Source: an uncultured Eubacteriales bacterium (GTDB lineage Bacteria > Bacillota > Clostridia > Oscillospirales > Acutalibacteraceae). From it: 41,546 nt of DNA. The position numbers and the translations under genes were made by a program. The notes below the pieces were generated by a model. That model worked only from the letters and a program-made list of their open reading frames with translations. It ran no database searches and was not told the origin of the DNA. The stretch spans positions 1 to 41,546 of the forward strand of contig ONID01000004.1 of assembly GCA_900317765.1 (NCBI GenBank), written 5' to 3'. Of the stretch, positions 1 to 41,546 are shown in pieces. How positions within the stretch are numbered: position 1 is the stretch's first letter; each line of letters opens with the position of its first letter.

Positions 1-242
1 TCCGGCAGATAGCCTATTCTTTTCTTGGCCTCGGTGGGCTGTTCGAGTATGTCAAAGCCGTCAATCGTGACGGTTCCGGAAGTGGAGGAAAGATAGCCGG
101 TGAGGATATTCATCGTAGTGGTTTTTCCTGCGCCGTTGGGACCCAGAAAGCCCGCTATCTCGCCCGATTTGACCGAAAAACTAACGTTGTCCAGAGCGAG
201 GTTGGAACCGTATTTTTTTGTCAGATTCTGTACCTTTATCAT
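1..242 (-). CDS. ABC transporter ATP-binding protein, N-terminal part
   Basis: This is the first 80 or so residues of an ABC ATPase that continues past the left edge. The protein begins MIKVQNLTKKYGSNLALDNV and carries the Walker A motif GPNGAGKTT at about residues 34-42, followed by the usual 'TMNILTGYLSSTSGTVTIDG' type strand. The family hydrolyses ATP on the cytoplasmic face to drive a membrane permease; this subtype (simple 'LALDNVSF' start, TTTMNILTG) is typical of drug/lipid or ABC-2 type exporters, but the partner permease is not in the window. The start ATG is preceded by AAGGATGG at about 8 nt. The Q-loop, signature and Walker B lie outside the window, so the substrate cannot be judged. 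Confidence 0.93.
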   Translation of the reverse strand, partial: MIKVQNLTKKYGSNLALDNVSFSVKSGEIAGFLGPNGAGKTTTMNILTGYLSSTSGTVTIDGFDILEQPTEAKKRIGYLP

Positions 243-372
243 CACATTTCCATCCTTATTCATTTGCTGATCTGTTTTATCAATGTGAGAAATATATTAT
301 AAAGAATAACATCTTCAATTGATAATTATGTGTACGCATTATAAAAATATAATTAATACTGAGATAGAAGAT

Positions 373-1251
373 TTATTCCGGAATAGTCAGATCGAAATCC
401 GGTACGTATTCCTCGGCGGCTGACGAAAGCTCCTGACGGAAGCCTGTGAGTCCGAGAGTATCGGCTGTGTCAAGCACTTTTTCATATTCGGCGGCGGTGA
501 GCCTTCGCCCAAGCTCGGAAAATGCCGAAATATTGCCTGCCGGCGTGTATTGACTCATAATGCTGACCAAGGTGCCGCGAGGAAGCTCGCTGCTGATTTT
601 ACGCAGAGCGGCAACGGAATTGCGCACGTTTTTCGGGAGCACCAGATGGCGCACGATGACCCCTTTTTTCAGTATGCCGTCCTCGATGACGTTTTCTCCC
701 GCAGTGTCGCACATGAATTGTATCGCATTCATAGCCACGGAAGGATAATCCGGCGCGTGCGCGTATTTTTCGGCGACTGCGGGAAGGGCAAATTTATAGT
801 CCGGCAGCCATATGTCGATATATTCCGAAAGTGCGTGAAGCGTTTCCAAGCGCTCATATCCGCCGCTGTTCCAGACGGTAGGAATACCCGGCCTGTAGAT
901 TTCCAAAGCCCGGATGATCGCTTGTGTGTAGTGCGTTCCGGTGACAAAGCTGATATTGTGCGCGCCTTTATGCTCCAGTTCACACATGATCTCCGCAAGA
1001 CCTTCGGGCGTGACAGCCCTTCCTCTCAGTTCGGACGAAATGGAATAATTCTGGCAGAACACGCAGCCCAGACAGCATCCGGAGAAGAATATTGTCCCTG
1101 ATCCGCTGCTCCCGCTGATCACCGGTTCCTCCCACATATGCAAAGCGGCTCTGGAAATGACCGGAAGTGTACCGCAGCCACAGAGTCCTTTGCCACGCAG
1201 TCGCTCTCTTTCTGCTCCGCACATTCGCGGACACAATCGGCAGCTTTTCAT
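373..1251 (-). CDS. Radical SAM protein, PflX-type (pyruvate formate-lyase activase homologue)
   Basis: 292 residues. The radical SAM cluster CxxxCxxC is visible in SGCCLGCVFCQNY at about residues 58-70, with the Tyr/Asn after the third Cys usual for PflA-like activases. An N-terminal Cys set (CRLCPRMCGAER and GLCGC) resembles that of the COG1313 PflX group, which is related to activases of glycyl radical enzymes but whose substrate is not known. The length fits the family. The start has a strong GGAGGG site. It lies downstream of the exonuclease gene with a terminator-like hairpin (1274-1313) between them. No glycyl radical enzyme gene is visible nearby, so the role stays open. Confidence 0.87.
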   Translation of the reverse strand: MKSCRLCPRMCGAERERLRGKGLCGCGTLPVISRAALHMWEEPVISGSSGSGTIFFSGCCLGCVFCQNYSISSELRGRAVTPEGLAEIMCELEHKGAHNISFVTGTHYTQAIIRALEIYRPGIPTVWNSGGYERLETLHALSEYIDIWLPDYKFALPAVAEKYAHAPDYPSVAMNAIQFMCDTAGENVIEDGILKKGVIVRHLVLPKNVRNSVAALRKISSELPRGTLVSIMSQYTPAGNISAFSELGRRLTAAEYEKVLDTADTLGLTGFRQELSSAAEEYVPDFDLTIPE

Positions 1252-1273
1252 TCGGAAACCCTCCTATCGTTAA

Positions 1274-1313
1274 AATCGGCAGGCTGCGGCACAATGGCCG
1301 TATCCCGCCGATT
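1274..1313 (-). terminator. Hairpin between exonuclease and radical SAM genes
   Basis: Arms AATCGGC and GCCGATT enclose an inner GCGGC/GGCCG pairing. On the minus strand the hairpin is followed by TTTTAAC, so it could act as a leaky terminator after the exonuclease gene. Confidence 0.45.
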
Positions 1314-1335
1314 GAATTCTTTGTTTGATGTAGTC

Positions 1336-2244
1336 CTATTCCGCTGCATTCTGCACAGCGTCGTCCGACGACTGTTCCACCGTTTCCGGTGCTTCCTCGT
1401 TGGCCTGTACACATCCTATCTCGGTCAGAGATTTTTTGTGTTCCAGACCGTCGTAGGTGATTTTGAGGCTATGGGAAATATTGAACTGTCTCCCGCAAAC
1501 GCTGCAGCGGTACTTTGCGTAGTGCTTCTTGTTTTTGCAGATGAAGCCTGTCAGCCGCTTCATAAATGTGCCGCAGTCGGGACATTCGGTCATGAAATCA
1601 GAAAAGACTATCTGTTCGTCGCTCAGATCCTGCAGGTTGTAGCACTTGAAATTCATCCGCTCGTAGAAAATACGGTCGGCTTTCTTGACAAATATCCTGA
1701 AGAGCTCGGGCGTACAGAGTTTGGCAAAACACCTCGCCGTCAGTCTGCTGTCATTGAGTGCGCGATGAAGCTGATCCTCGCCTATTTCCACCTCCGCCAG
1801 CTCCGCAAAGGCTGCAAGTCCCACCTGCTTGGTCAATGGAATGTTCAGCGCCTGCTGACAGAGCAGCTGCGCGTCGCAGTAGTTTTTGATTATGTAGATC
1901 TCGTCGATCATATTGTACCATTTGAGATTTTCATATAGAACGGATATGTCGGAATTTCCCCAGGCGAGCATGCAGTTGTCGCCTGTGCCTATCCACGCCT
2001 TCAGCCTTTTGAAGACCGTGACAAAGCCGTCGGCGCTTTTCAGATCTTCATTGGTGATATGCGTGAGGTCTTTGATCCTTCCTCTGATTTTTTTGGTCTG
2101 CTTGGGTGAAACAAGGGTCTGAAATTCGCTGATAATATTCATACTGTCGTCCAGAGCGACCGCTCCGATCTCGATGATCTCATCGAAGTATCCTGAACGT
2201 GTGGTCGCTCCGTTCCATTCAAGGTCCATTATTATATACTTCAT
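1336..2244 (-). CDS. DEDDh 3'-5' exonuclease with C-terminal zinc ribbon
   Basis: 302 residues from the ATG. Motif I is DLEWNG (Asp7, Glu9), motif II contains the Asp of NSDISVL and motif III is HRALNDSRLTA (His and Asp spaced as in DEDDh nucleases such as DnaQ, RNase T and oligoribonuclease relatives). The first 190 residues are the nuclease fold. The C-terminal part has two CxxC pairs (CPDCGTF and CSVCGRQF) with a Lys/His-rich stretch between, a zinc ribbon likely to bind nucleic acid. I chose ATG at 2244 because the protein then starts directly at the first strand (MKYIIMDLEWN); an in-frame TTG at 2268 would add eight residues and has no better ribosome site. Its own promoter is at 2335-2363. 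The substrate, DNA or RNA, cannot be told. Confidence 0.85.
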   Translation of the reverse strand: MKYIIMDLEWNGATTRSGYFDEIIEIGAVALDDSMNIISEFQTLVSPKQTKKIRGRIKDLTHITNEDLKSADGFVTVFKRLKAWIGTGDNCMLAWGNSDISVLYENLKWYNMIDEIYIIKNYCDAQLLCQQALNIPLTKQVGLAAFAELAEVEIGEDQLHRALNDSRLTARCFAKLCTPELFRIFVKKADRIFYERMNFKCYNLQDLSDEQIVFSDFMTECPDCGTFMKRLTGFICKNKKHYAKYRCSVCGRQFNISHSLKITYDGLEHKKSLTEIGCVQANEEAPETVEQSSDDAVQNAAE

Positions 2245-2334
2245 CGGGCTTTTATATTCTAATGCCAATTTTTAGATAACTGACAAAGGCGATCCTTTCT
2301 AAAGAATACGTTCACAATGCAATTCTATCTTTTT

Positions 2335-2363
2335 ATTATACTATAATCACGCGACAAAATCAA
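2335..2363 (-). promoter_or_regulatory. Promoter for the exonuclease gene
   Basis: On the minus strand TTGATT, 17 nt spacer, TATAAT. It lies about 90 nt upstream of the exonuclease start and just after the end of tatD. Confidence 0.7.
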
Positions 2364-2399
2364 CCCTAAACTTAAATATATTTCATTATGATATAATTA

Positions 2400-3176
2400 T
2401 CATTTGATGCGGTAAAGATTCGAAGCGTTGCGGGCGGTGATTTCAAGAAGCTGGTCAGTTTCCATGCCGCGCAGATCCGCTATGAACTGTGCTACATACC
2501 TGATCATCCAGGATTCGCAGCGCTTGTATTTATTCTCTCCCGTGCGGTAAATCCTCGGTATGAGATAGGGCGCGTCGGTTTCCAGAACAAGACGGTCAAG
2601 CGGCACGTATTTTGCCACTTCAACCGGTCTGACCGCGTTGACGGCTGTGACAGAACCGCCCAGTCCGATGTACAAGCCGAGCTGCAGCGCCTCCCTTGCC
2701 AATTCCACGCTTCCCGAAAAACAATGCATCACGCCTTCCGGTCGGTAATGCCACAGAATGTCGTACATATCCCCGTGCGCTTCCCGATCGTGGATGATCA
2801 CCGGCATTTTTTTGGATGAAGCAAGCGCTAACTGCTCGGTAAAGGCGCGTTTCTGAACATCCCTGTTGTCGTCCCGACGGTAATAATCCAGTCCCATCTC
2901 GCCCAGAGCGACAATTTTTTCATGACGGAGCAGCTTTTCCAGCTCCTCAATGCTGTCGTCATTCCAGCTGTCGGCATAACAGGGATGTACACCGACTGCG
3001 GCGTAAATGAAATCATATTCTTCCGCAAGTTCTACGCATTTTACAGACGACAGCATGTTTTCAGCCGGACAGACGATGGTCGTCACCTCCTGTTCACGGT
3101 TCATTTTTCGCAGCAGCTCATTCCTGTCCTGATCAAATGCCGCTGCATAGTAATGTGCGTGACTGTCAAATATCAT
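2400..3176 (-). CDS. tatD: TatD family metal-dependent hydrolase
   Basis: 258 residues starting MIFDSHAHYY. The metal ligands expected for the amidohydrolase-fold TatD DNases are visible: the HxH of DSHAHY, Glu of ALGEMGLDYY, His of PVIIHDREAH, His of GVMHCFSG and the final Asp of VLETDAPYL. TatD proteins are cytoplasmic metal-dependent deoxyribonucleases linked to repair and DNA turnover. The start at 3176 is set by a GAGGAGG site 6 nt upstream; the longer frame to 3233 would add an unrelated leader. It lies 80 nt downstream of degV with a hairpin between them, so co-transcription is probably partial. Confidence 0.95.
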   Translation of the reverse strand: MIFDSHAHYYAAAFDQDRNELLRKMNREQEVTTIVCPAENMLSSVKCVELAEEYDFIYAAVGVHPCYADSWNDDSIEELEKLLRHEKIVALGEMGLDYYRRDDNRDVQKRAFTEQLALASSKKMPVIIHDREAHGDMYDILWHYRPEGVMHCFSGSVELAREALQLGLYIGLGGSVTAVNAVRPVEVAKYVPLDRLVLETDAPYLIPRIYRTGENKYKRCESWMIRYVAQFIADLRGMETDQLLEITARNASNLYRIK

Positions 3177-3188
3177 TTCTATCCTCCT

Positions 3189-3230
3189 CAAAAGACAACA
3201 GGCACCGAACGGGATTCCGTCAAGTGCCTG
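3189..3230 (-). terminator. Hairpin downstream of degV
   Basis: CAGGCAC and GTGCCTG arms with an inner ACGG/CCGT pairing. Minus-strand reading continues into TTGTCTTTT, a modest U-run. It separates degV from tatD. Confidence 0.5.
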
Positions 3231-3256
3231 CAAAAAACAATTATCAAAATATATAT

Positions 3257-4135
3257 TTATCTGTGGTCGCCGTAGAAGAAGAGCGCAAGTACGCCCGGAC
3301 CGGCATGTGCGCCGATGACGGGGCCGATATTGCCCATAATAATCTTCTTGACGCCCTTGACGCGCTTTTTGACCTCGCCGGCTAAATACTCCGCATCATG
3401 GCGGCAGCCTCCCTGACAGATCATTACCGTGTCAAACTGGTTGGTGTAGGTCTCCACCATCTTATCGACCATGGCGTTGAGGGACGCCTTGCGGCCTCGC
3501 ACCTTTGAAATATTGATCAGATGTCCTTCGTCGTCGACATGAAGAACCGGCTTGATGTTGAGTGCGGAACCGACGATGGCAGTCGCAGCCGACACTCTGC
3601 CGCCGCGCTTGAGGTGATGCAGATCGTCAACCGTGAACCAGTGGCAGAGATGCAGACGGTTATCTTCTACCCACTTGGCAAGCTCCTGCAGACCCATACC
3701 CTTTTTCTTCTGCTGTGCCGCAAAATAGACAAGCAGACCTTCGCCCATGGACGCGGACAGGGAATCCACAGAGATAATCGTGCGTTCGGGATACTGGCTC
3801 CTAAGCTCTTCAATGGCTATGAGCGAATTATTGTATGTGCCGCTGAGTCCCGAGGAAAAGCAGATATAGAGTATATCAAGACCTTTTTTAAGGTACTCGC
3901 TGAAGTATTCAGTGAAATCCACAACGTTGATCTGGGATGTCTTGGGCATCTTCCCCGAGCGCATCAGGTTGTAGAAGTCGTCCGAATTCATTTCGCGTTC
4001 GTCGGGAAAATTCCTGTATGTCAGACCGTCCATTTCAAACTGCATAGGCCAAACCTTGACGTCGATTTCATCGGCTATCGTCTGGGAAATGTCGGTCGTT
4101 GAGTCGGTCAAAATGACATAATCCTGTTCTTTCAT
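3257..4135 (-). CDS. degV: DegV family fatty-acid-binding protein
   Basis: 292 residues. It starts with the DegV signature (YVILTDSTTDIS), has SQINVVDFTEYF and ICFSSGLSGTYN in the first domain and ends in the compact domain with IGPVIGAHAGPGVLALFF. DegV (FakB) proteins bind a fatty acid in the cytoplasm and present it to the kinase FakA for phosphorylation, feeding exogenous fatty acids to phospholipid synthesis; no fakA is in the window. The ATG at 4135 is favoured over a TTG at 4141 because AAGGTG lies about 7 nt upstream of it. A promoter lies at 4217-4245. Confidence 0.94.
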   Translation of the reverse strand: MKEQDYVILTDSTTDISQTIADEIDVKVWPMQFEMDGLTYRNFPDEREMNSDDFYNLMRSGKMPKTSQINVVDFTEYFSEYLKKGLDILYICFSSGLSGTYNNSLIAIEELRSQYPERTIISVDSLSASMGEGLLVYFAAQQKKKGMGLQELAKWVEDNRLHLCHWFTVDDLHHLKRGGRVSAATAIVGSALNIKPVLHVDDEGHLINISKVRGRKASLNAMVDKMVETYTNQFDTVMICQGGCRHDAEYLAGEVKKRVKGVKKIIMGNIGPVIGAHAGPGVLALFFYGDHR

Positions 4136-4216
4136 ATTCAATCACCTTCATCTGTCACAAGAATCAATATCTGTATGAGCATTTTCAATAATATGTCAGT
4201 ATTCCTGACACGCTGC

Positions 4217-4245
4217 ATTATACCATATTATACACATGAAGTAAA
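4217..4245 (-). promoter_or_regulatory. Promoter for degV
   Basis: Minus strand TTTACT, 17 nt, TATAAT (-10 at 4217-4222). A second TATAAT sits ten bases upstream (4227-4232), without a convincing -35. Confidence 0.6.
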
Positions 4246-4263
4246 GCGCTAAGCGGAAAAAGA

Positions 4264-4275
4264 TTGAGCGCTCAA
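4264..4275. promoter_or_regulatory. 12-bp perfect palindrome upstream of degV
   Basis: TTGAGCGCTCAA, a perfect dyad about 20 bp upstream of the degV -35. It could be an operator or part of a small hairpin at the end of the 4333-5718 gene transcript. No regulator is identified. Confidence 0.35.
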
Positions 4276-4332
4276 CATCCAAATAATTGTCAACATCTTT
4301 GTATACTTTCTCTTTTTCCCCAAAAAACGCGC

Positions 4333-5718
4333 TTACCATCTGCATTCATCGGCACACTTCCGAACGCACTGCTTCATATCTTCCGGAATCAGATTCACTT
4401 CGTCAAAATAACCCGCGTAGACATTCGGGCTGTCCTTGTATCTGGCATAGGCGGGTGTGGACATGTAATATTCCAGCAGACAGGGCAGCGGCTCGCCCCT
4501 TCCCAGCCGCTTGGAAATGGCAAGGCACATGGCGAAATTCACTTCGTCCACGCTGCCGACACATTCAAACGGCTTGGATTCGTGCAGTCCGATCAGCTGC
4601 TCAAAATATGTTTTCATTTTCTCGTTCTTGGAATTCAGCAGATTGATGCGGAATATGTCCTTGATCTCATCGTCCGTGAGAAACGGAGAAAGAATCATCG
4701 TGACAAACAGGCACTTGGAACACTCCAGACACCATGTGTCGAATTTGGTTCCGGCGTTGCCCGCGTTGCAGCTGCGGAATACCGGGTGGTACTCTTTCAG
4801 TCCCGCAAATATCGCGGCGATCTGTATCTCGGAAAGCGGACGCAGCAGACTGAAATAGCTGACTCCGCAGGGGATGTATTTTTTCAGGTATTCAGCGAAG
4901 TCACTTTCGAATTCAAAGCTCTTGGAATACTGGTGGTTGACGTCGCTGCCCGCAACAGAGGCTTCATTGGCGCTGGATTCATTGGACAGCACGACGTATT
5001 TCTTTCCGCAGACATACGCCGACAGCGAAGCGGCAAAGGCAATCAGCGCCGACAGCGGCGTGTGCCCGTTGAGGAAGCCCTGTTTGTTCAGCTCGACGAT
5101 CGTTCGGTCGAGGGTTCTCTTGGGACGGTAGATTTTTTCGGGACGGTAGCCCGCAAGCATAGCCGACGCGAAGGCGGAGTTTCTGTGATTCATCATGAAG
5201 CACATATTGTCGTCGGTATGTCCGTACCTTGACAGCACATGCAGCGACACGATGGAATCCTTCCCGCCGCCGACAGGAATCATACATCCGCTTAATTGTT
5301 TGTCTGCGGATATAGTGAGCTTTTTTTCAATACCCGCGGTTTCGATGTTCATGAAGCGGTTGATGTCGGTGTCCACGCCATTGGTGTAGAAGAATTCGCC
5401 GAGTCCGTGATAATACAGCTTCTTCCACCATGCGATCTGGTCGTCGCTCAGATATCCGCATTCCACACGGACACGGGGTGAACAGGCGGCTTTCCAGTAG
5501 CTCACAAGCTCTACCATTCCCAAAGAAAAGACGAATTCCTCAAAAACCGGGTCTTGCGTGTCAATGCCATCCTTCGGAAAGACCCAGACGGGGTGAAATT
5601 CCGTAAGTCCCACCGTTTCGAAAGAATAGACAATTCTGATCCCTTCTTTCGACGGGGTAACATCGTACCCGTGATAGACGAATTCGGGGTATTTTGCGAT
5701 AAGCTCTTTATAATCCAC
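4333..5718 (-). CDS. PP-loop ATP-binding protein, candidate MurL-type epimerase
   Basis: 461 residues. A PP-loop, PVGGGKDSIVSLH, lies at residues 148-160, marking an ATP pyrophosphatase-fold enzyme that activates a carboxylate by adenylation. A Cys cluster (WCLECSKC) follows near residue 335. Overall size and the position of both motifs recall MurL, the enzyme that epimerises the terminal L-Glu of UDP-MurNAc-L-Ala-L-Glu in peptidoglycan precursor synthesis in some bacteria lacking the usual D-Glu route. That assignment is from memory of the family and is moderate; a general PP-loop ligase or amidotransferase is the alternative. The start is GTG with AAAGGAG 9 nt upstream. No murD homologue is adjacent, so context neither supports nor refutes it. 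Confidence 0.55.
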   Translation of the reverse strand: MDYKELIAKYPEFVYHGYDVTPSKEGIRIVYSFETVGLTEFHPVWVFPKDGIDTQDPVFEEFVFSLGMVELVSYWKAACSPRVRVECGYLSDDQIAWWKKLYYHGLGEFFYTNGVDTDINRFMNIETAGIEKKLTISADKQLSGCMIPVGGGKDSIVSLHVLSRYGHTDDNMCFMMNHRNSAFASAMLAGYRPEKIYRPKRTLDRTIVELNKQGFLNGHTPLSALIAFAASLSAYVCGKKYVVLSNESSANEASVAGSDVNHQYSKSFEFESDFAEYLKKYIPCGVSYFSLLRPLSEIQIAAIFAGLKEYHPVFRSCNAGNAGTKFDTWCLECSKCLFVTMILSPFLTDDEIKDIFRINLLNSKNEKMKTYFEQLIGLHESKPFECVGSVDEVNFAMCLAISKRLGRGEPLPCLLEYYMSTPAYARYKDSPNVYAGYFDEVNLIPEDMKQCVRKCADECRW

Positions 5719-5752
5719 TGCAAAGCGCTCCTTTGTAAATGTTTCTCATCTT

Positions 5753-5782
5753 ATAATATTCTAAAACTGAAATACTTTTCAA
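5753..5782 (-). promoter_or_regulatory. Promoter for the PP-loop gene
   Basis: Minus strand TTGAAA, 18 nt, TATTAT, 35 bp upstream of the GTG start. Confidence 0.6.
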
Positions 5783-5798
5783 TTATTATCCGAAATAA

Positions 5799-6686
5799 TC
5801 ATCCCGCGTGAAGCTCGGCGACAACCAGCTCAGGATTGTCATTGATCCTGAATGAATAGCCGCTGTTGCCGACGCCGCGGCTGACGATCATTGTCGTATC
5901 GGCAACGGAATACTTTCCGGCAGTATAGTCGGGAAAAAAGCCCTGATTCGGCGCAAACAGTCCTCCTATGAAGGGAAGCCTGACCAGCCCTCCGTGAGCG
6001 TGTCCAGCAAAAACAAGATCAACGCCCTTAGTGGCATATGTCCGTATCAGTTCGGGACGGTGAGACAGCATTACCGTGAACATCTGACGGTCGTAATCCA
6101 TGGAACCGATGGATTCGCTTACAATCCGGGCGTCATTGCCGCTGCCGTCGATGTTCAGTCTTCTGGGGTCATTGACGCCGGCAATGACCATCTCGTCATC
6201 GGCGACTCTGATGACGGCATAGGAATCGAACAGAATTCCCACGCCGATTTTCCGCATCTCCCGGATCAGGGTGCCGCTCTTGCCGGTTCTCGCTTCGTGG
6301 TTTCCAATGACGTAATAAACCGGCGCTATCCTGTTGAGCCTTTCAATGACATTGATCGCCCGTTCAACGTCTGGCAGATAGGAATCAATCATATCTCCTG
6401 TCAGCAGAATGATATCGGGCGATGCTTCCTTGGTTTTGCTGATGAGCGATTCAGTCATCCATTCATTCCTGCTGTTGTGAAGGTCGGAAATCTGTACGAT
6501 GCGGAAGCCGTCAAATCCCGGAGGTATTTTTTCGGAGCTGATATCATATCGTGATACAGTGACAGCTGTATTGCCGTAAATGACATAAACGGCAAAAACA
6601 GCTGCCAGTACAATCAGTATTATCAGCCGACGCAGTATTTTTGATTTTTTTGCGCTATTTGTTTTTTGATTGTCTTTTTTCATCAT
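5799..6686 (-). CDS. Membrane-anchored metallophosphoesterase (YkuE-like)
   Basis: 295 residues. A single N-terminal transmembrane anchor covers about residues 18-38 after a Lys-rich start, so the catalytic domain should face outside. The calcineurin-like motifs are all present: SDLH (67-70), TGD, GNHE, the LSHRP His and GHAHGG near residue 232. Such proteins hydrolyse phosphomonoesters or diesters with two metals; YkuE-type relatives have been linked to envelope phospholipid or teichoic-acid-like substrates. Its start lies 9 nt after the end of rpoD copy C, so it appears to be the last gene of the dgt-dnaG-rpoD unit, with only a weak ribosome site. Confidence 0.88.
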   Translation of the reverse strand: MMKKDNQKTNSAKKSKILRRLIILIVLAAVFAVYVIYGNTAVTVSRYDISSEKIPPGFDGFRIVQISDLHNSRNEWMTESLISKTKEASPDIILLTGDMIDSYLPDVERAINVIERLNRIAPVYYVIGNHEARTGKSGTLIREMRKIGVGILFDSYAVIRVADDEMVIAGVNDPRRLNIDGSGNDARIVSESIGSMDYDRQMFTVMLSHRPELIRTYATKGVDLVFAGHAHGGLVRLPFIGGLFAPNQGFFPDYTAGKYSVADTTMIVSRGVGNSGYSFRINDNPELVVAELHAG

Positions 6687-6695
6687 GCAACCTGA

Positions 6696-7766
6696 TCACG
6701 GCAGAAAATCGCGCAGTTTCTTGCTGCGGCTGGGATGTCTGAGCTTTCGGAGTGCCTTCGCCTCGATCTGTCTGATTCTTTCCCGTGTCACGTTGAATTC
6801 GGCTCCGACTTCCTCGAGCGTGTGATTGCGTCCGTCTACCAGTCCGTAACGCAGTTTGAGAACCGCCATCTCCCGCGGTGTAAGCGTATAGAGAGCACTG
6901 TCGAGCTGTTCCTTGAGCATACTCAGTGAAGCTGCGTCCTCCGGGTCCTCCTGCGTTTCGTCTTTGATGAAGTCCCCTATGTGGCTGTCTTCTTCCTCCC
7001 CTACCGGTGCTTCCAAAGACACAAGATCCTGCGATACGCGCATGATCTCCACAACTTTTTCCTCCGGCATGTCGGCGTAATCGGCAATCTCGGAAGTGGT
7101 CGGATCCTTGCCCTTTTCGTTGAGCAGGTGGCTCTGCGCCTTTTTGACGCGGTTGATATTCTCGACCATGTGAACCGGAATTCTGATGATTCTCGCCTGG
7201 TCCGCAATGGCGCGGGATACCGACTGACGTATCCACCATGTGGCATATGTCGAAAACTTGAATCCCTTGGAAGGATCGAACTTTTCCACGGCTTTGATCA
7301 GCCCTAAATTTCCCTCCTGAATGAGGTCAAGCAGCGGCATGCCTCTGCCGAGATAACGCTTGGCTATGCTGACCACCAATCTGAGATTGGCTTCACATAG
7401 GCGCTTTTTGGCACTGTCGTCGCCTTCGGATATGCGGCGTGCGATATCTTGCTCTTCTTCAGGGGTAAGCATTTCTACCTTGCCTATTTCTCTAAGGTAC
7501 ATTTTGACAGGATCGTCAATCAGGCTGCCGTCAAAGGCCTGTCCTTCTTCGCCGGAAGAAAGCTCTTCGAATGACTCGTCGGCCACGCTGTCCTCCACGA
7601 TCTGAATCCCGTTTTCCTCCAATTTGTCATAGAGCTTTTCGATCTGTTCGGGACTGAAATTGATTTCGGTGAGCGCGTCAAGTATTTCCTGGTTGCTGAG
7701 GCTGCCTTTTTCTTTTCCCTTCTCAACGAGCCTGCGAAGCGTTCCTTTTTTATCTGTCGTGTTCAT
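6696..7766 (-). CDS. rpoD: RNA polymerase sigma-70 factor, RpoD paralogue C
   Basis: 356 residues with every group 1 sigma segment: a short region 1.1-like domain (1-60), region 1.2 (VKMYLREIG), region 2 ([12 protein letters not shown] to YATWWIRQ), region 3 ([19 protein letters not shown]) and region 4 with the -35 helix [18 protein letters not shown]. In region 2.4 it reads [15 protein letters not shown] where the housekeeping form is [15 protein letters not shown], so the residue matching E. coli Thr440, which reads the -12 base pair, is Ser. Its C-terminus ([13 protein letters not shown]) is the most canonical of the three. The start has AAGGAGG at 8 nt. It is separated from copy B by 96 nt with no clear promoter or terminator. 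Confidence 0.95.
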
Positions 7767-7862
7767 TGCTATTCCCTCCTTCTATCGAAAAATCATGTGC
7801 TTTCAGTAATGCAAGCGCTAAAAGGATTATTGAAAAAGCCGTTATGAAATTCAGTGCAAGGC

Positions 7863-8921
7863 TCAATATGTATAACCATTGAGCTTGCTTCTGCGTGTAA
7901 ACTGTCTGAGCTTGCGCAGTGCCTTAGCCTCGATCTGTCTGATGCGTTCGCGGGTGACGTCGAAGCGCAGTCCCACTTCCTCGAGAGTGTGGCATCTGCC
8001 GTCAACCAGACCGTACCGCAAGCGGATCACTTCCGCTTCACGTTCACTCAGTGTCTCCAATACCTCTGAGATAAGGTCGTGCAGCATCATATTGCTGACA
8101 ACGTCTTCCGGCGCCGCCTGCACCTCGTCTTTGATGAAGTCACCCAAATGACTGTCCTCTTCTTCGCCGATCGGCGTTTCCAGTGAGACAGGCTCCTGGG
8201 AAATGCGGATGATCTCACGCACCTTCGCCTCGTCCATATCCAGCAGTTCAGCAATGTCCTCGGGGCGCGGTTCCTTCTCGTTCTCGGCAAGAAGCTGCGC
8301 CTTGGCACGCTTTACTTTATTTATGTTTTCCACCATATGTACCGGTATGCGTATGGTTCTGGACTGGTCGGCAATGGCACGGGTGATGGACTGCCGTATC
8401 CACCAGGTAGCGTAGGTCGAAAAACGGAATCCCTTTGTGGGGTCGAATTTTTCCACCGCCTTGATCAGACCTAAATTGCCCTCCTGGATCAGGTCGAGAA
8501 AGGGCAGACCGCGGTTCATATATCGTTTGGCTATGCTGACCACCAACCTGAGATTGGCGTCGCTGAGACGTTTTTTGGCGCTTTCGTCGCCCTCGGCAAT
8601 GCGGCGGGCAATGTCCTGTTCCTCATCGTGCGTCAGCATTTCTATGCTGCCTATCTCTCTGAGGTACATCTTGACGGAATCGTCTACCAGCACTTCGTCG
8701 CTGCCTGTATCGGACGACATATCTTCGATGACGTCCTCCAGCGAATCCTCGACGATCTCTATTCCGTTGGCCTCTAACTTGTCGTAAAGTTTTTCCAGCT
8801 GCTCCGGACTGATGTTGACGTCCGCCAGCGTGTCCATAATTTCTCTGTTGCTCAGGCTGCCCTTGGACTTGCCTGATTCAACGATTTTGCGAAGTGTTTC
8901 CTTCTTTTCGGATGTGCTCAA
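7863..8921 (-). CDS. rpoD: RNA polymerase sigma-70 factor, RpoD paralogue B
   Basis: 352 residues, complete regions 1.1 to 4.2. The start is TTG with a very strong GGGAGGGG site 6 nt upstream; the nearby ATG runs straight into a stop. Residues 1-119 resemble copy C ([42 protein letters not shown]), while residues about 130-340 resemble copy A ([51 protein letters not shown]). Region 2.4 is [15 protein letters not shown], with the key Gln and Thr kept. The C-terminal tail ([13 protein letters not shown]) departs from the canonical HPSRS. It lies 46 nt after copy A and so is surely co-transcribed. Confidence 0.95.
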
Positions 8922-8967
8922 TTACATCCCCTCCCTTTCGTTTCCCTCGGTGAGCATAAACAAAAAA

Positions 8968-10068
8968 TTATGTAAAGCCTTTGAGCTTGCTGCTTCGTGT
9001 GACGTGTCTGAGCTTGCGAATCGCCTTGACCTCGATCTGTCTGATGCGCTCGCGGGTGACGTCAAACTGCTTGCCGACTTCCTCGAGGGTGTGGCATCTG
9101 CCGTCTTCCAGTCCGTAACGCAGACGGATGACCTCCGCTTCGCGCTCGGTGAGCGTGTCGAGTACGTCGGAAATGAGGTCGTGGAGGATCATATTGCCCA
9201 CTGCGTCTTCCGGGGCTGCCTGTACCTCATCCTTGATAAAGTCGCCCAAATGGCTGTCCTCTTCTTCGCCGATAGGCGTTTCGAGAGAAACCGGTTCCTG
9301 AGAAATACGGATGATCTCGCGCACCTTCTCGACGTCCATGTCCAGAAGAGCTGCGATTTCCTCCGGACGGGGTTCCTTTTCGTTTTCGGCTGTCAGCTGC
9401 GCCTTGGCACGCTTGACTTTATTGATTGTTTCCACCATGTGAACGGGTATGCGAATCGTTCTCGCCTGGTCTGCGATGGCTCTTGTAATCGCCTGACGGA
9501 TCCACCATGTCGCATAGGTGGAAAATTTGAAGCCCTTGCTCGGGTCGAATTTCTCAACAGCCTTGATGAGTCCTAAATTGCCCTCCTGAATGAGATCGAG
9601 AAATTGCAGACCGCGGTTCATGTACCTTTTGGCGATGCTGACCACGAGTCTGAGGTTGGCTTCGCTGAGTCGCTTTTTTGCCTCTTTGTCGCCCGCCATG
9701 ATTTTTTCGGCAAGCTCCTTTTCCTCCTCGTTGGTAAGCAGCGTGATCTGTCCTATGTCCCTGAGATATGCCTTGACAGGGTCTTCGATGTAAACGCCCA
9801 TTGCTTCCGCATCGTTGTAGTAATCGTTGGGTCGTTCATCGTCGTCGTTCTCGTTGACTTCCAAGGACTCAATGGAAATATTGTCATCCAAGTCCTCAAT
9901 GATCTCTATGTCCATGTTGTCCAGTCGCATAAAGAAGCTTTCAATTACATCGGGATTTACGTCGACGTCGGCTAATGCATCCATTACTTCCTGCTGGGAA
10001 ATGCTTCCCTTTGCCTTTGCCTTTTCGGCTAATTCCTTGAGAATTGATTTTGCGTTTGTTACTGCCAT
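8968..10068 (-). CDS. rpoD: RNA polymerase sigma-70 factor, RpoD paralogue A
   Basis: 366 residues from ATG 10068. Region 2.4 ([20 protein letters not shown], residues 182-201) is identical in pattern to the housekeeping sigma of Firmicutes, so this is the best candidate for the vegetative factor. An acidic spacer ([15 protein letters not shown]) precedes region 1.2, longer than in copies B and C. Region 4.2 is [18 protein letters not shown], but the tail [12 protein letters not shown] differs from the usual [12 protein letters not shown]. It follows dnaG, the classical position of rpoD. An in-frame TTG at 10080 is disfavoured because the AAAGG site would be too close. The 102 nt gap to dnaG holds a perfect palindrome (10136-10157). 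Confidence 0.96.
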
Positions 10069-10135
10069 GTGTCTGATCAACCTTTCGTTGCATTGGGTAT
10101 GTGCTTTGTGTGTTTGCTTAATCTATGTCAAATCG

Positions 10136-10157
10136 CTGATAAAGAATTCTTTATCAG
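10136..10157. promoter_or_regulatory. Perfect 22-bp palindrome between dnaG and rpoD copy A
   Basis: CTGATAAAG, AATT, CTTTATCAG: 9-bp arms around a self-complementary four-base centre. It lies just past the dnaG stop. It has no U-tract on the minus strand, so it is not a standard terminator; an RNA hairpin for processing or stability, or an operator, are possible. A TTGACA lies next to it on the minus strand but no -10 follows at 15-19 nt. Confidence 0.6.
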
Positions 10158-10170
10158 GACAGAATGAGCG

Positions 10171-11922
10171 TCAGCTCTTTTTCTTGCGGAGAATGCTCAT
10201 TTGTTTGAGCAGCTCGTCCGATGTGAGCTTTGCCGCTTCCTGCGGTTTGGGTGTGAAATGGGCGCTTCGGATGACGTCAATAAGAGTGTTGAAGTCTCCC
10301 GCTCCGACGGAGTCGTCGCTGTTGATGATCTTGACGATCTCGGATATCTCCGTTTCGCTGAAATGAGGCGTCAGCAGTGAAACGCTGACCTCCTGACCGG
10401 ATTCGTGCAATTCGATGAATTGGGTATAGATTCTGCGTCCGAAATCGGTGACAAACTGTTCCGGAGGCAATTCTTTTGCCGCTGCGGGAATCTTGTCCTG
10501 ATGCCTGAAAAGTATGGAAATCAGGGCGTATTCGGCATTGGACGCCTTGAGGTTGGCGCTGCGTTCGGGATTTACCTTGCTGCCGATGCCTGCGGTGTTT
10601 TTTGCCATTTCCCGGAATTCCTGTTCCTTTTCCGCCCGGATTCTCCTGCGTGCCGATGCGTCCGCCTGGCTGAGCACCGCGGTTTTCTCGATGCCGAGCC
10701 TGTCCGCAATGCGTCCCGCGTAGACCTCGCGCTCGAGTGTGCCGAGACTGCTGAGGTATTCGCAGACCTCCCTGAGGTAGTGCAGCCTGCCGTCGTCGGT
10801 GGAAATGTCGAATTTGGACGCTATGCGCATGATGCTGTATTCGATGTCGTTCGTGCAGCCGTCGAGCAGCAATTTAAAACGCTCGGGACCGTATTTTTTG
10901 ATAAATTCATCGGGGTCCTTCGCGCCCGTAATTTGCAGCACCCGGACGTCCAGTCCTTCTTCCTTCATGATGGGAATGGAACGGGCGATGGATTTCTGTC
11001 CCGCCTCGTCTCCGTCCTGGGAAAGCACCACGCGGTCGGCGTATTTGTGAAGCACGCGTGCCTGCTGCGGCGTCACGGCTGTTCCGAGAGCCGCCACGGC
11101 ATTTTCAAAGCCCGCCTGATGAAGGGCGATGACGTCCATATATCCTTCGCAAAGGATCAGCTCCCGGGTTTTGCAGTTTTTGGCAATGTTCATGGCAAAA
11201 AGATGGTTGGTCTTCTTGTAGATGAGGGTGTCGCTTGTGTTGACGTACTTGCCGCCCGCAGCGTCTTCGGTAAACCGCCTGCCGCCGAAGGCCACCACAT
11301 TGCCCTGCAAATCGATGATCGGAAACATCACCCTGTTGCGGAACCGGTCGATCACACCGCCTTTGCGGGAGGAATATCCGAGATCGGCGGCGAGAATCTC
11401 GTCCCGCTTGTATCCCAGTTGCTCCAGATGACGCGACAGCAGATCCCAGCCGTCAGGCGACCAGCCTAATCCGAAACGTCGGATGGTTTCATCGGTCAGC
11501 CCGCGGGAATGGAAGTATTCCAGCGCTTTTTTTCCCGCAGGAGAGTATAACGAACGATAAAAGAATCTGCCCGCTTCGCGGTTCTGCTCACGTATCCGCA
11601 GCCGCATATGCGACAGCCCGTCGTTTTTCCCCTCCTCGGGAATGGCAATTCCTGCGCGGTTGGCAAGAAACTTGATGGCCTCGACGTAATCGAGGTTTTC
11701 AATCCTCCGGATGAAGCCGATCACGTCACCGCCTGCCTGACAGCCGAAGCAGTAAAAGGACGCCGTATCGGAATATACCGTAAAAGATGGCGTTTTTTCG
11801 GAGTGAAAGGGGCACAGCCCCTTGGAATTGCGCCCGCTCCGCTTGAGCGAAACATATCCGCCGATCACATCGGTGATGTCATTTCTTTCCTTGACTTCAT
11901 TAATAAATTCCTGCGAAAGCAA
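10171..11922 (-). CDS. dnaG: DNA primase
   Basis: 583 residues. The zinc-binding domain is clear (CPFHSEKTPSF and YCFGCQAGGDVIGFI), followed by the RNA polymerase core with TOPRIM motifs (LCEGYMDVIALHQAG; VVLSQDGDEAGQKS) and a C-terminal helicase-binding domain. DnaG lays down RNA primers at the fork with the DnaB helicase. I set the start at TTG 11922 (LSQEFINEVKERNDI, matching the family N-terminus) because AAAGGAG lies 7 nt upstream of it; the ATG at 11952 would put this ribosome site inside the gene. It lies between dgt and the sigma genes, the classical macromolecular-synthesis arrangement. Confidence 0.97.
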   Translation of the reverse strand: MLSQEFINEVKERNDITDVIGGYVSLKRSGRNSKGLCPFHSEKTPSFTVYSDTASFYCFGCQAGGDVIGFIRRIENLDYVEAIKFLANRAGIAIPEEGKNDGLSHMRLRIREQNREAGRFFYRSLYSPAGKKALEYFHSRGLTDETIRRFGLGWSPDGWDLLSRHLEQLGYKRDEILAADLGYSSRKGGVIDRFRNRVMFPIIDLQGNVVAFGGRRFTEDAAGGKYVNTSDTLIYKKTNHLFAMNIAKNCKTRELILCEGYMDVIALHQAGFENAVAALGTAVTPQQARVLHKYADRVVLSQDGDEAGQKSIARSIPIMKEEGLDVRVLQITGAKDPDEFIKKYGPERFKLLLDGCTNDIEYSIMRIASKFDISTDDGRLHYLREVCEYLSSLGTLEREVYAGRIADRLGIEKTAVLSQADASARRRIRAEKEQEFREMAKNTAGIGSKVNPERSANLKASNAEYALISILFRHQDKIPAAAKELPPEQFVTDFGRRIYTQFIELHESGQEVSVSLLTPHFSETEISEIVKIINSDDSVGAGDFNTLIDVIRSAHFTPKPQEAAKLTSDELLKQMSILRKKKS

Positions 11923-11980
11923 GCGATAACTCCTTTCTTTATGACTATTCATTATTCATTTAGCGAGCGAACGCGAGCGC

Positions 11981-13024
11981 TCAGGTGTCCCATCCTTTGG
12001 GAATGAAGATGTCTTTGTAGAGTTCGACGGCGTAGGTGTCGCTCATGCCGGCGATAAAGTCGGCGACGGCGCGCTTGATGCCGTCATCCCGCATGATCTG
12101 GCGGTATTCGCCGGGAACCTTGGCGGGATGGTTGCAGAGATAATGGAAGAGAATTTCGATCATGTCCTCCGCCTTGCCTTCTTCGGCTTTGGCTTTGCTG
12201 CCCTTGTAGACGCTGCGGTAGAGAAAATCGTGCAGCTCGTAGAATGCCTTGGAAAACTCCTCCGACATGCCGATGTTTCCTTCCGGGCTGTTCTGGTATA
12301 CGTTGAGGATCATGTTGTTGATGCGCATGGAACTGCCTGTGCCGAGAATTTCCCGGAGATGTGCAGGAATATCCTGCTCACTGAGAATGCCTGCGCGTAT
12401 GCTGTCGTCGATGTCGTGATTCATGTAGGCGATCTTGTCGGCAATGCGCACGATTCTGCCCTCCGGGGTGAATGCCTCGGGACCTTTGGTGTGACACTGG
12501 ATGCCGTCGCGCACTTCTTTGGTGAGGTTGAGTCCCTTTCCGTCGTTTTCCAGCTTTTCCACCACGCGCACGCCCTGTTCATAATGCCTGAATCCGCCGT
12601 AGGAAGCAAGCATGATGTCCAGCACTCTCTCGCCGGCATGTCCGAACGGCGTGTGCCCGAGATCGTGTCCCAGTGAGATCGCTTCCGTGAGGTCTTCATT
12701 CATCCGCAGCGCACGCGCAATGCCCCTTGCGATCTGCGCAACCTCGAGCGTATGAACCAGTCTTGTGCGGTAATGGTCGTTGCCGGGAGCGAGATAGACC
12801 TGGGTCTTGTGCTTCAGTCGCCTGAACGCCTTGCAGTGAATGATCCTGTCCCTGTCGCGCTGAAAGACCGTTCGCATTCCGCAGGGAGGCTCCTTGCGGT
12901 CCCGTCCGAGTGAATGGCAGGAAAGCGTGGCAAAAGGCGAAAGCGTCATCTTTTCGAGCATCTCTGTCTGTTCCCGGATGCCTAAGCTTTTATCCAGCAG
13001 GCAGCCTCTTTCAGAATCGTTCAT
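11981..13024 (-). CDS. dgt: dGTP triphosphohydrolase-like protein (HD domain)
   Basis: 347 residues. The HD metal site is visible: RLVHTLEVAQIARGIAR, then LGHDLGHTPFGHAGE, then the later Asp of YMNHDIDD. The N-terminal RDRDRIIHCKAFRRLKHKTQV block is typical of deoxyguanosinetriphosphate triphosphohydrolase-like proteins, which cleave dNTPs to deoxynucleosides and triphosphate. The start follows AGGGGG at 7 nt. It is the first gene of the dgt-dnaG-rpoD unit; a TATAAT at 13072-13077 upstream has no clear -35 partner. The N-terminus lists 30 extra residues before the conserved core, as in Clostridia homologues. Confidence 0.94.
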   Translation of the reverse strand: MNDSERGCLLDKSLGIREQTEMLEKMTLSPFATLSCHSLGRDRKEPPCGMRTVFQRDRDRIIHCKAFRRLKHKTQVYLAPGNDHYRTRLVHTLEVAQIARGIARALRMNEDLTEAISLGHDLGHTPFGHAGERVLDIMLASYGGFRHYEQGVRVVEKLENDGKGLNLTKEVRDGIQCHTKGPEAFTPEGRIVRIADKIAYMNHDIDDSIRAGILSEQDIPAHLREILGTGSSMRINNMILNVYQNSPEGNIGMSEEFSKAFYELHDFLYRSVYKGSKAKAEEGKAEDMIEILFHYLCNHPAKVPGEYRQIMRDDGIKRAVADFIAGMSDTYAVELYKDIFIPKGWDT

Positions 13025-13071
13025 GTTCAGACCCCCTTTGTAACAAACCGGATTATTTTGTCTGTCACAAT

Positions 13072-13077
13072 ATTATA
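13072..13077 (-). promoter_or_regulatory. Possible -10 element upstream of dgt
   Basis: TATAAT on the minus strand, about 50 bp before the dgt start. I find no good -35 at 16-19 nt, so this is tentative. Confidence 0.35.
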
Positions 13078-13149
13078 TACGAAATGACGCTTGCTTTTCC
13101 CTTTGTAAAAAAAACGAATTTACAATTTATTAATAATATTTTCGTTTCA

Positions 13150-13190
13150 AGAAAAGTAATACCGTCGCTTTAATGCTACACAAGCGACGG
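13150..13190 (-). terminator. Terminator after the small membrane protein gene
   Basis: Nine-bp arms CCGTCGCTT and AAGCGACGG around an 11-nt loop; the minus strand then reads TATTACTTTTCTTG, a broken U-run. It isolates the small membrane gene from dgt. Confidence 0.65.
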
Positions 13191-13204
13191 CAGAAATCAA
13201 CGAT

Positions 13205-13573
13205 TCAGAATTCATTGTAAAAATTGATCAGCAGTGCCAATGTGAGGATTGCCATGAAAGCCGGAATAGCCACGCTATACGTCCTCCGTGTGGTGTTCCG
13301 CCTGAAACGGGACTTTGCAATCGCAATGGCGATGGCGCATCCTGCCACGCAAGCAGCAACGTCAAAAGCCGTGACAACAGACATGACGGCTGCCGGTTCC
13401 TTCATCATTCCACCGGCTTTCAAAAGCCGGATGATCAGCGTGCCGATAATGTGCCCCGACGGCACCATCGCAACTGGCAAAAGGGACAGCCCGATTTTTT
13501 TGTAGCCGTTTCGTATGCACATGTATGACGAAATAAGAACGATTATCAGTATGGCAACACATGTCTTGATCAT
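13205..13573 (-). CDS. Small membrane protein of unknown function
   Basis: 122 residues with four hydrophobic segments (about residues 2-18, 28-50, 60-84 and 98-118) and a basic loop KSRFRRNTTRR before the last one. I do not recognise a family. The start is chosen at ATG 13573: AGGAG lies 10 nt upstream, and the promoter at 13615-13643 would start RNA near 13608, leaving no room for a ribosome site before the ATG at 13600. It is a single-gene unit with its own consensus promoter and terminator, oriented away from nusB. Confidence 0.7.
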   Translation of the reverse strand: MIKTCVAILIIVLISSYMCIRNGYKKIGLSLLPVAMVPSGHIIGTLIIRLLKAGGMMKEPAAVMSVVTAFDVAACVAGCAIAIAIAKSRFRRNTTRRTYSVAIPAFMAILTLALLINFYNEF

Positions 13574-13614
13574 ATTCTCAGCACTCCTGTATTTCTTCAT
13601 TCAATATAAACACT

Positions 13615-13643
13615 ATTATATTGAATGAAAGCGGAGTTGTCAA
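13615..13643 (-). promoter_or_regulatory. Consensus promoter for the small membrane protein gene
   Basis: Minus strand TTGACA, exactly 17 nt, TATAAT: a full consensus sigma-A promoter. The predicted RNA start near 13608 supports the internal ATG of the gene below. Confidence 0.85.
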
Positions 13644-13736
13644 GTATCAAAAATCAGATTTCGATGAGAGTTGCGGCAATTGTTTTATCTATAAATGAAT
13701 AAAAAATGAATAAAAATAAAAATCCACATAAAAGTG

Positions 13737-13766
13737 TTGTTAATGGCGTATGAAGTGTGATATAAT
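13737..13766 (+). promoter_or_regulatory. Promoter for the nusB-recN cluster
   Basis: TTGTTA, 18 nt, TATAAT, with TG two bases upstream of the -10 (TGTGATATAAT). It lies about 90 bp before nusB and is the only good promoter I see ahead of the cluster. Confidence 0.7.
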
Positions 13767-13854
13767 AATTTCAATAATAACAATGGGATATTATCGGCTG
13801 CTCATGCCGCATGGATAGCAAGCCTGATCAATCTCACGCTTACGGAGGAATACC

Positions 13855-14304
13855 ATGCTTAACAGACGTGAATCAAGGCAACAGGCATTTGAATTTATTT
13901 TTGAAAAATCATTCAACGGCAACGATCCGGAGGAAATTCTCCGCAATGCCGGTGAAGCGAGAGACACGGAGATTTCAGACTACGCCAGAGAGCTTCTCAG
14001 CGGCGTTTATGCACACACGGAGGAAATTGACGGTTACATATCGACCTATTCGGTCAAGAGAAGCATCCGCAGACTGTCAAAGGTGGTTCTTGCCGCACTG
14101 CGGCTTGCCATGTATGAAATTCTTTATGTCGAGGATCTCGACGCCACCATTTCCATCAACGAAGCGGTGGAGCTTACCAAAAAGTTCTCGGGCAGGGACG
14201 AATCGGGATATGTCAACGGCGTGCTCGGCGGTTTTCTCAGGGCCTATGAAGCGGGAGACATCACCAAGCCGCAGCAGGAAGCCTCCGAAGGTGAGGCTCA
14301 ATGA
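13855..14304 (+). CDS. nusB: Transcription antitermination factor NusB
   Basis: 149 residues, all helical in character, with the family landmarks MLNRRESRQQAFEFIFE at the start and LAMYEILYVEDLDATISINEAVELTKKF near the centre (split here only for description). NusB binds boxA RNA with S10/NusE and aids rRNA antitermination and processing. The start has GGAGG 6-7 nt upstream. It overlaps the next gene by ATGA, so the two are translationally coupled. The acidic C-terminal tail (QQEASEGEAQ) is extra. Confidence 0.96.
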   Translation: MLNRRESRQQAFEFIFEKSFNGNDPEEILRNAGEARDTEISDYARELLSGVYAHTEEIDGYISTYSVKRSIRRLSKVVLAALRLAMYEILYVEDLDATISINEAVELTKKFSGRDESGYVNGVLGGFLRAYEAGDITKPQQEASEGEAQ

Positions 14305-15239
14305 GCCGCATCTTAGGCATTGACACAAGCAATTACACCACTTCCGCGGCGCTGTATGACACCGGCGCAGGCGAGATTGTCCAGAGCAAAATGCTGCTTC
14401 CTGTCAAGCCGGGTGAAAAGGGCGTCCGTCAGAGCGACGCGGTATTCCACCACACGGCGCAGCTTCCGCAGGTGATCGCTTCCCTTAAAGAAAAATGCGG
14501 AGGTTTTGAAGGAATCGACGCCATCGGCGTTTCCACCCGTCCGAGGAGTATAGACGGTTCCTACATGCCTTGCTTTACAGTGGGCTCCGGAACGGCGCGG
14601 ATACTGTCGGATGTTCTCGGCGTACCGCTCTTTGCATGCAGTCACCAGGAGGGACACATCGCCGCTGCGCTCTATTCTTCCGGCAGGATGGACCTGATGC
14701 AGGGCAGATTCATTGCCTTCCATGTGTCAGGCGGCACAACCGAGGCCCTTCTGGTCAAAGGCAGCGGAAAGGGCTTCTCGGAAGAGCTGATCGCTTCGTC
14801 GCTCGATCTGAAGGCGGGACAGGCAATTGACAGAACGGCTGTCATGCTGGGACTCCCCTTCCCCGGCGGGATTCACCTCGAAAGACTCGCTCTCCAATGC
14901 GGCGACGTCATCAGATACAAGCCCGCCATGAAGGGCTGCGACTGCTGCCTTTCCGGCATTGAAAACAAATGCTTAAAGCTGCTGAGCGAGGGCGCTTCCA
15001 AGGAATACATCGCCAAATTCTGCCTTACGGCGGTAATGAATTCCATTATGAGCATGACCGACGCTATTCTGGAAGCATACGGCGAGCTGCCGATCATTTA
15101 CGCTGGAGGGGTCATGTCCAACGTCATTATGAAGCGTGAGATTTCATCGAGATACGCGGGCGCGAATTTTGCCGCTCCGGAATTTTCCTGCGACAACGCG
15201 GCGGGAGTCGCTGTTCTTGCGGCGGCGGATATTTTATAA
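14301..15239 (+). CDS. M22/TsaD-like ASKHA-fold protein
   Basis: 312 residues. It has the phosphate-binding start ILGIDTSNYTTSAALYD, the metal-type HQEGH (His115 and His119), SGGTTE and a C-terminal AGGVMSN and CDNAAG, all matching the M22/TsaD (Kae1) architecture. It is shorter than usual bacterial TsaD (about 340) and has SGGTT where TsaD has SGGHT/S, so it looks like the TsaD paralogue found in this operon position in Clostridia rather than the t6A synthase subunit itself. No tsaB, tsaC or tsaE is nearby. Whether it modifies tRNA or has another role is open. It overlaps nusB by 4 nt. Confidence 0.8.
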   Translation: MSRILGIDTSNYTTSAALYDTGAGEIVQSKMLLPVKPGEKGVRQSDAVFHHTAQLPQVIASLKEKCGGFEGIDAIGVSTRPRSIDGSYMPCFTVGSGTARILSDVLGVPLFACSHQEGHIAAALYSSGRMDLMQGRFIAFHVSGGTTEALLVKGSGKGFSEELIASSLDLKAGQAIDRTAVMLGLPFPGGIHLERLALQCGDVIRYKPAMKGCDCCLSGIENKCLKLLSEGASKEYIAKFCLTAVMNSIMSMTDAILEAYGELPIIYAGGVMSNVIMKREISSRYAGANFAAPEFSCDNAAGVAVLAAADIL

Positions 15240-15260
15240 AACAAACTGGCAGGGATCAAT

Positions 15261-16466
15261 TTGGAAGTATTTTCTGTAAGTCAGATCAACAAATACATCA
15301 AGGGGCTGATGGACGGCGACGGCATTCTGCGCGACGTCACGGTGTCGGGTGAGATCTCCAATTTCAAACGGCACAGCTCGGGACACTTTTATTTTTCCGT
15401 CAAGGATCAGGGTTCGGCACTTTCGGCGGCTATGTTCAAATGGCAGAACCGCACGCTGAATTTCCTTCCCGAAAACGGAATGCGGGTGCTCGTGCACGGG
15501 AGAATTTCGGTCTACGAGCCGTCGGGACAGTATCAGATCATCGCCGACAGCATTCAGCCCGACGGAGTGGGCGCTCTGTATGAGCAGTACGAAAGGCTGA
15601 AACGGGCGCTGGAAAGAAAGGGCTATCTTGACCCTTCGCGTAAAAAGCCGATACCGCAGTTTCCGAGGAAGATTGCGGTCATTACCTCCCCCACCGGCGC
15701 GGCGATACGCGACATTCTGAACATTCTGGGCAGACGTTTTCCGCTTGCGCCGATTGACGTCTATCCCTCCGAAGTGCAGGGTGAAAACGCTCCTGCCATG
15801 CTCGCTTCCGCCCTTAACGCAGCCAACCGGAACGCCGACTGCGACGTGATTATCATCGGACGCGGGGGCGGTTCGATGGAGGATCTCTGGGCGTTCAACA
15901 GCGTTGACGTCATCAAGGCGGTGATTGACTCGGAAATCCCGGTCATCTCGGCGGTGGGTCACGAAACCGACTTCACGCTGAGCGATTTTGTCGCCGACCT
16001 GCGCGCACCCACCCCTTCTGCGGCAGCGGAACTGGCGGTGCCGGACAGCGCGGGCGTTCTGAATTACCTGAACAATTATCGGGCAAAGACGGCGGCAGCG
16101 CTCGAAAGAAGAATCACAGGCGGGGAGACGAAGCTCTCTTCGCTGATGAATATGCAGTGCATGAAGAATCCCCTCACCTTTACCGAGAACAAAAGCCGTC
16201 AGCTCGACGAGGTCATTTCACGCATGGAAAGCGCCATGAATGACAGGCTGACGACAGGAGAATCCAACCTCAGAGAGGTTGCTTCAAAGCTTGCCGCGCT
16301 CAATCCCCTTGCGGTGCTGGCAAGGGGTTATTCCGTCGCTTACCGGGAGGATACGCCGCTCAGTTCCGTCAAGGAATTGTCAGAAGGCGACGCCATCAGA
16401 ATCAGATTCAGCGACGGCAGCGCAGACTGCCGCGTGGAAAAAACTTCATTGGAGGAAGTCAAGTAA
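15261..16466 (+). CDS. xseA: Exodeoxyribonuclease VII large subunit
   Basis: 401 residues. An N-terminal OB-fold (SVSQINKYIKGLMDGDG, VSGEISNFKRHSSGHFYFS) is followed by the catalytic domain with IAVITSPTGAAIRDI, GRGGGSMEDLWAFN and GHETDFTLSDFVADLRAPTP. With XseB it degrades single-stranded DNA to oligonucleotides. It is about 45 residues shorter than the B. subtilis form, the difference lying in the coiled-coil part. The start is TTG at 15261, matching the family N-terminus (MEVFSVSQ), with AGGGA about 7 nt upstream. Confidence 0.96.
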   Translation: MEVFSVSQINKYIKGLMDGDGILRDVTVSGEISNFKRHSSGHFYFSVKDQGSALSAAMFKWQNRTLNFLPENGMRVLVHGRISVYEPSGQYQIIADSIQPDGVGALYEQYERLKRALERKGYLDPSRKKPIPQFPRKIAVITSPTGAAIRDILNILGRRFPLAPIDVYPSEVQGENAPAMLASALNAANRNADCDVIIIGRGGGSMEDLWAFNSVDVIKAVIDSEIPVISAVGHETDFTLSDFVADLRAPTPSAAAELAVPDSAGVLNYLNNYRAKTAAALERRITGGETKLSSLMNMQCMKNPLTFTENKSRQLDEVISRMESAMNDRLTTGESNLREVASKLAALNPLAVLARGYSVAYREDTPLSSVKELSEGDAIRIRFSDGSADCRVEKTSLEEVK

Positions 16467-16467
16467 T

Positions 16468-16698
16468 ATGAACACCAACACAAATAAGCCTGAGAGCTTT
16501 GAAAAGGCCATGCTTCGCTTGGAAGAAATCGCCAATCTCCTGGAGGACGGAGAGGCCGAGCTGGCAAAGTCGCTCGAGCTGTATAAAGAGGGCGCAGAGC
16601 TTGCTGCCTATTGCACCCAGCAGCTCAGGGACGCACGGCAGCAGGTAAACATGCTGTCGAAAGAAAGCTATTCCACTGCCGATAAGGAGGAAAACTGA
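16468..16698 (+). CDS. xseB: Exodeoxyribonuclease VII small subunit
   Basis: 76 residues with the family core SFEKAMLRLEEIANLLEDGE followed by LAKSLELYKEGAELA, a two-helix hairpin. Several copies bind one XseA. It begins one base after the xseA stop, with GGAGGA inside the xseA end as ribosome site, and ends one base before ispA. The frame is embedded in a longer out-of-register reading that starts within xseA; ATG 16468 fits the family length. Confidence 0.96.
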   Translation: MNTNTNKPESFEKAMLRLEEIANLLEDGEAELAKSLELYKEGAELAAYCTQQLRDARQQVNMLSKESYSTADKEEN

Positions 16699-16699
16699 C

Positions 16700-17587
16700 A
16701 TGACTGACATCGTGAAAGAAAGACAGAACCACTGGCTCCCTAAAATTGAAGCCGAACTTGACAGATATACCGCGCAGTGCGGTTCGATGCACGGCATTCT
16801 GCTCGAAGCCATGCGCTACAGTCTGCTAGACGCGGGCAAGAGAATCCGTCCGATACTCGCGCTGGAATTCTGCCGCGCCGCGGGAGGAAATCCCGAGGAC
16901 GCCATGCCCTTTGCCTGCGGCGTGGAGATGATACATACCTATTCCCTGATTCACGACGACCTGCCCTGCATGGACGACGACGACCTGCGCAGGGGCAAGC
17001 CCTCCTGTCACGTGAAATTCGGAGAAGCCAACGCACTTCTTGCGGGCGACGCACTGCAGCCGCTCGCCTTTGAGACCATGCTCTCCGGCAGCAGCATCCG
17101 CTCCGATCTGACGGTCAGGGCAGCCGCTGCGCTGGCGCATGCCTGCGGAGCCGCCGGTATGGTGGGCGGTCAGATGATCGACCTCGAAAACGAGGGAAAG
17201 CATGTGGGTCTTGACGAGCTGAGAGTGATGGATTCGGGCAAGACCGGCGCCATCATCAAGGCTGCCTGCGTGATGGGCGTCATTGCCGCCGACGGCAGCG
17301 ACGAAATGATCGCCATTGCGGAAAATTACGCCGAAAACATCGGCATAGCCTTCCAGATTACCGACGACATTCTCGACGTCACCAGCACCGCCGAGGTGCT
17401 GGGCAAGCCGGTGGAGAGCGACATCGGCAACGACAAGTCCACCTATGTCTCCCTTCTCGGTCTGGAAAAGGCACGCGAGGAAGCCGCGAAACACACCGCC
17501 CTTGCGGTGGAGGCGGTGGCTCCGCTCGGAGAAAAAGCCGAATTCCTTGCGCGTTTTGCGGAAATGCTCGCAGGAAGGATCAAGTAG
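16700..17587 (+). CDS. ispA: Polyprenyl (farnesyl) diphosphate synthase
   Basis: 295 residues of all-helical trans-prenyltransferase fold. The first Asp-rich motif is DDLPCMDDDDLRRGKPS (from residue 86) and the second DDILD near residue 222; GKRIRP binds the homoallylic substrate. The presence of the two-residue insertion (DDxxxxD) is typical of bacterial type II farnesyl diphosphate synthases. It condenses IPP with DMAPP/GPP to FPP, precursor of undecaprenyl phosphate and quinones. GGAGG lies 8 nt upstream. It sits in the same unit as dxs, the first enzyme of the MEP route. Confidence 0.95.
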   Translation: MTDIVKERQNHWLPKIEAELDRYTAQCGSMHGILLEAMRYSLLDAGKRIRPILALEFCRAAGGNPEDAMPFACGVEMIHTYSLIHDDLPCMDDDDLRRGKPSCHVKFGEANALLAGDALQPLAFETMLSGSSIRSDLTVRAAAALAHACGAAGMVGGQMIDLENEGKHVGLDELRVMDSGKTGAIIKAACVMGVIAADGSDEMIAIAENYAENIGIAFQITDDILDVTSTAEVLGKPVESDIGNDKSTYVSLLGLEKAREEAAKHTALAVEAVAPLGEKAEFLARFAEMLAGRIK

Positions 17588-17605
17588 CGTCGGAGGTAAT
17601 CTGCA

Positions 17606-18064
17606 ATGAAAACAATAATGGCATTGCTTGAAAACTATGTTTTGGTATGCACCCTTTCATCATGGGCAACGGCTCAGGTGTGCAAATTCCTTCTGATTTA
17701 TTTTCTGAACCACGAGGTAAAGCTGGAACGTCTTGCCGGCGCGGGCGGAATGCCGAGCGCACACTCCGCCACCGTTACGGCGCTGGTGATTTCCTGCGCA
17801 AGGTTTGAAGGCATCGGTTCCACGTTCTTTGCCATCGCTGTCGCACTGGCTGCCATCGTCATTTACGACGCTATGGGCGTAAGGAATGAGGCGGGAAAAC
17901 ACGCCAAGATCATCAATCAGATGAGAAAGAGCACAAAAACAGCAGAGAACGATGATGATCCCGAATTCAAGGAGCTGAAAGAAATGCTCGGACATACTCC
18001 CATTGAAGTTGTCGGCGGCGTTCTCACTGGAATACTTGTTCCTCTGTTTATTCCCATGCCTTGA
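17606..18064 (+). CDS. Divergent PAP2 family membrane protein (DUF212 type)
   Basis: 152 residues with two to four membrane segments. It shows the divergent PAP2 landmarks: GGMPSAHSATVTAL, YDAMGVRNEAGKHA and EMLGHTPIEVVGGVLTG. The PSAH and GHTxxEV elements match the PAP2 phosphatase core in altered form. The natural substrate of this group is unknown; placed between ispA and dxs, a prenyl phosphate is an attractive inference but not shown. It is 18 nt after ispA with GGAGG at the start. Confidence 0.9.
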   Translation: MKTIMALLENYVLVCTLSSWATAQVCKFLLIYFLNHEVKLERLAGAGGMPSAHSATVTALVISCARFEGIGSTFFAIAVALAAIVIYDAMGVRNEAGKHAKIINQMRKSTKTAENDDDPEFKELKEMLGHTPIEVVGGVLTGILVPLFIPMP

Positions 18065-18113
18065 CAGCCGTTTCTGCTTGTTGATAAAATCACTTTAAGG
18101 GTGGTAGTTGAAA

Positions 18114-19997
18114 ATGTCTGAATCCTTATTGGATACGATAAATTCACCAGCTGACATAAAGAATTTCAGCAGAGAAGAAATAGAGCGCCTTTGCGCTGAA
18201 ATAAGAGAACGCCTGATTGAAACCGTTTCCCAGAACGGAGGGCATTTAGCTTCCAATTTGGGCGTGGTGGAACTGACCGTCGCCATGCACAGAGTCTTTG
18301 ACTCCCCTCATGATCAGTTCATGTTTGACGTGGGACATCAGTGCTACACCCACAAGCTGCTGACCGGAAGGCGTGAGCAGTTTTCCACCCTTCGCACGGA
18401 AGGCGGGATGTCCGGCTTCCCAAAGCCCTCCGAAAGTGAGCATGACCCGATGATCTCCGGTCACAGCAGCACCTCCATTTCGGCTGCATGCGGTCTGGCG
18501 GCTGCCAAGAAGCTCAAGGGGGACGACGGCTGCGTCGTGGCGGTGATCGGTGACGGCGCATTGACCGGCGGTTTGGCGTATGAGGGACTGAATAATTTAG
18601 GGCGTATGCACGAGCGCGTCATTGTCATTCTCAATGACAACAAGATGTCCATCTCCAAAAACGTCGGCTCCATGGCGCGTTACCTTGCCGGAATCCGCAC
18701 ACGGAGAGGATACATCCGTGTCAAGACCAAAATATCCAAGGCGCTTCAAAAAGTTCCCTTCGTGGGAATCAAGATAAACAACCTGCTCTTCCGCTCAAAG
18801 AAGGCGCTCAAAGGCGCGATTCTTCATCGGCGCGGCACGATATTCGAAGACATGGGCTTTCTCTATATCGGGCCTGTTGACGGACACAACGAAAAGGTGC
18901 TTGAGCGCACGCTCAACGTCGCCAAGTCCATGAACAACCGCCCTGTTCTCATCCACATCTGCACCGTCAAGGGAAAAGGCTACGAGCCGGCAGAGCTGAA
19001 ACCCAAAGTATTCCACGGCATTTCCGGCTTCGACATCGACTCCGGCGAACCGAAGCACGGCGGCACCACTTTTTCAGACGTTTTTGCAAGCGCTCTGAGC
19101 GAATTCGCCGCCGAGGATGAAACCGTCTGCGCCGTGACAGCCGCCATGAAGTCCGGTACCGCGCTCACGGAATTTGCCTCCACCTACCGCAGGCGCTTCT
19201 TTGATGTCGGCATTGCGGAGGGACACGCGATAACCTTCTGCGCGGGAATGGCTGCCAACGGAATGAGGCCCGTTTTTGCGGTGTATTCCAGCTTTTTGCA
19301 GCGCGGATATGACCAGCTGATTCACGACGTTGCCATTCAGGGACTGAATGTCACCTTTGCGGTTGACCGCGCGGGAATTGTCGGCGAGGACGGCGAAACG
19401 CATCAGGGACTTTTCGATACGGCAATGCTTGGCACCATTCCCCATATACACATCTACTGTCCCGCCTATTTCAGTGAAATGAAGCCCATGCTTTACAAGA
19501 GCATGTATGTATACAGCGGACCCTGCGCCATTCGCTATCCGAGAGGTTCTGAGAAATACAAGCCCGAAGGCTTCGAAGCAGAGGGCAACGATTTCGATCT
19601 GATTGACGCAAAGGGCAATATCCTTGCCGTCACCTACGGAAGGATTTTCGGCAATCTCTGTCAGGCTGCCGGAAGACTCCGGGACGAAGGGGTAAACATC
19701 AGCCTTCTGAAATTGGGGCTTGTCAAGCCCGTTCCGGAGGAAGCTCTGAAAGCCGCCGCCTCTTTCAGCACGATCGTCTTCTTTGAAGAAGGCATCAGGC
19801 ACGGCGGTGTGGGAGAGGATTTCTGTTCGCTGCTCATGGGAACCGGCTGGAACGGCAGCTTTATTCTGCGTGCGGTGGACGACAGATTCATTCCCCACGC
19901 ATCGGTCAATTCCTCCCTTGCCAAGCTTGGACTTGACTCCGACGGGATGTATGACACAATAAAATCCGCCAATTGCGGAAAGGACGGAATAAATTGA
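18114..19997 (+). CDS. dxs: 1-deoxy-D-xylulose-5-phosphate synthase
   Basis: 627 residues. The thiamine diphosphate site is visible (GDGALTGGLAYEGLNN and the NDNKMSISKNVG region), as are the family blocks QNGGHLASNLGVVELTVA, FDVGHQCYTHKLLTGR, the central GPVDGH and the transketolase-type second domain RFFDVGIAEGHAITFCAG. It condenses pyruvate and glyceraldehyde-3-phosphate, the first step of MEP isoprenoid synthesis. ATG 18114 is chosen over TTG 18108 because GGGTGG is 9 nt from the ATG. The stop overlaps the tlyA start. Confidence 0.97.
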   Translation: MSESLLDTINSPADIKNFSREEIERLCAEIRERLIETVSQNGGHLASNLGVVELTVAMHRVFDSPHDQFMFDVGHQCYTHKLLTGRREQFSTLRTEGGMSGFPKPSESEHDPMISGHSSTSISAACGLAAAKKLKGDDGCVVAVIGDGALTGGLAYEGLNNLGRMHERVIVILNDNKMSISKNVGSMARYLAGIRTRRGYIRVKTKISKALQKVPFVGIKINNLLFRSKKALKGAILHRRGTIFEDMGFLYIGPVDGHNEKVLERTLNVAKSMNNRPVLIHICTVKGKGYEPAELKPKVFHGISGFDIDSGEPKHGGTTFSDVFASALSEFAAEDETVCAVTAAMKSGTALTEFASTYRRRFFDVGIAEGHAITFCAGMAANGMRPVFAVYSSFLQRGYDQLIHDVAIQGLNVTFAVDRAGIVGEDGETHQGLFDTAMLGTIPHIHIYCPAYFSEMKPMLYKSMYVYSGPCAIRYPRGSEKYKPEGFEAEGNDFDLIDAKGNILAVTYGRIFGNLCQAAGRLRDEGVNISLLKLGLVKPVPEEALKAAASFSTIVFFEEGIRHGGVGEDFCSLLMGTGWNGSFILRAVDDRFIPHASVNSSLAKLGLDSDGMYDTIKSANCGKDGIN

Positions 19998-20794
19998 GCG
20001 ATAAGATAAGACTCGACACCGCCGTATTTGAGGCGGGACTCGCCGAAAGCCGCGAAAAGGCAAAGGCCATGATCATGGAGGGCATTGTCTTTGTGAACAA
20101 CCAGAAGGAGGACAAGCCCGGCACACAGATACGCTCCGACGCAAAGATCGAAATACGCGGCGAAAAGCTGCCTTTTGCCAGCCGCGGCGGTCTGAAATTG
20201 GACAAGGCGGTCAAGGTATTCGGCATTGCGTTAAAGGACAAAATCTGCATGGACGTCGGCGCATCCCACGGCGGATTTACCGACTGCATGCTCCAGAACG
20301 GCGCACAGAAGGTCTATTCGGTGGATGTGGGCTACGGTCAGCTTGTCTGGAAGCTGCGCAACGATCCCAGGGTGGTCAACATGGAGCGCACCAACATCCG
20401 GTATGTCACACCCGAACAGATTGACGACAGGCTGGATTTCGCCAGCGTTGACGTGTCGTTTATCTCGCTTTCGCTTGTAGTGCCTGTCGTGCGTCAGCTG
20501 CTGAAGGACGGCGGGGAGATCATGTGCCTTATCAAGCCGCAGTTCGAAGCGGGCAAGGGCAAGGTGGGCAAAAAGGGCGTTGTCCGTGAACCCGCCATAC
20601 ACTGCGAGGTCATTCGCAAGATCATTGATCTGATGGTCGAAAACAAATTCAGAATCATCGGGCTTGACTATTCGCCCATCAAGGGACCCGAGGGCAATAT
20701 TGAATATCTGATATACGCGGCAAAGGACGACGACGCACAGCCGTTTGAATTCGACGTGCAGCAGCTTGTCAGCGAATCGCACAGCAGTCTGTAA
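19994..20794 (+). CDS. tlyA: TlyA family rRNA (cytidine-2'-O)-methyltransferase
   Basis: 266 residues. An S4 RNA-binding domain (RLDTAVFEAGLAESREKAKAMI, positions 6-60) precedes a Rossmann methyltransferase domain with the SAM-binding MDVGASHGGFTDCML. TlyA proteins 2'-O-methylate rRNA cytidines; some are also called hemolysin A. The start is TTG 19994, overlapping the dxs stop by ATTGA, with AAAGGA 9 nt upstream; the frame could extend 7 codons further but the domain begins here. Confidence 0.94.
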   Translation: MSDKIRLDTAVFEAGLAESREKAKAMIMEGIVFVNNQKEDKPGTQIRSDAKIEIRGEKLPFASRGGLKLDKAVKVFGIALKDKICMDVGASHGGFTDCMLQNGAQKVYSVDVGYGQLVWKLRNDPRVVNMERTNIRYVTPEQIDDRLDFASVDVSFISLSLVVPVVRQLLKDGGEIMCLIKPQFEAGKGKVGKKGVVREPAIHCEVIRKIIDLMVENKFRIIGLDYSPIKGPEGNIEYLIYAAKDDDAQPFEFDVQQLVSESHSSL

Positions 20795-20836
20795 AAAAAC
20801 GTCTGCCGCCTTTGCTGCTCAAATGGGGAATGAAAA

Positions 20837-21688
20837 ATGAATCTGCTGGTAACGCCAAACAACGAAAAGCAGGGCATTTATGAAAGCACAACCAAGCTCT
20901 GTCAGGCTCTGCACGAGCATGGAGCCACGGTTTACATGCTCAGTTCCGACAAGGAAAAATACAGGGAGAGCTGCGACTTCTCCGGCGGCAATATCATTGA
21001 GCTGACCAAGAAATGCGACGCTGTCATCGCTCTGGGAGGAGACGGCACCATACTTCGCTCGGCGACGATCGCCGCCGTTTACGACAAGCCGGTTTTAGGT
21101 CTGAACCAGGGCAGGCTCGGCTTTATGGCGGGTCTGGAAATGAGCGAGCTTCCGCTGATTTCACGCCTGTTTACCAAGGAATACGAAATACAGCGACGCA
21201 TGATGCTGGACGTAACGGTCCGGCACAACGGCAGGTGCAAATACCGCAACATTTCGCTCAACGACGTGGTGCTGTCACGCGGCGCGATGAGTCACATCAT
21301 CGACTTCAAGGTCATGCACAACAGCGACACCTGCCTCGAATACCGCGCGGACGGTCTGATCATCTCCACGCCTACAGGTTCCACCGCCTATTCCCTCTCC
21401 GCGGGAGGTCCCGTTGTGGACCCGAGCGTCAAGAGCATTATTCTCACGCCGGTCTGCCCTCATTCGCTCTGCAACCGTTCGGTCATTTTTGCAAGCGATT
21501 CCTATCTTGACGTCGAACCTACCATCACCTACGACAATGAGCTCTATCTCACGATTGACGGCGACGGCATTTTCAGAATGGAAAAAAATTACACCATACA
21601 TATTAAACGTTCAAAAGTAAACGCTAAATTTATTATCATTAAACAGGACAGCTTTTCAAAGGTTTTCACCGAGAAAATGCTTCACTAA
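20837..21688 (+). CDS. nadK: NAD kinase
   Basis: 283 residues. The kinase motif GGDGT is at residues 67-71 (ALGGDGTILRSA), followed by LGLNQGRLGFMAGLE and the second-domain STPTGSTAYSLSAGGPVV and ILTPVCPHSL. It phosphorylates NAD to NADP. ATG has GGGGAA about 8 nt upstream. It is 42 nt after tlyA and 36 nt before argR, the normal Firmicutes order. Confidence 0.96.
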   Translation: MNLLVTPNNEKQGIYESTTKLCQALHEHGATVYMLSSDKEKYRESCDFSGGNIIELTKKCDAVIALGGDGTILRSATIAAVYDKPVLGLNQGRLGFMAGLEMSELPLISRLFTKEYEIQRRMMLDVTVRHNGRCKYRNISLNDVVLSRGAMSHIIDFKVMHNSDTCLEYRADGLIISTPTGSTAYSLSAGGPVVDPSVKSIILTPVCPHSLCNRSVIFASDSYLDVEPTITYDNELYLTIDGDGIFRMEKNYTIHIKRSKVNAKFIIIKQDSFSKVFTEKMLH

Positions 21689-21724
21689 TATTCGCCCTTT
21701 ACGGGCAGCAGGACAGTGATTTCT

Positions 21725-22180
21725 TTGAAAAACAGCAGGCAAAAAAGGATTCTCGAGATTATTCGCTCCCAGAACGTCGAAACACAGGATGTGCTTCTGC
21801 GTCTGCTCAGCGAATCGGGTTTCAGCGTCACCCAGGCTACCATTTCAAGGGACATCAACACCCTTAGGCTTGTAAAGATTCCTGATGGCTCCGGGGGATA
21901 CAAATATGCCGAGACCGGATTGAAGGGGACGGCAAGCACCTCTAAATTCCTTGCCATGTTTACCGATAACGTCACCTCCGTATCCCGCGGACAGAACATC
22001 GTCTGCCTCAAATGTCTGACGGGAATGGCGCAGGCAGTATGCGCCTCCTTGGACAGCATCGGAAGGGAGAATATTGTCGGCACACTCGCCGGTGAGGACA
22101 CCATCTTCCTTCTCTGCAAGTCCGAAAAGGATGCGGAGGCTCTCGCAGACGAAATGCAGAAAATGCTGACGATCGGATGA
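21725..22180 (+). CDS. argR: Arginine repressor ArgR/AhrC
   Basis: 151 residues. The winged-helix DNA-binding half reads NSRQKRILEIIRSQNVETQ and SGFSVTQATISRDINTLRL; the C-terminal hexamerisation and arginine-binding half ends with GTLAGEDTIFLL. It represses arginine synthesis and activates catabolism when arginine is high. I prefer TTG 21725 because AGGAC lies 10 nt upstream and the protein then starts like the family; a GTG at 21716 is in frame but too close to that site. Confidence 0.95.
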   Translation: MKNSRQKRILEIIRSQNVETQDVLLRLLSESGFSVTQATISRDINTLRLVKIPDGSGGYKYAETGLKGTASTSKFLAMFTDNVTSVSRGQNIVCLKCLTGMAQAVCASLDSIGRENIVGTLAGEDTIFLLCKSEKDAEALADEMQKMLTIG

Positions 22181-22233
22181 AAATTCTTTTACTCTGATTC
22201 ATTTTTTACTATAAACAGGACGGTTAATGCTAC

Positions 22234-23913
22234 ATGTTAAGTAAGCTGTATATTGAAAACATAGCAGTCATAGAACGCGCGGAAATTGATTTCAGCAAGG
22301 GATTCAATGTGCTGACCGGTGAAACCGGTGCGGGCAAGTCGATTCTTGTCGATTCCATCAACGCGGTGCTGGGACAGCGCACAAGCCGGGAATTGATCCG
22401 CACCGGTGCGGACAGGGCTTTTGTCAGCGCGGAATTTGAAGACGTCTCTCCTGCCGCACTGAGGGAACTTGCCCAGCTCGGTTACGAGGCTGACGTGGAA
22501 AACGGCGGAACTGTGCTGCTGCGGAGAGAAATCCGTTCCGACGGAAAAAACGCGGTGAGAATCAACGACCGCCCGGGAAGCATTTCTGATCTTCGCACGG
22601 TTGGCAGACTTCTGATCAACATTCACGGACAGCACGAAAACCAGGCGCTGATCTCCGTTGACCGACACATGAAATACCTCGACAGCATGGGCGGCTATTC
22701 CGAAAAGCTCGAAGAGTACGCTGCGATTTTCAGGGCATACGCCTCGGCGGCCCGTGAACTGAGCAGAATGCGCACCGACGACGCGGAAAAAGCCCGCCGA
22801 GCCGATATGCTCCGGTACCAGATCAATGAGCTTGAATCCGCCGAAATCACCGTCGGAGAGACCCAAGCCCTCAAAAGCCGCAGAAACACCATCGAAAATG
22901 CGGGACGCATTTCGGCTGCTCTGAGCGGAGCCTATGCATTCATTAACGGCGGAGACGAATCCGACGGCGCAATGAATATGCTGCAGCAATGCACTGCGCT
23001 TCTCTCTGAGATTTCTCCGGTCTGTGAAGGTTCCGGCGGTCTTGCAGAAAGACTCAGCAGCATGGTCTACGAATTGGAGGACATTTCATCCGAGCTGAGT
23101 TCCATGAACGAAGAAAACGAATTCAGCCCTTCCGAGCTGGATGAAATAGAAACGAGGCTCGAAACGCTTGCAAAGATCAAAAGAAAATACGGAGAGGAAC
23201 AGGAAGCGCTCGATTATCTTGAAAAAGCCCGTGCCGAACTGGATTCCATCGAACGCTCGGAGGAGATTCTTGCCGAGTTGACAGTCAAAGCGCGGGAATG
23301 CTATCACAGCGCTCTCAGAGCCGCCGAAGAGCTTACCCGACTGCGCAAAGCTGCGGGAGAGAAGTTCTGCGAGGCTGTCAGGCGTGAGCTTGCCTTTCTC
23401 GATATGCCGTCGGTCAGGCTGGCAGTGGACATTCAGCCCTGCAATCTGAATATACACGGCGCCGACACGGTGGAATTCCTCATCTCCGCCAATCCGGGCG
23501 AACCGCCCAAGCCCATCGCCAAGATTGCATCCGGCGGCGAACTAAGCCGTATTATGCTTGCCATCAAGACGGTGCTTGCCAACATCGACGACATCGACAC
23601 CATGATATTTGACGAAGTGGACACCGGCATCAGCGGACGCGCAGCCCACAAGGTCGGCGTCAAGCTGCACGAGGTTTCCCGTTCCCGGCAGATCATCTGC
23701 ATCACGCATCTGGCGCAGATGGCAGCCCAGGCGGACACGCATCTGCTCATCAAGAAAAACGTATCGGACGGAAGGACTTTTACATCCGTCACGCCCCTCA
23801 GTTTTGAACAGCGCAAGCAGGAACTGGCACGGATCAACGGCGGCGATATTATCACGGATGCCATGCTTCAGACAGCCGAGGAACTGCTGAATAATGCGGG
23901 ATTTTTTGCGTGA
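22234..23913 (+). CDS. recN: DNA repair protein RecN
   Basis: 559 residues. SMC-like ABC ATPase: Walker A GETGAGKS at 29-36, Walker B-type MIFDEVDTGISG and signature KIASGGELSRIMLAIK, separated by a coiled coil (about residues 155-370). RecN bridges broken DNA ends in double-strand break repair. Ribosome site AGGACGG, about 10 nt from the ATG. It ends the cluster; in spore-forming relatives spoIVB usually follows, which is not the case here. Confidence 0.96.
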   Translation: MLSKLYIENIAVIERAEIDFSKGFNVLTGETGAGKSILVDSINAVLGQRTSRELIRTGADRAFVSAEFEDVSPAALRELAQLGYEADVENGGTVLLRREIRSDGKNAVRINDRPGSISDLRTVGRLLINIHGQHENQALISVDRHMKYLDSMGGYSEKLEEYAAIFRAYASAARELSRMRTDDAEKARRADMLRYQINELESAEITVGETQALKSRRNTIENAGRISAALSGAYAFINGGDESDGAMNMLQQCTALLSEISPVCEGSGGLAERLSSMVYELEDISSELSSMNEENEFSPSELDEIETRLETLAKIKRKYGEEQEALDYLEKARAELDSIERSEEILAELTVKARECYHSALRAAEELTRLRKAAGEKFCEAVRRELAFLDMPSVRLAVDIQPCNLNIHGADTVEFLISANPGEPPKPIAKIASGGELSRIMLAIKTVLANIDDIDTMIFDEVDTGISGRAAHKVGVKLHEVSRSRQIICITHLAQMAAQADTHLLIKKNVSDGRTFTSVTPLSFEQRKQELARINGGDIITDAMLQTAEELLNNAGFFA

Positions 23914-23968
23914 ATGATTAATTCCACATAATTTTTTTAAAAAAATAACAAATAATTTTAAAAAAATA

Positions 23969-23997
23969 TTGAAATTTTTGCGATTAATTGATATAAT
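23969..23997 (+). promoter_or_regulatory. Strong promoter with A-tracts for the GGDEF gene
   Basis: TTGAAA, 17 nt, TATAAT. Directly upstream are three A/T-tracts (23932-23968) spaced about a helix turn apart, resembling an UP element. Confidence 0.75.
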
Positions 23998-24043
23998 TAA
24001 TTATATGTAAATTCTTATCAAATGCGCAAAGGAATGATTTGTA

Positions 24044-27000
24044 ATGGAAGGTACATCAAAAAAAGACGTTAACAGCTTAGTTGCATCTTTGATGAACGAC
24101 GCTTACGAAAAAAACGGCAAGCTGCTTTTCATTAAATACAGTAATACATTCACCATCAAGTATGAAGACGTGCTCGTTGCCTCCAACGATAATGAGAACG
24201 CGGTTCAGACGCTCTACCACGAATTCAAGCCCGGCATGATGCAGTCGGCATATGCTCCGCTGATGGACTGGATCGGAGCGCTTTACAAGCGTTATTTTTC
24301 AGAAATCGACTACGCGACTTTTTTGGCTGACTGCGATGTCTATCCATTGCATATCAATGTCTTCAAGACTTATTTTGAATGCGGTACCTGCCGCAGAGTG
24401 GAGACTATCGTCCGCAATGAAGCTGAATTTGAACATAAGCAGTTCATTTCCGACATCATCAAGATATTCAATACGATTGCCGACAACATTCCTCTGCTGA
24501 TGATCTTTGACAATCTGCAATACTGCGAGAAGTCTCTTCTCGAATTCCTGGAAAAACTCACCCACACAAGCACCGAGAAGCATTTTTCCGTGCTTGCCGA
24601 CTTCAATGAGAAGTACGAGGTTCATGAGTACATTCAGGATACGTGGGACCTCTTCTCCAGGCGCATCGAGACAAAGAACATGATGCTCTACTGGGAATTT
24701 GACAGCATGATCGTCTCGGATAACCGTCATATTCCTTTTGTCCCTGACAAGGCCTTCTTTGCTGTCTATCTGATCATGCTCAACAACATGATCAACACCC
24801 TCTCACTCGATCAGGCGCTGATGTATTTTGAGGTCATCCGCGCAAAGCTCGAGTCAGGCGACATGTTCGTTACGGCAAAGGAAAGATATATTTTCTACAA
24901 TATCTACGGCAACGCGCATTTTCTCCGCGGCGACTACGACGACGCCATTGAAATGAGCGAGATCATGCGGGGCATTTACATCACCAACAAAGACCTGCAT
25001 GAAATCAACTACGAGTACAATTTCAACGAACTGGCTTGTCTGGCCAACATCTACGATCGCAACGAAGCCAAGGCGATGGATTACGTTCTTGAATGCAAGC
25101 GCATTGCCTACGGCAGCGGCGACGGCTTCCTGATGTTCCAGGCTGACCTGCTGCGATACAAGGCCATGATGAGAGGCTGGGACAGAGATTATCTCGTTTC
25201 GGCATTCGGTATTTCCTACGAAATCGACAACGACTTCCTCTCCCTTGCGCGGAAGTACGAATACATGAACAACTTAGCCTATGTGGTTGCGTTCGGCTAC
25301 GGCAACGACCAGACCTTCTACCGGGATTCTCTCAATTACTGCGAGAGCCGCGAACACGTCGTTACAAGCACCAATATTGCCAAGGAGCTTAAAAACGACT
25401 ACCTGCTGCTTCTCATGTGGGAAAAGCACATCCGATTTACCATCCGATACGGCTACTTCAACGTTGCCGACTACTACTACAAGTGTCAGCTCAAGGTCTA
25501 CAAGCAGAATGACAACATGCGTGAAGCCGGCATTATCTACAACGGTCTGGGCTACAACCGAATCATCATGGGTCACTACAACTACGCCAGTGACTTCTTC
25601 AATTCCGCCATCGACGTGTGGTACAAATTAGGCTTCGCTGATGAAATCGGTATGACGCTTTACAACATGGCCATCAATGAGATTCTCATGGACGAATACA
25701 GCGTGGCCATCGAAATGATTACCACTACCATCCGTATCATGAAATACCTCGACCAGATCAACCTCAAATACTGTAACATGTCCAAGCTCTATGGTATGTT
25801 GGTCTACTGCAACTACAAACTGCACATCGAATACAACGCACAGTTCTATCTCAACAAAATGGAGTACATCCTTCATCACCTCCTCTTCCCCGAAGGAACT
25901 CCCGATTACACCGCGTGGGACAACGAACTCTTCCTTTTCTACATTACCAAAGCACTGCTGATGAAGAAATCCGATCCCGACGAAGCCCAGCGACTGTTTG
26001 ACAAAGCCAAGTATCACATGGAACGCGCCGATGACCTGTACTTCTTCGTATACATGATCTTCGCCATTGAGCAGGCCGCCTTCTATAAAGAAAAGGGCGA
26101 TATGGACAACTTCAAGAAGGTGCTCAACAAGTGCATCGATCACTTCAAGAAGCACGGCTGCAACGAAAAGGCTGACAGACTCTTTGCCATCCTCAACAAC
26201 AAGAACGTTGTCACCAAGAAAATCGGTTCCGGTCTGAAGAAAATCACATCCTTCCAGCTGATCGAACTGGCCCGCCGCGTCGGTTCCGAAATGGAGCTTG
26301 ACAAGCAGAACAAGAACATCCGCTTCCTGTCGTCCTGGCAGAAGCTGATGAACAGCGACACGGTCGAAAACGTGCAGGCACTTTACCAGAAGTCAGTCAA
26401 GCTGATCAAGCGCAATTTCTGTGTGGACAATGTCCTTATGTTCTCCATGAACGGCGAGGAGGTTGTAACCGATTACACCGAGAAAAATACGGACATCAGC
26501 GCTTTCCGGATCAACAGCATTGTGGATTTCTTCAGAAATCCACAGCAGGCGTTCGTTATTACACGAACGGAAAAGAGATTCTACGACTATTCCAGGTTTA
26601 TCAGCAATTTCGGCATCAATGAAGTCTTCTCGATACTCTGCGTGCCGATTTATGAAAAAGAACAGCTCACCCACCTCTTTATCGGGTATGTTACATCTCA
26701 TGACAACTTCGTCCACAACTATGACCTGCTCGATGAAGACGATCTGAACATACTCAAATTCACGTTCCGTCAGCTCATTGATTCCACACGCCGACTCCAG
26801 GCACGTCTCGAAATTCAGGAAATGAATGCGAAGCTCGAAAAGACTTCGGTGACGGATATGCTGACCGGACTGCTTAACCGTCAGGGCTTTGCCAAGTATC
26901 TTGACGAGGAATTTGACAAGTTGGCAGCCAAGAAGAGAACCCGCGAGATACCGACGACCGTTCTCTACATCGACCTCGACAACTTCAAATTCTACAACGA

Positions 27001-27433
27001 TAACTTCGGTCATGATATCGGCGACGTTCTGCTGGTCTCCTTCTCCAAGCTTTTCAAGGACATTGTAGGCGAAAAGGGTTACAGTGTGCGCTACGGCGGC
27101 GACGAATTCCTTGTCATTCTGCCCGATGCCGATGAAAAGGAAGGCGAAAAAGTCGCAAAGGCGATCTACAAGAAACTGGATGATTCCAATGGCTTTGAGG
27201 GTGAAATCAAAGCCAAGATGGGTCACGATTTCGAGGTTCCCAAAAACAGAAGGGTGAATTGCTCCATCGGCATTGCCACCTCTGAGGAAGCAAGCATGAC
27301 GGCAGTCTCCGAAGCCTTGAAGTGTGCCGACAGTGCGCTTTATGTGGTCAAAAAGTCCACAAAGGGCGACTACAGAATCTACCAGGGCGAAAGCCGTGAA
27401 GACGCAGGAAAACTGCAAAAAAAGAGAGCATAA
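24044..27433 (+). CDS. Large soluble diguanylate cyclase with pseudo-STAND and TPR-like regions
   Basis: 1129 residues with no membrane segment. The first 200 residues resemble a degraded STAND/AAA_16 ATPase: SAYAPLMDWIGAL (68-80) recalls the post-P-loop 'pYaPl.e.l' segment and LLMIFDNLQYCEKSLLEFL (151-169) recalls Walker B and its helix, but no Walker A exists. Residues about 260-730 are Tyr-rich helical pairs of TPR type. Residues about 770-925 look like a GAF domain (ILCVPIYEKEQLTHLFIGYV). The GGDEF domain begins at about 934 (SVTDMLTGLLNRQGF) with an intact GGDEF at 1018-1022; no RxxD inhibitory site precedes it. It should make cyclic di-GMP in response to a signal bound by the upstream modules. 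The ligand is unknown. Single-gene unit with own promoter and terminator. Confidence 0.88.
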   Translation: MEGTSKKDVNSLVASLMNDAYEKNGKLLFIKYSNTFTIKYEDVLVASNDNENAVQTLYHEFKPGMMQSAYAPLMDWIGALYKRYFSEIDYATFLADCDVYPLHINVFKTYFECGTCRRVETIVRNEAEFEHKQFISDIIKIFNTIADNIPLLMIFDNLQYCEKSLLEFLEKLTHTSTEKHFSVLADFNEKYEVHEYIQDTWDLFSRRIETKNMMLYWEFDSMIVSDNRHIPFVPDKAFFAVYLIMLNNMINTLSLDQALMYFEVIRAKLESGDMFVTAKERYIFYNIYGNAHFLRGDYDDAIEMSEIMRGIYITNKDLHEINYEYNFNELACLANIYDRNEAKAMDYVLECKRIAYGSGDGFLMFQADLLRYKAMMRGWDRDYLVSAFGISYEIDNDFLSLARKYEYMNNLAYVVAFGYGNDQTFYRDSLNYCESREHVVTSTNIAKELKNDYLLLLMWEKHIRFTIRYGYFNVADYYYKCQLKVYKQNDNMREAGIIYNGLGYNRIIMGHYNYASDFFNSAIDVWYKLGFADEIGMTLYNMAINEILMDEYSVAIEMITTTIRIMKYLDQINLKYCNMSKLYGMLVYCNYKLHIEYNAQFYLNKMEYILHHLLFPEGTPDYTAWDNELFLFYITKALLMKKSDPDEAQRLFDKAKYHMERADDLYFFVYMIFAIEQAAFYKEKGDMDNFKKVLNKCIDHFKKHGCNEKADRLFAILNNKNVVTKKIGSGLKKITSFQLIELARRVGSEMELDKQNKNIRFLSSWQKLMNSDTVENVQALYQKSVKLIKRNFCVDNVLMFSMNGEEVVTDYTEKNTDISAFRINSIVDFFRNPQQAFVITRTEKRFYDYSRFISNFGINEVFSILCVPIYEKEQLTHLFIGYVTSHDNFVHNYDLLDEDDLNILKFTFRQLIDSTRRLQARLEIQEMNAKLEKTSVTDMLTGLLNRQGFAKYLDEEFDKLAAKKRTREIPTTVLYIDLDNFKFYNDNFGHDIGDVLLVSFSKLFKDIVGEKGYSVRYGGDEFLVILPDADEKEGEKVAKAIYKKLDDSNGFEGEIKAKMGHDFEVPKNRRVNCSIGIATSEEASMTAVSEALKCADSALYVVKKSTKGDYRIYQGESREDAGKLQKKRA

Positions 27434-27445
27434 AAACATGTAACG

Positions 27446-27495
27446 ATAAGCCGCATTCGGATCAGGTACCAACTGCCCTTTGCGGCTTATTTTTT
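27446..27495 (+). terminator. Terminator of the GGDEF gene
   Basis: Perfect 10-bp arms ATAAGCCGCA and TGCGGCTTAT, then TTTTT. The loop is 25 nt long, unusually large. Confidence 0.8.
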
Positions 27496-27551
27496 GAAAA
27501 TACTCTGAATATATGTTGTGTTTACAATTTATTGATCAATTTAAAATACAA

Positions 27552-27570
27552 TTATGTTATAATTACATAA
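27552..27570 (+). promoter_or_regulatory. Extended -10 promoter inside a 19-bp dyad ahead of rubrerythrin
   Basis: TG-T-TATAAT at 27555-27563 is an extended -10; the nearest -35 (TTGATC) is 20 nt away. The -10 is the exact centre of a dyad, TTATGT-N7-ACATAA, which would let a repressor cover it. Size and base content recall Fur/PerR-type sites, though it does not match the PerR consensus closely. Confidence 0.6.
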
Positions 27571-27635
27571 AAAGTACATGGCATATGAATTTAAATCTTT
27601 TGTCTTTATGTACTTAAAAGATGGAGGTAATTATT

Positions 27636-28178
27636 ATGGCAAAATTTGTTTGTTCTGTTTGCGGATACGTCTATGAGGGCGACGCCGCTCCCGAAGTATG
27701 TCCCGTTTGCGGTGTTCCCGCATCCAAGTTCGTCAAGCAGGAAGCTGAAATGACCTGGGCTGCCGAGCATGTGGTCGGCATTGCATCCGATGTTCCCGAG
27801 GACATCAAGGAAGATCTGAGAGCCAATTTCAACGGCGAGTGCTCCGAAGTCGGCATGTACCTGGCTATGTCCAGAGTCGCCTACCGCGAAGGTTATCCGG
27901 AAATCGGCGCATACTGGGAGAAGGCAGCATTCGAAGAGGCAGAGCATGCAGCGAAGTTCGCTGAGCTCCTCGGCGAAGTTCTCACCGATTCCACCAAGAA
28001 GAATCTCGAAATGAGAGTTGAGGCTGAAAACGGCGCAACCGCCGGCAAGACCGATCTCGCAAAGCGCGCAAAGGCTCTCAACCTCGACGCAATCCATGAC
28101 ACCGTTCACGAGATGGCACGTGACGAAGCACGTCACGGCAAGGCATTTGCAGGTCTTCTCAAGAGATATTTTGGTTAA
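27636..28178 (+). CDS. Reverse-type rubrerythrin
   Basis: 180 residues. The rubredoxin-like Fe(Cys)4 domain comes first (CSVCGY and CPVCGVPAS, residues 5-30), then a ferritin-like diiron domain with [19 protein letters not shown] and DEARHGKAF. In classical rubrerythrin the order is the opposite, so this belongs to the reverse rubrerythrins of anaerobic Clostridia, which reduce hydrogen peroxide and oxygen in the cytoplasm. Start ATG 27636 has GGAGG 8 nt upstream. Single-gene unit with a dyad at the promoter and a strong terminator. Confidence 0.95.
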
Positions 28179-28204
28179 TTTCTGAATTTATCTTCCAAAA
28201 CCAT

Positions 28205-28248
28205 AAAACCGCAGTGTATCCTTTTGCAGCTGATACGCTGCGGTTTTT
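28205..28248 (+). terminator. Terminator of the rubrerythrin gene
   Basis: AAAACCGCAG and CTGCGGTTTT arms with an inner GTATC/GATAC pairing, followed by a T-run. Confidence 0.85.
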
Positions 28249-28277
28249 ATTTCTCACATAATTTACATAATACGCTT

Positions 28278-28295
28278 GTATTTTTGCCAAAATAC
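28278..28295. promoter_or_regulatory. Inverted repeat ahead of the M3 peptidase gene
   Basis: GTATTTT-TGCC-AAAATAC, perfect 7-bp arms, 38 bp upstream of the start. A weak promoter (TTGTAT, 16 nt, TATCAT, from 28277) overlaps it, so it may be an operator. Confidence 0.4.
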
Positions 28296-28332
28296 GGTAT
28301 CATATAATTATCATATTACAGGAGTGATTATC

Positions 28333-30027
28333 ATGCAAAAATTCAAAGATCTCGCATACAAGAGACCTGACAAAGATGAAGTTGCCAAGGTGCTACTCAG
28401 CTGCATTGACAGATTTGTCGGCGCGGAAAGCTTCGAGGAGGCCAAAGACGCCTTTCTTCAGTGGCAGAAGGACACAAGTAAGATGGAGACAATGTACGTC
28501 ATTGCCTACATCCGCAATACGGTCAACATGAAGGATGAATTCTACAACAACGAAATCGAATTTTTCAATGAAGCGCTGCCGCAGTTAACGCCCATCATGA
28601 AAAAATGGAGCGAAGCCATTATCAGCAGCCCATTCCGTCCTCAATTAGAGGAGCTTTACGGTACCCATTACTTCCAGAGTGCCGAGGTGGAAAACAAGCT
28701 GTTGAGCGACGCGATCATAGAGCCTTCCATTGAAGAAAACAATCTCGGTACCGAATACTCCAAGACCGCGGCTTCCTGCTCCACAGAATTCCGCGGAGAG
28801 ACCTGCAATTTCTACGGCTTGCTCCGCCATATGCAGTCCACCGACCGACAGGAACGCAAGGAGGCTTTCGAGGCTTGGGCCAAGCTCTACGAGAGCGTTT
28901 CTACTCAATTGGAGGAACAGTACGGCAAACTGGTCAGGCTTCGCTGTCAGATCGCCAAGGCATTGGGATTTGACAATTATATCGACTATATCTATCTTGC
29001 ACGCGGTCGTTATGACTACGGCAAAAAAGAAGTGGAAGAATTCCGCGAGGCTGTTCGCAAATACATCACACCTGTGTGTGACAGGATGTACAGAGAACAG
29101 GCGGAGCGTTTAGGCATCGATAAACTGCGCTATTACGACGAACAGCTTGTGTTTCCCGACGGCAACGCAACGCCCATCGGAACGCCTGAAGAACTTGTGG
29201 AAAAGGCGCGCAAGATGTACGCCGATCTTTCTCCCGAGACAAAAGAATTCTTTGATTTCATGACCGAATACGAGCTGTTCGATCTCGTGACGCGCGAGAA
29301 CAAGCACCTCGGCGGTTATTGTACCTCTCTGGCGGAATACAAGGCGCCGTTTATCTTCTCCAATTTCAACGGCACCTCCGCAGACGTCGACGTGCTGACA
29401 CATGAAGCGGGACACGCCTTTGAATTCTACTATGCGTCGCGTCAGCTTCCCATCCCGGAGCTTGCCGGCTCCACCAGTGAAATCTGTGAGATTCACTCCA
29501 TGAGCATGGAGATGTTTGCCTATCCCTACATGGACAGCTTCTTCGGTGACAAAGCAGACAAGTATCGCTACGCGCACTTCACTGAAGCTCTGAAGACGAT
29601 CCCCTATCTTGTCTGCGTTGACGAATTCCAGCACAGGGTATTTGAAAATCCCGATTCCACACCCGCTGACTGGCGCAGATTCTGGAAGGAAATTGAGCAG
29701 AAGTACATGCCCTGGCGCGATTACGACGGAAACGAATTCCTGGAAAGCGGCGCATTCTGGATGCAGAAGCAGCACATCTTCCTCTACCCCTTCTACTATA
29801 TCGACTATGCCCTTGCGCAGATGGGGGCGTTTTCACTCTTCCGCCGGAAGGTGGAAAACGACGGCGCTTGGGAACACTATCTGAAGCTCTGCTCCATCGG
29901 CGGAAAATATGGCTACACCGAAACCCTCGAACGCGCCGGCATTCCTGTCCCGCTCAGCGACGAAATTGTACAGTCAACCGCCGCATTCGCGGAAAAGCAG
30001 GCGGAGATTTTCAAAGCCAAGCTCTGA
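28333..30027 (+). CDS. M3 family oligoendopeptidase
   Basis: 564 residues. The zinc site HEAGH lies at residues 357-361 (VLTHEAGHAFEFY), with the third ligand in the following STSEICEIHSMSMEMF segment; the substrate-contact HIFLYPFYYIDYALAQ region comes near the C-terminus. Such enzymes cut peptides of roughly 5-20 residues in the cytoplasm, part of peptide recycling. The start is ATG 28333 with AGGAG 8 nt upstream; a longer frame from 28276 has no site. No signal peptide. Confidence 0.95.
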   Translation: MQKFKDLAYKRPDKDEVAKVLLSCIDRFVGAESFEEAKDAFLQWQKDTSKMETMYVIAYIRNTVNMKDEFYNNEIEFFNEALPQLTPIMKKWSEAIISSPFRPQLEELYGTHYFQSAEVENKLLSDAIIEPSIEENNLGTEYSKTAASCSTEFRGETCNFYGLLRHMQSTDRQERKEAFEAWAKLYESVSTQLEEQYGKLVRLRCQIAKALGFDNYIDYIYLARGRYDYGKKEVEEFREAVRKYITPVCDRMYREQAERLGIDKLRYYDEQLVFPDGNATPIGTPEELVEKARKMYADLSPETKEFFDFMTEYELFDLVTRENKHLGGYCTSLAEYKAPFIFSNFNGTSADVDVLTHEAGHAFEFYYASRQLPIPELAGSTSEICEIHSMSMEMFAYPYMDSFFGDKADKYRYAHFTEALKTIPYLVCVDEFQHRVFENPDSTPADWRRFWKEIEQKYMPWRDYDGNEFLESGAFWMQKQHIFLYPFYYIDYALAQMGAFSLFRRKVENDGAWEHYLKLCSIGGKYGYTETLERAGIPVPLSDEIVQSTAAFAEKQAEIFKAKL

Positions 30028-30056
30028 TTCATTGACAAACCATCCAAAATACAAAG

Positions 30057-30096
30057 ACCGCTCCGGTGTTCCGTTGTCTCGGAATACCGGAGCGGT
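30057..30096. terminator. Convergent hairpin between M3 peptidase and lipoprotein genes
   Basis: Long arms, ACCGCTCCGGT and ACCGGAGCGGT, extended by TTCCG/CGGAA. No strong T-run on either side, but it lies between two converging genes and may stop both. Confidence 0.6.
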
Positions 30097-30116
30097 TGAA
30101 TGATTATAAAGATGCA

Positions 30117-30578
30117 TTATTCGACTCGCACATACCTGTAGCTGCCGTTGCCGGTTTCAAACGCAGAGATTTTGCTTTCGCCGCTGTCCACAAATCCCAT
30201 ATAGGGCTTGCCTTCATCGGTGTAGAACACATAGACATGAAATCCCGATGCGTCGGTTTCGTAACGGACGGATCCTTGCTGTTCGGCAGTTCCGCTGGCA
30301 TAATAGGTTGTGAAGCTGCCGTCCGTTTCGATGGCAACCGAAGCTGCGCTGCGGTCGCCGTCGATGTAGAAGAGTCCGGACAGTCTTTCAATCGGGTCAA
30401 GTGACGCCGTGTCGGTATTGTCGATGGAATTGACGGATGAAGTGTCCGGCTTTGTCTCGGAAAACTCCGCGGAAGAACCTGTTTCGTCAGTGCCGCAGGA
30501 AGAAAGCAGCAGCAGGAGAATCGTCATTCCTGCTGCGAATGCAGCTCTCCCCCATTTGTTTGTCTGTAAGCTGATCAT
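30117..30578 (-). CDS. Small predicted lipoprotein
   Basis: 153 residues. A signal peptide with hydrophobic core (AAFAAGMTILLLLL) ends in the lipobox LLSSC, then a Ser/Thr/Asp-rich linker of about 40 residues and a small beta-type domain (ERLSGLFYIDGDRSAASVAI, YRYVRVE at the end). No family recognised. It is likely anchored outside the membrane. The start overlaps the stop of the upstream metallophosphoesterase (ATGATGA); the second ATG is at a better distance from AGGGGG. Confidence 0.75.
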   Translation of the reverse strand: MISLQTNKWGRAAFAAGMTILLLLLSSCGTDETGSSAEFSETKPDTSSVNSIDNTDTASLDPIERLSGLFYIDGDRSAASVAIETDGSFTTYYASGTAEQQGSVRYETDASGFHVYVFYTDEGKPYMGFVDSGESKISAFETGNGSYRYVRVE

Positions 30579-31300
30579 CATATTGCCCCCTGTTCCTTGT
30601 CGCATGAAATACTGAGCACGTCAATGTCCTCGTACATGAATTGCAGTCTGTGCGTCTTTTTGGCTGTGTGAAAATGTCCGCAGTACCATTTTTTGTAGTC
30701 CACGCTTTCCTCGATGGTATCAAGCCATTCCTCGGTTGAAGAGTCCACCTGTGTCTGGTCGATTCCTGTCAGGAATACCTCGATCGGTTCATATTTGAAC
30801 GGACATGTGTGGCTGAGAATAATATCCACCTTGCGTCCGAGGCTGTCGAGCTTCCGCTCCACATCCTCCCTGATTTCCTGCGAAGGCTGTTCGTTTGCAA
30901 ACCATTGATAGCCCCTTGCAAGGCGAATGTATTTATCGACGCTGTAGGCGCCGCCGATGACAATGCACTTGAATCCGTCAAAATCGTATACCTCTCCGTC
31001 TTTGGCGTAAAATATCTTCGGATATTGCTCCTCGTACCACACCATTCCGCCGCGATAGTCCCTGGTCTTCATGCCGGGAACATCCCACGGACGCATTTCA
31101 TGGTTGCCGTGTATGCAGAAAGTGGTAAACGGAAAGCTGTTGACAAAATATTTGCGGCTTGCGTCTCTTTCCGCTCCGTAATAATTCAGCGCCGCATCGC
31201 CCAAAACAATCATTACGTCATCCGGCGCAGGCTGCATCCGTGCGGTGAATTCGTAATATCTGTGAAAGAAGCCGTGTGTATCGCCTGTGATATATGTCAT
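30578..31300 (-). CDS. Cytoplasmic metallophosphoesterase
   Basis: 240 residues, no signal peptide. Calcineurin-like motifs: GDTHG (6-10), LGDAALNY (GD), HGNHE, LSHTCP and CGHFHT. The catalytic set is complete, so it should hydrolyse a phosphate ester with two metals; the substrate is unknown. The start has GGAGGAG 8 nt upstream. It overlaps the lipoprotein gene. It is unrelated in sequence detail to the anchored enzyme at 5.8-6.7 kb. Confidence 0.85.
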   Translation of the reverse strand: MTYITGDTHGFFHRYYEFTARMQPAPDDVMIVLGDAALNYYGAERDASRKYFVNSFPFTTFCIHGNHEMRPWDVPGMKTRDYRGGMVWYEEQYPKIFYAKDGEVYDFDGFKCIVIGGAYSVDKYIRLARGYQWFANEQPSQEIREDVERKLDSLGRKVDIILSHTCPFKYEPIEVFLTGIDQTQVDSSTEEWLDTIEESVDYKKWYCGHFHTAKKTHRLQFMYEDIDVLSISCDKEQGAI

Positions 31301-31377
31301 TTGATCATCTCCTCCTTGTTAAAATAATAAGCGACGTCTGCACAAAAAGTCACAGAGCGCCGCTCAGAACCCAAAAG

Positions 31378-32067
31378 CTACTTGATATCTACCCCGCCGA
31401 AGCTCACCGCTGCAAAAATATGAACGATATGCGCATCCGGCATGGAGGACGAAACATATTTATTGGTCACACCGCCGAAACTGGTGGAAGTCTGGAGATC
31501 AACCTTGCATCCGGGAGGCAGCTTGATCTTGACACCGGAAAATGCAATATTGATCGAAATTGTGACATCCTTATTGATGACAGCGTTGCGAAGATCGAGA
31601 TTGCCCGAACCGAATGTGATGTCCATACCGCAGCCTTCAAAAAGCTTACCGGAGTAATCGGGGTTCAGCTCTCCGAAAGAAGCTTCATATGCTGGGATCG
31701 ATCCGTCACCTGGAATTGCGGGGAGAATTGTAAAGTTTTTTTTTCTGTCCCCGAAAAAGGCGTTGATAATCAGACTCATTCCGAACAGAATGATCAGCAC
31801 AGGGACGATGAATTTCTTGATGTCGCCCAGATAATCATTCCGCTGCAAAAAGAGGACCACACCCAGTGTAATGAGAAAAAGCGATACAAATTTATTGGAG
31901 CCACGCGTAAAGAGCATCCCCAGTCCCGGAACAATCAGAAATACCGTCCACCATCCCGGAACAAAAATCGTAAAAGGTTCAATGATGTCGCATGCCGCAA
32001 ATGTGTACCCTACTCCTATCGCCACTGCCAAAAGTCCGACAATCAATGATAAAGCTTTCTTGCTCAT
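31378..32067 (-). CDS. LiaF-like membrane protein
   Basis: 229 residues. Four hydrophobic segments in the first 115 residues (MSKKALSLIVGLLAVAIGVG; TVFLIVPGLGMLF; FVSLFLITLGVVLFL; FIVPVLIILFGMSLII) are followed by a soluble beta-rich domain ending SFGGVDIK, with repeats of 'FGxGxLDLRNA' and 'FSGVKIKLPPG', as in the LiaF C-terminal domain. LiaF inhibits the LiaRS envelope-stress system; no liaRS is visible here. Start by AAAGGAG at 8 nt. Confidence 0.85.
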   Translation of the reverse strand: MSKKALSLIVGLLAVAIGVGYTFAACDIIEPFTIFVPGWWTVFLIVPGLGMLFTRGSNKFVSLFLITLGVVLFLQRNDYLGDIKKFIVPVLIILFGMSLIINAFFGDRKKNFTILPAIPGDGSIPAYEASFGELNPDYSGKLFEGCGMDITFGSGNLDLRNAVINKDVTISINIAFSGVKIKLPPGCKVDLQTSTSFGGVTNKYVSSSMPDAHIVHIFAAVSFGGVDIK

Positions 32068-32115
32068 TTGTGAATTCTCCTTTCTGATGAAAAAACGATC
32101 CGAATGATTGTCTTC

Positions 32116-32144
32116 ATTATAGCATATTCCCAAAAACATGTCAA
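32116..32144 (-). promoter_or_regulatory. Consensus promoter for the LiaF-like gene
   Basis: Minus strand TTGACA, 17 nt, TATAAT, about 50 bp before the start. Confidence 0.85.
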
Positions 32145-32164
32145 TAATATCCGAAATGAAATAA

Positions 32165-32199
32165 TCACGGAGCAGATAATTTGTTGATCTGCTCCGTGA
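32165..32199 (-). terminator. Terminator after the DUF4003-like gene
   Basis: Perfect 13-bp arms TCACGGAGCAGAT and ATCTGCTCCGTGA around a 9-nt loop; minus strand then reads TTATTTCATTT. Confidence 0.75.
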
Positions 32200-32222
32200 A
32201 AGAAGACATATTGTAAAATGAA

Positions 32223-33206
32223 TCAGGTTGAAGATGCCATAACATTTGACGCAATCGTTGCTGTGATGATCACACAAATTGCCAAAGACTGTGCCGCAGC
32301 CATGGCAATTGCCGAAGCGGTGGCGGTTGCCTGCGCATTCTGAGCCGAATCGTAAAGATCGGTGGTGAGCATCGTCGCATGCATCAACCGGGCTTTTTTA
32401 TCAAGACCGAGAAGTCCGTAGCCCTTCTGCGTCGCCAAAAAGTCATCTATCTCGATAATCCGGTTGCGAATTCTTTCGGTATCGTCATCCAGAATGGAAA
32501 CGGCGGCAAGGGTCGAAAGCTCTGTATACACGCCGTATTTCTTGCCGGATTCCCTCAAAGAATCATACAGCTCGTTGAGGTGCTCCACCTTTTCACGGGC
32601 TGAACCCTGCGTCAGTGCAAGCACATGTGAAACGCTCTGTATGCTGCTCTTGTGCGAATACTTGATCTTGAGCAGATCGTAGCATTTTTCCATATCGTCA
32701 ATCAGCTCGGTGTCGCTCTTCTCAGATAAAGCCATCAATCCAGCGAGCACGCTGTCCTGCTCATTGGTGAGGAACGGATGCTTGGATTTTATGAGGTCAT
32801 ACAGTTCTTTTCCTCTGTCTAAAACAGCTTCAAAGGAAGATTCATCCGTAAGGTCTGCAAGCAAAATCGACAGCAGCGCTGAGTATTCCGAACGGTTGAA
32901 CTTTTTCTTGGCAACATTGTAAATCTTCAATACCTTATCGAAATGAGCCTTCGGGTCTTCCTTCATCGAGAGATTCGCCGCAAAAGGCAGGATGACATTT
33001 CCTTTTAAGTAAGAGAGTGCGCCGACATTCTTTTTGATGATTTTTTTACATTGCTTCAGTTTTTCCTCATCCGCATTTACACCGTGAGAAACGAGTGCGT
33101 TGGCTGCTACTGGATAAATCAACACACTTTCTCCTCTGAAAACCTTTTTGACAACTTCTCTGTTGGCAATAAAGCTTTCACACAGCGCAGTGATCTTTTC
33201 ATCCAT
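32223..33206 (-). CDS. DUF4003-like protein
   Basis: 327 residues. Helical, with alternating 'SVLAGLMALSE'-type pairs, and a C-terminal Ala/Thr/Met-rich hydrophobic tail (TASAIAMAAAQSLAICVIIT) that could be one membrane segment. The overall layout, MDEKITALCESFIANRE start and Ala-rich end, matches what I recall of the DUF4003 family, whose function is unknown. ATG 33206 is chosen by AAAGGAG at 9 nt; a longer frame to 33245 lacks a site. It is 71 nt downstream of pssA and may share its transcript. Confidence 0.7.
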   Translation of the reverse strand: MDEKITALCESFIANREVVKKVFRGESVLIYPVAANALVSHGVNADEEKLKQCKKIIKKNVGALSYLKGNVILPFAANLSMKEDPKAHFDKVLKIYNVAKKKFNRSEYSALLSILLADLTDESSFEAVLDRGKELYDLIKSKHPFLTNEQDSVLAGLMALSEKSDTELIDDMEKCYDLLKIKYSHKSSIQSVSHVLALTQGSAREKVEHLNELYDSLRESGKKYGVYTELSTLAAVSILDDDTERIRNRIIEIDDFLATQKGYGLLGLDKKARLMHATMLTTDLYDSAQNAQATATASAIAMAAAQSLAICVIITATIASNVMASST

Positions 33207-33277
33207 AATAAACCGCTCCTTTTTCAAATATCCAATCGTATACAAAGACAGAAGTTATGCTGAAAGCCGATATGTAA

Positions 33278-33916
33278 TTATCTGACAAGCACCATCGCGG
33301 CAGCTTCCACAAGACCTACAGCGACAAGAACGATTTTTCCGGTACGCTGCGGTTTTTTGATGTGAACCGGCGTAATAAATCCTATGCCGATCAATGTGAC
33401 TGCTACCTGATAGAAGTATTCAAACACAGCTTTGTCCGCTTTGCATATCTGCAGCAGGACATAGATAATGGGAAGAACAAGCACGATGGTTGTCACCGGA
33501 ACGCCAAGATAGCTCTTGCGATGACCTGACTCCATCTTCTGTCTGTTTTCTTCCAGTACGTTAAAATACGCAAGCCGTATCACTGCGGCAAGGGATATAA
33601 ATACCGCAACAATACCTCCGATCAACTTATGATTCGATACAGTATAGACAAAAACGCCCGGAGCAACGCCAAAGCCGACCAGATCGCACAGCGAATCAAT
33701 CTGTATACCGAAACGCTTTTGGTCTTCGTCCCTGTCCTTTTTGGTGGAAGCGACGGTGCCGTCAAACATGTCGCACAGCCCTGCGATCATCAGAAACCAA
33801 AGTGAAAGCCACGGGTTATTCCCTATGGCAAGAAATATGGCGACACATGCCGATATCATGCCGAGGTAAGTGAGAATTACCGTATAATTATAATAGCCTA
33901 TCATTTTGCGATTCAT
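33278..33916 (-). CDS. pssA: CDP-diacylglycerol-serine O-phosphatidyltransferase
   Basis: 212 residues, about six membrane segments. The CDP-alcohol phosphotransferase motif reads DGTVASTKKDRDEDQKRFG, then IQIDSLCD. The metal-binding Asp residues are in place, but the usual Arg after Ala (DGxxAR) is Ser here and the spacing to the Gly is longer than in the textbook motif, as in other Clostridia forms. It makes phosphatidylserine at the inner membrane face. The ATG at 33916 has GGAG 8 nt upstream. A consensus promoter lies 155 bp upstream at 34071-34099. No psd gene is visible, so the PS fate is not known from this window. Confidence 0.88.
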   Translation of the reverse strand: MNRKMIGYYNYTVILTYLGMISACVAIFLAIGNNPWLSLWFLMIAGLCDMFDGTVASTKKDRDEDQKRFGIQIDSLCDLVGFGVAPGVFVYTVSNHKLIGGIVAVFISLAAVIRLAYFNVLEENRQKMESGHRKSYLGVPVTTIVLVLPIIYVLLQICKADKAVFEYFYQVAVTLIGIGFITPVHIKKPQRTGKIVLVAVGLVEAAAMVLVR

Positions 33917-34029
33917 TTTCAACACTCCGATTCAAATACTACTTATCCTGTGGGTATCTATAACCATGAAAAGGAAACAAAAAATAAAAAAATTTTAAGG
34001 TTTATTCAATATTTTGACGCATCAACATA

Positions 34030-34059
34030 TTGAAATCACCACACCAAATAGTGTATAAT
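34030..34059 (+). promoter_or_regulatory. Promoter toward the LPG-synthase-like gene
   Basis: TTGAAA, 18 nt, TATAAT. Predicted RNA start near 34066; leader of about 170 nt. Confidence 0.65.
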
Positions 34060-34070
34060 ACTGTATGCTT

Positions 34071-34099
34071 ATTATATACCAAAATAATACGTATGTCAA
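34071..34099 (-). promoter_or_regulatory. Consensus promoter for pssA
   Basis: Minus strand TTGACA, 17 nt, TATAAT. Predicted RNA start near 34064, so the transcript runs across the plus promoter above. Confidence 0.8.
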
Positions 34100-34107
34100 T
34101 GAGAATA

Positions 34108-34152
34108 TTGACCGTGTAACTTTTTTTTAACCTTCGGTCAACAGATTTTTTT
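34108..34152 (+). terminator. Leader hairpin with T-run
   Basis: TTGACCG and CGGTCAA arms, loop of about 20 nt, then a TTTTTTT run. It lies between the plus promoter and its gene, so it may attenuate it. Confidence 0.45.
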
Positions 34153-34236
34153 AATTGACATCATATGCGGATATAACTGAACAAGTATTTTACTTCTTTT
34201 TTAGAAGAATACAGATTTGAGGTAGAGTTGTGACAA

Positions 34237-35292
34237 ATGGCAAACCCAAAAAAAATCAGTGATAAAACTAAAAAAATATTCTGGGCAGCTTTTTCACCGT
34301 TGCTGGCCATGTTTACGGTCTGGGCACTTTTAAAACAGAACGAAAGCGTTTCTGTCAGAGATATTGCACATACGGCACAGGGCGCTGACAAATCCTGGTT
34401 TATGCTGGCAATCATCAGTGCTATATTATATATCGTTTTTGAGGGCTTCGCCCTATGTTCCATTCTTAAAAGCGCGGGATTCAAACCCAAGTTTAAAAAC
34501 GGGTTCCTTTACAGTACGGCGGATATTTATTTTTCCGCCATAACCCCTTCGGCAACCGGAGGTCAGCCTGCAGCCGCGTATTTTATGCTGCGTGACCGTA
34601 TTTCCGGAGGAGTCACGACGGCGGTGCTGATGCTCAATGTGATGATGTATACGTTGTCCATTGTCGCTCTCGGCATCATCTCCGTGATTGTCCGTCCCTG
34701 TTCGTTTTTTCAGTTCAGCATCCCCTCCAAACTGCTGATTATCGGCGGCGCGTCTGTTCAGCTGGTGCTGACGGTCTTTTTTGTGATGGTGCTGAAAAAC
34801 GGTGATTTTATTTTCGATATTCTCAAGAGAATCATCCGGTTTCTCGGCAGAAGAAAATGGTTACGCAACACCAAAAAGCCAATCGGAAAGCTGAATAAAG
34901 CGCAGGCGGATTACAATGCCTGTTCCCAGCTGTTTGCGGGCAATTACAAGCTGCTGTTAAGGGCTTTTTTCTGGAATCTGCTACAGAGGCTCTCCCAGAT
35001 AGCAGTTTCTCCACTTCTCTTTATTGCAATGGGCGGAGACAGCGCATTATCTACTGATATTTTCGCTAAACAATGCCTGATTACCATCGGCTATAATTTC
35101 GTTCCTCTTCCCGGGGCAATGGGAGTGGCCGATTATCTTATGCTCAATGGATTCTCGGGGCTGATGGCCCGTGATATGGCATTTCACCTCGAAATGCTCA
35201 GCAGAGGCATGACATTCTATATTTGCGTTTCATTGAGTGGAATTATCACCCTGATCGGTTATCTGGTAAAAAGGAGAAGAAGAAAAAAATGA
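34237..35292 (+). CDS. Lysylphosphatidylglycerol synthase-family membrane protein (MprF flippase-like)
   Basis: 351 residues, about eight membrane segments and no soluble transferase domain. The pattern (VFEGFALCSILKSAGFKP; FSAITPSATGGQPAAAYFM; NFVPLPGAMGVADYLML) matches the UPF0104/MprF N-terminal region, the flippase part of MprF. It may flip a lipid or a glycolipid; aminoacylation is not expected without the GNAT-like domain. The ATG has only GAGGT 13 nt upstream, so translation may be weak. It overlaps the next gene by ATGA. Confidence 0.88.
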   Translation: MANPKKISDKTKKIFWAAFSPLLAMFTVWALLKQNESVSVRDIAHTAQGADKSWFMLAIISAILYIVFEGFALCSILKSAGFKPKFKNGFLYSTADIYFSAITPSATGGQPAAAYFMLRDRISGGVTTAVLMLNVMMYTLSIVALGIISVIVRPCSFFQFSIPSKLLIIGGASVQLVLTVFFVMVLKNGDFIFDILKRIIRFLGRRKWLRNTKKPIGKLNKAQADYNACSQLFAGNYKLLLRAFFWNLLQRLSQIAVSPLLFIAMGGDSALSTDIFAKQCLITIGYNFVPLPGAMGVADYLMLNGFSGLMARDMAFHLEMLSRGMTFYICVSLSGIITLIGYLVKRRRRKK

Positions 35293-36017
35293 GGCTGTTT
35301 AAATTGATTTTTCCTGAGAAGTTAAAGCTTCATGGGTGGTTGGCCCTTGCTGCTCTGATCGCCATGAATATGCTGACTTATTACGGCAGCAGACTGTTCA
35401 CTTCTTCGGCGCATCATTATGATTTCACGACTTCTCTCGATAGAATGATTCCTTTTATTCCGGCCACTATCCTGATTTATTCCGTGGTTGCTTACGTTCA
35501 GTGGGGACTCGGTTACTATTGGTCGGCTTGTGAGGATAAAAAAACGGTCATTTTTATTTTCGGCGCCGAAATACTCGCTAAAGTCCCTTCGATGATCATC
35601 TTTCTGCTCATTCCTACTACAATGGTTCGTCCGGAAGTTACCGGTACCGATATTTTCAGTTATTTTGTCAGACTCCTGTATACCATCGATCTTCCCGTTA
35701 CCCTCCTCCCTTCTTTCCATTGCCTGGAAAGCTATCTGCTGCTTCGCACACTTCCGTTGCTCAAAAAAGCGCCGAAATGGTATAAAATGCTCACCCCTAT
35801 CGTTTCTTCGTTGGTCATTTTCTCCATCCTTCTGGTAAAGCAGCACCTGATTGTCGATATTATTGGCGCTGTCGCAGTCTGTGAATTCGGTCTGCTCACG
35901 ATGAAAATTCTATTTAAAATATGGTCGCTGAAAAAAACAAGGTCTTTTGTAAAACTGATCCGCGAAAGAAACAACGTAAAAATGCTTCAGAAGTCTCTGT
36001 CCTGTGACTCTGAGTAA
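35289..36017 (+). CDS. PAP2-like membrane phosphatase/transferase
   Basis: 242 residues, about six membrane segments. The catalytic motifs are LPSFHCLES (motif 2) and KQHLIVDIIGA (motif 3, His and Asp in register), as in the PAP2/inositol-phosphotransferase-like group. Substrate may be a lipid phosphate or phosphoinositol lipid; motif 1 (KxxxxxxRP) is not clear. It overlaps the flippase-like gene by 4 nt, so a shared lipid task is likely. The start lies in an A-rich run with AAGGAG 12-13 nt upstream. Confidence 0.8.
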   Translation: MRLFKLIFPEKLKLHGWLALAALIAMNMLTYYGSRLFTSSAHHYDFTTSLDRMIPFIPATILIYSVVAYVQWGLGYYWSACEDKKTVIFIFGAEILAKVPSMIIFLLIPTTMVRPEVTGTDIFSYFVRLLYTIDLPVTLLPSFHCLESYLLLRTLPLLKKAPKWYKMLTPIVSSLVIFSILLVKQHLIVDIIGAVAVCEFGLLTMKILFKIWSLKKTRSFVKLIRERNNVKMLQKSLSCDSE

Positions 36018-36023
36018 ATAAAT

Positions 36024-36069
36024 ACAGCATCGCTTTTGTTCCTTCCGAAACAAGCGGTGCTGTTTTTTT
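36024..36069 (+). terminator. Terminator of the PAP2-like gene
   Basis: ACAGCATCGCTT and AAGCGGTGCTGT arms (one G-T pair) extended by TTGTT/AACAA, then seven T. It may also serve the converging phosphatase gene. Confidence 0.85.
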
Positions 36070-36075
36070 CAATTA

Positions 36076-36765
36076 TTAATTTTCAAATAACTTTCTGACA
36101 TTGTAATTCGGCTCATATTTTTTCAGTTGCTTCAGCATGAGATCAAATGTCGGCTTTCTCGAAGTGGTGTTGTGACAGTCTGTGCCGAATATGATGGGAT
36201 AGTCGTCCTTGATGAAGGGCTTCACTAACTTCTTTGATTTCCATTTGGTAAACGTCGATGTATTGAACTGGAAAATAGCATCCGGAATATTCAGAATATC
36301 ATTGTAATCTGCAGAGCTGAAAATATCCACATATCTGTCGAGATGGGCTATGATAATCTGCTTTTTTGTGCGGTATGCAATTTCTTCGATCTCCTCGCTC
36401 ATCCACTTGCGGTAGCCCTCATAGGGAATCTCTATGAGCAGTGTGTCCATTTCCTGATTGGCCAGAAGTTCAATGCCGTCGACATAACAAAGGTTTCTCT
36501 CCAATGCGATCTCCGCAGCAAGCATGATATGAGGCATTTCCTTGATCGCCCCGCAGTTGAGTAATTTGTCAAATGCTGCGGCACGTCGTTTCAGGAATTT
36601 CTCGATGCTTATTTCGTGCAGTCTGAAATGAGGCGTCGCAACGATATTGCGCACTCCCTGCGCCATCTGCATTTGAATGAGCTTTACGCTTTCTTCCGTA
36701 TTGGCTGCGCCGTCATCTATTCCGGGGAGAATATGACAGTGAAAATCTGTATCAAAAAAATTCAT
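36076..36765 (-). CDS. CpsB/YwqE-type PHP protein-tyrosine phosphatase
   Basis: 229 residues. PHP-fold metal ligands are clear: DFHCHILPGIDDGA (8-21), ATPHF, AEIALER Glu, IAHLDRY and FGTDCHN. This family removes phosphate from the tyrosine tail of BY-kinases in polysaccharide export control. Its natural partner, the Wzz/BY-kinase, is the next gene upstream, 118 nt away, in the same direction. Start: AAAGGAC 7 nt before the ATG. No other activity is suggested. Confidence 0.93.
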   Translation of the reverse strand: MNFFDTDFHCHILPGIDDGAANTEESVKLIQMQMAQGVRNIVATPHFRLHEISIEKFLKRRAAAFDKLLNCGAIKEMPHIMLAAEIALERNLCYVDGIELLANQEMDTLLIEIPYEGYRKWMSEEIEEIAYRTKKQIIIAHLDRYVDIFSSADYNDILNIPDAIFQFNTSTFTKWKSKKLVKPFIKDDYPIIFGTDCHNTTSRKPTFDLMLKQLKKYEPNYNVRKLFEN

Positions 36766-36782
36766 ATAAGCAGTCCTTTGCT

Positions 36783-36837
36783 AAAAGCCACACACCGGCA
36801 CCCCCTATTACCGGGAAAGCTGATGTGCGGCTTTTTT
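36783..36837. terminator. Hairpin between kinase and phosphatase genes
   Basis: Arms AAAGCCACACA and TGTGCGGCTTT (one mismatch) with inner CCGG/CCGG pairing. The minus strand ends in CTTTTAGC, the plus in a better T-run. It may reduce read-through from the kinase to the phosphatase gene. Confidence 0.5.
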
Positions 36838-36882
36838 ACTTGATTAATTGATTCGCGGCTGAGAGTTTATTTATCGAATGTG

Positions 36883-38955
36883 TCAGTTATCCGATTTAAC
36901 CTCATCTATAACGGTCGGAGCGGCTTCAACAGCGGGCTTTACAACGTCGTCCCAGTCGTATTCATTGACATTTCCGTTGAAGTTTTCCGGGTCAGCTTTT
37001 CCGTGCTTTTTCTTGGAATGCTTTTTTTTGCCCTCGCCGTAACCGTAGCCGTAACCATAGCCGTAACCATAGCCGTAACCGTAACCATAGCCGTAGTGAC
37101 CGTACCCTCCGTCGCTGGAATGGGCATCGGTGAGAATGAATCCGATAATGTTGGCCTTTGCCATTTTGATGGAATTCATTGCACGGTCGATTTCAGGGTA
37201 TCTGGTCTTGTTCTCTCTGGCGGTAATGATAATGCCGGAGGACATGGACGCAAGTGTCAGCGAGTCGGAAACAAGATTAATGGGCGAAGTATCAATGAAT
37301 ACAAAGTCATAATCCTGTGACTGTGTATTGACAAAGTCGATCATATAGTTGGATCCCAAAAGCTCCGCAGGGCTGGGAGTGGAAGGACCGGCTGAAATGA
37401 AGTCCACGCCCGGACGGACATCGCGCACCACTGATTCATCAAATGTTTCAAAGCCCATGAGCACGCGTGAAAGACCGCGCTTGTTGCTGACCTTGAAGTA
37501 TCTGAAGATGGAGGGGTTTCTCAGGTCGCCGTCCACGAGAAGAACCTTGGCGCCCATCTGTGCCATGGAAATGGCCAGGTTGATGGTGGTGGTGGTCTTC
37601 AGATCGTTGGCCGTGGGGCTGGTGATGACAAAAACGCCCTTGTCATCCATTGTGGATATGCGGAACATCATGTTGGTTCTGATTGACTTATAAGCCGAAT
37701 CGATCGGGAACGGTGTGTTCTGACCGATGATGGTCGCAGTGGTGATGATCTTTTCATTCTCAAGATTTCTCTTTTTCAGCTTGTTGTTAAGGTTGACATC
37801 CTTCTTGGAGATACCCAGTACCTTGGCAAATCGGAAGAAGTCGGGAACGGAACCCAGAACCGGAATGTTATATCTCTCGGAAAGGGTCTTTTCATCACTG
37901 ATGGTGACCTTTGTGGCCAATCGGAGAATATAGATCAATACAAGAACAACGCCGAAAACAAACGCGAAAAGTACAGTGAATTTCGGAACACTCGGGAAAC
38001 TCTGGAATTTCGGGAGCTTGGGATGGCTGAGTATTGTAACCGAGCCGGATCCCACGATATTCTCCAGAGATTTGGAAGCAACGTCAGAGTATGCCTTGCA
38101 AATTCTGTAGGAAAGCTTCGGGTCTTCCGTTTCAACCGTAATTCTCAGCACCTCGGTTTTGTTGACTGACGAGAATGTCAGATAGCTGAGCAGCGCGGAT
38201 TCCTGGATTTCCACATCCTGCGCACCATCCTCGGCGGTCAGATCTGAGTTGCTGGGCACGGAAGGCTTCCGCTTCAGTTCTTCCAGAACTTTATCTGTGA
38301 TGGAATTGGTCTGAAGCATAACGATATATGTATCGACCAGCTTCTGTGACGCGTTGATATCGTTGATGTTGACGTTGCTTGAATCAACCGTGTTTTTGTT
38401 GGTGACGTACAGATCAGCGATGGAGGTGTATTTTGGAGTGAGAATAAATGATGAGATCAGGAAGCCGATGATGCCGCCGAGAATGGCAACAGCAAAGAGT
38501 GATTTCCAGCGTCTGAGGAGATAACGCATAATTTTGAGGATATCAATCTCAAACGTGCGGTCTTTTTCCTCATTGGATTGAACTTTTTCAGCCTCAGCAG
38601 CGGGTTCCTTTGCAGCGGGAAGCGCGGCATTGACTTGATTATTGGTTTTGAGTAGGTCAAAAACCGTCTTTGTCACTGCCGGAATCATCTGACTGTACAT
38701 CATGGAATAAAAAACCTTGGGCGAAATACCCTGTCTGTTATTCGTCTTTGTATCATCGTCAGAACCCGGATAATCATACGCCTCATTGATGCCGGCGCCG
38801 GCATTCGGAGTGTAGGCAGAAAAATCGCCGTCAAGCTTGACAGAGCTTTTGCTCTTCTGCTTTTTCTTCATTTTGCGCTTCCTGAATGTTTCAAGGTAGA
38901 CAGAGTTGATTGAAAACTCATCTGCATTCTGAGAGTGATTATTTGACTTATCCAA
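36883..38955 (-). CDS. Fused Wzz/BY-kinase with (Tyr-Gly)10 tail
   Basis: 690 residues. A 150-residue cytoplasmic extension precedes TM1 (152-172), then a Wzz-type periplasmic-side domain, TM2 (about 326-344) and a BY-kinase domain. Walker A' (VLLVDGDLRNP, 471-481) and Walker B (FVFIDTSP, 551-558) are clear. The P-loop reads SPTANDLKTTTT (446-457): the catalytic Lys is kept but both Gly of the usual PGxGKST are missing. The oligomer motif usual as ExxRxxR is SAYKSIR. Residues 621-640 are ten Tyr-Gly repeats, with another YG near, then a Lys/His-rich stretch. The family copolymerises envelope polysaccharide chains and autophosphorylates its tail. Start TTG 38955 with AAAGGAG at 7 nt. Confidence 0.92.
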   Translation of the reverse strand: MDKSNNHSQNADEFSINSVYLETFRKRKMKKKQKSKSSVKLDGDFSAYTPNAGAGINEAYDYPGSDDDTKTNNRQGISPKVFYSMMYSQMIPAVTKTVFDLLKTNNQVNAALPAAKEPAAEAEKVQSNEEKDRTFEIDILKIMRYLLRRWKSLFAVAILGGIIGFLISSFILTPKYTSIADLYVTNKNTVDSSNVNINDINASQKLVDTYIVMLQTNSITDKVLEELKRKPSVPSNSDLTAEDGAQDVEIQESALLSYLTFSSVNKTEVLRITVETEDPKLSYRICKAYSDVASKSLENIVGSGSVTILSHPKLPKFQSFPSVPKFTVLFAFVFGVVLVLIYILRLATKVTISDEKTLSERYNIPVLGSVPDFFRFAKVLGISKKDVNLNNKLKKRNLENEKIITTATIIGQNTPFPIDSAYKSIRTNMMFRISTMDDKGVFVITSPTANDLKTTTTINLAISMAQMGAKVLLVDGDLRNPSIFRYFKVSNKRGLSRVLMGFETFDESVVRDVRPGVDFISAGPSTPSPAELLGSNYMIDFVNTQSQDYDFVFIDTSPINLVSDSLTLASMSSGIIITARENKTRYPEIDRAMNSIKMAKANIIGFILTDAHSSDGGYGHYGYGYGYGYGYGYGYGYGYGEGKKKHSKKKHGKADPENFNGNVNEYDWDDVVKPAVEAAPTVIDEVKSDN
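37040..37100. repeat. Short in-gene repeat encoding (Tyr-Gly)10
   Basis: Alternating GTA/ATA and ACC/GCC triplets (plus-strand view) in near-exact 12-nt units. The tract is prone to slippage in steps of 6 nt, which keeps the frame. Confidence 0.85.
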
Positions 38956-39021
38956 ACCAATTCTCCTTTATTATACTATTTAAACCCGATCTGCATTACA
39001 CAAATCAAAGCTTATTTCATA

Positions 39022-39050
39022 ATTATATCAAATAAAATCCATAATGTCAA
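39022..39050 (-). promoter_or_regulatory. Consensus promoter for the BY-kinase gene
   Basis: Minus strand TTGACA, 17 nt, TATAAT, about 70 bp before the TTG start, in the gap after the LCP gene. Confidence 0.85.
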
Positions 39051-39073
39051 TATTCATGTCATCAATACCGGTG

Positions 39074-40579
39074 TTATGGATAATATTCTGATTTGCCCGA
39101 CAGAAAATCGTTGAGAATTCTTGAATTTTCCTTAAAATCAACATTTCCGAGTGTTTGATAGGTTCCTTTTCTCGGGATCGTCATCTGAACCACTTCATTG
39201 TCAAAATATCCGGGCATTTTGATCAGCAGGTCCGCAAATTCCATGGCGCTCAGATTCGTCTGTACATACGGCAGACAGTCTGCGGAAATATCTTTCAGGT
39301 CGCTCACCGAGAGGTCCTTCATGTTATCCTTGATGGCAATGATCACCTTGCGCTGACGCCCTATGCGATGGAAATCGTCATCAATCCAGCGAAGCCTGGA
39401 ATATTGCAGCGCTTCATAACCGTTAAAGTGATTCATGCCGGCAACGACCTTGCGCTTGAGCTTCCATGTGTTATGATTCGGATAGGTATTCAGACCGCGA
39501 GCCTCTTCTTCCGTCAGCATGATATCCACTCCGCCGACTTCGTCCACAAGCTTCTGGAACATGGCAAAATTGACCCTGATGTATTTATCCACATCCAGCT
39601 TAAAATGCGTGCGCACGGTTTCCATAAGCAGATTGCTTCCACCGTATCGGAAGGTATGCGTGAGAATGTCGTTCTTTCGTCCCGGAATTTTTACCAGCAT
39701 TCCTCTTTCGAGCGAAACCAGCCTGATTCGTTTTGTACTGTTGTCAAGGGAAAGGATCATTATTGAATCCGCTCTGGCATTTTTGCTGAAGCCTTTTGTT
39801 CTTTCATCCGTGCCGATCAGCATGATGTTGAAAACGTTCTTGTCCTTGAATACAGAACCTTCCTCGATATCAACTTTTCCATCCGGTACCTCCGAAAGCT
39901 CTGTATCCGAAAAGGTTACCTTGTCATTGACGTAAATACTGTCATCGTCGTTAATATCCATCAGATGATAATAATGATAGAAAATTGAAGTGACAGAAAC
40001 CAATAGAATGATCAGCAGAACCAAAACCGCACTGCAGGAGATACAGCCGACCTTTTTTACATTGATCCTTTTTCTGTTTTCGATGTCGGATTCTTCTTCC
40101 CCGTCTTCGTCCTCGTCTACCTCATCATCGTCTTCATCCCTATCATCTACTCCGGCTGCGTCATCATCGTCTTCTTCTTCATCGGCATCTTCTTCATCTT
40201 CAAATGCTTCGACGTCAAACACCTCTTTGTCGGAACCGTCAGTTAAACCGCCGTTCTCCGTGATTCCGACTTGATGGCGGACAAATTCGGCATCTAAATC
40301 CTCGTCTTCGTTGTTGGATGGGGCATCCGACAGGTCATTCAGCATTTCGCTTTCTTGAGACATCCACTCGTCATCAGCGAGCAGTTCTTCTTCATCGGAC
40401 ATCTTGTCGGCGTCGTGCGTTTTCCGGGCATTAACAGATACAAGAATACTGTCGGCATTAACACCCCAGACCGCCACATTGCCGTACTCATTTGTTTCAT
40501 TGGAATTTTCAGTGTTTTCATCCGTCAATTCTTGGGCAGCCTTAATTTCAGTTGTAGACATTTCGGTTCCTTTTTCCAT
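39074..40579 (-). CDS. LytR-CpsA-Psr (LCP) family protein with long acidic N-terminus
   Basis: 501 residues. A cytoplasmic N-terminal region of 177 residues is very acidic (about 125-166 are almost all Asp/Glu), then one membrane segment (178-200) and an extracellular LCP domain (about 245-470). LCP landmarks: IGTDER, RADSIMILSLD, LVSLERGMLV, DVDKYIRVNF and LRWIDDDFHRIGRQRKV. The family moves polymer chains from undecaprenyl carriers to peptidoglycan. The usual Arg-Asp after 'S(I/L)xR' is Arg-Gly here. Start: ATG 40579 with GGGAG at 6 nt; a second ATG at 40561 also has AAAGGA and is possible. Confidence 0.9.
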   Translation of the reverse strand: MEKGTEMSTTEIKAAQELTDENTENSNETNEYGNVAVWGVNADSILVSVNARKTHDADKMSDEEELLADDEWMSQESEMLNDLSDAPSNNEDEDLDAEFVRHQVGITENGGLTDGSDKEVFDVEAFEDEEDADEEEDDDDAAGVDDRDEDDDEVDEDEDGEEESDIENRKRINVKKVGCISCSAVLVLLIILLVSVTSIFYHYYHLMDINDDDSIYVNDKVTFSDTELSEVPDGKVDIEEGSVFKDKNVFNIMLIGTDERTKGFSKNARADSIMILSLDNSTKRIRLVSLERGMLVKIPGRKNDILTHTFRYGGSNLLMETVRTHFKLDVDKYIRVNFAMFQKLVDEVGGVDIMLTEEEARGLNTYPNHNTWKLKRKVVAGMNHFNGYEALQYSRLRWIDDDFHRIGRQRKVIIAIKDNMKDLSVSDLKDISADCLPYVQTNLSAMEFADLLIKMPGYFDNEVVQMTIPRKGTYQTLGNVDFKENSRILNDFLSGKSEYYP

Positions 40580-40642
40580 ATTATTCTCCCTGATAATCTG
40601 CAAAATATATGACACTGCTCCGAATTATAATAATGTAGATTT

Positions 40643-40671
40643 ATTATAACATAACAAAAGAATAAATTCAA
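40643..40671 (-). promoter_or_regulatory. Promoter for the LCP gene
   Basis: Minus strand TTGAAT, 17 nt, TATAAT with TG-T before the -10 (extended). Confidence 0.75.
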
Positions 40672-40849
40672 CTTTATTTTAAACAACATTTTCTTAACAA
40701 TTGTTGCTAGTTTTATCAATTACTGTATTTGTCGTAATGAGAGTGGAAAATAATTCCATATTTATTGTTTAATATTGCCAATTATTCCGATTATACAGGA
40801 TTTGTTTATGTTGAAAGATAACGAATCTATTGATTATTTCAATTTGTAC

Positions 40850-40878
40850 TTGCAATTAGTAATAAACAATGATATAAT
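40850..40878 (+). promoter_or_regulatory. Promoter for tRNA-Ala
   Basis: TTGCAA, 17 nt, TATAAT; predicted start close to the 5' end of the tRNA. Confidence 0.75.
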
Positions 40879-40896
40879 AATTGGGCTGTCAGATAC

Positions 40897-40972
40897 GGGG
40901 CATTAGCGCAGTTGGGAGCGCGCAACATTCGCATTGTTGAGGTCAGGGGTTCGACTCCCCTATGCTCCACCA
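40897..40972 (+). tRNA. tRNA-Ala (CGC anticodon)
   Basis: 76 nt with encoded CCA. Acceptor arms GGGGCAT and ATGCTCC, D-arm GCGC/GCGC, anticodon stem CAACA/TGTTG with loop TTCGCAT (anticodon CGC, reads GCG), T-arm AGGGG-TTCGACT-CCCCT. Followed directly by a strong terminator. Confidence 0.95.
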
Positions 40973-40975
40973 CCT

Positions 40976-41012
40976 AAGGCAAAGCACATTCAGTTTGTGC
41001 TTTGCCTTTATT
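40976..41012 (+). terminator. Terminator of tRNA-Ala
   Basis: Perfect 13-bp arms AAGGCAAAGCACA and TGTGCTTTGCCTT, then TATT. Confidence 0.85.
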
Positions 41013-41026
41013 ATGAATTATTATCT

Positions 41027-41070
41027 GGAGAGTTGTCCGAGTGGTCGAAGGTGCAGCACTCGAAATGCTA
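41027..41070 (+). pseudogene. Truncated 5' copy of tRNA-Ser
   Basis: 44 nt equal to the first 44 nt of the tRNA-Ser at 41216 with one change (C for T at the start of the anticodon stem). It covers acceptor 5' strand, D-arm and anticodon arm, then diverges at the variable arm. No T-arm or 3' acceptor strand follows, so it cannot be a working tRNA. Confidence 0.9.
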
Positions 41071-41146
41071 CATTGTTCGGGCTGTTTCGTCCACAAGGAA
41101 TGCCCATTTCAGGGCGTTTCCGAGATTGAAAATACAAATTGAATAA

Positions 41147-41159
41147 GCTGTTCTGCCCT
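41147..41159 (+). repeat. 13-bp direct repeat, copy 1
   Basis: GCTGTTCTGCCCT, the same as at 41389-41401. The two copies flank the intact tRNA-Ser. A related GTTCTGTCC lies at 41163-41171. Confidence 0.7.
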
Positions 41160-41215
41160 GAAGTTCTGTCCTAAATTCAATTTTGCGTGATGTGAGCTTA
41201 TGGGACAAAATATAC

Positions 41216-41303
41216 GGAGAGTTGTCCGAGTGGTCGAAGGTGTAGCACTCGAAATGCTATGTGGGGAAACTCACCTAGGGTTCGAATCCCTAACTCTCCG
41301 CCA
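41216..41303 (+). tRNA. tRNA-Ser (CGA anticodon)
   Basis: 88 nt with encoded CCA. Acceptor GGAGAGT/ACTCTCC, discriminator G, anticodon stem TAGCA/TGCTA with loop CTCGAAA (anticodon CGA, reads TCG), long class II variable arm GTGGGGAAACTCAC, T-arm TAGGG-TTCGAAT-CCCTA. A weak promoter (TTGCGT, 17 nt, CAAAAT from 41183) precedes it. Confidence 0.95.
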
Positions 41304-41308
41304 CTGCT

Positions 41309-41350
41309 AAGAGCCGGAAAATGGAGGTTTTCGGGCTCTTTTCTTTTTTC
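41309..41350 (+). terminator. Terminator of tRNA-Ser
   Basis: AAGAGCCGGAAAA and TTTTCGGGCTCTT arms (one mismatch), then TTCTTTTTT. Confidence 0.85.
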
Positions 41351-41388
41351 TCCGATGGGATTTTGAGTGGATTTTGGCTCGATCTTTC

Positions 41389-41417
41389 GCTGTTCTGCCC
41401 TCGGTTTTAGGCAGAAC
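41389..41417. repeat. Repeat copy 2 and inverted repeat after tRNA-Ser
   Basis: Holds GCTGTTCTGCCCT (second copy) and a dyad GTTCTGCC-N10-GGCAGAAC at 41392-41417. No gene was found from here to the window end (41546). Confidence 0.65.
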
Positions 41418-41546
41418 CGTTACAAAACACGCCTTTCAATTTGTAAGAAATGCACTAAAATCAACCATTTTCCCATTACAGCGGGTTATTCATTTGTATT
41501 CTGACTTGAATAAATCGAATTGTGAAGATTTTGCTTAGATGCGCTT

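Follow-up and report, generated by a model that had tools for sequence, protein, structure and literature searches.

Three adjacent, intact rpoD-type genes (s1, s2 and s3) lie downstream of dnaG in the window, i.e., the whole stretch of 41,546 nt that was analysed, and the middle gene is a hybrid of its two neighbours. Sigma factors are the proteins that direct RNA polymerase to the start of transcription, and in the usual view most bacteria depend on a single primary one. The preliminary description had reported three full-length genes after dgt-dnaG, where one is normal, and this stands: each product contains all five Pfam regions (1.1, 1.2, 2, 3 and 4) above cut-off, and the order recurs in congeners. 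We propose that a tandem duplication of one rpoD gene next to dnaG, at the base of this uncultured genus, gave s1 and s3, with no unmodified copy retained. Later, in a single subclade, unequal crossing-over of these two would have produced a third, middle gene, in which the ribosome-binding site and regions 1.1-1.2 of s3 would be fused to regions 2-4 of s1. We infer that all three are co-transcribed, probably as one operon, and made as group-1-type sigmas at differing levels, s1 being the most abundant, and that they divide the labour of supplying housekeeping transcription, with overlapping promoter sets and the -10 and -35 base contacts kept. They differ in regions 1.1/1.2, which form the gate of the DNA channel and the discriminator module; s3 is further set apart at the -10 edge (region 2.4) and at the positions immediately preceding the finger, and s1 and s2 in the region 4/tail surface. 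Taken whole, from basal duplication through later hybrid to an overlapping division of the housekeeping role, this explanation seems to us evenly poised between right and wrong.

The locus reads dgt, dnaG, s1, s2, s3, phosphoesterase, MurL-like, and its features are listed in Table 1. In a three-sequence alignment, s2 is 72% and s3 61% identical to s1. The mechanical list of open reading frames begins s1 at a TTG (10080), and the ATG start was adopted here. The leader before s1 has one exact copy genome-wide and two copies with one mismatch (a backward control gave one match), and its core was not flagged in any of the non-genus rows among those listed. An Rfam search of the window for a structured RNA leader returned two tRNAs only.

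Table 1. Features of the sigma factor locus (positions in the window).
Feature	Position	Strand	Details
s3, rpoD-type sigma, third copy	6696-7766	minus	ATG start, 356 aa
s3 codons 182-184, region 2.4	7215-7223	minus	A438S, I439V, T440S (E. coli numbering)
Putative s3 ribosome-binding site	7773-7780	minus	AGGAGGGA, by eye
s2, rpoD-type sigma, middle copy	7863-8921	minus	TTG start, 352 aa; s3 (5')/s1 (3') hybrid
s1-derived part of s2 (regions 2-4)	7863-8513	minus	From diagnostic columns and C-part tree
Apparent crossover zone in s2	8514-8612	minus	Codons 104-136
s3-derived part of s2	8613-8921	minus	Residues 1-103: region 1.1, spacer, most of region 1.2
Putative s2 ribosome-binding site	8928-8935	minus	s3 type, by eye
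s1, rpoD-type sigma, first copy after dnaG	8968-10068	minus	ATG start, 366 aa
s1 region 4 and C-terminal tail	8971-9201	minus	Residues 290-366
s1 leader, before s1	10076-10089	minus	AACGAAAGGTTGAT; core GAAAGGTTGA in 17/17 genus genomes
dnaG primase, upstream of s1-s2-s3	10171-11952	minus	TIGR01391, 405.6 bits (cut-off 283.6)
dgt-type dGTP triphosphohydrolase, upstream of dnaG	11981-13024	minus	NF002327, 482.8 bits (cut-off 393)

By domain content, the three proteins are of group 1 type. Region 1.1 (PF03979) scores 48.6, 53.2 and 58.4 bits in the three copies (cut-off 22.5), and regions 1.2-4 are accompanied by the RpoD C-terminal domain (TIGR02393; s1 381.5, s2 368.3 and s3 374.3 bits, cut-off 354). 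Aligned with E. coli K-12 RpoD, residues W433, W434, Q437, R584, E585, R588 and Q589, which we take to be the base contacts to the -10 and -35 elements, are invariant, in agreement with the earlier statement that core-binding and -35 motifs are retained in all three copies. In the passage available from PMC4598750, region 1.1 occurs only in group 1 sigmas and group 2 sigmas are without it, so that its presence in all three copies does not fit group 2. None of the three, however, is a canonical RpoD equivalog as defined by NCBIfam NF006666: s1, s2 and s3 score 527.3, 495.7 and 520.4 bits, all below the curated cut-off of 572. The same is true of every genus copy tested (12/12, range 496-532, including all nine beyond those of the window), whereas of 14 relatives whose locus has a single copy, 13 pass the cut-off.

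The preliminary description had pointed to related genomes as the place to look for dnaG followed by two or more rpoD genes, and two or three PF00140 matches in tandem after dnaG were indeed found in 16 of the 17 congeners; the other (G016; 78% complete, 400 contigs) has no PF00140 match. An assembly artefact or contamination of the draft genome might be suspected, as the window genome is in 244 contigs, but an identical gene order with orthologous copies in another 16 genus genomes makes this a negligible prospect, and their recurrence in separate genomes rules out chance or misassembly. In five genomes of the genus, each 98% complete, the tandem copies are the sole PF00140 genes found, and near-complete congeners yielded no RpoD above the cut-off. 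Since the congeners are draft genomes, a canonical rpoD that escaped assembly is conceivable, if unlikely. Because the copies miss the RpoD cut-off and those five genomes contain no other PF00140 gene, housekeeping transcription is most likely shared among the diverged copies; on the same five genomes, we infer that these sigmas would be essential and would drive the bulk of growth transcription. A role as stand-ins for missing sporulation sigmas is unlikely, because the genome encodes SigG (NF006071, 414.9 bits against a cut-off of 372; TIGR02850 below its cut-off), a member of the SigK subfamily that passes its cut-off, and a SigF-like protein that falls short of the relevant cut-offs. The scan took in four of the 18 other region 2 matches, the fourth matching no family at that limit.

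Each of s1, s2 and s3 forms a separate orthologous clade (17 rows, 100/100; 9 rows, 100/99; and 17 rows, 100/99, respectively). A full s2 is present in nine genomes, all of them in one 11-genome subclade of the combined dnaG and dgt tree (100/99). The middle gene is dispensable in some species, since G002 keeps only a 5' remnant and the G012 copy is truncated; the latter was excluded from the s2 group from the residue analysis onward. The sequence set and the trees omit rows L081 and L082, which appear to duplicate G011 and G017, and L060, which had no sigma row above 200 bits.

On the evidence of residue patterns and trees, s2 is a chimera, with regions 1.1-1.2 from s3 and regions 2-4 from s1. 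Up to residue 104, where the N-terminal run of s3-type diagnostic residues ends, its diagnostic columns are 13 s3-type, one s1-type and one neither; from residue 136, where a mostly s1-type run starts, they are 22 s1-type, five s3-type and one neither, so that 5 of the 27 usable columns in the s1-like part are of s3 type. Only 3 of 100000 shuffles were as extreme as this two-block pattern, or 31 of 100000 after removal of three neighbouring gap columns. In the N-part tree, s2 joins s3 (98/87) as sister to the s3 of the 11-genome subclade (90/82), although grouping with s1 is not rejected there by the AU test (p=0.147); in the C-part tree it joins s1 (100/99.9), and s2+s3 is rejected (p=0.0016). 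A plain duplicate of s1 is rejected, since the trees split and the residues fall into two blocks. In the 5' flank, to judge by eye, a GGAGGG-type site seems common to s2 and s3, and the leader of s1 seems different. The 5' part of the s2 gene corresponds to the downstream copy and the 3' part to the upstream copy, an architecture expected if an s1-s3 pair underwent unequal crossing-over. Alternatively, s3 might have converted a middle gene that was already present; unequal crossing-over would account for copy number, gene order and hybrid structure through a single event.

Differences between the copies lie in regions 1.1/1.2, for s3 in region 2.4, and for s1 and s2 in region 4 and the tail. 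They were compared with 98 rows (97 distinct, two being identical) with one copy at the locus; where a row comes from a public contig, this is not proof of one per genome. The region 2.4 substitutions A438S, I439V and T440S occur in 15, 16 and 16 of the 17 s3 rows, and the relatives have A, I and T in 98/98; the change at 440 is a mild one. In region 4 and the tail, s1 departs at 12 of 55 family-conserved positions, compared with 5 of 109 in regions 2-3, a significant concentration (p=0.0017). The departures of s3 (3/55 and 9/109) are not concentrated by region (p=0.75), and its tail is ancestral. The s1 and s3 counts differ with a Fisher p of 0.025; all these tests take positions as independent. 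The region 4/tail surface is the binding site of the polymerase flap, activators and anti-sigma factors, and phage anti-sigmas bind region 4. The clustering of the s1 changes and the ancestral tail of s3 would also suit an escape from such ligands: if an anti-sigma factor from a phage or the cell itself sequestered s3 through its ancestral-type region 4, the changed region 4 and tail of s1 and s2 would sustain transcription. We consider this very improbable, as the changes are fixed genus-wide (mean identity of the s1 C-part is 97.3% over nine genomes) and not fast-changing as an arms race predicts.

Median dN/dS values are 0.033 (s1), 0.019 (s2) and 0.036 (s3), compared with 0.079 for dnaG, from 34, 29, 26 and 36 pairs with finite dS of 36 each; they are only rough because dS is saturated, and indicate that all copies are under strong purifying selection. 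Within-genome synonymous distances are at least 1.75, or beyond estimate, in eight of the nine three-copy genomes (0.85-1.10 in G005), values so large that the copies are not being homogenised in those eight. These data bear on whether the copies are interchangeable and merely raise sigma supply, as the retention of the presumed -10/-35 contacts in every copy and the viability of genus members with two copies, three or a truncated middle copy would allow. That reading is unlikely given the lack of homogenisation, the separate, constrained clade formed by every copy, and inter-copy residue differences that are fixed or nearly so across species.

Codon usage is more ribosomal-like in s1 than in s3 in 17/17 genomes (CAI), and s1 is the most ribosomal-like of the three copies in the window genome, the codon weights being derived from few ribosomal genes of one genome. 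With the clade-wide differences at promoter-facing and region 4 positions, this leaves plausible the earlier suggestion that the copies are sorted by level or promoter preference. It would also suit one true housekeeping sigma, most likely s1, with the others condition-specific and group-2-like with region 1.1 retained; s2 can be lost, and extra RpoD-like sigmas elsewhere are stress factors according to the passage available from PMC4598750. We nevertheless give this a minor chance, since all three copies have region 1.1, a group 1 feature in the same source, and s1 too misses the RpoD cut-off and is altered in region 4. The genes are also closely packed, with short intergenic gaps that would be compatible with an operon, and promoter-like and terminator-like sites among the tandem genes show no excess over shuffles. 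The further suggestion of the preliminary description, a switchable set made together with primase, is conjectural: the copies might be switched, and might be regulated with dnaG.

Sharing of the housekeeping role among the copies remains the preferred reading. A stronger version, which we hold only tentatively and with some doubt, is that the genus has abandoned the single housekeeping sigma: promoter reading would be split among two or three group 1 proteins that are made together, have diverged reciprocally, include a natural domain hybrid and jointly act as the primary sigma. In that arrangement s3 would combine a changed -10 edge with an ancestral region 4, s1 and s2 an ancestral -10 reader with a changed region 4 surface, and s2 would carry the gate/discriminator module of s3.

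Outside the genus, no tandem triplet was found in an order sample (394 genomes) or a class sample (391 genomes), both searched with PF00140 only, sharing 17 rows besides G000 and containing no further genus member; 23 two-hit genomes of the class sample lay outside the tandem-placement check. The only other genome with three PF00140 matches (G663) has them dispersed. Elsewhere in the order, ten genera do have tandem rpoD pairs after dnaG, with at least three separate origins and no third gene found in the genomes examined. The portion of the open-licence literature searched contained no report of tandem rpoD in Clostridia. Wide occurrence of the triplet with a published role was thus not encountered, and within the samples searched a tandem triplet was found in this genus only. 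Nothing among phage matches points to a phage source: a tblastn search with s1 matched 89 phage records, all below 80% identity, of which two cover at least 80% of s1, and among the matches listed the first has 58% identity over 99% and the other four 67-72% over 75-80%.

If the proposed explanation is true, a genus that lives without a canonical sigma, on two or three diverged tandem copies, shows that the primary role is divisible. The hybrid s2 would be a natural domain swap, posing the question of which sigma module sets which property, and the recurrent pairs in ten other genera would be repeats of the same natural experiment.

Like the group 1 sigmas (SigA of Bacillota, E. coli sigma-70), these proteins have regions 1.1-4, a dnaG-rpoD locus and invariant residues at the presumed contacts; unlike them, they come as two or three adjacent copies, each tested one below the full-length RpoD cut-off and one a hybrid. 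RpoS, the cyanobacterial group 2 factors and HrdA, C and D of Streptomyces are group 2 sigmas, which are likewise RpoD-like paralogues with closely similar recognition regions. Group 2 sigmas lack region 1.1 in the passage available from PMC4598750, whereas here all copies have it and lie in tandem, and no canonical partner came to light. Several RpoD proteins in one genome are also recorded in Dokdonia (two; PMC3587595) and Fimbriimonas (three; PMC4072686), where the passages available do not state a tandem or hybrid arrangement; both are present here. The ten other genera of the order have the same kind of duplication at the same locus, but those genomes examined carry pairs only and the genus described here two or three copies.

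The window forms the entire contig C80 of a 2.9 Mb genome (244 contigs, 86.5% complete), and its minus strand carries, in order, dgt, dnaG, three rpoD-type sigma genes (s1, s2 and s3), a phosphoesterase gene and a MurL-like gene. The coordinates and codon counts given for the three sigma genes in the preliminary description are correct. Relatives of the MurL-like protein are found near the sigma locus in three congeners (G003, G005 and G017), in G003 and G017 on the opposite side of dgt. Elsewhere in the window are a TsaD/Kae1-like protein, perhaps a diverged paralogue, and a protein of 1129 residues whose C-terminal domain is of the GGDEF (diguanylate cyclase) type; among the 17 NCBIfam matches listed for it, none has its strongest segment within residues 1–898.

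Features of the sigma locus, the window and compared loci
Feature	Sequence	Position	Strand	Remarks
s1, rpoD-type sigma	window	8968-10068	minus	Pfam regions 1.1, 1.2, 2, 3, 4; RpoD C-terminal model passed
s2, rpoD-type sigma	window	7863-8921	minus	Pfam regions 1.1, 1.2, 2, 3, 4; RpoD C-terminal model passed
s3, rpoD-type sigma	window	6696-7766	minus	Pfam regions 1.1, 1.2, 2, 3, 4; RpoD C-terminal model passed
s1 leader core	window	10076-10089	minus	
MurL-like protein	window	4333-5718	minus	UDP-MurNAc-peptide epimerase family; 233.8 bits, under cut-off 700
TsaD/Kae1-like protein	window	14301-15239	plus	117 bits vs TsaD cut-off 296
GGDEF-domain protein	window	24044-27433	plus	1129 residues
ORF in s2 slot	L052 (congener G012)	7298-8083		262 residues; regions 1.1, 1.2, 2
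Split first tandem rpoD copy	L175 (G163)	3665-4843		two adjoining ORFs

The tandem sigma set is a genuine feature of a single uncultured genus, conserved and under selection. Two or three matches to PF00140, the marker used for counting rpoD-type genes, are present in 17 of 18 genus genomes, the window genome included, and none in congener G016 (78% complete); the order dnaG, s1, (s2), s3 is kept in all 16 congeners having the locus. Median dN/dS over nine genomes was 0.033 for s1, 0.019 for s2, 0.036 for s3 and 0.079 for dnaG, from the pairs with finite dS (34, 29, 26 and 36 of 36); as dS is saturated, these values are good to no more than an order of magnitude. Against the NCBIfam full-length RpoD model (cut-off 572), the window copies score 527 (s1), 496 (s2) and 520 (s3), and nine further copies from four congeners likewise fall short (497–532), while of 14 relatives whose locus holds a single copy, 13 score 582–647 and the last (L067) 567. 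No PF00140 gene besides the tandem copies was detected in five 98%-complete genus genomes (G003, G006, G007, G009 and G017), which, with the sub-cut-off scores, speaks for a housekeeping role of the tandem set.

In a 69-row tree the sigma copies resolve into clean orthologous clades, and s2 is a chimera of the other two. Its residues 1–111 group with s3 (98/87), as sister to the s3 of an 11-genome subclade (90/82), and from residue 128 on it groups with s1 (100/99.9). In AU tests, s2+s3 was rejected for the C-terminal part (p = 0.0016), and for the N-terminal part s2+s1 was not rejected (p = 0.147). Across nine three-copy genomes there are 43 diagnostic columns, at which s1 and s3 are each fixed but different and s2 is also fixed. 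Up to s2 residue 104 these are 13 s3-type, one s1-type and one neither; from residue 136 they are 22 s1-type, five s3-type and one neither. When the 41 usable columns are divided at the best point, the pattern was equalled in extremeness by 3 of 100,000 shuffles, or by 31 of 100,000 when three s3-type columns that represent one neighbouring gap were left out. Judged by eye, the 5' flank of s2 has a GGAGGG-type ribosome-binding site as in s3, unlike the s1 leader. Unequal crossing-over of an s1-s3 tandem would yield s1, then a hybrid of s3 5' and s1 3' portions, then s3, exactly the gene order and make-up seen, and the case for an evolution of three genes from two ancestors is strong.

All nine genomes that have a complete s2 fall within the 11-genome subclade in a dnaG+dgt tree (100/99); the two other members are G002 and G012. 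The s1-s3 gap of G002 aligns to the ribosome-binding site and opening codons of s2 from four congeners, beating 2000 of 2000 shuffles for each (narrowly for G014). In G012, the s2 slot holds a fast-evolving ORF with no match to region 3 or 4, which would be either a pseudogene or the gene for a shortened sigma-like protein. Most likely, therefore, this subclade acquired s2 in a single event, which was followed by two losses or disruptions of the gene.

Residue differences were scored at positions at least 90% conserved in 98 rows (97 of them distinct) where the locus holds a single copy, a departure being a change common to 80% of a clade, with E. coli K-12 RpoD as the ruler for numbering. Departures in region 4 plus tail and in regions 2–3 number 12/55 and 5/109 for s1, 13/55 and 9/109 for s2, and 3/55 and 9/109 for s3; in region 1.2 they number 3, 6 and 4 of 18, respectively. 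The regional contrast between s1 and s3 gave a Fisher p of 0.025 (0.009 once positions altered in each of the three copies are set aside); taken on their own, the s3 departures are not enriched by region (p = 0.75). In region 2.4 of s3, at what is presumably the -10 edge, A438S (15/17 rows), I439V (16/17) and T440S (16/17) occur at positions unchanged in 98/98 relatives; A438S is shared with s2. Two further s3 changes, T509A (15/17) and I511V (14/17), are at positions we take to lie just before the finger. In region 4, presumably the partner-binding part, s1 has P601V and S602T (17/17 rows) and s2 has P601F and S602T (9/9). The presumed -10/-35 contacts R584, E585, R588, Q589, W433, W434 and Q437 are identical in all copies. 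Regions 1.1 and 1.2 are described as gating the channel and reading the discriminator (PMC4598750).

The short spacers between the sigma genes in the window (46 and 96 nt) suggest a single operon; promoter-like and terminator-like sites showed no excess over shuffles. The s1 leader core, GAAAGGTTGA, is kept in 17/17 genus genomes and was flagged before rpoD in none of the non-genus rows listed. Its GAAAGG ends 11–13 nt ahead of the s1 start codon (rows measured by eye), and it is possibly an unusual ribosome-binding or control site. This distribution hints that s1 may have a translational setting of its own. Codon adaptation in the window was 0.564 for s1, 0.503 for s2 and 0.470 for s3, and s1 exceeds s3 in 17/17 genomes, with s2 and s3 differing in either direction; the reference for all genomes was a few ribosomal-protein genes of the window genome, L2 being the only one among them with an identification by family model. 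Most likely, the tandem set would make parallel housekeeping holoenzymes with overlapping promoters, predicted to differ in the gate and discriminator module, the -10 edge and region 4 partners. From the sequences we infer a possible division of labour among the copies, which can be tested.

The nearest outsiders have a single copy at the locus, for example Anaeromassilibacillus (68% identity to s3). In a first look at 19 same-family genomes outside the genus, 15 have one PF00140 match and three have none; G022, also of the family, has two on different contigs. By our own count, 36 of 394 genomes sampled from the order have two matches (found again in 36/36; the second weak in G177 and G404), and only the window genome has three. 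Both matches lie within about 2 kb on the same contig in 21 of the 36, from ten genera, and all 16 tandem pairs inspected (L057, L058 and L170-L183, representing all ten genera) come after dnaG. The tandem pair of G387 has short branches and looks recent, and the split first copy of G163, a single ORF in its relative G304, may reflect decay of the gene or an error in sequencing. The class sample (391 genomes) has 23 genomes with two matches (own count, irrespective of placement) and one, G663, with three dispersed along its contig. Separate duplications, in at least three genera (g57, g58 and g114) besides that of the window, are backed by a tree whose bootstrap had not converged; g88, g181 and g183 show a similar picture but have long branches. 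Wide occurrence of the triplet, which the preliminary description had considered, was thus not seen in the 394- and 391-genome samples: the tandem triplet was found in the window genus only, and tandem pairs at the locus are recurrent.
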